DNA from: Amanita rubescens
Taxonomy: Eukaryota > Basidiomycota > Agaricomycetes > Agaricales > Amanitaceae
Assembly (NCBI GenBank): GCA_015039365.1
Contig: WION01000025.1
Span: 186,001 to 250,000 of the forward strand
Length of the DNA: 64,000 nt
Direction: 5' to 3'
This document shows, piece by piece, positions 1 to 64,000 of this stretch. The position numbers and the translations under genes were made by a program. The notes under the pieces were generated by a model. It was not told the DNA's origin. It ran no database searches and was given only the letters and a program-made list of their open reading frames with translations. Each line of letters starts with the position of its first letter. The stretch's first letter is position 1.

Positions 1-798
1 ACAGCCTGGTGCCATATCAGGGATGAATATGCAAGGCAAGGGAAGATCAAAATAGTCGACGGACGGATTCAATTTTTGGACGGCAACGAACCGAATGCAT
101 TCCAATACCGCCACTTCGGACAATGGTTCAAAGAACGCATCGATGTATGGCTGCTGAGGTACACACAGCCGACCGCTCCGAAGCCATTTGTGTCCTCCAA
201 CTACTTCCTGGAAGCTCTAGACCACTCCGGAACGCATACCACCGAGCCTGTCAATACTGAAGCACTGCAAAACGTACATACGACTCCGACGCACATACAC
301 ATTAGCACCACGATCCCTAATCAATCCACGCTCCCTAATACCACCCCCTCCGAACCCTCTGAACCCTCCAGACCCTCCGACGCTCCTACCACTACAACGC
401 ATGATACTGCCGAGACCTCCGAGGCTCCTGATGACCCCACCACTGCTACGCCAATTTCTGCCACCCCGGAAACCCTCGGCGACCCCATCGCCGAAGTCTT
501 TATCATTTCCGAGCCATCTGGCATCCCAACAGCTGCCATTCCGAGACCTGATTCCGCCGAAATTCCGACCGCCGCCCTGACCGCCTGCACAATTGAAGAA
601 AGCGAGATGAGAAGAACCCACCCACCACTTCCCTTCTACTTCCTATCACCATCCGATCTCCCAGACCTGACCAGGAGGTCAGTATTAAAAGTACCCAGGA
701 GGTGTAACGAGCCGATTCCGGCTACGTTGGAACCGATCTCCGAAGCCTTCCGAAGCTCCCCGAAGCACTCCGAGCCTATGCTCGATCCCGGAGGATGA
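1..798 (+). CDS. gag-like open frame, 5' partial
   Basis: The frame is open from base 1 to a TGA at 796-798. The first 70 residues are globular and charged (WCHIRDEYARQG, FGQWFKERIDVWL). The rest is a long Pro/Thr/Ser/Glu-rich disordered tail (repeated EPSEPS, ATPISATPE). I do not recognise a named domain and see no CCHC knuckle. Its place directly upstream of the pol frame suggests the gag part of the retroelement, but an unrelated host fragment is possible. Confidence 0.35.
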   Translation, partial: TAWCHIRDEYARQGKIKIVDGRIQFLDGNEPNAFQYRHFGQWFKERIDVWLLRYTQPTAPKPFVSSNYFLEALDHSGTHTTEPVNTEALQNVHTTPTHIHISTTIPNQSTLPNTTPSEPSEPSRPSDAPTTTTHDTAETSEAPDDPTTATPISATPETLGDPIAEVFIISEPSGIPTAAIPRPDSAEIPTAALTACTIEESEMRRTHPPLPFYFLSPSDLPDLTRRSVLKVPRRCNEPIPATLEPISEAFRSSPKHSEPMLDPGG

Positions 799-1102
799 TC
801 GTTTGTGTTCGGACGCATGTACAGGCCTCGGACTTGGTGCAGGATTTGTCACATGGTCACCTCGTGCCTCCGTAGTATATATACCATTGTGTACGTAGTT
901 GTACTTAGCGAATTATCACCCCATTACTGCTCCGAGTTCGATTCCTTTCGTTCCCTTCGTTCCTCGGTGCTTCGGACACCTTCCACTCGTTCACCTTCGT
1001 CTTCGGCACCCTCTCTGCACCCGAGGCACCCCCAGGACTGACCTCCGAAGCCCCTTTGGCCGAACGCACTTCCGCATCGGCCTTCTTCTGATCGTTTCAC
1101 CG
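799..1102. other. LTR-like/promoter-like stretch between gag-like and pol frames
   Basis: This segment contains a TATA motif (GTAGTATATATA, about 872-883) followed by pyrimidine-rich CTTCGTTCC repeats, resembling U3-R of an LTR. It is similar in layout, but not identical, to the 3' LTR at 4469-4842. The octamer TGATCGTT occurs at both edges (about 795 and 1089). The pol frame reads through it without a stop, but the translated sequence is not retroviral. Confidence 0.3.
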
Positions 1103-4100
1103 TTAAACCCAGAAGAACAAAAACAATTGGACGAATTCCTGAAAGAACAATTGGAAACGGGAAGGATCAAACCAAGTAAATCACCCATGGCATCGCCATT
1201 CTTCTTCGTAAAAAAGAAAGACGGAAAACTACGACCAGTCCAAGATTATCGGAAATTAAATGAAATGACTATCAAAAACAGATATCCATTACCGTTAATC
1301 TCAGAATTAATCGACAAATTATCCGAAGCAAAATACTTCTCGAAGATGGACGTAAGATGGGGATACAATAACATTAGGATCAAAGAAGGAGACGAATGGA
1401 AAGCCGCGTTCCGAACGAATCGTGGATTATTCGAACCGCTGGTAATGTTCTTCGGATTAACCAATTCACCGGCGACATTCCAAACAATGATGAATGATAT
1501 CTTTAGAGAGGAAATTGCCGAAGGATGGGTCGTAATCTACATGGATGACATCCTAGTATTCTCAAAAGACAAGAAAGAACATCAAGGACAAGTCAAGAGA
1601 ATCCTCGAAAAACTACGACAACACCAACTTTCCTTAAAAGCAGAGAAATGTTACTTCGAACAAGAGGAGATTGAATTCCTAGGATTAATCATTTCAAATA
1701 AAGGAATACGAATGGACCCTAATAAAGTGAAGGCGATAGCCGAATGGCCAACGCCAACAACGAAAAGGGAACTTCAACAATTCCTCGGATTTGTCAATTT
1801 CTACCGAAGATTCATTAAAGGCTTTGCGAAAATAGCGAAAGCATTAACAAAACTTACGGGAAAAATTGAATGGTTATGGACGGAATTACAACAAGAAGCA
1901 TTCGAAGGATTAAAAAAGGAAATCGCCTCCGAAAGAGTCCTCATCATCCCTAAACCAGGAAGACCCTTCCGAATGGAAACAGACGCATCAGATTTCGCAA
2001 TCGCGGCGATACTTTCTCAACTCGATGATGACGGAATTTGGAAACCCGTAGCATTCATATCGAAAGCATTAAACGACGCAGAAAGAAACTACGAAGTATA
2101 TGACAAAGAAATGCTAGCGGTAATGCAAGGATTTTACGACTGGGCTCACTACCTAAAAGGAACAGAAACGGTAACGGAAGTATTAACAGATCATCAAAAT
2201 CTTACATATTTCCGAAAACCACAAAACCTGAATAGGAGACAAGCCCGATGGATCATGGATCTACAAGAATATAACTTTGTTATAAAACATCGATCCGGGA
2301 AAACGAATACCAAAGCCGATATATTATCTAGAAGAGCCGGACATCCGAAAGGAGAAAACGATAACGAAGGAATCATTCTCCTAAAAGAAGATATATTCGG
2401 AAAAATCGAAATCAGAATAGACGACGAAAGTTACGAGTGGCTAAGTATTCGACAAGAAATTCGTAACACACATCGTCGATATTTCGATAAACAAGTAACC
2501 AAGGGAATAAAAGAAAAGGACCCGGATTTCAAATACGATACCCTCGATCAATGCTGGGAATGGAAAGGACGAATATACGTACCAGCAAAACCAGAAATCC
2601 GAGAAAGGGTAATTAGCTCAAACCATGATGTAAAAACGGCAGGACATCCAGGAGTCGCAAAAACCCTGGAATTAACGACAAGAGGATTCTGGTGGCCTAA
2701 CATGAAACGGGACATTGAAACGTACATCAAGGCATGTCATCAATGCCAGATCAATAAACCCGATAGACAACCACGGGCGGCGCCATTACAACCAAACGAA
2801 ATCCCGTCAGAACCATGGGCAGTAATCAGCGTAGATCTCATCGGACCGTTAGTACCATCAAAAGGGAAAGATATGATCTTGGTAATTGTCGATCGATTCT
2901 CGAAAAAGGCTTACTTCATTCCATGCAATACAACGATAACATCACAAGGAGTAGCAAACCTTTATCGGGAACATATATTCAAGGAACAAGGACTACCAAA
3001 AAAGGTCATATCGGATCGAGGAACACAATTCGTATCCGGATTTATGAAAGGACTATACCAAATACTAGGAATAGAAGCAAACCCTTCAACGGCGTACCAT
3101 CCCCAAACGGACGGACAAACGGAACGAGTAAATCAAGAACTGGAAGAATACCTACGGATGTATGTAAACGAAAAACAAGACGATTGGACAGATTGGCTCC
3201 CCATAGCCCAATTCTGCCACAACGATCGGCGACATTCGGCGACAGGGTTCTCCCCCTTCATGATTACAACAGGAAGAAATCCATTCAAAGGAACGGAAGG
3301 TAAAACGGAAACGACAAACCACTCAGCCGCGGAATATATCGAAAAATTCAAAGAGACATGGAAAACGGTGAAGGCGAACTTGGAACAAGCCGCGGAAAGG
3401 ATGAAAAGACAACACGATAAACACGTCAAACCATCCCGGCGATATCAACCAGGAGATCGAGTATATCTAGATGCGTCCAAAATTAAAACAACAAGGACAT
3501 CGAAAAAACTCGACGCAAAGTTCCACGGACCCTTTAAAGTAATTTCCGAGGTAGGGAAATCAGCATATAAACTGGAATTACCACCGACGTGGGGGATACA
3601 CGACGTCTTCCACGAGTCGAAACTTAAACCAGTTTATGAACCACAATTCCCGGCGCAGCAAGAAAACGAACCACGGCCACCACCGGAAATTATTAATGGA
3701 CGTGAAGAATACGAAGTAGAAGCGGTGAAAGGGGTAAGAAAAACGAGACAAGGGAAACGTTTCCTGGTGAAATGGAAAGGGTTACCCGAAGAAGAAAATA
3801 CATGGGAACCCGAGGAACACATGGAAAACGCGAAGAAGGCGATAAAGGAATACTATAAGAAAAACCCTTCAGCGTTACGACAAAACAAACCCCTTCCTCT
3901 CCTCCCCCCATCATCCCTGTCTCCAACCCCCTCTGGACCGCCGACGCCGACACCTCCGCACCTCCTCCCTCTTTATGTTCCACATCCGCGCCTTTATGGG
4001 TGGGATGACAAGGCCTTCGACGAAGAATATCAACGAAAACTCGAAGGGAACTGGCAACGCTGGAAGAGCGCACGCGAAGAAGCGAATTCGTCGCAAGGAC

Positions 4101-4114
4101 CCACACCAGTTTAA
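899..4114 (+). CDS. Ty3/gypsy pol polyprotein (RT, RNase H, integrase, chromodomain)
   Basis: Recognisable homology begins at about 1103 with LNPEEQKQLDEFL, the usual entry to a gypsy reverse transcriptase. It then shows SPFFFVKKKDGKLRPVQDYR, the catalytic YMDD near 1537, RNase H (TDASDFAIAA near 1980, TDHQNL near 2190), and an integrase with an H-H-C-C zinc site (HDVKTAGHPGV, CHQCQ) and D,D,E core (SVDLIGP, SDRGTQF, QTERVNQELEEY). A chromodomain follows at about 3700-3870 (FLVKWKGLPEEENTWEPEEH), expected to tether integration to modified chromatin. No stop interrupts these domains. The first about 68 codons come from LTR-like DNA, and the aspartic protease is missing, so the product is unlikely to be autonomous. 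A proline-rich tail follows the chromodomain. Confidence 0.92.
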   Translation: MYLANYHPITAPSSIPFVPFVPRCFGHLPLVHLRLRHPLCTRGTPRTDLRSPFGRTHFRIGLLLIVSPLNPEEQKQLDEFLKEQLETGRIKPSKSPMASPFFFVKKKDGKLRPVQDYRKLNEMTIKNRYPLPLISELIDKLSEAKYFSKMDVRWGYNNIRIKEGDEWKAAFRTNRGLFEPLVMFFGLTNSPATFQTMMNDIFREEIAEGWVVIYMDDILVFSKDKKEHQGQVKRILEKLRQHQLSLKAEKCYFEQEEIEFLGLIISNKGIRMDPNKVKAIAEWPTPTTKRELQQFLGFVNFYRRFIKGFAKIAKALTKLTGKIEWLWTELQQEAFEGLKKEIASERVLIIPKPGRPFRMETDASDFAIAAILSQLDDDGIWKPVAFISKALNDAERNYEVYDKEMLAVMQGFYDWAHYLKGTETVTEVLTDHQNLTYFRKPQNLNRRQARWIMDLQEYNFVIKHRSGKTNTKADILSRRAGHPKGENDNEGIILLKEDIFGKIEIRIDDESYEWLSIRQEIRNTHRRYFDKQVTKGIKEKDPDFKYDTLDQCWEWKGRIYVPAKPEIRERVISSNHDVKTAGHPGVAKTLELTTRGFWWPNMKRDIETYIKACHQCQINKPDRQPRAAPLQPNEIPSEPWAVISVDLIGPLVPSKGKDMILVIVDRFSKKAYFIPCNTTITSQGVANLYREHIFKEQGLPKKVISDRGTQFVSGFMKGLYQILGIEANPSTAYHPQTDGQTERVNQELEEYLRMYVNEKQDDWTDWLPIAQFCHNDRRHSATGFSPFMITTGRNPFKGTEGKTETTNHSAAEYIEKFKETWKTVKANLEQAAERMKRQHDKHVKPSRRYQPGDRVYLDASKIKTTRTSKKLDAKFHGPFKVISEVGKSAYKLELPPTWGIHDVFHESKLKPVYEPQFPAQQENEPRPPPEIINGREEYEVEAVKGVRKTRQGKRFLVKWKGLPEEENTWEPEEHMENAKKAIKEYYKKNPSALRQNKPLPLLPPSSLSPTPSGPPTPTPPHLLPLYVPHPRLYGWDDKAFDEEYQRKLEGNWQRWKSAREEANSSQGPTPV

Positions 4115-4468
4115 AGTGACTGATGCCTGTAGCAACAAGATCCAATACGAACAGGGAGAGAAAAAGAAAGAAACAACGAGGAATCGGGAGAGGACGCACC
4201 TAGGCAAGATCATGGGTGACGCCTCAAACGAGGAATCGCGAGATGTCAATAGGGTATTCGGTGAACCCTGGAGACGGACCCCTATGTGGAAAGTCGAAAG
4301 GCCTAACCTTAGCACTCGATAGTAACCTCCCGTCGGCATTGGACGCAGGTCTGGTAACGGGTAAAGACGAAGGAGCATCAGGAAGAACGTGAGTGCCAAT
4401 TGTCATACCATCGAATTTTTGGATCCCCTTCCAGTTCGTCTGGAATCCGAACCTTGAAACGGAGGCTA

Positions 4469-4842
4469 TGTCAAGCCCCTGTTTTACTCCTTGATACGCC
4501 GCATGCTTCGTGCATGTACTGACTCATGTACCCTACGCCCTATGACATAGTATGACTCATACCCTGTACCCAATGACTCATACCCTACACCCTAGGTAGT
4601 ATATAAAGTAGCGTATATTGTAGTACATACCCTAAGCAACAAGCTAGTCTTTCCTTGGACAGCTCGGAGCCCTCCTTCTTAGCCTTGCCCTGAACCTAGA
4701 CGGTTCTTGTATTCGCCCTCGCTACCTGACGTTGTCGGTAGTATCTACGAGTGATTGAGTCTTGTGTTGTGTAGCCTGTCTAAGGCTCGTGACAAGTTCT
4801 TTACCTACAAGGAATTAAATAGTTAAAGAGGGTCACACTACA
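4469..4842 (+). repeat. 3' LTR of the gypsy element
   Basis: A purine-rich tract (GAAACGGAGGC) is followed by TGTCAAGCCCC, the typical start of fungal gypsy LTRs, and the repeat ends in CACTACA at 4842. It holds a TATA box (TATATAAA, 4599-4606) preceded by about three copies of a TGACTCATACCCT-like motif that could be U3 enhancer repeats. The 374-bp length is typical. The right edge is supported because a clean intron of the GTPase fragment continues from 4843. The second LTR is not in the window, so identity of the pair cannot be checked. Confidence 0.7.
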
Positions 4843-5108
4843 TGGTTCATCCTGACTTACCATCCTTGTCATATATGATGGGCTTGGTTCCCCTTGCTAC
4901 ACCACAAACCTTCTCAAGGATGGTTGTCTTTCCTGCATTAGCCCTTCCAATGACAAGGATACGAAAATGTGGGCATAGGTATCGCTTCCTGAGGGTTTCA
5001 ACACCTCTCTTATCTGCATCTGACACTATACATATAACCAGAAATTGGATATTAGATGACTATATTGGCTTACTGCTCAATGATTTTGCATTAGGTGCAT
5101 CTGCCATT
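4843..5108 (-). pseudogene. 5' end of a P-loop GTPase gene, cut by an LTR insertion in its intron
   Basis: Read on the minus strand, ATG at 5108 opens an exon (5075-5108), a 49-nt intron (GTAAGC...TATAG) and a second exon (4861-5025). The second exon encodes CPHFRILVIGRANAGKTTIL, where GRANAGKT is the Walker A/G1 loop. Exon 2 ends at a good donor (GTAAGT at 4860). The LTR begins 18 bases into that intron, so the rest of the gene lies beyond the left edge or is lost. The same family has copies at 42137 and 45320. The preserved part has no damage, so the insertion may be recent, and an LTR inside an intron may still be spliced out. Confidence 0.75.
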
Positions 5109-8100
5109 GTTAATTGTGCTAGCAGCTAGAATGGGGATGTTCAAACACAAAAGGGAGAAGGCTATGGCCTCGTGCAAAGGAAAGGAGGCAATAATTGTGT
5201 GTCTGGAATCTGGATCACCGATCAGGAGATCAGCAAGCTACAGCGCGATGGATGGGTCGCCGCCAATGTGACGAGTCAACTGCGTTGCTGGTATGTGGTA
5301 GTAGTTAAGATAAGAGATTTTCAATCGATTTGTCCAGATGGCTGGTGGACAAAAGATCAATAATTTGGTGTAATTGACCCACAAAATCACACTAACACGT
5401 TTGTTTGGCCAAACGGTTGAGCTTATCGAATGGAATGTAAATGGTGAGCCTGAGCAGTGCGGTTGATGATAAAGAGTCGAGAGCGCGCGATGGTTTGATG
5501 ATAACCTGGGCCCCCGTGGTTTGTGGCTACATATTTGGACAATTACTAAACTTGGCAATCTGGGTCACTTCATTGATTCTCACGCCTCGCCGGATTCGTG
5601 ACTACGGCTTTACTTCTCCATTCCAGCCTGGCAAGCTATATCAAGAAGAAGACTATGCTGGGTCCCGGTACCTCCTTTCATGTCAAAAGCAACCAAAAAT
5701 TGCACTATCGAAGGGATTATGAACGCGAGGATAGGCTTGTAGATTGCCAGCGCACTGAGCGCAGCGTTTTGAGCAGCGCCTCAACGGTACGGTCATGATC
5801 TTCTACGTTTTCCGCCTGCTCTAACCACAGAATGTTGTAACAGTAACGCATTCGTCATTTCGCATCATCCCATAATCCTACCGTTATCCGTCCTTTTACA
5901 AGTATAAAACCAAAAGGTTCACCTACGAAATCCTAATGCCTTACCATTCAACGTGATTGTTCAGCAACGCACCTGTGTAACGAACGTGATGAATTGGAAG
6001 CTCGCCCAGAAGCATCCCATACAAACCTTAATGACAGATAGGCACGAAATCATCTCGGCGCCGTGACCTTGAGCTGGGCATGGCAGACGCGCTGGTGTAC
6101 TTCACGCGTATCTTGCTTCCGAATTTTGGTTGAGTATTCCCATCGTTTCTATCCCACTTCTTCTCATTCATCGTGATAGAGCAGGCACTGGATAGGAATA
6201 TGTCCGATTTCGCGATGAGAAGCTGAGGAGACGATAACCTAGGTGCGATACTGGAATACCCCGTTTTTTGACCTGACCTGACTCAACCCGAAGCAGGAAG
6301 TGCGATGCGCGCGCCTGCTTTCGATCCAGTGTACCTTTTGGCGGTTGACATTATGCAACTGTTGTACTGGGATCAGTCCCTCAACTGTGTGCGCCGGCAG
6401 CCACTTCACGCATTGGTTCTGATGGGAGCGCTCGCCTTGCCTCCACAACGGTTGGTTTTCGCTTATAACTCATTGGAACTCGGTTTATAAACCGTCTTCA
6501 ACTCTTTATCTTACCTTCATCTGCTTGATCGGATAAGGAAATTACGGTATATTTAGCGGAGAAGGGAGTTGGAGGCCTCAAAGTTGCATTGGTGGCGATT
6601 CGCGAAGGCCACGCAATGCAAGGTGAGTAATGCTCCATGACCGGATGGTGGCCGCGCTGATTGTCGGCCAGTCTTATGTTTGCGTGGTGCTGTTCACAGA
6701 AATGAGAAATTTGTATGCGGCAGTCTATGGGGTGGTGTGAGCTTTCGAATGGAGGCTTGAACTGGCAGCCAGAAGAACTCGGTGTATATTTAATCAAGAT
6801 GGGCAGACACACTCTGATCCACCCTTCACGCATCATATATCATGCTCAGCAAAGTGCAACCATCTTTTTCTTCCCCGTACCCGTTTCTTAATCCTCTCGA
6901 CAGAACCGCCCCAAGATCATCAAATCGTACATTTATGTCTCAACGGATATGGCCGCCATGGAAATGCGCTGAACGGGGAGGTGATCGATCGATATGAGAT
7001 GAGATGATAACGCAGGTACGATGCACGGATATCTGCAGTTTTGATCTTCTTTACGAGTCGGAACAGATGCCTGCTAGACAGGTGGAACGTGGACGGTTTC
7101 TCGCCAAATGTCTATAGCTTCCAGCGGTTCGCCGCGTCCACTGGACGTTCATGGTGTATTGAGCAGCAAAAGGGGCTTCAACAGTTGGATTCGTGTCTAG
7201 AGTGATGCAATGCATGGCGAGTCCGCGCCATTACCGAATGTAACGGGGCGGTGACTGACTATCAACAGTCTCCTACGTGGCGACACCCAAGTCAACACTG
7301 AATGAACTGCACCGGACCGAGGCATGCAGACGAACTACCAATAGTCATTCTATCCCCATAGCGTGAGATTCTGTTTCGTGCGTTCCGAATGAGAAGCTGA
7401 TGGGTGTTTTCAGACGGAGTCATGATATGAATCGACAATGAGAATTAGCAACAGTGATCAACATAGATTATATGGATACATCCGTTTAGCTATAGTTGTA
7501 GGCGCTGCCAGTAAATGAAACGAAGAAGTGATTCGGAATACCAGTGAAGGAAGTTGAATTCGATATCGTCCAATGCCGTACTCCGACTCTGGTTCCTGTT
7601 TCTTACCCACAGCAGTGTACGTAGAAGGGGGCAGGATCTAGGATCATACTAGCATCTGTCAGCGTTAGATGGCATTGCGAGAGAAAAAGACGTACTGGAG
7701 CGACACCGGACGAATCAACTTTAATCGGCCACAACCATAAGGATTCGAAGGAACACGAAGGAAGTTGCGTGATGTATGCCGGTGAGGGCCTCCAAATTTC
7801 AAGAAGCGGGCAGTCCATTTTGCGGAGCTTCGGTGAAATGGCGTTGGCGTTCCTTAATGGATTTGATAACTGTGGGCAGCTACATCAGCGGAGTCGTCCA
7901 CTCCGAGTAGGGGTAACGTTGCCTCTTAGCGGAATGCGTGTGCGGGAGGAACCGGGTTGCTCTCGGCCCGGCGACTTCTCCGAGCCGAGCTACCCGAAAT
8001 TGACCTCCTCTACGTCCTCGCTTTGCTTTTCCCTTCACTATCGTCTCGCTCTCCCTCTTTCACCGGCTTCGTCATAGCGGATCCTGCTGATACCTGCCAG

Positions 8101-8548
8101 ACGAGTTATCCCATCACCATATGGCATGGCCTCTGCTCTATCCACGACATCACCCTGACACGTTCTTCGCATCCAATGCTTTCGCTCTCTCGTAATTGAT
8201 GGGAATTGGCCCATGCGTTCTCAGGCTTCTCCAATGTTTAAGAAGCAACGTTTATTCCAAGGAAACAGGAAACAGGGCTTCAAAATCGATGGTTGTCGCA
8301 CTCCTCCTTTCTGACGCCAACAAACTCCTACGCTACAAAGAGCAGCCCTCCAATTCCTCCACGGAGTCCACTCGATGTGGAAAGCACTCTCTATCGTCCA
8401 ATCCGCTCTGTCAGCTGGGGAACTAGAACCCTTAACGACATAGGCTGTATCATCGACTCGGTTTTTATCCGCCTTCGACGCGCACGTTAGCGATTGCGCG
8501 TGCCAAACGCGAGCACAGATGCTCTGGGAGCTAATCCACTTTTACAAC
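5109..8548. other. no recognisable gene
   Basis: Short open frames occur on both strands but none shows a known domain, a consistent splice pattern or a run of coding-like sequence. No tandem repeat or clear terminal inverted repeat was seen. Probably decayed intergenic or old transposon DNA. Confidence 0.4.
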
Positions 8549-8792
8549 ATACCTGAGAACCAAAACCCCCCGCAAGCGCGCAGTCGCGACGCTGCAGGAA
8601 ATCATAATCCACGCCGCAGCGCTTCCGCAGGATATTGAGAAAAGTGGGGGCAACGCACGTATTCCTGAGCTCGACGCACTGGGGAACGTATGGAAGCGCA
8701 TTGGGTTCATGCGATTTCTAGACCTTTTTATGGGCCATCGACCAACCCGCCGCTGTCCCAAAACCGCTGAAGGTGAACCTGATTGTATTGAT
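8549..8792 (+). other. coding-like exon, unrecognised
   Basis: An 81-codon open stretch contains RKRAVATLQEIIIHAAALPQ and ELDALGNVWKRIGFMRFLDL and ends exactly at a consensus donor (GTAAGT at 8793). The mixed hydrophobic/charged composition looks like real protein. I cannot assign a family. It may be a remnant of the 5' part of the kinase gene downstream or an independent decayed gene. Confidence 0.22.
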
Positions 8793-10000
8793 CGTAAGTT
8801 ATTAATCAGAAGAATGGATCATAATTTGCTAAATGCTCATTTCAAGGCCAACAAATCCATTCCTCAAACCGTAAACATCGACGAATCACAGTTGAAGCAC
8901 AGTGAGACATCAATCACCTTTTCATCATCGTGCGTTTTTTGACGCTTTCTCTTCTGTCGATAGCTAACATAGAACCTGGTCCGCCTATCCGCGTAATAGT
9001 TCGCGTCGACCTTCAACTCATGTACGCGGAAATTGAGCAAGAGCTTGAAGTTCTTGGTCTGTTACGTCACAGAGGAGCAAAGAGAATTGCGACGGCAAGG
9101 TGAAGGTGAATGCGCGAACCTTTCCCTGGTTGGGTGAGGAAGGCGGCTCTCAGACTGGGACTTTCCGACTTTTTCCAGAGGTATGTGGCATGTTGGAATG
9201 GATCGAGTAGTCGATATTCAAACGTTCATTTAGTTTGTCCCAGGGATTGGTGCTATCGCTACCTTTGGTGCTCTGCGACGTATGCATCCACGTCGCTCGT
9301 TCGTGCATTGTGGTTGACATTGCACAAGCCTATGTTTGTCATTGTTCAACGGTTCTGTTCCTATGGTGGTCAGTTAATCTAAAAATCTCGCTAAGTAGCA
9401 TTTAACGCGTCATTTCAGAACTGCTCCACAACATCTATTGCCGTGTCACTAGGGAAAAGATATGCTCAGCCTCGTCTTTCTCCGAAATGCGACCCAGACT
9501 GGTTCGATGTATCCTTGTTTCTGATCAGGACATTATAACCTCGCCATGGGCCAAACTACCACACATTATCATGATATGCATGTCAGGATCGAAGGCTTCC
9601 GCCGCCGTCACACAGGTTACAAAGGGGCGTATCGAGAGATTGTTGATTACATTAGCAATCTCAAAGACGTCAACTTTGCTCGCTTCCTAGCGCACTGGGC
9701 TGCCATCACCCTCAGCTTTGCCGGATCTGGGGGACGAATATATGAAGTAGGACGGACTTGGCGAAGTATTTAGGGAAGCAAAGGAGTTGTTTGGGACATC
9801 AACATTTTCACGATCGAACATGCGTTTTTGCATTTCCCGGGTGTGATATGGGATGAAATGAAGGTAGCCATGGTTTTAGACCTGAAGAGACGAGCGCGCC
9901 CGCAGAGTCGGAAATGCTATACATTTATCACGTGCCAATAGCCTCCTATTTCTCGTTTACTCTTTGGCTCCGTTTGTCCGCTTCCTAGTACTACCTCGGT

Positions 10001-11016
10001 ATGCTGGCAACTCATGGCACTGGTTCCTCCGGATCGCTGGACTCGGATAACTTTTTTCTTTCATCTAAGGACCATGCACCGCCAGTCATCGCTCGCACTG
10101 ACCGGGGACGGCCTGCCTCCCTTTTAAATGGTTGGAATCGCAACTTGCGACCCATCGATATCGAACTCAACGGCAGCGAGGAAAAAAACGGACGTGTTCT
10201 AGGAGCTGTCGCTCACGTTGTCAACCTTAATCGAAGTCGTACTAGCTTCAAGACAACGTTATGCGACATCTCCGAGCCAATCTCAACGTTTACACCCACG
10301 AAGCAGTGTGTAGAGGCCATTCGGGACGCCATCAAAGGTACGTTGTCGGCGGTCGATTTTCTCGGTGGCTTATATGCCGACGAATGAACATAGGACACAA
10401 AGCGCTTGCGGAATGTGGCCTACTCCATCAAGATATAAGTGCAAACAACGTTTCGCTAACCAAGTCCGGGCAGTTCAGGGGGTTTCTTCACGACTTGGAT
10501 TATACTATCTATGCGCGGGAACGGGGCCAACACGATGATTGTCAACTAGGCACGCTCTCATATGGCATCCCTAGGAAGGTAAGCTGATATATAGGCATTG
10601 GAACGTGCCACGAGTCTTATGCGACAATTCAGGGAACTCATGAATTCATGGCCAGAGCTATTCGGCACGGCAGCCCGTATCTTCCGAAGCATGATCTCGA
10701 ATCTTTTTTTTGGTTGCTCATGTTGATTACCATTTGCCATTTGAATCATGGTCGGACTCCGAACTACCCGAGGAGCATACTTAACTGTAACAGAGTCCTC
10801 CGGAGCCCAGAGTTGGCAAGGGCGCGCAAAACCTCATGGCTTGTTACTACGCTAGGCAAGGAAAATATGAGTAACAAGCCCCTCATGCAACTCTTGGATC
10901 AACTTCCCTGTTTGTTACTGGAGCCCAATGTGGACCACACCCGTATGCTTCGTGTCCTTGAGGATGCACTCGATAATCAAGGCTGGCCTGAGGACGACAC
11001 TTATCTCTCCCATTGA
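10001..11016 (+). CDS. FunK1-like fungal protein kinase, C-lobe, three exons
   Basis: Exons 10001-10337, 10394-10578 and 10633-11016 join in frame to a 301-residue product. The introns are GTACGT...CATAG and GTAAGC...TTCAG. The middle exon encodes GLLHQDISANNVSL, matching the catalytic loop of FunK1 kinases: catalytic Asp and Asn kept, the usual HRD Arg replaced by Gln. FLHDLDYT stands in the place of the metal-binding D-x-D/DFG-like motif. HDLESFFWLLMLI is the typical FunK1 helix after the activation segment. The ATP-binding N-lobe is missing or too diverged between 8.5 and 10 kb, so this could be a 5'-truncated gene. Two decayed paralogues lie at 11470 and 19442. The identification rests on motifs remembered for the family. 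Confidence 0.7.
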
Positions 11017-11469
11017 GATCTCGATTCCCGGCCCAATTACTATTATTATGCCTTTCAACTGGATGGCTAAGGCCCACGACACACCGGGGACGAATAACAT
11101 TACCATATGCGTCAGTTGTGGAAGGACGATCGGTTATTGGTGATTGCAGTGTTACCCACCTCTCCTGTGAATTTGTATAGCAGTAAATTCATTTCAGCAT
11201 ATTCCTCGTCGGAGATGATGCGTATAATTGATAAGAACTATACCAGCTTCCGGGCGACTGGGGCATTCGACAATAGTCAAGCATGCCAAATGATTTCGTT
11301 CCCAGAGCCCATCGAGTGTCCAGCTAGAATATTATTTAATGACTTCAAACCAGGCGGTTCTAACGAAGACTGTGTTAACATGGTACGTTAATCATTTTAC
11401 TGAGCAAATTCTGCTGACCGGTCCATAACAACGGCGCCATCTTCTCACTGTCTGAGCACCATACATGAC

Positions 11470-12110
11470 CCGACATTGTTAGCACTCAGGGCATCCGTCC
11501 CGAGTCTGAAGGGTTGGAATTGGAAGATATCCAAAAGACAGGCGTTATCAACGGCAATCAACGTCGTACTAGCCTAGTAGCGACATTATGCTACATCTCT
11601 CAGCCGATCGCGAAGTTTACATCTACAACGCAGCTTGTAGAAGCCATTCGGGACGCCATCAATGGTACCGGTATGTTGAAGGATGTTTGACCGGCTTATA
11701 TACCAACGAATAAACATAGGACACAGAATGCTTCCGGGCCTGCTCCAAGATATTAATGCAAACAGCGTTTCCCTAACTAAGTCTGGGCAGTTCAAGGAAT
11801 TTCTTCAGGACTTGGATTACAGTATTTATAAATTGTGCGTGGGAGCGGGGCCAATACGACGATTGTCAACTAGGTACACTCTCATATGGCATCCCCAAGA
11901 CGGTAAGCTGATATATAGGTATTGGAACGTGCCATATGAGTCTTATGCGACAATTCAGGGAACGTTTCAATTCTCGGCCAGAGATATTCTGAACGGGGAG
12001 TCGCACCTTCCGTTGAAGCATGGTCTCGAATCTTTTTTCTTCAATGTTGCTCTCTTGGATCTCTTTTTCGTCGCGTCGATCATGGTGAGACTATGGATAA
12101 GGTGAAAAAG
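11470..12110 (+). pseudogene. decayed second copy of the FunK1-like kinase
   Basis: This stretch parallels the copy at 10.1-10.9 kb block by block. It has TSLVATLCYISQPI, then an intron in the same place, then LLQDINANSVSLTKSGQF with the catalytic His lost and the Asn replaced by Ser. LQDLDYSIYK follows, then the same intron start (GTAAGCTGATATATAGG) and a match to LESFF. Exon phases no longer join cleanly and the C-terminal part degenerates after about 12070. A tandem duplicate, head to tail with the better copy. Confidence 0.62.
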
Positions 12111-15100
12111 GCACTCAATTCCACCGATGCCTACATCGCAAACTCCGTTAAAACAGGTGGCTTCGAGAATTTAAAGCATGTCAGTGGTTTACCGCGATTT
12201 GAAACCCAGACAATTTACATGTGATGCACTTTTGCAGCCTTCTAGTGACGTACTACGCATCTATGGGGAGGTCGACGGAAAATTCGAGACTACGCTCGCC
12301 GGAGATGTAAATGTTGTTAACGGCGCAGTCACTTCCGTTGGTCATGCCATAAAAGGTCCCATCTTGGAACGCGCCAAATAACTAGTTTGCCGCTTTGTTG
12401 ACTGTTGTTATGTGTGTAGTGGTATGAGAATACGAGAGATTCACCTGCCTTGTTAGGGAAGAAGCAACGACAATGCAGTTCTAGCAGTCGTTCAGGACTG
12501 ACGTGTGCACGGAGAAGATCTAGCAGTCGATTCGGAAGACTCGAGTACAGCCTGAGATGAGATGGAGGCTTGGAAGATACAATGTACCTGAATTTGGGGG
12601 GGGCGAAGAGTCGAAGACAGTGAGGCAAGAAACGATGGCACGATGGTGGGTCAAGGTCAAGGGCTTGACTTACGAAGCGGAGGTGGTGAAGGGGGCGAAT
12701 TACCCGAGCCTACGCTCCTAGCGAGAGCTTCAAAGGAGCGAGAAGTTTATTCGTACCATTGTTTCGCAGTCAGATTTCGAGTCACCATGTATGGGAGTTG
12801 ATCTAATCGACAAAGTTCCACTGATGCCATGATTTGTTTTGCGGTTCTCATGTGCACAACAGCGTTCGCAATCCGGACGTGATATTTAATCTGATCATCT
12901 GCTGCAGTGCCTTGAAGCAGTGAAGTTTCAGTGTCATCTATGATCTCTCCGAGGAGAGGAATTCGAAGTCATGTTGCGTTGATGCCGGTTAACCAGACTC
13001 CTTCTCTCGTCTGGAGGTTTGACGTCTTGATGATGGTTATGTAAGACTACACGACAGCTTATATAATGTCCACGTCTGCCAGTTGGGAAAGGCTTGTTTT
13101 AAGTTACTAGAGGTGTGGGCCACCGCTTTGCGTGGCAGGGTCCGAGGCCATACCCACCTACAAAGCCTCGTATATTGCAGCACAAGTACTCATGCTACTA
13201 CACTCCAGTAGGCTATGTTACTGTCTAGCAATGACCCCTCCATCTTCATGTCACCTGTTCATACCATCATGTGAAATGAACCATCAAAGTTGTCCATCCA
13301 TACTAGTTGCACAGCTAAGGTCTGTAACAGCGACCGTCGATTAGAATACGTAACGATGCAAAAATACAATGCTCACCACATCGTCAATACTTTTTCCAAG
13401 CGTTAGCTTGTCTTAGCGAAGGTAAGTACGATTTCGTACTGGCCATATCAGGCAAGCCCTTAAAGCACATTCGTCCATGGCTACTATTGGCGGTTAGCGG
13501 TGAGGAGAAAAGAGGAAAGATGAGCGAAAGACCGTAGACAAGAGAGGAGTGATGCAGACGTCATCGTATGCCGAAGTCGACAATCGGCCGACATCGTCAT
13601 CGAGAGATGCACAAAAAGGGAAGAGGACGAGATGTGCAATACTAGGCAACATCAGATCGGTTGTTGAAGCATCAATGATGTATACGCTGCACGATGTGAC
13701 GAGTCAAAAAGTGACTCTAGTAAATCTACGGGCGCAGCGTGCGCTACGAGCTGGGTGTTGGCAGGATGACAAGAGCATATGTAAGCTGCGCATGATTTCG
13801 ACAGTCGGCAAGATGACCAGTGCGTGCGTGGTTTAGCTGGACGCCGGGCTTGGAGCCTTGGATCATGTCGAGCGTGTCGTGCGTGAGTGTCTCGGGTTTC
13901 GCCAGGACGTTAACGGCGTGAACGAGTCTCGCCTCTCGTCGGGATGATAGGCAGGTCAATTGGCATGGGCCGTTTGCCACTGCCGCGGCATGAAATGTCG
14001 TCACATCGGACATCACAGAAGAGCACTTTGAAGCTCGTGCATTGATGACCGGAGTATTGCCAGTACGAACACGGGAAAACGCCGTGCGTGGCGCATCGGA
14101 CACAGTCGTACCATGCCTCGGAGTATCGCGAACAGATTCCAGCTACATCCGTCCTTAAACGTACATCTTGTCATAGATAAAGTGAGGCGCTTGAAGTTAT
14201 TCAATTATCTTCAAGACCAATGGCAGTGATCTGGCGAAGGTGAGGTGTACGTGGTCTGAACGCGTCGAACGCCGTTTTGAGCGCGTGGTATGTCTCGAGG
14301 AACGCCGTTACGCCGTGGTCAGTGCGCGTTACGTAGGGAAGTCTCGGGTAACGCCGGATAGTGCGTCGTGGTCTGTGCGCTTCGCGTAGCTGAGCAGGAT
14401 GATAGAGTATATATTTTTGTGGCTCCATGAGGTGGTGTAGTAGTCTGCAGCTGGTCATTGGCATCGGGCCAGGGACCAACTCAAGGGGCGGGAAAAAATG
14501 CCGCGCAGGCATCAGGCGTCGGAAAATGCCGCGCCTAGCATAAAATCGGGTTTCGCCGTGTCGAATGCCGGAAGATCCCGCTCCAGCAAGAGACCGAGTC
14601 CTTTCAGGCCTCGGAATTTGCATCTTGTGCGATTTATCTTGGCTGGGACGTGCGCGTGAGTCTCGAGCCAGAACTTCGTCGCCTTGCTCAATACACATCC
14701 TTCATCGACCATAGTTCTCAAGCGTGATGGATGCATTTGACTACCCATCAAGTTCTTCATCATCACAAGTACTAGTAGACCGAAGCTCGTGATTCGTGAG
14801 ACGATTTTGGCGTCAGAATATTCGCGTTCCGTACTACATTTGCGTGACGCAGAGGAACCGATTGTGAAAGCGGACCCGGACATCAAGAAGCACCTCACAG
14901 AGGATTTTGGCTCCACCTCCCCGCCGCCACCTCAGTTGAGGATCGTTGACAGTGAGCATTCCCAGGGATATAAGCTTCAGTTATGATAACTTGACAGATG
15001 GCTGCGCAGTGGTTATGGTACTCTCTAACGTTTTTCTGATGGCCAAATGACTTTGATCTAGGGTGACCTCGGTTTCGCTAAACGAAGTATCGCATCAGCA

Positions 15101-15214
15101 TCGTGCGCATGCTCCGACGTTCACGCATTATCTTTCGAAGTCACTCATTAGTAATTTCCGATGGTCACTGCCAATGCACGCTATAAGCGGAATTAAGGTA
15201 CCGTTTACGAGAGG
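12111..15214. other. gene-poor stretch with dispersed repeat pieces
   Basis: No supported gene. Two short pieces resemble sequence elsewhere in the window. About 13116-13190 (CCACCGCTTTGCGTGGCAGG, then a TATA-like CTCGTATATTGCAGC) matches 59594-59880. About 14515-14625 (GGAAAATGCCGCGCCTAGC, CCTTTCAGGCCTCGGAAT) matches 59990-60100. About 12655-12745 resembles 18825-18915. These are likely scattered fragments of an LTR or other mobile element and of a local duplication. Confidence 0.4.
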
Positions 15215-15221
15215 TATAAAA
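15215..15221 (+). promoter_or_regulatory. TATA box of the FAD oxidoreductase gene
   Basis: TATAAAA lies 43 bases upstream of the chosen start codon at 15264, within a gene-poor approach sequence. Its distance to the ATG fits a short 5' leader. Confidence 0.45.
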
Positions 15222-15263
15222 GAAAAAGCGGTACAGCTCAGATGCCATCTAAAATCCACAGGG

Positions 15264-17269
15264 ATGTTAGCAAGCTTATACCTTGTTCCGGCTCTTTTAC
15301 CCCTCGTCTTTGGTAATCCATCCAATGTCAAGCGCAATTCTAACGACTGCAAACAAGTATGTGAAGCTATATCTGCTGCAATTTCATCCAAAAGCGTGGT
15401 TTTCTATCCCGGTGGGTATTCGTCAGTTCTCCAGCGCCCAGTTCCTCACTCCCTTATCCCAGGAAGCAAAAACTATGAAAATGATATATCTCACTGGTTT
15501 TCCTCTAGCTCGCAACAATCAGCTTGCACGGTTGAACCTGGGTGTGCGCAGGACGTAGGAGTGATTGTAAACCCTGTCGCTGTTCTCATCGAGTGTCATG
15601 CTAACGGTCACGATACAGCTACAAATACTAGGCGAATCCCGTACCCCTTTCGCCGTGAGTTTCGAATGCGTCCTCTTCAACGGCCAGGAGCAAATTAACT
15701 GTGTTGTATAGGTTAAGAGCGGGGGTCACAGCACGAACATTGGATTCTCATCCACTCCGGGCATTCAAATTTCCATGACCCGTTTCAATGAAGTTATATA
15801 CGACTCTTCGACAGAAATGGTGAAAATTGGACCTGGCCTTCGTTTTGAAGATGTTTATGATGCTTTGGCACCCTACAACCGCAGCATCACTGGCGGTAGA
15901 ATATCTGGAATAGGTGTTGGAGGATTGCTGCTCGGAGGTGGTGAGTAGAACGTATCCTGACATTGTCATCCCATTTAATCTCAATGTTACTCTCAAAGGA
16001 TATGCCTGGCAAACAAATCAAGTTGGACTTGCAATTGATAACATTGTTGCTTATGAGCTGGTGAAGCCGGATGGGAAAATGATCGAAGTAACAGAAGAAT
16101 CAGACTCCGAACTCTTCTTCGGGCTCAAGGTGATTTTCCTCCCCTATCCTTTCGGCAACTAAGCTCGTGTTCACTTTTGTTTAGGGTGGTCTGAACAACT
16201 TCGTAAGACGTCCAAATACCGAGATGAAGACTAGCTAACCTAATGTTAGGGAGTCGTTACTCACTTCACGTTGAAGGCATTATGCCAACCTGCGGTCTGG
16301 GTATCTGTCTCATCAGCTTAGTGAGGAGCGGGATATTGATACGATACTATTTTAGGCCGGTACAATTACCTACTCCCCATCTTCGGTGCCGGATGTGACA
16401 GCTGCTGTCGTCAAGTTCAGTGCTAATAATAAGGATACCAAGGCAAATGTTGTCTCTGTATTCAGCTTCGTCAACGGCTCGGTATATTGTTTAAATCCAC
16501 CGGGTCATTGACATACAGATTAACGTTGTCATCCTCCTAGACCCTCAACACGCCAATATTGTACTATGATGGACCCAGCCCGCCCTCAGGAGTCTTTACT
16601 GAGTTTTTCGTCATTCCCGAAGTGGCGTGCGATGTCCATACCAGGAGCTTTGCCAATTTTGTTAATTCTAACAGCCTCAATTTTCTCACTGGTTATCGGT
16701 GAGCTTTGTTCACCTTTATGATATTCAATTGTGATTAAATCATGACTCTTAGTGGGGTATCCCACACCGTACCACTGCTGAGAAACTCCCCAAAGGTCAT
16801 GGCTGCGATCCAAAACGAGACGAGTGTACGCCCTTATCCTATTGAAGGGTAGCGTTTTGGTGACATTTCTTTCAAGTTCTGGGGCCAAGCTCTATCTGAC
16901 AAGGGTGGGTCTGTGATGTATACCGTTGAGCCATTCCTGCCCTCCATCCTGAGTCACAACACTACACCAACGGCTTACCCTCCAACTCGTGACCATGTCT
17001 ACCTCCCTCTCGGTATCATTTTTTCGTGGCTGGACGCAGCATACGACGATTGCTTTTATGACGCCATTCGCCAGAGTGCTGAATGCATCCGCGCTGTTGC
17101 GATCGAAGACGGTCAGGATATTGCTCATGCACCACTGTACCCTAACTACGCCATCTTCGACACTCCTTTGAGAGATATGTATGGCGCGAATGTGGATAAA
17201 CTGCACATGTTGAGGGAGAGGGTCGATCCGCACGATGTTATGGGTTTGACTGGAGGGTTCAAGTTTTGA
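15264..17269 (+). CDS. secreted FAD-linked oxidoreductase (BBE/PCMH type), 11 exons
   Basis: Exons 15264-15411, 15463-15566, 15619-15654, 15712-15940, 15999-16129, 16185-16202, 16250-16300, 16356-16481, 16541-16698, 16753-16825 and 16877-17269 join without a break to 488 residues. Every intron is GT-AG. The N-terminus MLASLYLVPALLPLVFG is a signal peptide. The FAD domain follows: FAVKSGGHSTNIGF, whose His in GGHS is the usual covalent flavin anchor, and GGRISGIGVGGLLLGGG. The C-terminal part (DMYGANVDKLHMLRERVDPH) is the family's substrate/BBE region. Such enzymes oxidise sugars, alkaloids or polyketides; the substrate cannot be read here. An in-frame ATG at 15063 was not chosen because the signal peptide and the TATA box at 15215 favour 15264. 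Exon 6 is only 18 nt. Confidence 0.9.
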
Positions 17270-19441
17270 TCTGGACAGGATCGTTTGTGAAGTGGACGAC
17301 AGTCTACGAGTACACTACGAGATGTGACGAAACAGGAAGATTGTACTTGTATTAATGAATCGTTATTGAATAACATGAGGTGCTCGCATATCTTTTAGGG
17401 TGCATACTAGGCCTTGGAGCTATCTGGATAACGATGGAAGGTGAATTCGGGCCTTTGATCTCATACTGAATATTGAACGAACGAAAGATTATAATCAGAA
17501 ACTTCAATTAGTTCTGGCCCTCACTGGTTCGATATATAGATATGAAGATTATTTAATAATCGCCGAGCACTAGCATTCTTGCGAAGTTGACCTGCTTCCA
17601 CGCTATCTGCCCCCAACTCCGCAGAATCAATCCATTCCCGACATGGACCGCCTTCCATCCTCGCACTTGACCCCACCATAAATGACGCGCTCTGCATCAA
17701 TGGCGTCATCACGATCAGCAGCTTCGCATCCACGACACAAATGTGGACAACAAAGTGTACTTGGTGGGACTAGTAACAGGACTCCCAGCGCGCCACGAAC
17801 CGCGGTCCTCCCGCTCCTCATATCGCGGAAACAGGAGCATACGGATCTTCATGGCTCATCATCTCTTCTTGTTGGCTCTAGAACAACGGAAACGGAAACA
17901 GGCGCCAACAACCGGAACCTGGAGTTGAGACGGCGGAGACTCTACGGTACCACCACGGTCCTAAACCTTCCTCCTTCTCCCTGTTCCTGCCGGCGTTTAC
18001 TTCCTTCAAGTTCGTTGACATTGACTTCGATCCGTGTCATGGACCGCGACCGGCCATTGTAGTACACAGTAACCATGCCCCATGTCTCCACATTTGCCCC
18101 TCCAGACCGGTCAATGATAACGTGGCCACTTTACGAGGGTATTATCCTGTTCTTCATCCCCGAGTTCAACATTCATCAGCCCATCTCTCTCTCTGCGTCG
18201 AATCTTCGATGCCGACAAGTCTCTGGGACTGAGAATGACGTCTTCCTAAAGATGCATCCGAAGGGGGTGCTAGGGTCGGCATCAGGAAGCGTGTGGAGGA
18301 GGAAAGCAGCATTCCAGGCTACTGTCCTGACTCGTCATGGGAACAGCGAAGGATGGTAGTCGAGATACAACGACGTTGTTGGTAGGAGACGGTTGAAGAG
18401 GCCCTTCGCCCAATTGGCGAGGTTCGCGTATGGTATAAGTTGACCGTGGTTGGAGTACTAATATTCTCCGTCGTGGCAATAAATAGAAGGATAAGATGAC
18501 GGTTTCGTGATCTTATCATGCGTCTTAATGATGTTTGATAATGGATTGGACGGTAGATGTATTGGTGATTATGTCGTTGTCAGAAGCGACGCAGGCGAAA
18601 AGCAATTTGTTCGGCTTCATCTCTATTGAAGAATGTTATCTAGCGGGACGACGGAGTTCCCCACGCTAAAAGTGCTGAGGAGTCAAAGGCGGGCTTCGCA
18701 GCAATAAAGGTAAGCGGCAGATAGGTGGAACGATATAAAGCAGTCGTCACTCCAGAACATCGGGTTTTTGTTGGGTGGATTAGATAGACCAGCATGAGCG
18801 AATGAACAGGTGGAAACGCCAGAGATATGACATACGAAGCGGTGGTAGTGGTGGTGGTAAATTTAATACCGGAGTTTGCACTCCTAGCAAAAGCTTCAGA
18901 CGAGCAAGAAGCGGAGCTCCGCTGACTCGGAGCAAATGACCTGTTGATAGCGGTTGACGGAGGCTCTGGAAATAAACGGTTGTGGCGGAGAAGTCGTTTG
19001 ATGCTGAAATCATGTCTAACTGGACTTCAATTCCAAGAGTTGGCACTTATTATGGCATATTTGTCGCCGGAGTTACCAGCGCCGATGCCGCTACGGTTGG
19101 CCAAGAACAACTTCAAAGACTGGAGTCTTCACTTCGGTATTAAAAGACAGAATCACATCATCTTGAAGTGTGTTCCTGGAGTGCTTTTTATTGATGCAGG
19201 CACCAGGGCCGGAAGGCCACGTCAGCTTTATAAAGCCACGGGCCGTCCCGTGACGAAGAAGGCGGCGATGTCGATGCGGAATCCGGATCGACCACCAAAA
19301 TTGGAAGTAGTAGGTCATCCTGGCCAAAGTTCACTTTCAGCCTTTCCTCAGGAGTCGGCGGACCATGAGTCGATGGAAGACTATGTCGTTGTGGTATAGT
19401 AGATTTTTCCCTTTCCATCATTTGCTACATACTCATATTCA
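17270..19441. other. no recognisable gene
   Basis: Several open frames of 60-150 codons occur but they are compositionally poor and lack domains or matching splice sites. About 18825-18915 resembles 12655-12745, which lies just 3' of the second kinase copy. This supports a larger duplicated unit that includes the kinase remnants. Confidence 0.4.
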
Positions 19442-20180
19442 CAAGCCAGGGGTTATCAACGGCAATCGAAGCCATACTAGGGCGATCTTATTACACCACG
19501 TCGGTTAGTCGGTCATAAGATCTATATCCGCAAAGCAGCTATTCGGGACGCCATCAAAGGTATGTTGTTCAGGTGCCCATGGCTCCACGGACCGAGATAT
19601 AAATGTTTTGCTGACCGCTTCTGGACAGTTCAAGGGGACTCTTCACGACTTGGATCACAGTCTATATGGGCGAGAGCAGAGCACCCTCTCTTCCAGAATC
19701 CCCAGGACGGTAAGCTGATTACTAGTCGTTGGAATTTGTCAACCAAGTCACACACGACAATTTAGGGCACTTTTTAATTCAGATATTTTGAACGGTACAT
19801 CGCACCTTCCCAAACATCTTTTTCTGGTCGCTTATGTGGGTCTCCCTTTCGTCATGTGAACCATAACGGGGCCACGGATGAGGTGAAAATGGCACTCGAT
19901 GCCCGCGAGGTCTACAGTGCAAGGTCCATTAAAATAGTTTGGCTTGAAAACACCAGCGTCGAGTCATCTAGGTGGTGTAAAATGGGTTGGATTAGACTTC
20001 AGGCAGGTGAAAGGTGGATGTGGGAGAAACGAGCCGCTCACACAGCTGTTGTACCAATTTATCCGTTTGTTGGAGCCTGGTATGGAGTGCTTCGTGTCTT
20101 CGAAGATGCGCTCAACAGTCGAGACTGGCCTGAGAAGGACGGCACGGGGCACGCCAGGGAATGGATGGTGTATAGTTAAC
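19442..20180 (+). pseudogene. decayed third copy of the FunK1-like kinase
   Basis: The landmarks of the copies at 10.1 and 11.5 kb return in the same order. They are CGGGACGCCATCAAAGGTAT (exon end plus donor), SGQFKGTLHDLDHSLYGRE, GTAAGCTGATTA, LNGTSHLPKH and a C-terminal LLYQFIRLLEPGMECF with a matching tail. The catalytic loop is absent and several frames are needed to follow the homology, so it cannot encode a kinase. Confidence 0.6.
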
Positions 20181-20344
20181 TTCATTGACGGCATGAGTCA
20201 ACTACATAGGCTACATACTACTACTAGTGCCAAGCTTCTCACAGTGATAAAGTTTATATATAAGGGCGGGCCCTGTGCGCCTGGACCGTTAGCATGATTT
20301 ACCCAAGCGATTGGGTTACTTACTAAGCCTCGCCTTCTTTCCTC

Positions 20345-21660
20345 ATGTCTACCATTCTCCCTCCCCCCAATGTAGACGAGCGACAGCCCTTACTAACCCA
20401 CGTCGTCTTATCCGACGTTGAAGAAGAAGACGACTTACCAATTCTTGAAGACCTCGAGCAAAAATCCGTCTCTCGTTGGACTTGGTTTTTATCTTACGGC
20501 ATACCGATTACGCTCCTGTCCGTCACGCTTGGGCTGTTCATCAAGGCGTTCATTGACTCTGGTAACGTTCATGTGAGTTTATTCCAAGGGATCGTGGAAG
20601 CTCCACTAATCTTTGCTTCGTGCTAGTTTGATTGGAAGGGCGCTTTAAAGAATGCAATCGGAGGTGGAATTAGCGGTGCCGCAGGTGCGTCTAGAGCGAC
20701 TCTAATGTATCTTGGTGCTAAACAACTGTAGCTATGGTGTTACAGGTTCTTACTCTGATGGTTTGGTCCTTGCTCGCGAGAACCATTCGTTCATTGAATA
20801 TGACCTTAGCCTTTAAGAACCGTGATGAACTATCAATATCGATACGGAGCGACAACCACCGAAGCCATACGGACACTATACGCAGACGGAGGCTGGACAC
20901 GTTATTACCAAGGAATCTCCGCCGCACTCGTGCAAGGCCCTGTCGCCCGTTTCGGAGATACCGCGGCGAATGTCGGAATTCTCGCCCTGCTTCAGTCAAA
21001 CCCGTTTATGAGCAAACTTCCGACGTTGATTAAAACTCTTTTTGCGTCCCTTGCTGCTGCAGCGTTCAGGATGATTTTGACGCCCATTGATACGATCAAG
21101 ACGACCTTGCAGGCGCAGGGCAGGGAGGGTATACCGATTCTTAGAAGGCGGGTAAGCTTGACGGGCGCTCGCCGAGGAATATTGACTAATTGTGGTTTTA
21201 CGCGGTGTAGATCAAGCGGTACGGCATGGGTACACTGTGGTATGGTGCAATCGCAACGGCTGCCGCGACTTTTGTAGGACATTATCCGGTTCGTCGTACC
21301 TCCAATGTCATTACACGCATTTTCTGACGGGCTTCATAACGACAGTGGTTTGGGACCTACAATTACCTCGACGCTAACCTTCCGCTACCACATACAACTC
21401 TGGAAAAGCTGTCTCGGCGCGCTTTCATCGGTTTCGTTGCATCCGTCTTTTCAGACTCCGTGTCCAACTCGTTACGTGTTTTGAAAACCTATAGACAAGT
21501 GAATGACACGCGAATCGGGTATCTTGACGCGGCGCGGGCAGTCATATTCGTCGATGGATGGGCTGGACTTCTCGGACGCGGTTTGAAGACAAGGATTTTG
21601 GCGAACGGATTGCAAGGCTTGATGTTTTCTGTTCTATGGAAGATGTTTATGGATATGTAA
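20345..21660 (+). CDS. SLC25-like mitochondrial carrier protein, six exons
   Basis: Exons 20345-20572, 20627-20684, 20732-20760, 20810-21151, 21211-21288 and 21346-21660 join in phase to 349 residues. An acidic N-terminal extension and one hydrophobic stretch (YGIPITLLSVTLGLFIKAF) precede the carrier core. Carrier-type segments include RYYQGISAALVQGPVARFGD, FRMILTPIDTIKTTLQAQG (a P-x-D-x-[KR]-like gate motif after a helix), SVSNSLRVLKTYRQ and LLGRGLKTRILANGLQG. The motifs are divergent from classic ADP/ATP carriers, so the substrate is unknown; an inner mitochondrial membrane or other organelle location is inferred. The intron at 20761 has a weak donor (GTTTGG), but the frame requires it. Confidence 0.85.
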
Positions 21661-21983
21661 GTTATTCTATCGTGTCTATGATCCTCATTAATAACCTCGT
21701 CTTTCATACAGGTGGTCATAGCGGCGTTCCCTTTTATATCATCGTTCCTGGCGTTTATTTTGTCGTAATCTCTCACTCCACTTAAATAATGGAACCGATC
21801 TACAGATCATTGTTCAACGTTCAACTCTGATGTCATCTAGTCAGAGATCGCGTCACTGTGGGGAGGGCAGGTTACCATCTCGAGTTCCGAGATTTGATGA
21901 TGAGATATTTTAAAAATGACAGCTCGACCTGAGTTAGGAACGACGCGACGACAACGGCGCTAGCTATCTATATACTCTATTGG

Positions 21984-22814
21984 TCATGTAATACGTGCCA
22001 TAATCTCGTCAACGCGCTGTCTTCCACCGCCTTCCCAATCGTCCCAGCAGAGGCTTAACATGGCCGTATCCCGAGCTATGCAGCCAGGTCTAGGATCTTC
22101 ACTTCTCTCTCCCTTCTTGTTGCCCGCGATATCGATATCCTTTCCCAAGGGTAAAACTCGATCCCACCGTAATGTAGCCTCAAAGTGGAAACCCATCCGT
22201 TGTGCTGCCCGCACGCTCTTCTCGTTGAGCGCATTTGCCTGCCAAAAGACACGGCGAAGGCCAAGTCCACCCGCGGAGGGGGGATCAAGAGCGTAATGCA
22301 ACAACAAGCCTACGGCGTTGGAGGTGACGTAGGTACGCTGAAAAGCGGGTAGAGTTATGATGTGGCCTATTTCTACTGCCAAATTTCGAGCGGTGGAGTT
22401 TAGGTATGCTATGTGGCCTGCGAGGGTATCGCCGCCGTCATTCCCCTTGTTGTAGACCGCGAATAGGACCGTTCCTGGGTCTTTGTTAATGGTCGAACTG
22501 AGAAAGTGGAGATAGTTGTCTAATGTTTGGAATGGACCGTATGGGAGATAGTCGTATACATGAGGACTTGGCTGAACTTTGGCAAGGAATTCCTCTGCAT
22601 GGATCCTTGGCTAACATTGGTCCATGTGAGAAAGTGAAAGGCCTGCCAGCGAGATGATGGAGTGACGTACAATGAAAGGGACCAGTTTTACACGGTCGTT
22701 TTCCAGGACACTGGGTACAGCAAAACAGTAATTGACGTCATACGGTTCTGGGATGGGATCCATATCGACAGTCATTTTAACTTCGATTGAGGTGGTGAAC
22801 GCATCATGACTCAT
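21984..22814 (-). CDS. GNAT-family N-acetyltransferase, two exons
   Basis: Exons 22671-22814 and 21984-22610 join in phase (intron GTACGT...GTTAG) to 256 residues. The second exon shows the RimJ/RimL-like pattern: PYGPFQTLDNYLHFLSS, a central beta strand (GTVLFAVYNK, DTLAGHIAYLNS), HIITLPAFQRTYVTSNAVGL in the acetyl-CoA-binding region, and RRVFWQANALNEKSVRAAQR followed by MGFHFEATLRW. These proteins usually transfer acetyl groups to small molecules or protein N-termini; the acceptor is unknown. It is divergent from the small membrane-protein gene at 22942, and both are duplicated as a unit just downstream. Confidence 0.85.
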
Positions 22815-22897
22815 TCTAATCTGAATGTGTGCGATTGTTTGGCATCATCTCCACACTCCTGTGACTGGCCGTGACACTTCACAGCCACGTCCAGGCG

Positions 22898-22904
22898 TAT
22901 AAAA
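22898..22904 (+). promoter_or_regulatory. TATA box in the 127-bp divergent promoter
   Basis: TATAAAA lies 38 bases before the ATG of the small membrane-protein gene. The whole interval between the two divergent start codons (22815-22941) is 127 bp, so both genes probably share regulatory DNA. Confidence 0.5.
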
Positions 22905-22941
22905 GCCCTGGCGAAAGACAACCCTCGCACTTGAACACAAG

Positions 22942-23274
22942 ATGGTGAGCACTTTCTTTGACACATTGGTTATCACCCTAACGGCGGCTAATTCGATAGG
23001 GTGGCGTAATCTCAGCAATTGGAGGCGTTCTAGAGTCTATCGTTTGGGGAGTCGCCGATTTGATCATGGCGGTCGTCGATGGAGTCATATGCGTATGTTA
23101 TGGACTAAAATCCGTCGACAATATAACTGACACCCGTCACAGATCGTTGCAACGACGGTTGATCTTATAATCGACATCCTGTGCTGCCGCTGTTGCGGGG
23201 GAACTTCCCGAATTTCCCGAACATCCGGGCGCCGACGTTGGGGACGACGTCGTACTGCCGCTCATACCTTCTAA
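22942..23274 (+). CDS. small CCRCC membrane protein, three exons
   Basis: The first exon is the ATG alone (22942-22944), followed by a 55-nt intron. Exons 23000-23092 and 23143-23274 complete a 75-residue product. It is one long hydrophobic segment (GGVISAIGGVLESIVWGVAD, LIMAVVDGVICIVATTVDLI), then a cysteine cluster (DILCCRCCGG) and an Arg/Ser/Gly-rich basic tail. I recall this layout as a recurrent short orphan family of Agaricomycetes, with unknown function. The Cys cluster next to a membrane helix could be palmitoylated or bind metal (inference). Confidence 0.75.
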
Positions 23275-23337
23275 TATCGTCAGTTTCGATCCCAATATCT
23301 GTAGAGAGGTTCATACACGAGACCGCTTACTATGCTT

Positions 23338-23725
23338 TTAAGATTGTCGTTTTATAGGACTTTTTATGTTATCGCTTCTTTCTCCCTTCTTGTTGCCTGT
23401 AATATCCTTTCCCGAGAGCGAAATTCGATCCCAACGTAATACAGCTTCAACCGCTATCTTTGCTCTTGTTATAAATTGCAAATAGGACCGCTCTTTGTTG
23501 ATGGTGAAACTGAGAAAGCGGAGGTAGTCGTCTAAGGTTTGGAACGGCCCATGCGGGAGATAGTCGTATACATGAACGTTGGCAAAAACCTCCCTGCATG
23601 GATCCCTGGCTAACGTATTCATGAGAAAGTGAAAGGCACTAGGATGATGGACGTACACGGCAGATTTCGAGTACGAACAGTAATTGATGTCGTACGGTTC
23701 TCGGATGAGTCCGTATCAACAATCG
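23338..23725 (-). pseudogene. decayed duplicate of the GNAT gene
   Basis: The minus strand repeats the GNAT gene: VHVYDYLPHGPFQTLDDYLR, FLSFTINKERS and, after a large internal deletion, VEAVLRWDRISLSGKDITG plus NKKGERS. The acetyl-CoA-binding middle is missing and the end is truncated. Upstream remnants of the first exon (EPYDINYC) are near 23690. Confidence 0.8.
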
Positions 23726-23889
23726 TTCTGGCCGCAATGTGTGCGACTGCACTCCTGTGACGTCATAGCAGCACCCTAGACTCCCTGGAGTGCCAGAAAC
23801 GACCGTCCCAGTAATAACGCTATATTTGACGCAGGGTGGCAGCGCTTTCAGCTTTTCGCCAATCCAAAATATAAATGTGCGGGCTGACG

Positions 23890-24155
23890 ATGATTCCACA
23901 GAGCTCCGTAATCTCAGCAATGTGCAGCGCTGTAAACACCGTCTTTTCCCGTTGATCAGGGCCGTCATCGATGGCGTCGGATGTATAGGTTTCGAACCAA
24001 ACAGGCCTCGCTGACGAGATAACTGACATTCAACATTGATTGTTTCGACGACGATCGATGTTATATTCGATATCTTGTGCTGTGGGGGACCTCGCCGAAT
24101 TTCCGGGCGCCAACGTCGAGAGGGTCGCGAAGCTGTTGATACCTATTCATACCGT
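23890..24155 (+). pseudogene. decayed duplicate of the CCRCC membrane-protein gene
   Basis: CGTAATCTCAGCAATG-like sequence restarts the exon 2 homology (VISAM, then a frame break, then RAVIDGV). Near 24045 ISTTIDVIFDILCC-type coding returns, followed by the basic tail (RRISGRQRRE). Frame shifts and a shortened Cys cluster make it a pseudogene. With the GNAT remnant it forms the second copy of the divergent pair. Confidence 0.65.
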
Positions 24156-25981
24156 CAGTTTCGCTCTTTGATATTTGTGCAAAAAGTGTACACACACCCA
24201 CTTACTATGATAGCTTTATGGGACTGTTTTCGGGAACTTTGTCAGAATATACGCTGCGGAAGTTATGTTGAGGTTCGTGACAGTCACTGGCAGACCTTTT
24301 GAAGATAGCGCCCGTGCACGAAACCAAACACGCTTCATGAAGGACCCTGAACCTTCCGTGCAGGAGAAGCCCTCCTCGGCGTCCTCGCCAAGAATGGATT
24401 ATCTATTCTGACGTTATCTTGAGAAATAGGACTCTCGTCAAACATGTTTCGAATAACCTATGGCCCTTTCGAATGCTATTTAAGTAATTAATACATTAGT
24501 CGAGGTTCACCCACCAATCTGGCGTCGATAATGTGGAAAGCCGTCTTATCTAAATCTGATGGCGTGTACGACATCGCCATAGATGACAATAGCAGGGTAA
24601 GCTTCGGTTTCTCGGGAAGTCCCTTGAACGTTTGCGTCTGACATGTTCCCACAGCATGCCATATAGTCTCACACGACCCGCCTTGGAAAGTCTGCTGACA
24701 CTAGCGCATGCGGTCGTAGGATATAGGCCCGGTTGCGATTCAGAGCATACAACATTCAGCTCCAGGACGAGTTCGATGTAATAACGCGACGGTTTCAAGG
24801 AGACGTCGCGAGATTTGAAAGCTTGGCAGAGGCAGGCTTAAATAAAGTCATGGTTCTCATGCCGTGTTGAGCGTCTTAGCTTGAACGATATGGAAACATC
24901 GCTTATAATTAACGCAGATCTGTCCTATCCGGAAGGTCGAGTCAAAAATACATGGATAACGCGAGCATTTTAAACGGACCACATACCTATAATGCCCAAC
25001 ACCTGTCGTTGGCAATGATGATTCAGGTGAAAGAAAGCGAAGATTTATGCAGGTCTAGGAGGCACCGAGATGAAGGCGAACAGCAGAATCTCTGGTTTAT
25101 TTGTCCAAATTTACTACTTCAGGGTGAACTCGGCGGGCCGTATAGCGCGACTATCTTTTCCATTTTTGTGCTTATATCTGCAACACATTTAACAAAATGT
25201 GATGCTGCGCACGCCATGAATGGTATCAGTTTACCGATAATTCGCCGCGTTCTTATCATTAACCGTCCATCGAGCCCGAGCAACGCGGTATTCCGTGATT
25301 AGCACCGTCCACGGCACTCAGGTTCGCTTCAGATCTACTCAAGATCCAGGTCTCCCATGTTCAGTTGCACATCTCAAAAAATTCGGCGGCGTCCGTTTGC
25401 TGCGGTCTAGCGCCCTTTAAGGGCTCATATGATTATCAACGAGCAGAACGTGACACTACTCAGGCCACCTTGCTATCCTTGTGAGACCCACGTGCCCACC
25501 GCGTGTGGTTAGTAATGCCGTTCTTCCGTCTCCCTTGAGATAGACCCCTCTGAACGGCTCAGACAACGATTAGTTGAACAAAACATTCAGGTGAGTTCCG
25601 GAGGTTATCTCCGTTAGTGCTAAGGCACAGGGTGAGAAAAAAAAGAAGGAGCAACGGTGATCTAATAACTAAATCAAACGCTCAGTCGGACGGCTGTGGC
25701 ATCATACTTGATTGTACGAGCGAAACCAACCTCATGTGCGATCGTCTAACAGGGCTCTGTAACAGTGGGAAACGCACATTTAACTGGGTCCGTTATAGCA
25801 TCAACGTTGTATCGGCACGAGGACTTCCCAAATCAACGTTTACAAATTAGAAAGTCCGACTGAAAGGTCTCATAAGGATCCACATCTTCCGTCGATTCTA
25901 TCCGCCCCGTTCTTCAACATCCCTCGGCTTTTCTCGTATCCGTAACGCCGCCGCTACGATCCTGCCATCGCTAGGGATACC
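24156..25981. other. no recognisable gene
   Basis: A possible short exon begins with ATG at about 24531 and ends at a GTAAGC donor near 24598, but no in-frame continuation was found. Open frames at 24952-25302 and 25617-25850 carry no recognisable domain. The last part upstream of 25982 may hold the promoter of the VWA gene. Confidence 0.35.
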
Positions 25982-28259
25982 ATGATGCCAACTTGTACCT
26001 CTCCGTCCAAGCTTTCTTCCCCGTACCAGGCTGTAGTAACACTCCTTCTCATCGAGAATTCATCATCCATGTCTACAGTTTGGACTTTACTCCGTGATCG
26101 GTATCTACCTAACGTTCTAAGAAAGATAGAAACGGTGAGTCTTGAACGTTGAACTCTTGACTTGTTGACGACCTTTGTAAAATCCTCGTAGCATTCCACG
26201 TTTTACATCGAAACCAGTTCGCTTTCGCAGAGCCTCACAATACCGCCTCCACCATTGAAAATATACCAGGGCAATGTTGAGGGACTGAACTTTGAGCATG
26301 GGCCACGGAACAAACTAGGTGTTGAAAAGATCCATAACAGCATCGATGTAGGTGGCTGCGCTTTTTTTGAGCGTACGCCAGCCATCTTATTATAAAAACT
26401 AGTTGCTCATTTCCATCGCGACCCGAACTCCTCTGGTCGCATTGCACCTTGTCATTGTCGCGGCTTCAACACCACCCACAAGTTCTGACCATGTGAGTCG
26501 CTCATCCTGGCTTCGCATTTCTGAAAGGATGGCGCAAGTAAGTTGTATCGATTGACTTCTCCGATCGTCGTTGACCCATCAACAGGAAGATATTAATTGT
26601 CATTTGGTATTGAAAGGCGAGGAGGATATGTGGCCTTTGAGGGTTTTGTTTGAGGAAACAGTGAGCCAACTCAAACGTTATCATCCAGGGCATTCCCGTA
26701 ACCCAATTTACAGCTAAGGCTGAGAAGTCGTTATGAGGCTTCGCCGCCCTTGAGTATCAATCCTGCTGAGGCGATTGTACGGCTTACTGAAACGCAAGGT
26801 GATTCACCATGCCAAGAAGGTTCGTGGAATCCTCGTTGTTATTCTTACTACTAACTCATCTTACGATAGTTTCTCATCCTACCGTACGTTATTATCCAGA
26901 TCCAGAATTCGCATGATGGTACTCAATTTCGTGAAAAAGGTTCATACGAGACCCTCCCTTCGGCGTAACAGCACGTATCCTCTAGATTCAGGCGCCGCAA
27001 AACCGTGTGACGGTTACGATGGAACATCATCACAATCACAGTCGGAACTACCGAGCCTAGTTACGCAACTACAACAGCGGCACGGTCTCACCAAAAAGAA
27101 AGTGTATGGCCTCAAGCCACCTCGAATGCCGTTCTTCCGAGAACGGGATGACCCTCCGCTTGATCCTTATAGGAAGGCCGCTCTTCCGTTTCCAGCGGCG
27201 TTAACGGACCTTTCTTTGTCTTCTCCGATTACCCTGACCCCGGGTGGTCGATGTGCACCCCTGTCGAGGCTAGACCGTGCGGCTCGCTTAAGCCGTAGGA
27301 GCCCCACTGATACGTCCTCGCGGCATTGGCATCAGAATCAACCTGCATCTCCCCTATCATCTCCCCTATCATCTCCCGAAAACGAGGCAACATCATCATC
27401 AAACGCCGCTAAAGCGATGCACGGGACCGCGAACTATGAACTTCCTATCGTTACACCAGCTCTACCAGTCACCGAGACGACATACAGACCGTTCCCGCAA
27501 GCTGACCAGCCGTTTGCGTACAGTCACAATATGTATGATCCGGATGTGGACTCGTATAACGCACAGAGTGGGTACTATCCCGTCAGCTACACATCGAGTT
27601 CTCCGAACGTGTACAACAAGCACACCACTAGCCGGGACAGTTCTCCGGCATCACGAGCACCCCTTAACGGTACATCAACAACAACGATCAATTCCGTAGT
27701 CTCATCGCAATCGCATCGTGATCCCATCAATATGTCCCCACAAGCGTCGTCATCTTCATCCAGCACGTCCACCACTAACTCAAAGGACGACGAACCGTTC
27801 ACGTTTGATCCTGAATACATAGCAGCCACCGCTGCCATGTTCCGACAAGAAGTTTTACCAGCCTACCCCGAATACACTGAACAACTCTCATCCAACTCGA
27901 TCATATCCAAAGCAACAGCAACAGCAGCAGCAGCGGACCCAAGTACGTCGTACCCCCTGGGATTGGGAATGGGAAGCGGCGATGGGACGTCATCGTCGTC
28001 GACGTTGCCTTATTTATCGCCGAACAAGGCTGGTCAATTGTACGCGATGAAGTATAACGTGATGACTCGGAGTCATCATCATCATCATCATCACCATCAC
28101 TTTCAACAACAGAGACAACTTGGAATGGAGACGAACAATGTGGGTCTTCCGTCGGTCTCGTCGACGATGACGATGACGTTGGAGTATCCTCAGCCTCTTC
28201 ATTCTCACCTACCCACATATTCTTCGGGAAGTTCGTCGTTGACAGGGTGGGCGGGATAA
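25982..28259 (+). CDS. Mediator subunit 25-type VWA protein with long disordered tail
   Basis: Exons 25982-26134, 26192-26347, 26403-26537, 26586-26660 and 26714-26819 join in phase and encode a von Willebrand A fold of the Med25 type: VVTLLLIENSSSMSTVWTLL, RDRYLPNVLRKIET, KIYQGNVEGLNFEHG, VALHLVIVAASTPP, WLRISERMAQ and EDINCHLVL. The next junction is uncertain. A 14-nt exon (26870-26883), then 26940, keeps the frame into the last exon, which ends at 28259. That model gives about 652 residues. The tail has a conserved-looking box (SLVTQLQQRHGLTKKKVYG) and then Ser/Pro/Asn-rich disorder with a nine-His run. By family it would link activators to RNA polymerase II in the nucleus. If the junction model is wrong, the tail could be a separate gene. 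Confidence 0.62.
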
Positions 28260-28354
28260 ACTCGCACTCTCGTTTTTCTTGTCCTAACGGGGGTTTTTTT
28301 ATTATCGGTCGTGTTGCTTTTCGGTACACACTTTTTTCTCGCTTAATCATCTGG

Positions 28355-28386
28355 ATCATCATCATCATCATCATCATCATTCATCA
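28355..28386. repeat. CAT microsatellite
   Basis: A run of about nine CAT/ATC units just 3' of the VWA gene. A similar run at about 28073-28100 lies inside the coding region and encodes its His tract. Confidence 0.85.
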
Positions 28387-28642
28387 TGAACCCTAAATCA
28401 TATCCATTCATTCATTCATCATTCATTCCCTTTTGGTCTGTTTGTTGGCTGCTGTGCTGATACTTTTTACTTAAAGAAAAAAAGGGGACTCGGCTGCCTT
28501 GATGTACTTTGGTATGAAAGTGACGTGTATGCGCAATAATAATATTAATTTCAATGCATGTTCGCAATCTGACAAACGGTATGTTATTAAGTAAACCCGG
28601 CTAAGTGATACAGCATGTTGCGTATGGTACAAAATAAATAGA

Positions 28643-30264
28643 TCATTGCGACTGTTCTGCGTAAATCTGCAATTGACAGTTAGCAGATAGAGATGGTGTG
28701 GAAAACGCAGTACGCACCTTGATAGTCTTGTCGGCGCCTCCTGTGATGAGGCGAGTTCCCTGTGTGATCAAACGTTGAACAGAACACGCCGGCCTCTGCC
28801 TCGAGCGACCCAGGTTGCGGTATATCGTCCATGTTTTGGAACGGCGTTCCAGTATCGTAATCCCAAAAAGTCAAGGTACCATTGTCGGCTAGATGTAAAA
28901 ACAGTCGTCAGTAAAGGTCGAAAAACCTAACAAAAGGACAATACGAACCGCCGGAAAAGAAGACGCCTTCCGAATTGACGGACATGGTGTTGATGATAGC
29001 GTTATGGCCGCTAAAGTTGAAAACAAAAGCGCCTTCGGGACATTTCCATTTCTTGATATTGTTTCCTCCAGCGGAGCCGGAAGCGAACGAGTACTCGGTT
29101 GGATGAATGGCCAAGGCTCGAACCGACTTTTTGTGGTGCGTCAGGGTCATGGATGATTTCCCAGCTGCGAGATCCCACAGCCTGACGGTAGTGTCCATAC
29201 TTCCGGTGATGACTTGTGGATCGGAATCCTGACATTTGACGTCTGCAACGGTTGCGGTATGGCCACTGAGAACGTGAATCTGAGCTTTCGTCCGCATGTC
29301 CCAAACTCGCGCGGAGGCATCGCGGCCGGCGGTGACTAACACATCAAGGGTTGGGTGGAGGGAGAGCGAATATACGCCCGACAGGTGACCATGATAATGA
29401 CGTATCACTTTGTTGGCTTCTAGGTCCCAACATTTCACCATCTGGATGTCGTTTTCAGTGAAAAGAATGAGCTGCAGAAAGTGGATGGATAACGTACCTT
29501 GTCCTCACCGCACGAAAAGAGGTACGGATGTCGTGGTGAAACGGCCAGCCCTCGAACGGTCGATATGTGACCGGTCAAGGAAAGTTTGAGTTCTCCCGAG
29601 GCTAAATCCCAAATTTTTATAACGCGGTCGCCTGCACCGGTTGCGAACCACTTGTTCCCCGGTTCAACCGCTACGCTCCGTACCCATCCCAAATGTCCCG
29701 AAATGACGCGCACAAGTTTCCATGGAGGGTGGTAGGTGGGTTTGACGACCCGAGTGGTTTTGTGTAACATGAGGGCTTGGGATAACTTGGTGTTTGAGGT
29801 GAACGTAGAAGGTTGGGGGGGTGGTTGTTTGTCTATTGTAGCAATTATGCGCGAGGTGTTGCTATCTGCAGCTGCAATACGTCCGGGTCAATAAATGTCA
29901 AGAAGTAGTGTGAGAGAGAGACTCACGCCCTGCGGTAATCATTTTTCTCGTCTGCTCTCTTGGCCGTGCTGGGCCAACAGGACCCTGCTGTGCAAGTAAC
30001 GCTGAAGGTAGTTCCTTGCAATGACTGTATTCATCTCGGATTTTTACAGAAAGTCGAACACGTGCACTGAGGAACGATTAATGAAGGAAAATGGAATAGA
30101 GAAGGAATAAAATACCTTTTTTCGTCTTCCCGGAAAGAATTATCTCTATCTGATGCGAATATGGCATAAGTTCGCTTTGCGCTGAGCGTTCGCAAGTCTT
30201 CCAATGGCGGGAGTGCTGAAGTAGTCATGATGTTTGGTAGTGTTGTGTGTTGTTGTGTCGGCAT
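28643..30264 (-). CDS. PRP46: PRP46/PLRG1 WD40 splicing factor, with a 1-bp frameshift near the 3' end
   Basis: The minus strand starts at 30264 ([20 protein letters not shown]). An unstructured N-terminal region leads to [20 protein letters not shown] and about seven WD40 blades: [60 protein letters not shown] and a last blade ending IYAEQSQ. This is the NineTeen-complex-associated protein needed for activation of the spliceosome. Introns are short GT-AG. At 28758-28760 a run of three C (GGG on the coding strand) contains one base too many: STFDHTG is followed by [13 protein letters not shown] only after a shift. As written, the last blade is replaced by a foreign tail. It may be a sequencing error because the gene is expected to be essential. 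The start codon lies 97 bp from the divergent TFIIS gene. Confidence 0.9.
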
Positions 30265-30361
30265 TCAGGTCTGTGGGGAATTGATCTCTACTAAGTGTCG
30301 TTACATTCCCCGGCTGTACTCTGTAGATAGTAGCTAGAGAGCGATAGTCCAGTAGAACGAG

Positions 30362-31612
30362 ATGACACTACCGGATGCAGTCGAGTTAAAGAAACTCGCG
30401 AAACAGCTGCAAACCGCTCCAAACCACTCGGTGAGAAGTTCGTCCTTTCTAACCCTTTTCTCGTTGCTCACGCGACTTTTTTTTCAGGAACTGATTGGGA
30501 TTTTGAGCATTCTAAAGAAAGATTATCAAGTTACAGAGTCTCTACTAAGGGTGGCCATTTCATTTTTCTCCTTGCTCTTTTACTGTGGGAACTGATCGCA
30601 ACGCAGGAAAGCAAAATCGGTCTCGCCGTTGGCAAACTCAGGACTCATACCGCAAAGGACGTCGCCGATTTGGCAAAGGAAATCGTCAAGAAATGGAAGC
30701 ACGCCGTAGATAAAGAGAAACAGTCAGCGCCCACCAAGGCGACGACGAACGGAAAGATCACGGTATTGACAGATGCAGGTCTGTATACCATTCGATTTTC
30801 TTGTTGACCGTGCGACTGACGATGGCTTAGGCAAAAGATCAGTAACACCGGCAACGCCAACTGGCACATCGACAACTCGCACGGCTAAAAGTGACAATGT
30901 CAAGGGTACGACAGGGGACAACACCAGAGACAAGTGCATGGAACTCATTTACGACGCTTTGGCGTTTGACTCGGGCGCTCGTGAGTCGCATTCTCGCCTT
31001 CAATCTAACCTTGTTTATTGACGAGTGACCAGCCGTGGAGATCATCGCAAAGAGAGCCCAAGGCATCGAATCAGCCGCCTATTCGCATTTTGATGGCACG
31101 ACAGCCGCATACAAGGCCAAAATTCGTTCTCTATTTGTCAACTTGAAGGACAAGAACAATCCCGGTCTAAGAGAGGGCGTCGTCAGCGGAGAAATACCCA
31201 GTGAAAAACTCCCAACCATGACGAGCGAAGACATGGCGTCGGAAGAACGAAAAGCGGCAGATCTTAAGATAAAAGATGCCAATTTCTTCAATTCCCTCGG
31301 AGCGGAGGAGCAACAAGCCGAAACGGATGCCTTCCAATGTTCGCGATGCAAACAAGTTGGTGTTTTCGTCACGGTCTTCGAAGCGCTCATCGTTTATCCC
31401 TCTTTTAGAGAAAATGCCGTTATAGACAAGCGCAGACTCGTAGTGCTGATGAGCCTATGACGGTGAGTGACCAATATACCTCTCCTCCCTATCGTCTCTG
31501 ATCGACGCGTTCCAGACTTTCGTTACGTGCGTATCCTTCCTTTCTTGTCATCATCGCCCGCTAACTCCCCATCAGCTGTACCGTCTGCGGTAATAGATGG
31601 AAATTTTCTTAA
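30362..31612 (+). CDS. DST1: transcription elongation factor TFIIS, eight exons
   Basis: Exons 30362-30430, 30488-30550, 30607-30778, 30831-30980, 31033-31355, 31409-31462, 31516-31526 and 31576-31612 join in phase to 292 residues. Domains: an N-terminal LW/TFIIS-N domain (VGKLRTHTAKDVADLAKEIV), a central domain contacting RNA polymerase II (RDKCMELIYDALAFDSGA, FVNLKDKNNPGLREGV), and a C-terminal zinc ribbon with CSRCKQ...CTVCGNRWKFS and the acidic hairpin RSADEPMT that stimulates transcript cleavage by stalled polymerase. Length fits the family (about 290-310). Exon 7 is only 11 nt. It is divergent from PRP46 with 97 bp between start codons, so a shared bidirectional promoter is likely. Confidence 0.93.
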
Positions 31613-31759
31613 TCGCGCCGTCTTTCGGTTTCTTCTTCGGCAGTTCGTTTATGCATTCTTTTTCTTTTCGTGGCCCATGTCTGTATTTATTGCAGTTACA
31701 GTAGTAGTAAGATCAGTTTTACGTGCATCAATTATAATATCATTCTGACTTGTCATCTA
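31613..31759. other. TFIIS 3' flank
   Basis: T-rich sequence directly after the TFIIS stop, likely its 3' UTR and termination region; nothing else seen. Confidence 0.4.
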
Positions 31760-32344
31760 TTTCATGGATCGAGACATTAAAGAGTGCAATGCAACCCCAG
31801 GAAGGACCATCAGCGACAACACGCCCGTTTACTTGTCCACCACACGTCGAAACTTTCGTTCTCCCTCACACTCCAGAATATCACAATTCTATCGCTCCGC
31901 AGGGGCTGTGTCTGTCATCATCCCAGTGGCAGTGGAATTTGTTCCGGAAGGATGATAGCCTCATCGCGGGCCATCGTGTAGAAACAGAGTCGAGTTCCCA
32001 TTGCGCTGATACCGTGACAAATTCCTCATGTGAGTTCGAATCTCGAGGTCCGATGCTTCACGCATAGAACGATATCGAAGGTCCCTAAGAGCCTTCACCT
32101 GTAGTACGAGAACTGGTTTGTTTGAGTCGTATAGGACCTCGTACAGAAACATCAAGTCCACTGATTCGGGTGAGCTTAATCCGAGGCGCGGCCAACGCGG
32201 TGCAACAAGGAAATCAGAAGTGTTAGCAGGGACTCGGAAGAGCGAGTGTAGAAGCGTGTCGTATGGCCCACGAAAGTCAACTTGTGAGGCAGAAGCGGGT
32301 CGGACGTTTGCGAACTGGCGAAGGACGTAGGCCGGCCAAGGCAT
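31760..32344 (-). pseudogene. decayed lineage-specific gene, copy 1 (PD-(D/E)XK-like family?)
   Basis: The minus-strand frame from 32344 contains LMFLYEVLYDSNKPVLVLQV, then KALRDLRYRSMREASDLEIR. This resembles an expanded basidiomycete family with a short E...[LV]QVK core reminiscent of PD-(D/E)XK nuclease folds; I cannot name it with certainty. Further 3', RLCFYTMARDEAIILPEQIP is coding-like in another frame, which shows that the junction is damaged. Compared with copy 2, an intron plus flanking exon sequence is missing, so it is probably a pseudogene. Confidence 0.45.
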
Positions 32345-32589
32345 GGTGGATGCGATTGAAACCTGAGTGGGACGGCAACGCCATATTTGTGACAGGAGTA
32401 GTATTCTGAGTCGGGATACGATATATCATGTTGTGGGTGAGAGTCAAGGGGTTAAGCCTGCTTCATCTCCATATGGCCCCTATATACGGGCACTTTACTG
32501 ACTATTGAGCCAGTACATTTTTATTCCTTCATCGACGCATTCGTTGCGTCGGCTTTTATCTCGATTGGCCATCAATTATACTGTTGCAG

Positions 32590-33005
32590 TTTACCGGGGC
32601 GAAACAAAAGTCGAATTCCCATTGCGCTGATACCACGGTGTACAACAGGCAGTGGACATCAACTACATGTAAAATTAGTTAGGTTTAAGGCACGCAATGA
32701 CAGTTGGATACCGACCAGACAGGCGAGTTCGATTCTACAGGACCGGCGCCTCACGCGTAGAATGATATCGAAGGTCCCCAGGAACCTTTAGCTGTAGTAC
32801 GAGAACTGGTTTCCCTTCGTATAGGACCTCGTACTCGGGTGAACTTGAAGGCGGCTGGCAAGCAAGTTTCGTGGATGAAATCAGTGTCATGGTCGAAGAG
32901 ATAAGTACAAAAGCTTTGTTATAGGACCTGTGGAAGTCAGCCTCTCAGTGAGGCAGCAGCGGGGACCTTTGCGAAATTTTGTCCAGCCAACTTGAAGGCA
33001 TGGTG
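32590..33005 (-). pseudogene. decayed lineage-specific gene, copy 2
   Basis: The minus strand repeats copy 1: SSPEYEVLYEGKPVLVLQLK, then VPGDLRYHSTREAP followed by a TAG stop, a plausible intron (GTCGGTAT...CATGTAG) and VVSAMGIRLLF. The order and about 70-80% similarity by eye to 31960-32344 indicate a head-to-tail duplication. The stop and altered frame make it nonfunctional. Confidence 0.5.
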
Positions 33006-34110
33006 GATCCAATTGCTAGTAGACTTCTTACCGTCACGACTCACATTCGTCACATTTTCAGTTACTGACCTTTCAAAAACAAATCTTTGCATAGGAAATA
33101 CGATGGAGAGAACAAAGTCGAAGTTCTGAACTCGGTCGGATCGGACCGTCGCGAGTCCGAGAATTTTTACCTATTTCTACCCTCTTGCGGGGCGTACCTG
33201 ACTACAGACTAGGAACAAGGGTCGATTCAATATGTACTACTCACACTGTGATACAAATCACAGGGTCGTAATACCACTCAAACCACGACAATGAGCAGCG
33301 CGGGGAAATTTTCAACCGATTCAAGTACGAGGCAACGTGGCACCAAATTTCTGTTGTATGCCTGTCGCTCGTCGACAAGTCCCAAGAACTTATCACCTGA
33401 TTTTTGAATGGCATTAGTTGATGGTGAGAGATTTTAGCGTCCTTGTCATAACTGTTCGTTCAACGACCCTGTTCAACTAACCCACTACGGAGTTCAAAGG
33501 AAGCATCCTTTTTGAGCTGTACCCGACATTTGAATTTCGCATCGGCAACAATTTCATAAAAACATAAATAGTGGTGTGACGTGTCAGTAAGTATTACTGT
33601 ATATATAATTTTCCAGTCGTTGGTCAGTTGGTAGATGACGAGACGCGACGAGACCTAGGTAGCCAGACCATAATACCAGCACCAGCTCCAACGACACCAA
33701 TAGTAAAACGCCAAGTAACAAGGAGGACGAGTCCGAAGAAAGAGAGGTATATAGTTAGATGTACAACCTGGTCAGTAGTATATAGCAAATAGTAAGTGCA
33801 CACTGGCTGGCCATAGATACGGAATAAAGAATTCGAGGGAGCTTAGAAAATGAATGTAATACAAACCTCACTGAGGCTACCATGATCCAAGAAAAAAACC
33901 CAAGACGCGAGTTGAGGCACTAAGCGGCCTCACCGTACACCTGATGTTCATCCTCTGGAGCATCCCCAATCGCGTACTTTGCGCCTCCGTAAGACCCCAC
34001 GCCCACGCTATCCGTTCTATCCCTCGTGTTCACCCAAGTCGTAGGCCTACTACTAGGCACATGAGCGAATGGATCGCCATTCCACCGTCTGCGTTTCTGT
34101 AACCGTATAG
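33006..34110. other. no recognisable gene
   Basis: No domain-bearing frame, repeat or terminal inverted repeat seen. It includes the presumed 3' flank of the membrane-protein gene that ends at 34111. Confidence 0.4.
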
Positions 34111-36282
34111 CTAACCGCCACAGGCGGAAGCTGGTACAACCCCTACGTTTCCCACTCCCGTTCCCGTCGACCCTGTCAACGAGGAAGAGGAAGAAGCCGA
34201 CCTCAGATGGGGAGTCGCAGTTGGAGCGACATAAGCCGAAGGTGGAGTAACCTGCCTGCTCTCCCTACTCTTCTTTCCCTTTTTCCCAGCGAGAGCCATG
34301 GCAAACCCGCCTACGAACGCGTTCCCGCTGAACGAAGGTCGTTTTTCCAGTTTGGGCGTTGTAGGAGTGGGGCCGGAACCGGAACCAGAAGTGCGAGCTG
34401 CAGCTCGACGTACTGCGTATGCTCGGAGCATGTCGTCGGGTGTGGTACCGTCGTTGCTGGGGGCAGAGGTGAAGAGAGAAGCAGATGTAGCTTGGGTTGA
34501 TGACCTACGCTCGGCGTAGGCGCGGAGCATATCGTCTGGGTTGATGCCGTCGGTAGACGGGGTAGCGGTGAAAAGAGAGGAGGAGCGCTTGAGGCCAGCA
34601 GACGTCCTACGCTCAGCGTAGGCGCGGAGCAAGTCATCTGGGTTGTAACTGCCACTACTGGCGGTGGCGCTTGCAGCGTTGAATGGAGAGGCAGTATTGG
34701 ACCGGCTCAGGGTAGGAGTGGGAGTAGCAGCTTGACGTTCGGCGTATACACGAATCATGTCATCGGGAGTCATGACAGGAACAGAAGATGTTGTGGAGGA
34801 AGGGTGTAAAGGTGTCAAAAGATTGGTAGGGCTGACGGGTGCAGCGCTAGGAGGAGGGACCTCAATTTGTGCAGGGATCATAGGAACGGGGAAGGAAGGA
34901 ACGAGAGAGGAAACGTCGGCAGGGGAATAGTGTGTAGGTTCAGGCATGGTGATGGGACCTGGAGAAAGGAGGTAGTCGTCGGCTTGTTCTTCGTCGATTT
35001 GGGCCACGGAAGAAGGTTGATAGACTGGGCTGAAGGGGTTGTTGGTAGAGGCACGTGAACCGGTGCGCATCACTGATGTGATGGATTAGAATCATGCATT
35101 GTAAGAGAAGGAATGAGCGACTTACTCGCTAGAGCGGGCAGAACATCATCGTCATCTTTTCCGCTTTGTATCCTGACGCGAATATCTTCCGGGCTGAGAG
35201 TGAGAGGACCAGCAGTTTGGCGAGGACTAAGGTTAACGTCGACTTCATCCGGGTTTTGTTTTACTTTTTCTTTGGGACTGTACACGGCGGGAAGAGAAGG
35301 GACAGGCGGGGCATAAGCAGAATGGAAGGCGCGAGAAGCACGAGAAGTGCCAGCTGTACGACGAGAATCGGTGGAAGGGCGGGGGTCGGTAGCAAACGAA
35401 ACACGGGAGACACGTGTAGCAGTATCTGCAAACGAAACGCGAGATACGCGTTCACCGGAAGCAATAGCCTCAGCAAGGGCGGCGTTTCGCAGACCGGTAC
35501 CAGGCCGGCGAATCTGGGCCATATCGGGTGGGGGTGAAGTAGGGTCTGCAACCATGCTTGGGGGACGAATAGCGCCAAATGAAAAAGCAGAATTGCGAGT
35601 GCTGACAGCCATGGAGTGTCGGATGGCAGCCTGGGCGCCTGCTGCGGACATGCTTTTCCAGTCTGTTGATATGGTTGACATGCGTTTGTCGACCATCTCG
35701 GACCAGCGCTTCCGTTTTTCTCTGCCTTGACGTCGCTTGACCCTGATCCAGATCAAGGATGGCGCCGATGACGAGGAGGAGAGGAAATAGGACGGCAGCG
35801 GCTGTTTTTCCATGGGAAGAAGATTGAGAGGCAGAGGATGAGGATGAGGCGTTGTTGAGAGACATGTCCGCAGCAGCAGGGACCGAGCCTGATGGAGCGG
35901 AGTAGGTGGCAGTAATGACGGGACCGGCAGGGAGGGGAGACATGAAGGAAGGAGTTCCAGACTTGTAGAGATTGAGTTGGAGTACTTGAGAGGCAGAATC
36001 ATTCCATAGTCGGGGAAAAAGTTCTACAACGCGGGAACCAGAAGAAAAGGGTACATTTTTCCAGCCTTGTAAGAGGGGATTGTTAGCTCCTGGTGCAGAT
36101 AGAACGATGTCGATGGACTGGACATTCGTGAGGCAAGAAGTATCCCATGAAATGTTGAGAGGTTGAAGAGAGTTAATCGTCTGGCCTAGAGTGGGGGCAA
36201 TAAAACCACCGCTCGAGCAAGCGGCGGCTTGAGCACGTCTTGCGTGGGCACGACGAACTTGCGAGTGAGCGGAACGCATCAT
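34111..36282 (-). CDS. single-pass membrane protein with repeated cytoplasmic AYAERR motif; frameshifted in the TM segment
   Basis: Exons 35126-36282 and 34111-35071 (intron GTAAGT...CATCAG). The ectodomain includes LQPLNISWDTSCLTNVQSID and a Ser-rich linker. One TM helix follows (AAAVLFPLLLVIGAIL, then WIRVKRR). The cytoplasmic tail is disordered and carries about four copies of a PDD-[ML]-[LI]-R-[AV]-YA-[ER]-R motif near 34390-34770. Between IGAIL and WIRVKRR the frame shifts: CCTTGATCTGG has one T more than CCTGATCTGG, which would give IGAILIWIRVKRR. Counting that base as an insertion makes the downstream intron phase correct. No clear signal peptide precedes 36282, so an upstream exon may be missing. 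Two fragments of paralogues lie at 40.0 and 44.8-45.2 kb. Function unknown; a sensor or adhesion role at the surface is possible. Confidence 0.65.
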
Positions 36283-36823
36283 GAAGGAAGTAAAAGAGCG
36301 GCTGAGAAACTGTGACTGATGTTGGTCGCTATAGTGAGGTCTTTGCTTGTCATCCAGAAACTTAGTCATCCACTGCGAGTTGCTACATGCCACGTGGTGA
36401 ACGAGCCTGGAAAGATGTCGCATCTAGGACGGGACCGGATCAGGCTCGTTCGGCTGCTGTTTCTCCACAGTTTCAACTTTCATAAGGAGTCTTCCCGCCA
36501 AGCTATGGATGGTTGCCGCTCGGAAAGATCCCAAACATCGAGATTCTAACGAGCAGGCAACTGGCGTCAAATTATTTCTTGAATCAATCGATTGCACTCG
36601 GAACTTTGCAAGCGACATCAAATTTCAGGATGCAATCTTCGAGACCATCACGAAGTTTCATACTGCGCGTGAAGGGTATAAATCTGTGGCAGCCTGCCCT
36701 TGTACCGTTCCCTAGAGCAGGCCTCCACCCACTTTGACGACTCCCCTCTTACTCAGTGAGTAAATAAATCCGAATCTATCCTGGCCCTTCGTTAAGCGAC
36801 ATGGCCCATCCAGTAAATCTATC

Positions 36824-37542
36824 ATGTTTTCTAGTATGCGCGCACTACTTTTGATCGCTCTTATCGGTATTACTTCTGTTTTGGCGGCTCCGACTTTATC
36901 TGCTCGAGAGGAAGCCATCCATGAACCTCCCCGTGACACTTCTGGCAAGCCGCTTGTCCAAAGCCCAAACTTGCTAACGGGTGCCTGGTTTGGGACGCCC
37001 CACCCAAACAATCTGGTCTGCATTCTTTGACGATATTCACTGTATACGTTTCTCACGTCCTTTTTCAGCCCGGTCTGCCAGTGAATATTGTTTCTTTCAA
37101 ATGTGTACAAATCTCACACATTTATAGCCCAATGCTAAATCTGCAGTCCCCGACGATTGGGTCATGTTTGGACACAGGGAGGGCCAATTCGTTTGGCATC
37201 ATGGTCATTCTCGGGGCCCCTACCGGACCGAACCTAATCTCCAACACCCGGAGGTGTTAAAAGCGTATCCCTCTAGCGCGGAAAGTTGGCAAAATTGGCG
37301 AGTTGATCTGCTTGTGCCGCGATATGCAAGTCGTCTCGTTGGCTATTGGTGTAACGACAAAACGCCTGGGGTTAGTAGCATAATACGCAATTCGGACTCT
37401 TCACGTATCTCACCCTTTTTTTTTGCAGCCGAATTCCAAGTTTATCGGGATTATATTAGTCGCGGGCAAATTTCTCGTACGCGAACTCGGCAAGCAAGAG
37501 AAAGAATGGGTCCTAGGAAAACTGTCGGGGGCTTCAAGTTGA
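36824..37542 (+). CDS. putative small secreted protein
   Basis: ATG at 36824 (or 36836) gives MRALLLIALIGITSVLA, a clear signal peptide, followed by APTLSAREEAIHEPPRDTSG. Good splice sites connect to later exons: 37147-37370 (PDDWVMFGHREGQFVWHHGH and SWQNWRVDLLVPRYASRLVG) and 37429-37542 (KFIGIILVAGKFLVRELGKQ, then a TGA). The last two exons join in phase. The link from the signal exon to 37147 is unresolved because a phase-1 donor is needed and more than one is possible. No family recognised. Confidence 0.45.
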
Positions 37543-37923
37543 TTTTAACTTACGTACTAACCATCGTGCTGGTAATGTTATGGTATATGCGTTCGAACAA
37601 GGCCGACCCAGAGCAGGAGTCGAAAGCGCCCGATCTAGTTTTTTTCATTTTACAAGTTGCCTCATCAAGACGATGAAGCCAACCGGGAAAAAGTTCGTTC
37701 TATGACACCTGCGTTGGGATGCGGCGTACGCGTTGAGCGTTGAGCATTGAAGGAGTAGGAGTCACTATGCCAACAGCATTTCGGGAGGGGACCTGTTGAA
37801 CCGTGACATCATACAACAGCCAACCATAGGAGGCATAATTATTTACAGAATATTCTTGTGCTTGAGTTGCCAGTGATATCCGATTGCTGTTAGTAATCAC
37901 GTCACATTTCTCTTTCTTTCAAC

Positions 37924-38220
37924 ATGGCGGGCCAATACCAACTGGGACCCTCTGTTTCGCTGGATCGCGGAGCTTCTCTCTTTGCCGTCGGCGAGTACGT
38001 TCTTGTCAGGATTCCCGAAGAGATTCAGGTAGAGGGATATCATATTGACAACGAAGCGAGCGTCGTTGGAACAGATCTCCCACCCCTTTCAAATGGAGCA
38101 GGCCCTCAGCACTTCGCATTCATCCGTAACGTGGTCATCCGGCAGGATAGGTCTTGCGTGCTTGAGGTCTACCCTGTCCTTTCCTATGACTACGAGGAGA
38201 GCGGCGAGTCTTTCGTTTGA
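37924..38220 (+). CDS. hypothetical protein, 98 residues
   Basis: A single open exon with a Kozak-like AACATGG start. It encodes a compact beta-rich-looking domain (SLFAVGEYVLVRIPEEIQVE, HFAFIRNVVIRQDRSCVLEV) ending in an acidic tail. The next open frame starts 46 bases later on the same strand and both could belong to one gene, but I find no intron that joins them without a stop. Confidence 0.45.
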   Translation: MAGQYQLGPSVSLDRGASLFAVGEYVLVRIPEEIQVEGYHIDNEASVVGTDLPPLSNGAGPQHFAFIRNVVIRQDRSCVLEVYPVLSYDYEESGESFV

Positions 38221-38265
38221 TCATTAGCAGTTTTTTAAAGTTGCTATTGAATCCAGTTTAAATGA

Positions 38266-38778
38266 ATGAACCCTCCCCTTATCATGCCTCTCGAGGTGTT
38301 GTTCCGCATTGATGCTTACCGAGAGCACTTGCTCTCGACAACAAGCACCCAGAATTATGACGACCAATCCCATCCCCCTCCCAATGGCGGGAGCGGAGGT
38401 GAACAAGGGGGCTCTAACCCTCCACACGGACAAACTGGAGACAGGGGAGGGCAGGCGGCTTTCGGAATAACGTCGGTAACCAGCTCCCCAGCCGTCATCG
38501 GTGATGGGGGGGAGATGGCAGCTGGGGCGGGACTAGAGCAATTTTTCTTCAAGTCGACCGACGGTCTCCTAGCTCTCGAAGATGTCGATGAGGATGCGCA
38601 GGACGCCGATGCTACCATGCGAGACGAGCTCATCATGCTGGCGCGCAACGATCCGATGTGGATGGAAGAGCTTAAAAGACACTTGCAAGAAGAGGAGAAG
38701 GAGAAAGAACAGATGCAGAAGGAGCGTGCGGTGAGATTGACCCGCTGGCGGGAAGACATAGCTGATCAGCCAGCCTGA
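38266..38778 (+). CDS. hypothetical acidic/coiled-coil protein, 170 residues
   Basis: Gly/Pro-rich centre, then an acidic stretch (LALEDVDEDAQDADATMRDE) and a charged helix likely to be coiled coil (WMEELKRHLQEEEKEKEQMQ). No known domain. It directly follows the 98-residue frame at 37924 and may be its second part. Confidence 0.42.
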   Translation: MNPPLIMPLEVLFRIDAYREHLLSTTSTQNYDDQSHPPPNGGSGGEQGGSNPPHGQTGDRGGQAAFGITSVTSSPAVIGDGGEMAAGAGLEQFFFKSTDGLLALEDVDEDAQDADATMRDELIMLARNDPMWMEELKRHLQEEEKEKEQMQKERAVRLTRWREDIADQPA

Positions 38779-39095
38779 AAACTGTTGAGATCAAGGTATG
38801 GGTCTCAACGTTCCACGCAATTCAGAAATTGTACGAATAGATTTTACATATGGATACAATTCCGTTTACTCATCAGGAAAAACGTATCTCGCTAATTAAA
38901 CATAATTCGAATCCCTAAGATCACTTAATAGTTTCACTTAAATGTTCCCGCTACGTCCCCGCAACCTATGAAGCCTTTTAACCTAGGGCATCCTTATCCT
39001 TACCACAAATATGTCGATGAATTGTGATCATGCGTTTGAAAGTGCGTAGTCCCAGTCAATCACATGCTACCTTCTGTCAACTACACATGATATAG

Positions 39096-39241
39096 GTCGT
39101 ATCCACTTTTCCGTCAACTACCCCGAGCTTGATTTCGACTCGCGCAAGACCATTTGGGCCACGTTCTTCAAGCGGAGCGCCACTGATGTTTCTGATGAGG
39201 AGCTCTGTCGCCTTGCCTCTTACCGCATCAACGGTCGTCAG
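39096..39241 (+). pseudogene. orphan exon of an AAA+ ATPase
   Basis: Between an AG acceptor (ATATAG at 39095) and a GT donor (GTATAC at 39242) one exon encodes RIHFSVNYPELDFDSRKTIW and DVSDEELCRLASYRINGRQ. This is the lid/sensor-2 region after the AAA core, seen in fungal AAA ATPases. The next exon runs at once into a stop (ATTTGA), and no Walker motifs are nearby. A translocated or eroded gene piece. Confidence 0.6.
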
Positions 39242-40009
39242 GTATACTTTCCATGCGAAAACGTGCGGTACTTACACTGATTGCCAAGATTTGATATCCT
39301 TTCTGGACTAGTTTGATACGTTCCTGAGCGTGACCTTTCCATGCCTCTGCTTCGATCTCAGCGCTTTCGCTACATCGCACAGATTTAGTCACTTCGTTTT
39401 GGAAGAAATGATGAAAAGGGCCCTCGCTTACCGACGTGTCGCGCGGGAGAGTTTGTCACGTTGTTTACCACCAGTCGATTTCTGTTCTATCACTACCAAG
39501 TTGAGGTTAGTCATACTGGTTTCTACGCGAGAAACTTGCGTTGACAACGACAGCTTGCTGCTACTAGGCCCTACCGGACATCTCCGTGTTTTGGGGAGGG
39601 ACCAGTCCCATCTCGAGGTCGGCAAAAAAGAAGTTAATGGGAATCGCGATTGTTGCATTTGCTCTGCGAAGGTGGGCAACTTCTCGAAATCGAAAGGGTA
39701 GGGAAAGAGCGGAAAAACATAATCCTGACCCTACATGACCAAACAGAACCATATGAATTCAGGACATATGCTTATAATAATAGTGATCATTGCTGGCTAT
39801 GACACATCAAAGACTTCATGATTCTGACTCGCGCTATTCAGAGAAAGAGCATATGACTGTATCAAAATAGCGCATGTTGAACACGGACCTCCTTGACGAC
39901 AACCACACCAAGGACTAGTCCTCCCTTCCTTCTCGACCCATCCATTACTTCGTTCCCCCCGATTCCAACGAGACTGCCCAGGCGCGTGATCCTGTGTGCG
40001 TCACTGTAG

Positions 40010-40200
40010 TGGATTAGATATCATACGTAGTAAAAGGAGTTAACGACTTACTAGCTATGCAATCATGCTAGGGGGATGGATAGCGCCAAATGAAAATGCC
40101 GAGTTGCGAGCGCTGACGGCCATAGAGTGATGAATGACGCGTCTGCTAATATGGTTGAGATGCGCTTGTAAGTTGTCGACTAGCGCTAAGTTCTTCTTTG
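40010..40200 (-). pseudogene. fragment of the AYAERR membrane-protein gene
   Basis: Sequence near 40068-40175 (GCTAGGGGGATGGATAGCGC and onward) matches 35553-35690 of the membrane-protein gene. 40001-40055 matches its intron region near 35070-35130. Only about 190 bp remain. Confidence 0.6.
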
Positions 40201-40212
40201 ACTTGGTGTCGT

Positions 40213-40464
40213 TCAACCCAAATCACGATGCATAGTGAGACGCGCTGGCGGTGGACGCTTTGTTGGAGACGAGGTCGGAACTGAAGGGCTTGCAGCAGAG
40301 GCAGTAGGCGACGTCGGTGGGGACCACTTTACTTTCTTGCTCTGTTGTCGTTCCTCTTCACTCGACTGGCTCGAGTCGGTATCGTTATTCGTTTCGCCGT
40401 CCACATCCATCTTGTCTCTTCCCCGTTTCCGCTTCGGAGCCGCACCCGTTGAACTAGGCGGCAT
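40213..40464 (-). CDS. small basic/acidic protein or first exon, 83 residues
   Basis: The open frame begins MPPSSTGAAPKRKRGRDKMD, with a monopartite nuclear-localisation-like KRKRGR. A Ser/Glu run (TDSSQSSEEERQQ) and a Pro/Ser tail follow. Entirely low complexity; it may be a first exon of a decayed nuclear protein or chance coding. Confidence 0.25.
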   Translation of the reverse strand: MPPSSTGAAPKRKRGRDKMDVDGETNNDTDSSQSSEEERQQSKKVKWSPPTSPTASAASPSVPTSSPTKRPPPARLTMHRDLG

Positions 40465-40559
40465 GCAGTACGATGTAGAGTACAGTGATGGTCATGCGGC
40501 ACGAGGATCACTGTTAGGGGAATGGTTAGATTGGACACGAAGAAGCGAAGAGACGGAGC

Positions 40560-42338
40560 AATTGCCAAAGAAAAAGGTTGGATTGTGAGGCATGTGAGGT
40601 ACGGATGGTTTTGGTATCCCGGACTACGTCAGGAGTCGGCAAACGGGACATCGCGAATCTGGCGAAAGAAAATCCAACCTGATGTTTATTGATGGGCTGT
40701 AATCGAGTGGGAGATGGCACTGATGTGGAGTTCATAAACGTCGAGTTTGCATTTAGGTGATGGATGGGCGCCGGATGAACACACCTAGAATCTCCTTTCC
40801 GCCCTTGCAGCTCATCCTTTGTGTGGTAGTTCGTTGGCTGGTTGGCTTACGATGAATCGGCGGAGACGCGAATATATGGAAGATGAATTTTTGGAAGCGG
40901 GTCAAGTTTCAACGCGAGCGAGTACGCGGCCGGGTGTTTTCGGACTGTGTGATGCCGTATTTTCAACGCACTCGATATCGTCAACAAACTTCATACACAT
41001 GTCTGCGCCAAAAGGCACTTGTGCCCAGTATTCACTATGATCGTCTCACAGTAACAGAACACGAGTCCACCACTCCCTCGCCCATCCCTCTTTCTACTCT
41101 CTTCATCTACATGCGCTTCCCCTCAAGGACCCGTACACTCCCTCCCTGGACACCGCTACCTACCGCAGCCGTTCAACAAGAAAGGGATCGATGCCACCTC
41201 CGTCTTTCCCGATCTGAAAGAGGTCGCTGTCGTTCAGTTGCCGTCGAAAAACTGATACTAAGAGATTCTAGCGGTTTCCCATATGCTGACACCTATGTAG
41301 AAGGCGGTGGATGGATATCTAACTTTCTCTGATAATCTTCGCCATCCAAATTTCTCCCAGATCCAGAGAAATTGACATCTCGCTGAGATGAGCCCTCTCC
41401 ACTGGCGTAGGTATACCATCACCTTGTGTGGCTGCATAATCTAGTTAAACATTGAAACCATTCAAATAACTCATTCGAGAAGGCGACTCACCACGATCCC
41501 TAGATTATCCAGCTGATTCCCTTTCCTCGAGCCTGAGATTCTTGTCGTAAGCACATGAAAAAAGGACAGCGCCCTCCCATTGCCGTCGTTTGCTCCGGCG
41601 GTGTTGGGCACAAACGCAGGGTCTGAGGCCGAGGCTTCAAGTCCACCATTGATATTGATGTACTAGCCTCATGCAACCTCATCAGCTTTCACCGCACCAG
41701 TGCTTTGTGTAACTGTGCCAGATTGCAGACTATCGATGATCCTTGGGTCCATCACGATGGCGCGTTACAAGCGCGTAGAAATTCGCACCCAGATGACGAC
41801 GAGATGCTGTGAGGACATATGCCTCGACGAGGGCGGAGGTCTGAGAAGGTTTGCAGGCCGCACTGAGGTCCTTCTCGTGTTGCGGAATTCTCGCGCAAGA
41901 ACAGTGCGGAAGGACAATATTCGGAAGGCGGAAGGAAGGGAATGAGATCTGCGAGACCTCCTGTCGGGAAGCCCAACTTGGTTGTGTTGATGAGGGTGAG
42001 GACGGGCAAGAAAGGCCTATTTTTGACAAGCGTCAATGGGCGACGTGGGAGCCTTCCATAAGTAGCGTTCCGAACTGAAGTGACGAGCCTCGTGGATGGA
42101 CCCTAAATCTCTTCTTGTCTCCTCCCCTCATCAATATGACTGACCAACGGTCTCAGACTGCCAAGGGATTTCGCAATTGCCTGAAGAAGATGTTCGGACG
42201 GCAATCGCAGAGCACGCCTCCTAGCCGCTCGAATTCGCCTCTGGCAGCGGTTATTGCTCCGCCTGCCGTTGTTGCTTCGCCTCCAACCGTTGCTGCGCTT
42301 CCGGCTGATCTAGCACCCACTAGGATGACGACCAACCC
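40560..42338. repeat. segmental duplication, copy A
   Basis: Blocks 40683-40773 and 41880-42338 are clearly similar, in the same order and orientation, to 44432-44525 and 45140-45515. Shared landmarks include CTGTAATCG[AG]GTGGGAGATG, TTCTCGCGC[AG]AGAACAGTGC, CCTTCCATAAGTAGCGTTCC and the GTPase start. The interior of this copy is longer, so one copy has gained or lost sequence. Confidence 0.7.
42137..42338 (+). pseudogene. GTPase N-terminal fragment, copy A
   Basis: ATG at 42137 opens TDQRSQTAKGFRNCLKKMFG and a Pro/Ala-rich linker. It parallels the GTPase at 45320 up to a sharp end of similarity at about 42338 (GACCAACCCG). There the sequence becomes the minus strand of the HUL5 gene. The nucleotide-binding domain is absent. 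Confidence 0.75.
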
Positions 42339-43905
42339 GAAAAATTCGTCATCTCCCATAGTAAGTAGCATTTGGTTATACAAATCGGCGAGGAAGATGA
42401 GTGGCGGCCAAGCGTCTGCGTTTGCTTGATCTAGGATGGATCCTGGACTGTCGTCCCTGCCAAGTGGACGAACTCCTAATGTACCCGCGGTACAGTTCCC
42501 TCACTAACCCTCCTCTGGTTGCATATATGCTGGCAGCACCGAGCACTTGGTCCTTCCTCGACGGCCATACAGCGTTGAGTGCCAGTAAAAAGGTAATCAA
42601 GTGCAATTGAATCGATGGATATGTTTTCGTGAGACCAAGTAATGATGGTATGAAAGGCGGCTCTGGGAGAGTGCTTAGACGCTTCAAAGTGCGAGGGTCC
42701 AATGCAGGATGAGGAGTGGAGGGCATGGCAAGAACGTGAGCGGGGGCCTCTGAATCGGAATCATCGCCTTCTGATGCATGAGATACTCTCTGCGGAGCGG
42801 CGGCTGATGATATTGGTAGAGAGTTGAGGAGTGCCGTAAGGAGTTGCAGATACGCAGATATGGCTTCTTTTGACAGAGAAGGATAGCGAGGAGGAACAAA
42901 TGATACAAGGTTGGAAAGCAAGTGAATTCTAGACGACTCGTCGAGGGATTCTACGATTGGCGTAACGAGATGCGGGGAAACAACATTGAGATCCGAGAAT
43001 AGCATGCTTGCAGAAAAGGAGCCTAAGGATTTGAGAGGTAGACGGTATGGAAGCAATGGGATTGTGACGAGGTTTGTGACGACTTGACAGACGGTCTGAG
43101 GGTGGGATGTTTGTGGTACGGATAGAACGTTTTTGACGAGCTCTACAAGCATGGGAAGGGCAGGCGACGACTTTGACTCTACGGGCTACGCGATTTGTAA
43201 GCAGGCACCACAAAGACGAAGACGATGCTCACGATTGCTCGAATCGCCTTGGATATTAATGAATATAGGCCATTGTGGAAAAGGTACTCTGGAATTTGAG
43301 TGTCATAGGGTTGCGTGAATTGTTTCGGTGATAATAGGGTGTTTAATACGCGAAGGTGGTTTAGTGCATGACTCGACCTGGCAAGCATCGTTAAGAGCGT
43401 TGACGACGTGGATTCAAAGACAAAAACATACTATGGTGCTTTTGCAATGGACCGTAGCATGAACAAGCTTAGCTTTCGCATAAGCACGAGCCAACTTTCA
43501 ACCGGTCGATGCAAGTTCGTCACTTACAGAAAGCACGTCAGAAAGCAACAATGGAGAACTTAACAAGCACACTTGCCTGATTCTGATGCTAATACGGCAC
43601 GAGACCAGATAGCCAACGCCTCTTCGTCGTTTTCAAGCAGGACGAGACACCTCATGCCATCGATTCCTAGCACTGTCTGCTTCGAAGCGAGCCCTCAGCT
43701 CTTTCTTGAGTTGCCTTATCTGGATGACACCCCTCCACCACTCTTGCAGCTTGCACGCACTGTCGTGACGTCGCTTCTGCTCCAGGCGCTCTAGGCGTTT
43801 CAGTCGAGCGCTATCGATGATGGTGGCGTGCGAGACAGCGGATGAGGTGCCTCCGAGATTTATTCTTCTGCGTCCTTCTTCTGCGAATAGAGGTATTCGC
43901 TGCAT
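42339..43905 (-). pseudogene. HUL5: truncated HUL5/UBE3C-type HECT ubiquitin ligase, N-terminal part
   Basis: The minus strand starts with MQRIPLFAEEGRRRINLGGT and an IQ-like helix (ACKLQEWWRGVIQIRQLKKE). It continues with MRCLVLLENDEEALAIW, LRVLNTLLSPKQFTQPYDTQ, GGLVRELYRGYIRSS and WPPLIFLADLYNQMLLTMGD, ending DDEFF at the breakpoint near 42338. This matches the N-terminal half of the HUL5/UBE3C family, which extends ubiquitin chains at proteasomes. The HECT domain is not in the window. At least two single-base frame breaks are needed (near 43670 and near 42455), so this copy is dead. An intact copy is expected elsewhere because the family is conserved. Confidence 0.75.
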
Positions 43906-44329
43906 GTTGAGAAGATCGTGGTGGTTTGAATCAGGTCAGTTCTCGAGCGATGGCGTACTCGATGTATGCTCATTTGTCACGTGAAATGACATCGCGTCAG
44001 CATTCTTACTATGTACATGTGCAAGTACACAATTTGCGGTAATGTACGTCGTGCCTCACGCATCCGTCTAACATTTGGGGAGAATCATTATTTTAAAAAC
44101 TTTATCTACAAGTTTGATCGTTTAAATGAGGTTGACCCAGTTTTCTGTTTCCGAGCCATCAGTTTGTCAAACGAGAAAGGTCGTGGAATCACCTGCGGCT
44201 TTCACATGTGCAGAGGGCCTCGAGAAGCAGTCGGGTATGATGAACGCGCGGTAGTGTTGTGAGGTAGTTGGGTGGTTAAACTGACGAAGAGATTGGCACA
44301 CCGTCAAGTTTCTGACTCGATACTCGGTG

Positions 44330-45520
44330 CGGTTGGAAGAAAGAGGTTGGATTCTGACGTACGGAATCCTGGGTTACGTCAAAATTGGTCTTTCACCACG
44401 AATCTCGCGAAAACACCCAATAAGAATCTGACGTTTGTCGATGGGCTGTAATCGGGTGGGAGATGGCACTGATGTGAAGTTTATAAACGTCGAGGTCGCA
44501 TCTGGGTCATGGATGGGCGCCGGGTGTGAATCAAGGATGTTGGCAGCCTGAATGAAGGATCTGAGGCCTGAGGAAGAGGGTCGTTCAAGGTATGAATGAT
44601 ACAGAAAGGGATGAACGCACCTTCGTAAGTGCCAGTGGACCCTTCTGTTCGTCTCCATCGTGGGCCGTATAGCCTGAACAGCCCGCACACCTCTTCCTTT
44701 GATTGATAAGTCATCGAGGATTCAGAAGGGATGGAGCACCATCGTAAGCGAGCTCCCGTCTGTAATATTGTTGCGTCACTCAGAGCCTGAGAGTCTAGAA
44801 AAAATGCCGTATCTTGATGCAAATATCTTCTGGACCGAGAGTGAGACAATTTGCCACGGACGAGGGCTGACGTCGGCTTCAATAATAGAAGAGAAGGGAC
44901 AGGCGCATAAGACGTGCTTGCTGTATGACGAGAATCTGTGGAAGGGCGAGGTCGGTGGCAAAGGAAACACCGTCGTTCGACCATGTCTCAGATCACGATG
45001 GCGCCGATGACGACGAGAGGAAGAAGGACAGCAGAGGTGGGTTTTCCGTGGGAAGAACAAGATTGGGAACCGAGGAAGATGAGGTCGTATTGGACATGAG
45101 CAAGGGAGTTCCAGACTGGCTGAGGTCTTCTCGGGTTGCTGAGTTCTCGCGCGAGAACAGTGCAGAAGGAAGGGAATAAGGTCTGTGAGACGGTATGGTA
45201 GCCTATCATTTTTGAAGGACGACGTGGGAGAACCGTGTAACGATCGCCTTCCATAAGTAGCGTTCCAAGCTGAAGTGACTAGATAGACCCTAAAGCTCTT
45301 CTTATCTCCCCTCATCGATATGGCTGAACAACGGTTGCAGACTGCCAAAGAATCCAAGGGATTTCGAAATCGCCTGAAGAAGATGTTCGGACGGGGATCG
45401 CAGAACGGTACGCCTCCTAGCCTCTCGAATTCGGCACCTCCAACCATTGCTGTGCCTCCGAGTCCAGCTGATCTAGCACCCACTGTATCAACGATGACGA
45501 TCGACCCGGTAGAAGCTGCA
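44330..45520. repeat. segmental duplication, copy B
   Basis: Counterpart of 40560-42338. It runs from the CTGTAATCGGGTGGGAGATG block through remnants of the membrane-protein gene to the 5' part of the GTPase gene at 45320. Confidence 0.65.
44790..45185 (-). pseudogene. fragment of a paralogue of the AYAERR membrane protein
   Basis: The minus strand carries SAVLLPLVVIGAIVI followed by a TGA where Trp is expected. Then, in shifting frames, it matches DPRPSTDSRRTA, YAPPVPSL and LSPEDIR of the gene at 34111-36282. The ATCGTGATCTG here supports a one-base insertion in CCTTGATCTGG of the larger copy. Confidence 0.65.
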
Positions 45521-46190
45521 AAACTCCGGGCCAAGTACACCCACTTCCGTATCCTTGTCATCGGGAGGGCGAATGCTGGTAAAACGACGCTGCTCAAGCG
45601 GGTCTGCAATACAAAGGAGGATCCGGTTTACAGCAAGGTAAGATATCCGCTTCCCTTGATACCCTGGCACTATCATCACCCCTTCACCGACAGATTAACC
45701 CATCCTCGAATGTGATCCTTGTGCATTTCTCTAACCAGGTTGTTGACTTTGATTCTGTAGCGAGGGATCCATAATGTCCATGACGAGTTTTCATTCAATA
45801 GCAACCCACAATTTATCTTCCACGACTCTCCCGGTTTCGAGGCAGGAGGCGAGAAGGAACTTCAGGAAGTACGCTCCTTCATACAGGAGAAGGCGAAAGC
45901 AACTGAAGTAAAGGACCAAATCCATGTGATATGGTGTGTTATATCCTTCCTTTATGTAGCGCAACTGACAATGTGTTCAGGTTTTGTTTCACTCCGGATG
46001 TAGTGCTGCAGAGTCCTGTCCTGTCCTGTCTTTTGGCCCTGGAGGGCAGGACTGAAGACAGGACTGAAGACTGCAAGCTCAAAAGGCCAGAGGACAGGAC
46101 CAAGACTGCTGTAGGGCAGGACTGCAGTCCTGGATCAGTCTCGGACCGGTCCTGACCAGTCTCGGACTGAATGCAGTCTCGGACCGGTCC

Positions 46191-46280
46191 TAACCGGTCC
46201 TAACCGGTCCTAACCGGTCCTAACCGGTCCTAACCGGTCCTAACCGGTCCTAACCGGTCCTAACCGGTCCTAACCGGTCC
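46191..46280. repeat. nine tandem copies of TAACCGGTCC
   Basis: A perfect 10-bp tandem repeat inside the subterminal region of the hAT element. Each unit holds ACCGGT, so it may be an amplified transposase-binding site. Confidence 0.9.
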
Positions 46281-46326
46281 TGGGCAGTCTTAAGCACAAT
46301 TACTATTAGTATTGTAATGTAAAAAT

Positions 46327-49300
46327 CTAAGTAAAGGCAGTGTAATCTACACCAAAATCATCATCGTTGTAGTCCCCCGCATATAGCTCCTCCTCGTCCT
46401 TAAGTATTAGCGAAAAATCATTAAAGTCTACATCTACCTCTTCAATAGAACGGGAATTTACTCGTGCCCAGTCAATTATATTACCTTTCCAGTTGTACTG
46501 TAGACACTCGAGTGCCTCAATGAGATCAGGCCCAATAGATGAACGACGATCAGTAGTGACTTGTTTTGTACGTGAAAATAGTCATTCACAGGAAACAGAC
46601 GATCCGGGGATGGGCAAGATGTCGAGTGCTATGCGGGCGAGGGTCGGATACCTCGTTGTATGCATCTACCACAATATATCGTGCTGATTAGCACCCTTAC
46701 GCTGCTCATTGATATATCACTCACCGACCACCATTTTAGGGTATCCATCTTCTTCTTCACGTCACAAAGGGGTTCCTCGATATATCGCTTGAGCTCCCCT
46801 TCCCATCCTTGCGTCGCCGCCTTTAAACGCCCCTTACGTGCCCGGTCAAAGTCGTCATCATCGTCATCGTCGTCATCGCCATCATCACGGCGATGACGAC
46901 GCTGGTTGGTATCCGGATTGATCACCTCGTTCTCTGTTTGAATTACTTGAACGCCGACTCGGAAGCGTTTCGGCCAGTATTCAGCCATCTTCTAATATAT
47001 TAGCACAGGTAGTACTGGGTAAGAAGAAACTCACGGCTTCATGGACAATGACCCATGCCTCTGCCTGCCAATCCTTCGCATCGCAACTTCCCTCCTCTTC
47101 CCACTCGTTCCTTCCACCCCATTTCGTCTCTATGTATTCCATTCGATAGTAGGGGTGCAATACTGGTTGTCAAGGATCAGTAACTCGTCAGACAAGGATG
47201 GAGATGAAAAACATACACATTGATAGGACATATACTGGCGTATTATCGAGGTTAATGTAGTATTTATTCAATTTAGATAATCCCTTCTTGATTGCAGAGC
47301 GGAAGATGTTGAATTTGGGGTTCGCAAGCTTGCGTTCCCACCGGGTCAAGAGGCCTTCAAGTGCGGGGATAACACGGTGCAGTGTGGGGAAGGCGTCCGA
47401 TGAAGACTTCTGCTGGTATTCGTTGGCGTCCTGCAAGAATATGTGAGTGACCACACGCGAAAAGAATGCACAGAAGTCGAGATCCGTACCTCTAGTATTT
47501 CAGCACACCACGCCACCCGTTGCCATTTCGACTCGTCTAGCAAAAACGCCGTCCATGGGATCTTCTTCACAACCTTTCCGTGTTTACGAACGGTTGTTAT
47601 GGGGCCGAATTTCTTATCTGCGCTCAGAATAAACGAATCAATAGGCTACCAAAATACATATAAGCTCAGAAGTGCGATGCTACTGACAATCCACGCACCT
47701 CACGTAGCTTGTATGCACGCTCGCACATGGCAAACGCAGTGCCCCATCGAGTATTACCATGTAGGGGTATCTTCAGTGGTTTTTCGAAGCCATGATCGCG
47801 TTGCTGCTTTTCGAACCACTCCTTGCGCTGACCTGAAGCTTGAATCTGACACAGGATCGATCAGAGATCAGTCAAGGATGAGAAGCCAAGACATACCTTG
47901 ACGACGAGTGTCCGGATCGTAGCGATGACATCCAGCTCGCCAATCACTAACCGGTTTTCGGGCAAAGAGGGATCAAAGTCCCAGATTGCTTGCTTCGTCT
48001 CAACAACTGCTAGCTGGGTGATCTCAGACATGAAGTCTGAGATCCCCAGCTGGATCACATGCGCTATACATCTGTAATATGTATGCGGCACAGTGAGATG
48101 CGATTCATGAAATCAGAACGAACAACTCACCCAAGTTGACGGGATTCTGCTGACCACTTTGTAAACCCACGCCGCTGTAATACGGATGCCACCTTCTTTA
48201 CGGTGGTCATGTTATTGCTTGCATTGTCCGCAGTGACGTAGCCAAGCTAAGTTGCTGAAGATAAGACAATGGTGAGGAAAAGACTCGGTAACGCACATTG
48301 TTACATGTCTTGGACGTAATTCCGACGCGATCCAAAAGCTTCATTACGTAGCGGCCAAGGTTGTCGCCATCGTGCGGACCGGAAATCTTGTGCATCGCAA
48401 GAACTTCTGAACGGAAAACCCAGCCATTGGCCTTCACGTCAATCCACTGGGCGCAAAGGCCCAAAAACGCAGTGCTTGTGTGCGGAGCCGTCCAGGTATC
48501 CCAATTAACTGAAACATCTCCGACGATTTGCCGGAAAGTGAGCTTCAGTTTGCTAATATAGTCATCAAATTCACTGATTATCTTGCTGCGAATCGCCGAG
48601 CGGCCTGGAAGTTCTTCGCGAGTTGTTTTTGGACGCATCGTGACCAGGCAATTGGTGAAGGTGAGGTCATCGCCGAGGACAAGGGCCTAAGGTTTTGGGG
48701 TAAGGAGATACAATCTTATCGATATTAAATTACTAAGCACGCACTTCATCGCTGCAGACAACGTGCTTGACAATGACGTCGAGGATGGCAGCTCGGGAGA
48801 ATGCGGTCGGACCCTCAACCTTCTGTACGACGCCGTCAAGCGTCTTTTGCATGCGGACCGCTTTCTTTCCCTCTGCTTCATTACGCTCTCGCTCAGCCAA
48901 CACACTCTTTGGTACTGCACTCGGCTTTTCAGCATACCCCTTCTGTTTGCACCGCTTGGAATACTCTTGATAGTGGAACGCGGCAATGTGGCGGCGGCAG
49001 CTTGTGTTGCTGCCACTAAGCCAGCCCGCCATTGCTCCACGTTTCTTTTTGACTACGGGATCTTCCCTGCAAGAAATTGAACTAGGTACATATCTAAACC
49101 GCTTGGTGGATCCACATAACTGACGTACCTGCAGATTTCGCACCACCGTCCCTTCTTCATATTCGAAGACCCATCGGGGCGATTAAACTTGACCGTTACG
49201 GAGCCAGAGAAGATTGTCTCCATGTCGCGTGTTTTTTCAACCTTCGCCTCATGATGGCTTGCGCATTCGTCCTCTGTCTGTAAATGCCAATTACTACCTA

Positions 49301-49630
49301 AGTTTGAAATGCTAACCGTCGACGTAGAAGACTTGCCTCGCTCTGATCAGCACCAACGTCATCTTTGTTACCCTCAGGCTCCCTTACTTCTTCAACCACT
49401 TCTTCAATATGGCTGCTACTCCCGTCCTCAACTTCCATTATTTCATCTTCATCATCCTCGGGTGTCTGGGTATCTGAGCGGCGTCTTGATGCCGGCGGCA
49501 AGTCTTCAACCTCAACTTCACGCCTTCGTTTATTGGTTCTCGATGACAATGATGAAGAATCTTGTGCCTCAAGGAGTCTCTGAGATGGAACATGCTTGCG
49601 CGATGATTTGCGCTGCGTGGCTGACTCCAT
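46327..49630 (-). CDS. hAT transposase, multi-exon, with one internal stop
   Basis: The start at 49630 opens a basic/acidic disordered region, then a BED-type zinc finger (GRWCEICR, then RRHIAAFHYQEYSKRC). The RNase-H-like core has DVSVNWDTWTAPHTSTAFLG (first Asp), LGYVTADNASNNMTTVKKV (second Asp) and LKIPLHGNTRWGTAFAMC (the conserved RW). The C-terminal dimerisation domain contains YPTLARIALDILPIPGSSVS, CE[stop]LFSRTKQVTTDRRSS and LIEALECLQYNW, ending at 46327. The invariant SCERLFS reads SCE-TGA-LFS (stop at 46582-46584), a CGA to TGA change. An acidic run of Asp residues lies near 46870. Introns are short GT-AG. The enz­yme would cut and paste the element; this copy is probably inactive unless the stop is read through. 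Confidence 0.9.
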
Positions 49631-51164
49631 GTCGGGTGAACGAATGAACTTAGAGGCGAGTCATTGTTTTTTATTCTAAAAAAAAGAGACTAATTACTAA
49701 TCACTAGGTGCACCTGAGTCGGAGTTGGGTGTGAGTGTTAGCGTCGGGGCGCTACTAAGTCCCCACCATGATCCGAAGAGATGCCGCCTTCCCGCACCGC
49801 ACCATCTACTATATTCCATGTGCTACCTTGATCTACTCGACACTCCAAACCTGAGCTGTACCATATTGGCATCCATTGAGTGTTTCATGTAGCGAGCGCC
49901 GCCCACTTAACTTGTTGGCATCACCGACTGGTGTTTCAAACCTCCGCCATACTATATTGAGTTATTCAACATCAGAGATGGCTGTCAGTGTCCCGGCATT
50001 GAACGGCTGTTTTGTCATCTCATATAGACATGAATTAAGTAGTCTAAGATCGGTCGGGACCGGTCAGGACCGGTCCTGGCCAGTCCTCCATTTTCCCGAA
50101 TCCTGAGGACCGGGACTGGGACCGGGACAGGACCTCAAAAGACTGACCTGCTGTCCTGTCCCCGACCAGTCCTACTCCGGTCTTTGATCAGTCTCGGACC
50201 GGTCCGGGACAGGACTCTGCACCACTATCCGGATGTATCTCGCCCATTATTGGAATTGGAACAGAGGTTCTTCAATGAGAAATATTGCGGGAATGGTAAG
50301 ATCATTTAAAATCTCCAAACTCTTCATTGTGACTGACAATGAACAGTTCCAGTTGTGGCAATCTTCACGAAATTTGATGATCTCATCACGCAGGTCTATG
50401 ATATACATAAAGAAGAAGAGGAGAATAGAGAAGTTGCTTGTGCTACCTTGAAGGAGAAGTTTGAGGAGCCACTCAAGCATTATAAGTCTTCACCTTGTGC
50501 ATATGTGCAATTTGAATGTATGCCTCTTCTCCTTTAGCAACCAATCTTGGGACTTATAGTGTGCCATCCAGCTATTGAGAAGGATGAAGGTAATCATCAG
50601 GAACAAGTTGGGAAACTAATCAAACAGACGGCGGCATCAATTGACAACTTGGCACTGAAGATGTTGTTTGTCACTGTCCAACAGAATAACCTAGAGGTCT
50701 GCATTGAATATGCAGTGAACAAGTCTGTTATCTGCTTACATATCTGCTGTTGCTTCAACTTATCTCTCTATTTCAGGTATATCTTTCAGCATACCTTAAC
50801 AGTGGTACATTTTTTCTTGAATTGTAGAAATTTGAGTGCTCAAATGAACAAAGGATAACTTGATTTACAAAGCTGCATCTTGGTTTGCACATTGCTATTG
50901 GCAGGCATGCAAATTGAATGCATTTTCTTGAGCCATGACTGAAATTGAGAAGGATTATGTGAGAGTTCACTTCTACTTGAGCCAGGGAAGATGGTGATCA
51001 CAGATGTTTCAGGATGTAAGTATCATGACCAAATATTGATGACAAAGTTTAACCTGGATGTTCAGTATGTGAGTATGACATTAAGCTAATTCAACAACAT
51101 ACTAATTATGCAAATGATAAGGGGGAAAATGTAAGAATTTCAAAGTGATAGGAATATAACTTGT

Positions 51165-53119
51165 GAATTGCTGACATGTTGCCATGAAATCCCATCCAGA
51201 GAGTGAGTGACTGTGTGCCTCCTAGCTCAATTTGAATGTTGACATGGTGCCATGAAATCCCATCCAGAGAGTGAGTGACTGTGTGCCTCCTAGCTCAATT
51301 TGAATGTTGACATGGTGCCATGAAATCCCATCCAGAGAGTGAGTGACTGTGTGCCTCCTAGCTCAATTTGAATGCTGACACGGTGCCATGAAATCCCATC
51401 CAGAGAGTGAGTGACTGTGTGCCTCCTAGCTCAATTTGAATTGCTGACACGGTGCCATGAAATCCCATCCAGGGAGTGAGTGACTGTGTGCCTCCTAGCT
51501 CAATTTGAATTGCTGACATGTTGCCATGAAATCCCATCCAGCTTGTGAGTGACTGTGTGCCTCCTAGCTCAATTTGAATTGCTGACATGTTGCCATGAAA
51601 TCCCATCCAGCTTGTGAGTGACTGTGTGCCTCCTAGCTCAATTTGAATTGCTGACATGTTGCCATGAAATCCCATCCAGGGAGTGAGTGACTGTGTGCCT
51701 CCTAGCTCAATTTGAATTGCTGACATGTTGCCATGAAATCCCATCCAGGGAGTGAGTGACTGTGTGCCTCCTAGCTCAATTTGAATTGCTGACATGTTGC
51801 CATGAAATCCCATCCAGGGAGTGAGTGACTGTGTGCCTCCTAGCTCAATTTGAATTGCTGACATGTTGCCATGAAATCCCATCCAGGGAGTGAGTGACTG
51901 TGTGCCTCCTAGCTCAATTTGAATTGCTGACATGTTGCCATGAAATCCCATCCAGGGAGTGAGTGACTGTGTGCCTCCTAGCTCAATTTGAATGCTGACA
52001 TGTTGCCATGAAATCCCATCCAGGCAGTGAGTGACTGTGTGCCTCCTAGCTCAATTTGAATTGCTGACATGTTGCCATGAAATCCCATCCAGCTTGTGAG
52101 TGACTGTGTGCCTCCTAGCTCAATTTGAATTGCTGACATGTTGCCATGAAATCCCATCCAGGAAGTGAGTGACTGTGTGCCTCCTAGCTCAATTTGAATT
52201 GCTGACATGTTGCCATGAAATCCCATCCAGCTTGTGAGTGACTGTGTGCCTCCTAGCTCAATTTGAATTGCTGACATGTTGCCATGAAATCCCATCCAGT
52301 TTGTGAGTGACTGTGTGCCTCCTAGCTCAATTTGAATTGCTGACATGTTGCCATGAAATCCCATCCAGGGAGTGAGTGACTGTGTGCCTCCTAGCTCAAT
52401 TTGAATTGCTGACATGTTGCCATGAAATCCCATCCAGGGAGTGAGTGACTGTGTGCCTCCTAGCTCAATTTGAATTGCTGACATGTTGCCATGAAATCCC
52501 ATCCAGGGAGTGAGTGACTGTGTGCCTCCTAGCTCAATTTGAATTGCTGACATGTTGCCATGAAATCCCATCCAGCTTGTGAGTGACTGTGTGCCTCCTA
52601 GCTCAATTTGAATTGCTGACATGTTGCCATGAAATCCCATCCAGTTTGTGAGTGACTGTGTGCCTCCTAGCTCAATTTGAATTGCTGACATGTTGCCATG
52701 AAATCCCATCCAGGTTGTGAGTGACTGTGTGCCTCCTAGCTCAATTTGAATTGCTGACATGTTGCCATGAAATCCCATCCAGCCAGTGAGTGACTGTGTG
52801 CCTCCTAGCTCAATTTGAATTGCTGACATGTTGCCATGAAATCCCATCCAGGGAGTGAGTGACTGTGTGCCTCCTAGCTCAATTTGAATTGCTGACATGT
52901 TGCCATGAAATCCCATCAGGTTGTGAGTGACTGTGTGCCTCCTAGTTCAATTTGAATTGCTGACATGTTGCCATGAAATCCCATCCAGGGAGTGAGTGAC
53001 TGTGTGCCTCCTAGCTCAATTTGAATTGCTGACATGTTGCCATGAAATCCCATCCAGGCAGTGAGTGACTGTGTGCCTCCTAGCTCAATTTGAATTGCTG
53101 ACAGGTGAACCATGTTCAG
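51165..53119 (+). repeat. tandem array of about 28 intron-like 66-nt units separated by variable 3-nt spacers
   Basis: The period is 69 bp. Each unit begins GTGAGTGACTGTGTG, contains TTGCTGAC (a fungal-type branch site, A about 25 nt before the end) and ends CCCATCCAG. That is a complete GT-AG intron of normal fungal length. Between CAG and the next GTGAGT are exactly three bases. In order I read AGA x4, GGA, CTT x2, GGA x5, GCA, CTT, GAA, CTT, TTT, GGA x3, CTT, TTT, GTT, CCA, GGA, GTT, GGA, GCA. The 66-mer is nearly invariant, with small changes in the first four or five units and one C deletion near 52917. The downstream exon (53120) is in phase 0, and 3-nt spacers keep phase. Confidence 0.95.
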
Positions 53120-53561
53120 GGCCTTATGGACACTCAATTCAATGTAAGATCACATTTCATTCTTTTCATCCCCTTCACTCAAGTATTCCCAATTACATAG
53201 GCACCTTCTTTGCATTGTTTTATTGGTCTGATTAATTTTACCCTTTCTCCTATATTTACAGTTTCTTACTATTACATGGACAGCCATCCTCATCTGTCTT
53301 GAACATTCCTTCTGGCTTGTCCAGCAAGGCTGCAATTCCACTGATGGCTTCACCAAGGCCTGGAAACTTTATCTGAAGACCCAGCATGCACTGGTTGAAC
53401 AAGAAGTGGATCACTACTTGAGGTCAAAGGACATCAATGATTGGTTCACCATCAAACATCAGCCATCTGACACAGAGTGTGCTGAATTCAGAAAAATAGT
53501 TCTTAACAATTTATTATGTAACTCAGTCCCTGTCTTCTTTGAGCTGGAATTGCTGATATAG

Positions 53562-54640
53562 TATCTTCAGTGCATCCTAGTAAAACCTCCACTCAATGAT
53601 GGCATGTCAACTTTCCCCTAGTATCTTCTCATGTTTAACTCATTAGCTATAGTACTTTCAGCCTTTCTTATTCAGTTTTCTGCTTTTGTACTACTGTACT
53701 GTATATCTGTTCTCAACATTTTGTCATGGAGCACCATTTGTACTATGTGGTCTGACAACAAAGAATTAAATGTATAACAAAGAACCATTTTTTCCTGAGA
53801 GTAAATACATCAAATGAAAGCTTATATGCATTGGATATCAACTCTAGAATAGCTAAGTAATTGGTGGAGTAGTTCTTGTAATATGAGGGAAACAAAGTAC
53901 AGCCCTCGCATGGTGACTTTCCATATTAATGTGGATTTTATACCTATATATGTATAATAAAGAACCATTTTTTCCTGAATGTAAAGATATGAATTAAAAG
54001 CTTATATGCTTAATATATCAGCCCTAAAATAGCTAAGGAATTGGTGGTGTAGTTTTGGAGATATAAAGGAAACAATGTACATCTGCTTTCATGGAGACTT
54101 TCCTTATTTGGAGGCATGTGACAGTGATAATCATGTCACACAGTACAACCTGCATCTAGCAATTGTTTTCTATATACTCTGATGAATTTATCATGTGAAC
54201 TTGTAGATATCATGACCTAGCTGAAGGTGTCTGTGCTATCTGTATCCTTGCCAGCCTATTTGCCTTCAATGTCTTGTTTGGCATCACCTTTCCATGGATC
54301 CAATTTGATGAAACTTTTGTTTTTGGCAATATTTATTTGTTTGCATCTACCATGAATTAAAAGATTTTCAAACTATCTCTGCTACTGCATGTCATGCACC
54401 CCTTTATGGCCACAGGAGGCTAACTGCAATGTCCACTTTTTGTTTGGTGCTATTTGCAGTGTCTGTTTCTTTGAACCTGTCTGAGTCTTACACCTACTCT
54501 GATCTGCTACTTGTTGGCAACTTGGCATGATTATCTCATAAAGGGTGTTAACTTGACTCAAATTGCATCATCTTTCGATGCACCAGTGAAGCTGGCTGTA
54601 ACTTTTTCTAATGGTTTTGGATGCTTACTTGTCTTTTGCA
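53562..54640. repeat. AT-rich flank with a two-copy repeat of about 175 bp
   Basis: 53770-53940 and 53945-54120 are imperfect direct copies (shared AAAGAACCATTTTTTCCTGA, AGCTTATATGC and AATAGCTAAG). The rest is AT-rich sequence without a supported gene. Confidence 0.6.
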
Positions 54641-55800
54641 ATGTTCATTTGCTTTCTGGTGTTTTCTACCTGCCCTACACTGCTACCTTGCATTGCCTAC
54701 AAGGAGTGTCCAAATCCAAGTCTCTGCTGCTACTGCATTCCATGCAGTATGGACACAGGAAACTAAATGCAATCTCTGCTGTTCATGTATTTGCAAATGC
54801 ACACATTATTTCCTTGGCCAAGGAAATAATGTGGCAGTGTCCATTTCTTTGCTTTTGTCTTGCACCTGCCTTACTCCACTACCTTACATGATTACCATAA
54901 CTTTAAAGAGGCATGTCCACTGTCTAAGTCATTGAATGGCATTACAGCTCTGTTCATAATTATATGGAATTGTGTAAACAAAATTTGATGTATTCATTTA
55001 TTTGGTTCTAGAACCCTGTGCCTTCATGCTGTGCCACACCATCTTGTGTGACATAAAGGCAGTCCTCCTGCAGAAAGGCTATGATGTTCCAGGGAGCTAA
55101 TTGCAATGCCTGCCCTTTTGTGTGCTTGGCCCTACTTGTAAATGCACTGCCACATTATTTCCTTGGACAAGGAAATGATATGGCAGTCACATCCATTTAT
55201 TTGCTTTTATCTTCTACCTGGCTTACCCTACCACCTTGCATGATTGCTTATAAAGAAGTGTATCCTGCTGTCCAAATCTCCCTATAGAATGAACCCTTAT
55301 GGAAACAGCGTGAGGCAGCCAATTGCAATGTCTGCCCTTTTGTGTATTTGGTTCCATTTGGATATGCACTGCCACATTATTTCCTTGGCCAAGGAAATAA
55401 TGCAGCAGTGTCCATTTATTTGCTTTTGTCTTCTACCTGCCTTACTCTGCTACCTTACATGATTGCTTACAAGGAAGCATATCCTGCTGTCCAAATCTCC
55501 TTAAGGCATAAACCATTCATGGTGACAAGGAGTGAACTGCAATATGTGCTTTTGTGTGTTTGGTCCTACTTGGAAATGCACTGCCACATTATTTCCTTGG
55601 CCAAGGAAATAATGTGGCAGTGCCCATTTATTTGCTTTTGTCTTCTACCTGCTTTACTCTGCTACCTTGCATGATTAACATATTCTGCTGTCCAAATCTC
55701 CCCAAGGCATAAACCATTTATGGAAACAAGGAATGAACTGCAATATCTGCTTCTTTTGTCTTTGGTTCTATTTGGAAATGCACTGCCACATTATACACCT
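54640..55800. repeat. diverged tandem repeat of about 215 bp, each unit holding a palindrome
   Basis: Units share TTTGCTTTTGTCTTCTACCTG, CTTACTCTGCTACCTTGCAT and CCTGCTGTCCAAATCTCC. Each carries the palindrome whose left arm is CACTGCCACATTATTTCC plus TTGG, followed directly by its reverse complement (44 bp, no spacer). It is perfect at about 55578-55621, near perfect at about 54800 and 55367, more diverged at 55152, and cut short at 55779. The open frames across it are repeat shadows. Confidence 0.85.
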
Positions 55801-55835
55801 TTTTATAACACTAGTACTATAAACATATCATAGAT

Positions 55836-56440
55836 TATAGGTGCTTTTCGGAGTTAGCATAGGGGGTATATGGTATACTGCGGGGGGGTTATTGTATTGA
55901 TTTAGCCAGAAACATGGCACAAAAGTAAGAAATAATGCGCGGAAGTTTGTTGTGTATAACATGTGAAACACATATGAAAGATATGTTTAGCACAAAAGCA
56001 ACCACGGATGAGAACACCAGGAAGCGCGGATGAGTTGGTCTGTCATTTACATACAAAGTGTGCAGAATGTATCTGTTTTCATCCGCTTAAAACAGTGTTG
56101 CAATAGGCGGAAGATGTGTGTTGTGCATATGATAATTATAGGTGCTTTTCGGAGTTAGCATAGGGGGTATATGGTATACTGTGGGGGGGTTATTGTATTG
56201 ATTTAGCCAGAAACATGGCACAAAAGTAAGAAATAATGCGCGGAAGTTTGTTGTGTATAACATGTGAAACACATATGAAAGATATGTTTAGCACAAAAGC
56301 AACCGCGGATGAGAACACCAGGAAGCGCGGATGAGTTGGTCTGTCATTTACATACAAAGTGTGCAGAATGTATCTGTTTTCATCCGCTTAAAACAGTGTT
56401 GCAATAGGCGGAAGATGTGTGTTGTGCATATGATAATGTA
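55836..56440. repeat. 301-bp direct tandem duplication
   Basis: Two nearly identical copies start TATAGGTGCTTTTCGGAGTT (about 55838 and 56139), each ending in GCATATGATAAT. They differ at only a few positions, so the duplication is recent. Confidence 0.9.
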
Positions 56441-56559
56441 TATATAGGCATGAAAATAGTCCGGCAATGATGACACTGCAATGGGCAGAGTAGTTTACAT
56501 ACTGAGTATGATGTGCCAATCATCCACCGATAAAGACATAGCGATTCACGGTAGATTAT

Positions 56560-56860
56560 TTTGTGTCAAGCCAAACATAGTGTTGTGACCAACCAAAACC
56601 ATGTGAAAATGGTCCGCCTATTACAACGCTGCCATCGGCGGACCATTTTTCATTTATATAAGTGATCCAATTATCCGCCAATCAAAACATTGTAATGTGC
56701 AGAAGATTATTTTCTTTAAAGCCAAACATAGCATTGTTACCAATTGAAACCATGTGAAAATGGTCCGCCTATTCCAACGCTGGCATCGGCGGACCATTTT
56801 CATCTATATAAGTGATACAATTATCTGCGAATCAAAACATTGTAATGTGCAGAAGCCCTT
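56560..56860. repeat. two-copy repeat with hairpins
   Basis: Two copies of about 150 bp share AGCCAAACATAG, ACCATGTGAAAATGGTCC and ATATAAGTGAT. Each contains the inverted repeat AAAATGGTCCGCC...GGCGGACCATTTT with a loop of about 20 bases. Confidence 0.8.
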
Positions 56861-56864
56861 TTCT

Positions 56865-59529
56865 TTATTGATTAGTGACAGTCTCCCCAGGCTGGACTGT
56901 AACTATGGTGGATTTTTGAATTTTTGAAAAGGGTGGTCCATCCAGTGCTTCCATTGCTAAAGGACTATCACTCCATGTGTTTTGTGGTAAATACTAGTAT
57001 CAAATAGACTGTGTTACCTAGGGAACTCCAGGGGATGTACCCTTTTGGATGCCAGTGACCACTGGGGAAGTACTCCTGCTGTTCCCCAGCCTCCTGGTGT
57101 CCACTGGGGCCACTGGGGGAGTACCCCTCAGCTGTTCCCCAGCCTCCTGGTGTCCACTGGTCACCAGTGGGGCAAGTACCCCTGCTGTTCCCCCCCTCCT
57201 GGTGTCCACTGGGGACCACTAGGGGGAGTACCCCTCAGCTGCTGTCCACTGGTGACCACTTGGGTACTTTTTGCTGTTCCCCAGCCTCCCATTGGTATCC
57301 ACTGTACCACTGGGGAGTACCCCAGCTGTTCCCCAGCTTCCTGCCAGTATCCACTGGTGACCATTGGGGGAGTACCCCTGCTGTTCCCCAGCCTCCTGGT
57401 GTCCACTGGTGACCACCGGGGGAGTACCCCTGCTGTTCCACGCAGCCTCCTGGTATCCACTGGTGACCACTGGGGGGAGTACCCCTCCTGTTCCTCAGCC
57501 TCCTGGTGTCCACTGGGGACCACTGGGGGGAGTACCCATGCTGTTCCCCAGCCTCCTGGTGTCCACTTGGGGAGTACCCCTCAGCTGCTGTCCACTGGGG
57601 ACCACTAGGGGGAGTACCCCTCAGCTGCTGTCCACTGGTGACCACCTGGGGACTTGTACACCTGCTGTTCCCCAGCCTCCCAGTGGTATCCACTGGCAAC
57701 CACTGGAGGAGTACCCCTGCTGTTCCCCAGCTTCCTGGTGGACCACTTGGGGGAGTACCCCTGCTGTTCCCCACCCTCCTGGTGCCCACTGGGGACCATT
57801 GGGGGGAGTACCCCTCAGCTGCTGTCCACTGGTGACCACCTGGGTACTCGTTGCTGTTCCCCAGCCTCCCAGTGGTATCCACTGGCAACCACTGGGGGAG
57901 TACCCCTGCTGTTCCCCAGCTTCCTGGTGTCCACTGGCAACCACTGGGGAGTACCCCTGCTGTTCCTCAGCTTCCTGGTGTCCACTGGGGACCACTGGGG
58001 GGAGTACCCCTGCTGTTCCCCAGCCTCCTGGTGACCACTGGGGGAGTACCGCTGTTTACAATGTTCATGCATATTCGAATCCTGACCGAAATATGCATGA
58101 AATTGGGCATTCTTGTATAACTGGTGTGCGCATTACTGATTGCTACAGGGTTGTCAATCGCTCTGCATCTCAAAAAGAGAAACTTCTTGCTTGCATTACT
58201 AGTAGTGGGAAAACACCATAAAATGTACCTCAAACTGAATAGTAGTACTTGTAGTAGTATTGCAAAACATACCTGAGCTCACTTCCCTCATTTCCAGCCC
58301 AAGTTGTTGTAGTGCAGCAACCTTGTCAATTGTCACTGCCTTTGTGTTTTTTGATACAACTTTGGGAACAATGATCTGGTAGAAGGTAGGAAAAAAGCAT
58401 CCACCAGGGTACTCGGGGAGTGCCCCTGGAGTACCCCAGTGTCCTGGCGTCCACCAGGGTACATCGGGGGAGTGCCCCTGGAGTACCCCAGTGTCCTGGC
58501 GTCCACCAGGGTACATCGGGGGAGTGCCCCTGGAGTACCCCAGTGTCCTGGCGTCCACCAGGGTACATCGGGGGAGTGCCCCTGGAGTACCCCAGTGTCC
58601 TGGCGTCCACCAGGGTACATCGGGGGAGTGCCCCTGGAGTACCCCAGTGTCCTGGCGTCCACCAGGGTACATCGGGGGAGTGCCCCTGGAGTACCCCAGT
58701 GTCCTGGCGTCCACCAGGGTACATCGGGGGAGTGCCCCTGGAGTACCCCAGTGTCCTGGCGTCCACCAGGGTACATCGGGGGAGTGCCCCTGGAGTACCC
58801 CAGTGTCCTGGCGTCCACCAGGGTACATCGGGGGAGTGCCCCTGGAGTACCCCAGTGTCCTGGCGTCCACCAGGGTACATCGGGGGAGTGCCCCTGGAGT
58901 ACCCCAGTGTCCTGGCGTCCACCAGGGTACATCGGGGGAGTGCCCCTGGAGTACCCCAGTGTCCTGGCGTCCACCAGGGTACATCGGGGGAGTGCCCCTG
59001 GAGTACCCCAGTGTCCTGGCGTCCACCAGGGTACATCGGGGGAGTGCCCCTGGAGTACCCCAGTGTCCTGGCGTCCACCAGGGTACATCGGGGGAGTGCC
59101 CCTGGAGTACCCCAGTGTCCTGGCGTCCACCAGGGTACATCGGGGGAGTGCCCCTGGAGTACCCCAGTGTCCTGGCGTCCACCAGGGTACATCGGGGGAG
59201 TGCCCCTGGAGTACCCCAGTGTCCTGGCGTCCACCAGGGTACATCGGGGGAGTGCCCCTGGAGTACCCCAGTGTCCTGGCGTCCACCAGGGTACATCGGG
59301 GGAGTGCCCCTGGAGTACCCCAGTGTCCTGGCGTCCACCAGGGTACATCGGGGGAGTGCCCCTGGAGTACCCCAGTGTCCTGGCGTCCACCAGGGTACAT
59401 CGGGGGAGTGCCCCTGGAGTACCCCAGTGTCCTGGCGTCCACCAGGGTACATCGGGGGAGTGCCCCTGGAGTACCCCAGTGTCCTGGCGTCCACCAGGGT
59501 ACGTCCACCATCAATTCTGCAAAGTCCAT
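56865..59529 (-). CDS. hypothetical gene whose large introns are minisatellites
   Basis: Four minus-strand exons join in phase: 59503-59529 (MDFAELMVD), 58273-58375 (IIVPKVVSKNTKAVTIDKVA onward), 58060-58160 (AIDNPVAISNAHTSYTRMPN) and 56865-56993 (YLPQNTWSDSPLAMEALDGP, ending QPGETVTNQ and TAA). The product is 119 residues with no family recognised. Introns are 1,127, 112 and 1,066 nt, against about 50-60 nt elsewhere in the window. Intron 1 is a perfect 52-bp minisatellite and intron 3 a diverged GC-rich one. The exon composition differs sharply from the repeats, and all four phases agree. The donor of intron 3 (GTAAAC) is weak and expression is unproven. Confidence 0.4.
56994..58059. repeat. 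GC-rich degenerate minisatellite (intron 3 of the hypothetical gene)
   Basis: Imperfect repeats of about 45-65 bp built from GGGGAGTACCCCTGCTGTTC and CAGCCTCCTGGTGTCCACTGG blocks fill the interval. The unit is related in sequence (GAGTACCCC, TCCTGG, GTCCAC) to the 52-bp array at 58400-59502 but is far more diverged. Confidence 0.9.
58392..59502. repeat. homogeneous 52-bp minisatellite, about 21 copies (intron 1 of the hypothetical gene)
   Basis: Unit: GTACATCGGGGGAGTGCCCC, then TGGAGTACCCCAGTGTCC, then TGGCGTCCACCAGG. The units are essentially identical, which indicates recent expansion or ongoing homogenisation. Open frames exist in several phases on both strands and are repeat artefacts. 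Confidence 0.95.
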
Positions 59530-59585
59530 TCAGATGTACTGGTAGTGTGTCCTAATCATTTCTTCTGAGAGATCCTAACTAACTT

Positions 59586-60115
59586 GGTGCTGTGGGCCAC
59601 CGCTTTGCATGGCATATCCGTGGCCATTTGGTTTGGTAGTATTTGATATTTTATAGCAGCAGAGGCAAACCTTTGAGGAAATAATAGAGTAAATGTATAT
59701 AAAAATGTCAGCCCGCACAACACTATTTGATCATGCTTGCCAAGTCGCGAGTCGGTATTTGCCGCTACAGTTCGGAGTGAAGCGATTCCAGAATGAAACT
59801 TAGAGGTGTGCCAGGCCACCACTTTGCGTGGCACAGTGGTCCGAGGCCACAGAGCCTCATATATAGCAGCCTGTTCCTGCAGTCTTGCAAATTTAAATTA
59901 TGTTCAGTTGTCTCTTCGGTGGTCGGCACGCGGCGAATCTGTCTCGCGCGATGAAGGGGAGATGTCTCGCGTACGGCCGGGGCCTTCGTCGGAAGATGCC
60001 GCGCGTAGCGTACGCCGATCGCTAATTTCTTAATTGGGCTCAGCTATCTCGGACTCACGAGCCGCTCGCTTAAGATACCTCATCCTTTCAGGCCTCGGAA
60101 TGAAATGAGGCTCGG
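59586..60115. repeat. dispersed LTR-like repeat with TATA
   Basis: GGCCACC[AG]CTTTGC[AG]TGGCA occurs at 59594 and 59815. The second copy continues through GAGCCTCATATATAGCAGCC (TATA-like), GGAAGATGCCGCGCGTAGCG and CCTTTCAGGCCTCGGAATG. The same blocks occur at 13116 and 14515-14625. Probably a solo LTR or other promoter-bearing mobile fragment. Confidence 0.5.
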
Positions 60116-60469
60116 GAGACTTATGATCTCTGAATACGATAGCTAGATCTTATTATATAAATCTGTAGACCAATATGTATAACTTTTGTGAGAAACAGAT
60201 ACAAGTAACATCGGCAAAAAGCATGTTAATTAGTTTTTTTTTTTTAGAAGGCCTCGGCCATCATCGGCAGCTTAAAGTGTTACAAAACTCGACGTTAAAA
60301 AAACCGATTCCTCCTTTCAGTCGGCCTCGGAATGTGGAGTTTGGATAGTACCCACGAGTTTTGGAATGTGGTCCATCATTTGCCAGCACCGGAAATGTGA
60401 GTGCTCGTTTTTCGCCCCTTCTGTTGTTCTTTCACCCAATGATACGATTAGCATATTCTGTCGAATATC
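60116..60469. other. no gene; short poly-T and CCTCGG-containing repeat debris
   Basis: It includes a T run at about 60235-60245 and another CCTTTCAG-CGGCCTCGGAATG-like piece near 60316. Nothing coding is seen. Confidence 0.4.
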
Positions 60470-62794
60470 TATGAAGGTCCGTATCGGACAAATTCAGTTG
60501 CATATGCCCTCACACCGTGATCCATCATGAACCGCCGTGACCCGCCGTAACCCATCGTGATCCAGTGTGATCCGCCATGGCACATCGTGATCCAGCATGA
60601 ACCGTCGTGATCCAGCGTGGGCGGGCGTGATCCAGCGTGAACGTGAACCGCCGTGGACCTCTCACTGCCCGAATTAGTCCTTTGATCCCACCCGTGACCC
60701 AACAACGTCCAACAACAACAACCCTCTTATTCAAAGCCAAGGAAGCTTTTCGCAGCGAAGTACCAAACGAGTGAACGTCAGCGGTTCAATCGCAGGCTGA
60801 ATGAGGATGCTCCGATCAAGCACAGTGCGAGATGAGGGTGGAAATGTAACGTCAAAACAGATTGGGCGATGATGTGTCTTAGCATACAGATCTCGCGAGA
60901 CCTTGGCAGATTGTTCATGATTCGCCCAGCGATTGTAATGTATGACAAGAAGACAACCTGCATGTAAGTATCGCTCCAGAGACGCACGGCTTCGACTCTG
61001 AGTATCTTGGGTATCCACCCCTGCTTTCTCGTCATATCGGTTACAGCTGTACCACGCGATTTCGCTCCACGGACCTGTCATCTCGTTAGCCACTATATGC
61101 GCTATAACTGCTACGAACATAAATTACTTACCCATGCACACCCAACAGAATTCATGCTTGCACTTCTTGCACTTCATATGACTGGAAGGTTCGGTCAAGC
61201 AACTATTCCATGTAGAGAAGCACAGGAGCACCTACTTGCGCCCTCCATTCTTCTAAATCGTACTCTGACAGTTGCCGCACTCTTTCGTATTGCTCTTGAT
61301 CTAATTAGCCGTCTCACGGCACTTCTTGAGCCACATCTTCGCGATAGCGCATACAATTGGCCTGTGATCATCTTCAATTGTACAGCCAAAGCAAAACCTG
61401 TGTTCCTTCGCCGCCAAACCCAATGTAGGCCCTATTTCTTTTGGACTGTCTAGACCGGGAACCCGCGGGCCGCAAGACACAGTGGGAACAATTCATCAAG
61501 CTGAACTTGGATGCAGCGGACGGGCAAGAAACCGTGTTCGTGCAACCGGGGTAGGGGCAATACTTCAACTCCTTCTTCGACCCGACAAAGTTGTGTGCGA
61601 GCAACTCTTGGAAACGTGCCCAGATCTGTACATTTTCCTTCTGTTGTTCTGGATCGATCCCGGATGTGGATGCGTCGGTCGGAATCAGAATATCACGGAC
61701 AAACGGATCTGGTGCCACCATTGAATTGACAGCCCTCCGCCATGCAGCGAACGACGTGTTCGCCTTCGTCGTGAATCTTTGAAACCAAAAACATGTTCCA
61801 ACAGGCAGGTGTAGCAGAACATGTGTACGCAGTGAAGCAAAAGGGTTGTGATGTCGGACAAATCATCATAGCATATGGGGCATGTGAAAGGCTCGTCCAG
61901 TTTAGGAGTGTATTTGGTATACCTCGGCGCAGCATGTAACGAGGATGGAGAACGCGAGACGGAAGATGTGATACTAGGGGACCGTTTTGAACCAGAAAGT
62001 TCAAATAGTTTGCTTGCAGTGGATCTCGTCGAACGGCGGGAAGAGGTGGAGGAGCCGCTGGACCTGACAGGATACACGAAAGATGCCACAACCTACCTCA
62101 ACGCCAGGAATGTTGCAGATATACTCCACGTCCTCTCGCATCTGTTTCAATCTCGACCTCTGTCTGGCTCAAAGAACGGTAATCGATCCCGTAGGCTTTA
62201 CGCATCGTCTTTGGAGCGACTTTGAAGTCGTCGCCATCTGCGTCCATGTCCATCTCATTGTCAGAAACTGCATAAGTGTCGTGAATTAGGGTTGCTGTGT
62301 CGCGATAAACGAGGTGACTTACTATTGTCGTCGTCGTTTTGGGTTGCATCGAACATTTCGTCATCATAGTACTCCTCGTCATCTGAGTATATAAGTAACC
62401 TCGGGACAATGGCTGGTAAGACGCTAGCTTGCCTCGTTGGACGTTGGTGGCTGGGCGTGAGGGGCTCTGTGAGGGGGGACCATGTCTTACGGAGGTGATG
62501 GTTGCATTGCTTCTGATGATCCCATGCATTGCCGGGACTTCTTTTGTCGTACAATAACGAGGAGTGAAAGAGCCATCCTCATTTGAGCTCCGTTGTGGGA
62601 ATGTTATGTCAGCTTATCGTGATCACGACGGTTCACATTCACGCTTTGCATGCCAACGATGATTCACGCCAGGCCACGGTGATTCACGCCGGGACACTGT
62701 GATTCACGCCAGGACACGGCGGTTCACGATGAGCCGCCGTGATCACTCTCTATTTTTACACGCAACTGAATTTTGTCCGATACGGACCTTCATA
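60470..62794. mobile_element. TIR-bounded element carrying a decayed RBR ligase gene
   Basis: Left end 60470-60502 begins TATGAAGGTCCGTATCGG. The right end 62762-62794 is its reverse complement over about 32 bp with a single-base gap. Inside each end is a block of short repeats: CGTGATCCAGCGTGA type on the left (60520-60650) and the mirrored GATTCACGCC/GGTTCACG type on the right (62620-62740). This is the usual layout of DNA transposon ends. No transposase is visible; the cargo is a minus-strand RBR gene fragment. No convincing target duplication was found, so the exact borders are uncertain. Confidence 0.6.
60731..62530 (-). pseudogene. Ariadne-type RBR ubiquitin ligase, decayed and 3'-truncated
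   Basis: In order: an acidic N-terminus (YSDDEEYYDDEMFD), KAYGIDYRSLSQTEVE followed after a frame break by MREDVEYICNIPGVE, RING1 (EPFTCPICYDDLSD, HCVHMFCYTCLLEHVFG), LKYCPYPGCTNTVSC and HRFCFGCTIEDDHRP (IBR). Then comes RING2 (KECGNCQSTI, an intron, then HMKCKKCKHEFCWVCM) and the Ariadne domain (GPWSEIAWYSCNRYDEKAGV, YNRWANHEQSAKVSRDLYAK), which is lost after LYAKT. The spliced RING2 reads NGG-Arg-NHM where the catalytic Cys is expected, and a TAG also interrupts the IBR-RING2 linker. It cannot be an active transthiolating ligase. Confidence 0.8.
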
Positions 62795-62965
62795 ATGGTG
62801 TGCTACTAGTATGTAAAACACAGTTCACGATAGGACACAATGGTTCACTGCGGTTCACAGTGTTTCACAATGGGTCACGATGGTTCACGACAGTTCACGG
62901 TGATCAAGGGTGATCAGGGCGTGTATAGCTGTGTATCCACATTTTGTCCAATACGGACCGTCATA
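62795..62965. repeat. second right-hand terminal repeat
   Basis: After the right TIR, another block of GGTTCAC-type subterminal repeats (62825-62905) is followed by ATTTTGTCCAATACGGACCG (62941-62960), a diverged copy of the same terminus. It may be the end of a related or older element. Confidence 0.55.
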
Positions 62966-63298
62966 CGGGAGACTGAGCTGACCACTTGTCTTTAGCGATG
63001 CGGCCCACAGTGCAAAAATTCTTATGACCGGATTTGAACTCACTATTGACTACTAGTGACTAGTAGTTCATGCGATTTCGAGGGCCGTTGTACTATACCA
63101 ACGCAAGCCCATCTTTCCCCTTGTTTTCATGCATGCGTCTAACCCTCACCCTAGGACTGATACCTCGCCTTCCCTGAATCCGGAAATAACCCTACACCCA
63201 ACTCACCCAAGTCTACAACATCACCCGTGTTCACCTGTACAACTCATGAACCTTCAACAATCACTCCCCTACATTGGATTCTACGTGATCGTCTACAG
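62966..63298. other. upstream region of the PP1-subunit gene
   Basis: Pyrimidine-rich leader-like sequence. An open frame at 63129-63359 (Pro/His/Ser-rich) may hold part of the first exon, but the exon boundary is unclear. Confidence 0.3.
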
Positions 63299-63996
63299 CT
63301 CTACCACGCCGGCGTGCTGCTCAACCTCGTACAACTTCAACCCCAGTCCTCCTCGTTAATGGCAAACCTCTAAAGTCATCTCTAAAATCTTCAAATTCTT
63401 CTCCATCACTCGTCATTCAACCATCTCGAACACGTTCAGAGCCAACTACCCCATTGTTAGCTCAGAAAAATGTTCATTTCCCAGAAGGTGACCTCGTTTC
63501 CGTCCGCGTCTTCAATCGTTCTGCAAGACTGGCTTCCCTCTCAAAGCCTTTTGGAGATGATACGGAGACAGAGACAGAGACCGACAACAACGGCGTTGCA
63601 GCTTGGCCAGCCGCTGCTTCCTATTTTAAATCCCTCGCCGTTGCAAAACCTGCCAAAAAATCTTACCAACTAGACGCTGAAAAATGTTCTGTGGTCCCAC
63701 ACAAGCACGAACAGCTCGACCGCTACTCCAATGTCCATCTCGAGAGCCTCCAACTCAAATCCTCTCCAACGGTCTCTCCCGTTGTCTCATGCTCCATCCT
63801 CGTCCGCAATGTGGCTTTTGAGAAAACGGTCGCGGTTCGTTTCACCCTCGACAATTGGCAGACCACCAGCGAGGTTTTGGCTCGCCACCAGGCTTCCCTC
63901 GCTCGTCTTCCGGAACATTTTCCCCGCTCGTCACAGCGTCATCGCCCTGTACCACCCCAGGTTGTGCCTATGGTCTCACCATCGGCGATCTCGTAG
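63299..63996 (+). CDS. glycogen-targeting PP1 regulatory subunit (CBM21), partial
   Basis: A good acceptor (GTCTACAG) opens a frame with a Ser/Arg-rich region (GKPLKSSLKSSNSSPSLVIQ). Then comes KNVHFPE, a canonical RVxF docking motif for protein phosphatase 1. SVRVFNRSARLASLSKPFGD, a Ser/Thr/Glu linker and the start of a CBM21 domain (SCSILVRNVAFEKTVAVRFT, LDNWQTTSEV) follow. This is the layout of yeast Gac1/Pig-type subunits, which bring PP1 to glycogen to control glycogen synthase. After FPRSSQRH the frame looks unlike the family and ends at 63994-63996; PGCAYGLTIGDLVA in another frame looks more natural. An intron or a frameshift lies here, and the gene continues past the window. Confidence 0.8.
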
Positions 63997-64000
63997 CCAA

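Follow-up and report, generated by a model that had tools for sequence, protein, structure and literature searches.

A probable ladder of one-codon exons encoding a variable linker in a GTPase gene family of Amanita rubescens

Micro-exon genes of schistosomes possess very small symmetrical coding exons, the alternative splicing of which can lead to protein differences of a few residues (PMC4350168), and splicing is possible for exons as small as 1-3 nt, in plants and in other organisms (PMC4674806; PMC8831610). Fungal introner-like elements are near-identical spliceosomal introns that have multiplied in one genome (PMC4457414), and a tandem duplication that carries splice signals can create a new intron (PMC4974935). 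At the protein level, the HYP effectors of potato cyst nematodes are conserved at both ends, while the domain in the middle consists of short motifs in shuffled order (PMC11228951). The SP7 effector family (PMC11333574) was also considered and is not close. All these descriptions follow excerpts of the works cited.

The DNA analysed here (the window) is a stretch of 64,000 nucleotides from Amanita rubescens, an ectomycorrhizal mushroom, and lies on contig C168 of the 75.7 Mb of genome that were searched for arrays. A first-pass annotation of the window had pointed out a 69-nt tandem array with intron signals, in the sense orientation between exons of a GTPase gene, and had left three options for it: a ladder of one-codon exons, recursive splicing, or one large intron removed whole. 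As judged from sequence comparisons, the array is very probably a ladder of one-codon exons, and the linker that it encodes changes fast and joins a GTPase domain to a helical C-terminal domain.

The array and its host gene

TRF reports a period of 69, 28.2 copies and 97% matches at 51164-53103 of the window. The unit starts with GTGAGT, contains the branch-like sequence TTGCTGAC (GTTGAC in some units) and ends in CATCCAG (once in CATCAG, at the acceptor before the second GTT spacer), and 3 bases are left from each acceptor to the following donor. Parsing the window as acceptor, spacer and donor gives 28 spacers, in the order AGA x4, GGA, CTT x2, GGA x5, GCA, CTT, GAA, CTT, TTT, GGA x3, CTT, TTT, GTT, CCA, GGA, GTT, GGA and GCA, which as codons translate to RRRRGLLGGGGGALELFGGGLFVPGVGA. 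Between these spacers 5 of 27 units have 68 nt and the rest 69, the missing base belonging to the intron part. On the strength of the copy number and of the parsed spacers the array is real, and its sense position between exons of a GTPase gene is borne out by the spliced reading and by comparison with homologues.

The host is a G-domain (MMR_HSR1) GTPase, since the protein assembled from the exons of another copy of the gene, L013, matches PF01926 with 30.4 bits (cut-off 21.9). By sequence it is a plain member of the Agaricomycete MMR_HSR1 GTPase family, for which 927 homologues were found at E <= 0.001. Outside the array, the window copy reads as follows:

45320..45637, + strand: putative exon 1 with the P-loop GRANAGKTT, matching the annotated Amanita rubescens protein P0001 at its start with 98% identity; ends GCAAG/GTAAGA
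45981..46000, + strand: 5' part of exon 4, which an insertion splits; placed by blastn of L013 to the window; 8-bp duplication TCCGGATG at 45993-46000
46001..50227, no strand assigned: hAT-like insertion, with the TCCGGATG duplication at 45993-46000 and 50228-50235 and inverted ends TAGTG(C/G)TGCAGAGTCCTGTCC
50572..50722, + strand: putative exon 6, SIEKDEGNHQEQVGKL...LEVCIEYAVN; the spliced reading matches P0001 and homologues
50854..50904, + strand: putative exon 8, DNLIYKAASWFAHCYWQ, ending ..SWFGHCYWQ; from the spliced reading
53105..53143, + strand: putative exon 3' of the ladder, VNHVQGLMDTQFN, phase 0; aligns with VSHVHGLMGAQCN of P0122
53262..53561, + strand: putative C-terminal exon, FLTITWTAILICLEHSFW...ELELLI and stop; from the spliced reading

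The window copy is interrupted upstream of the array by the 4.2-kb insert in exon 4, where L013 is continuous. We had considered it to be 5'-truncated and dropped this idea; the 5' exons are present and the gene is split. The insert, which we take to be a hAT element, contains inner ACCGGTCC repeats, and two of its ORFs gave no Pfam match. The intron after exon 8 begins (50905-50906) with GC in the window and in L009 and L010, and with GT in the other 24 array copies. Downstream of the gene lie further tandem repeats (55115-59502; periods 212, 301, about 52 and others), among them, at 58400-59502, 21 copies of a 52-bp unit.

Between exon 8 and the 3' exon the following elements are predicted:

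50950..50958, + strand: micro-exon AAG GAT TAT (KDY), from the alignment of 26 copies
51013..51015, + strand: one-codon exon GAT (D), with introns of 54 nt and 50 nt on either side; GAT in 25 of 26 copies, GAG in one
51066..51068, + strand: one-codon exon TAT (Y), TAT in 26 of 26 copies
51122..51130, + strand: three-codon exon GGG GAA AAT (GEN); GDD, GTN, GQN and GKT in other copies
51131..51199, + strand: hybrid intron of 69 nt, an upstream-type donor GTAAGA fused to the branch site and acceptor of a ladder unit
51200..53060, + strand: candidate ladder of 28 one-codon exons (RRRRGLLGGGGGALELFGGGLFVPGVGA) with 27 introns of 65 or 66 nt between them, from TRF and spacer parsing
53061..53104, + strand: final intron of the ladder, 44 nt, a shortened form that the window shares with L009, L010 and L011

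Micro-exons thus precede the ladder. In L013, introns of 54, 50, 53, 49 and 60 nt between exon 8 and the ladder leave KDY, D, Y, GEN, E and K; by eye they do not resemble the ladder unit, and they share with it the grammar of an intron followed by whole codons. The one-codon exons D, Y, E and K vary by 0.7% per site among the 26 aligned copies (E and K being measured in 22 copies), against 4.4% in the intron interiors and 1.3% at the splice sites, and single-base as well as 9-10-base deletions are found within these upstream micro-introns. E and K are present in 22 of the 26 aligned copies and absent from the window and L009-L011, where fusion of an intron with a ladder unit removed both; the resulting hybrid keeps a donor, a branch site and an acceptor. 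At the other end of the ladder, the 17 further copies compared have a longer stretch in the region of the last intron than these four. Loss of the acceptor before the K exon in L016 and L037 counts against the one-codon-exon model. The Amanita model P0005 (contig C134) ends with CYSQ-GGNKQVTWRIPN; this can be read as a connection of exon 8 with the acceptor of E, one of the one-codon exons, followed by part of the next intron.

Distribution, variation and turnover of the units

The first-pass annotation had asked for a genome-wide hunt for solo or tandem copies of the intron-like unit. The first 32 bases of the unit, searched with up to 3 mismatches (a control gave 0 matches), match the genome 593 times (278 forward and 315 reverse). 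Every match is accounted for by an array (263 + 315 in the first 26, with the other 15 in L043), and all 27 arrays (that of the window and those of L009-L028, L037-L041 and L043) lie in sense at the identical position of one G-domain GTPase family; at this threshold no unit copy occurs outside the family anywhere in the genome. The C-terminal exon is found at 26 loci (27 rows, two of which are one locus) and is adjoined by an array at 25 of them. The remaining locus, L042, has no adjoining array. L043, which lies on that contig at a distance of about 8 kb, has the array, and its sequence stops within the C-terminal exon, so that, as judged from the sequence outside 24500-30000, an insertion is likely. 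L041 has an array and no match to the C-terminal exon. A search with a more distant C-terminus returned 4 weak matches, all of them known copies; further ladders may still exist. Three array-bearing copies (L023, L024 and L027) lie about 10 kb apart on contig C779.

This distribution bears on the idea that the repeat is a dispersed introner-like element, or a minisatellite lying in the gene by chance. Its intron-like signals and high copy number are what one would expect of such an element, but introners are dispersed in unrelated genes and minisatellites are independent of gene structure and strand, whereas here all matches fall in sense arrays at one place of one family. We have rejected this explanation, the probability of which is very small. 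Non-genic satellite copies without strand bias, which would have spoken for it, were not found, and the absence of matches outside the family leaves the earlier suggestion that each copy arrived, introner-like, with its own 3 bases unsupported.

The 27 arrays contain 640 spacers, of which 634 have 3 nt, three 6 nt, one 2 nt and two 4 nt, so that 637 of 640 are multiples of 3. The off-size spacers, which would shift the frame, occur one per array (2 nt in L021, 4 nt in L016 and L028). None of the 634 triplets is a stop codon in phase 0, which is weak evidence since the units copy each other. Among 531 intron bodies of 66 nt in 26 arrays there are 94 distinct sequences, with a mean variation of 1.1% per site, while the non-major fraction in the 617 triplets of the same arrays reaches 49%, 54% and 27% at positions 1, 2 and 3. 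The triplet is therefore the main variable part of the unit, as had been proposed, and it does vary more than the other positions. Five stretches of at least 134 bases between parsed spacers hold units missed by the parser. Within the 94 distinct bodies, the donor (6) and acceptor (3) sites show 1.0 variant per site vs 4.5 elsewhere (permutation p 0.0001), a contrast favoured by the parser, which at the splice sites accepts no more than 3 mismatches per 11 bases and 2 per 9.

Intron lengths other than 66 nt make up 43 distinct alleles, 32 of which are not multiples of 3. Set against the 5 off-length spacer types (two in frame, three not) in 3 nt, these 43 length alleles in 66 nt reveal no depletion of indels in the spacer; the count per nucleotide thus shows no frame constraint, and only the count per unit (637/640) favours a frame. 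Spliced in silico from exon 6 to the C-terminal exon, 21 of 24 copies (L037, L041, L042 and L043, which the script could not assemble, lie outside this set) are without a stop; L019 has one stop, L028 three and L021 four, and the 4-nt spacers of L016 and L028, which the script omitted, would shift the frame too.

The 623 residues of 26 arrays consist of G (183), R (98), A (96), F (74), L (71), Q (48), E (21), V (18) and 14 others. Almost every residue is written with one codon, the third position being near-fixed within an amino acid, and R uses CGA and AGA; this points to change at the level of amino acids, or to the shuffling of a fixed set of cassettes, and not to general hypermutation of three bases. 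In all 27 arrays the triplets follow a simple rule, NNA with G, C or A as base 2 and NTT with T as base 2, the few exceptions among 3-nt spacers being TAT (6), TGG (3), TTA (2), TTG (1) and GGC (1). Competition between splice sites as the cause of this rule was dropped, since GCA is common despite making a second CAG.

The array might also be read on the opposite strand, as a protein of 23-residue repeats coded on the minus strand. One minus frame is open in the single unit, and 4 of 26 arrays (L013, L018, L025 and L027) are open throughout or to within one codon, but no minus frame is open throughout in the other 22, most of the non-66-nt length alleles would break it, and the homologues described below favour the plus strand; the chance of such a protein is practically negligible.

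The number and order of the codons change rapidly between copies. L013 and L018 show no mismatch in about 790 bases of upstream flank (gaps not counted), yet their ladders of 29 and 21 codons differ by 14 edits, and L017 and L023, with an equally mismatch-free flank, differ by 19 edits (29 vs 17 codons); in the pairs L023/L024, L015/L019 and L014/L020 both the flank without mismatch and the ladder are shared. Farther out the flanks diverge, L017 and L023 being about 97% identical over 3.9 kb and L013 and L018 sharing only about 1.3 kb upstream, so that the ladder differences could in part stem from misassembly or from gene conversion close by. This variation is known here from differences between paralogues within one assembly. 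Neighbouring codons are identical 156 times, against 99.8 expected (s.d. 8.2), and none of 2000 shuffles reached this number (24 arrays, three exact duplicates dropped). Such an excess is what local duplication of units would give, and together with the single gene position of all units it upholds the proposal that the unit multiplied in place.

Homologues, splicing and the encoded linker

The position of the ladder was compared with 15 proteins of other organisms that we picked from the homology matches, coded on contigs of 914-1554 bases (source jgi). Their genes run in one uninterrupted frame across the Amanita intron positions, which suggests that these short contigs are transcripts or cDNA; alternatively, the homologue linkers might sit in one ordinary exon. 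At the position of the ladder the homologues carry a motif such as HDYGKEE or YDYGKTEE followed by a linker, and the order HDYGKEEEARGFAFAGFRRFAVGAG.., YDYGKTEEGGLGGGRLGGRLG.., HNYGTKEDRRGLGLLGILRRD.. is found between segments of CYW type and ICLEHSFW type. Linkers are borne by P0114 (HDYGKEEEARGFAFAGFRRFAVGAGAGRFGAGADAFTD), P0104 (YDYGKTEEGGLGGGRLGGRLGHLRLGLGGRGGGLGHLRLLKN), P0121, P0122, P0124 and others. In 11 of the 15, the residues G, A, R, F, L, Q, E and V make up a larger share of the linker than of the rest of the protein; the share is equal in P0132 and lower in P0137, P0040 and P0082. P0126, outside the 15, has almost no linker, and P0035 and P0100, from other sources, have ordinary ones. 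The [YH]-D-Y-G motif, which the tiny exons of Amanita spell as well, is exact in 8 of 16 proteins (the 15 and P0015, judged by eye) and off by one or two residues in the other 8. The L013 copy, spliced in silico, aligns with P0122 in a single piece at 62% identity over 220 columns.

A further protein, P0131, lies on a 5-kb contig that looks like genomic DNA of another fungus, and its frame crosses diverged units of a ladder on the way to the C-terminal exon that Amanita has here too. At seven of its nine junctions a spacer of 3 nt gives the best fit; at the remaining two the best fit is 0, likely owing to an indel in the motif. A ladder with a different intron sequence is thus probably present in at least one more genome. 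The predicted proteins P0128, P0131 and P0139 (contigs of 5-14 kb, other organisms) read through introns near the C-terminal exon.

These comparisons weigh most heavily on the option of the first-pass annotation that would make the whole array one large intron, or have it removed by recursive splicing that keeps nothing, the triplets never appearing in mRNA. A GT stands at the start of the array and an AG at its end, three arrays have an off-size spacer, and 3-nt exons are very rare in print, all of which this option would accommodate. Yet uninterrupted homologous proteins carry a ladder-like peptide at the array position, the flanking tiny exons spell a motif of these same homologues, the triplets are free of stops, and few sites are better conserved than the internal donors and acceptors. 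We consider it quite improbable that the array is lost whole; the single large intron is contradicted by the transcript-like homologues, and of the options first listed it is the ladder of one-codon exons that is supported. All seven annotated Amanita GTPase models that we compared end before the ladder, which counts against this reading, although a gene caller might stop there anyway; if the reading is true, annotation misses the ladder.

In the ladder reading, the 69-nt unit would consist of a complete phase-0 spliceosomal intron (~66 nt) and one codon, and the separate splicing of each intron would join the codons to a linker of 4-42 residues, in which G, R, A, F, L and Q abound. Amanita transcripts would accordingly be spliced along the ladder, unit by unit. 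For short introns in fungi, recognition across the intron is the accepted view, so that a 3-nt exon would itself need no recognition, and if splicing were ordered from the 5' end, each exon would already be long when it is used. Slippage or unequal exchange between introns so nearly identical may add units to the array and delete them; each event would add, remove or swap whole codons with the frame kept, and the linker could thereby change fast. Since the introns are near-identical and whole codons are left, the frame would survive exchange, loss or skipping of units, and the amino-acid variation of the linker may be selected.

One version of the ladder reading, with which it is compatible, holds that most of the one-codon exons are skipped variably, giving many in-frame linkers per gene as in micro-exon genes. 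Any donor could be joined in frame to any later acceptor, given the whole codons and near-identical introns, and exon skipping may be a source of diversity in Amanita. But the linkers of the homologues, 24-51 residues from the CYW-type segment to the C-terminal block with the motif included, are about as long as the Amanita ladders of 4-42 units, which suggests that most ladder codons are kept; we regard predominant skipping as unlikely. It is possible, if on balance somewhat doubtful, that the ladder works as a system of codon cassettes, in which the introns serve as homology arms and recombination, possibly with exon skipping, writes peptides residue by residue and in frame. With the same reserve, the GTPase family might hold a built-in generator of diversity, perhaps serving recognition, whose changes would be selected or programmed.

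For the homologue P0040 a structure was modelled from 28 sequences (mean pLDDT 77); it has a G domain, segments of low confidence (pLDDT <50 at 298-304 and 308-314) and then a helical C-terminal domain (pLDDT about 83-97). From this low confidence between the two domains, the ladder probably encodes a flexible hinge. In a fold search the model matched dynamin-like GTPases and immunity-related GTPases only weakly, at a TM of about 0.3, and we therefore claim no function.

The ladder beside known systems

If the ladder reading is true, a protein segment is coded one codon per exon, dozens of times serially, and the locus tests the minimum size of serial exons under intron definition. The usual rule would be inverted, with constant introns and hypervariable exons, and single amino acids could be shuffled by a simple route without frameshift. 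Intron multiplication, concerted evolution and protein diversification would all become testable at one locus.

A search of a limited literature collection found no description of serial one-codon exons. The exons of schistosome micro-exon genes are several codons long, and we know of none that are tandem units with near-identical introns; in the ladder the exons hold one codon each, and the introns are conserved while the exons are not. The feature by which micro-exon genes are told, mostly very small exons in multiples of 3, applies to the linker only, the GTPase and C-terminal exons being larger. What the two share is a coding stretch of tiny symmetrical exons, as far as the excerpt describes them (PMC4350168). 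With the HYP effectors the ladder shares the confinement of change to one place of the protein; the units of the former are coding motifs of 5-6 residues, whereas the ladder, in a fungal multigene family, shuffles an intron together with a single codon (PMC11228951, from an excerpt). Introner-like elements, in the excerpt at hand, were gained in separate genes, whereas the ladder introns stand in tandem at one position of one family (PMC4457414). The tandem duplication described in the available part of PMC4974935 made one new intron in one gene, against up to 42 units here with a codon kept between each, and the 1- and 3-nt exons in the excerpts on tiny exons are single, neither arrayed nor hypervariable, whereas those of the ladder are serial (PMC4674806; PMC8831610).
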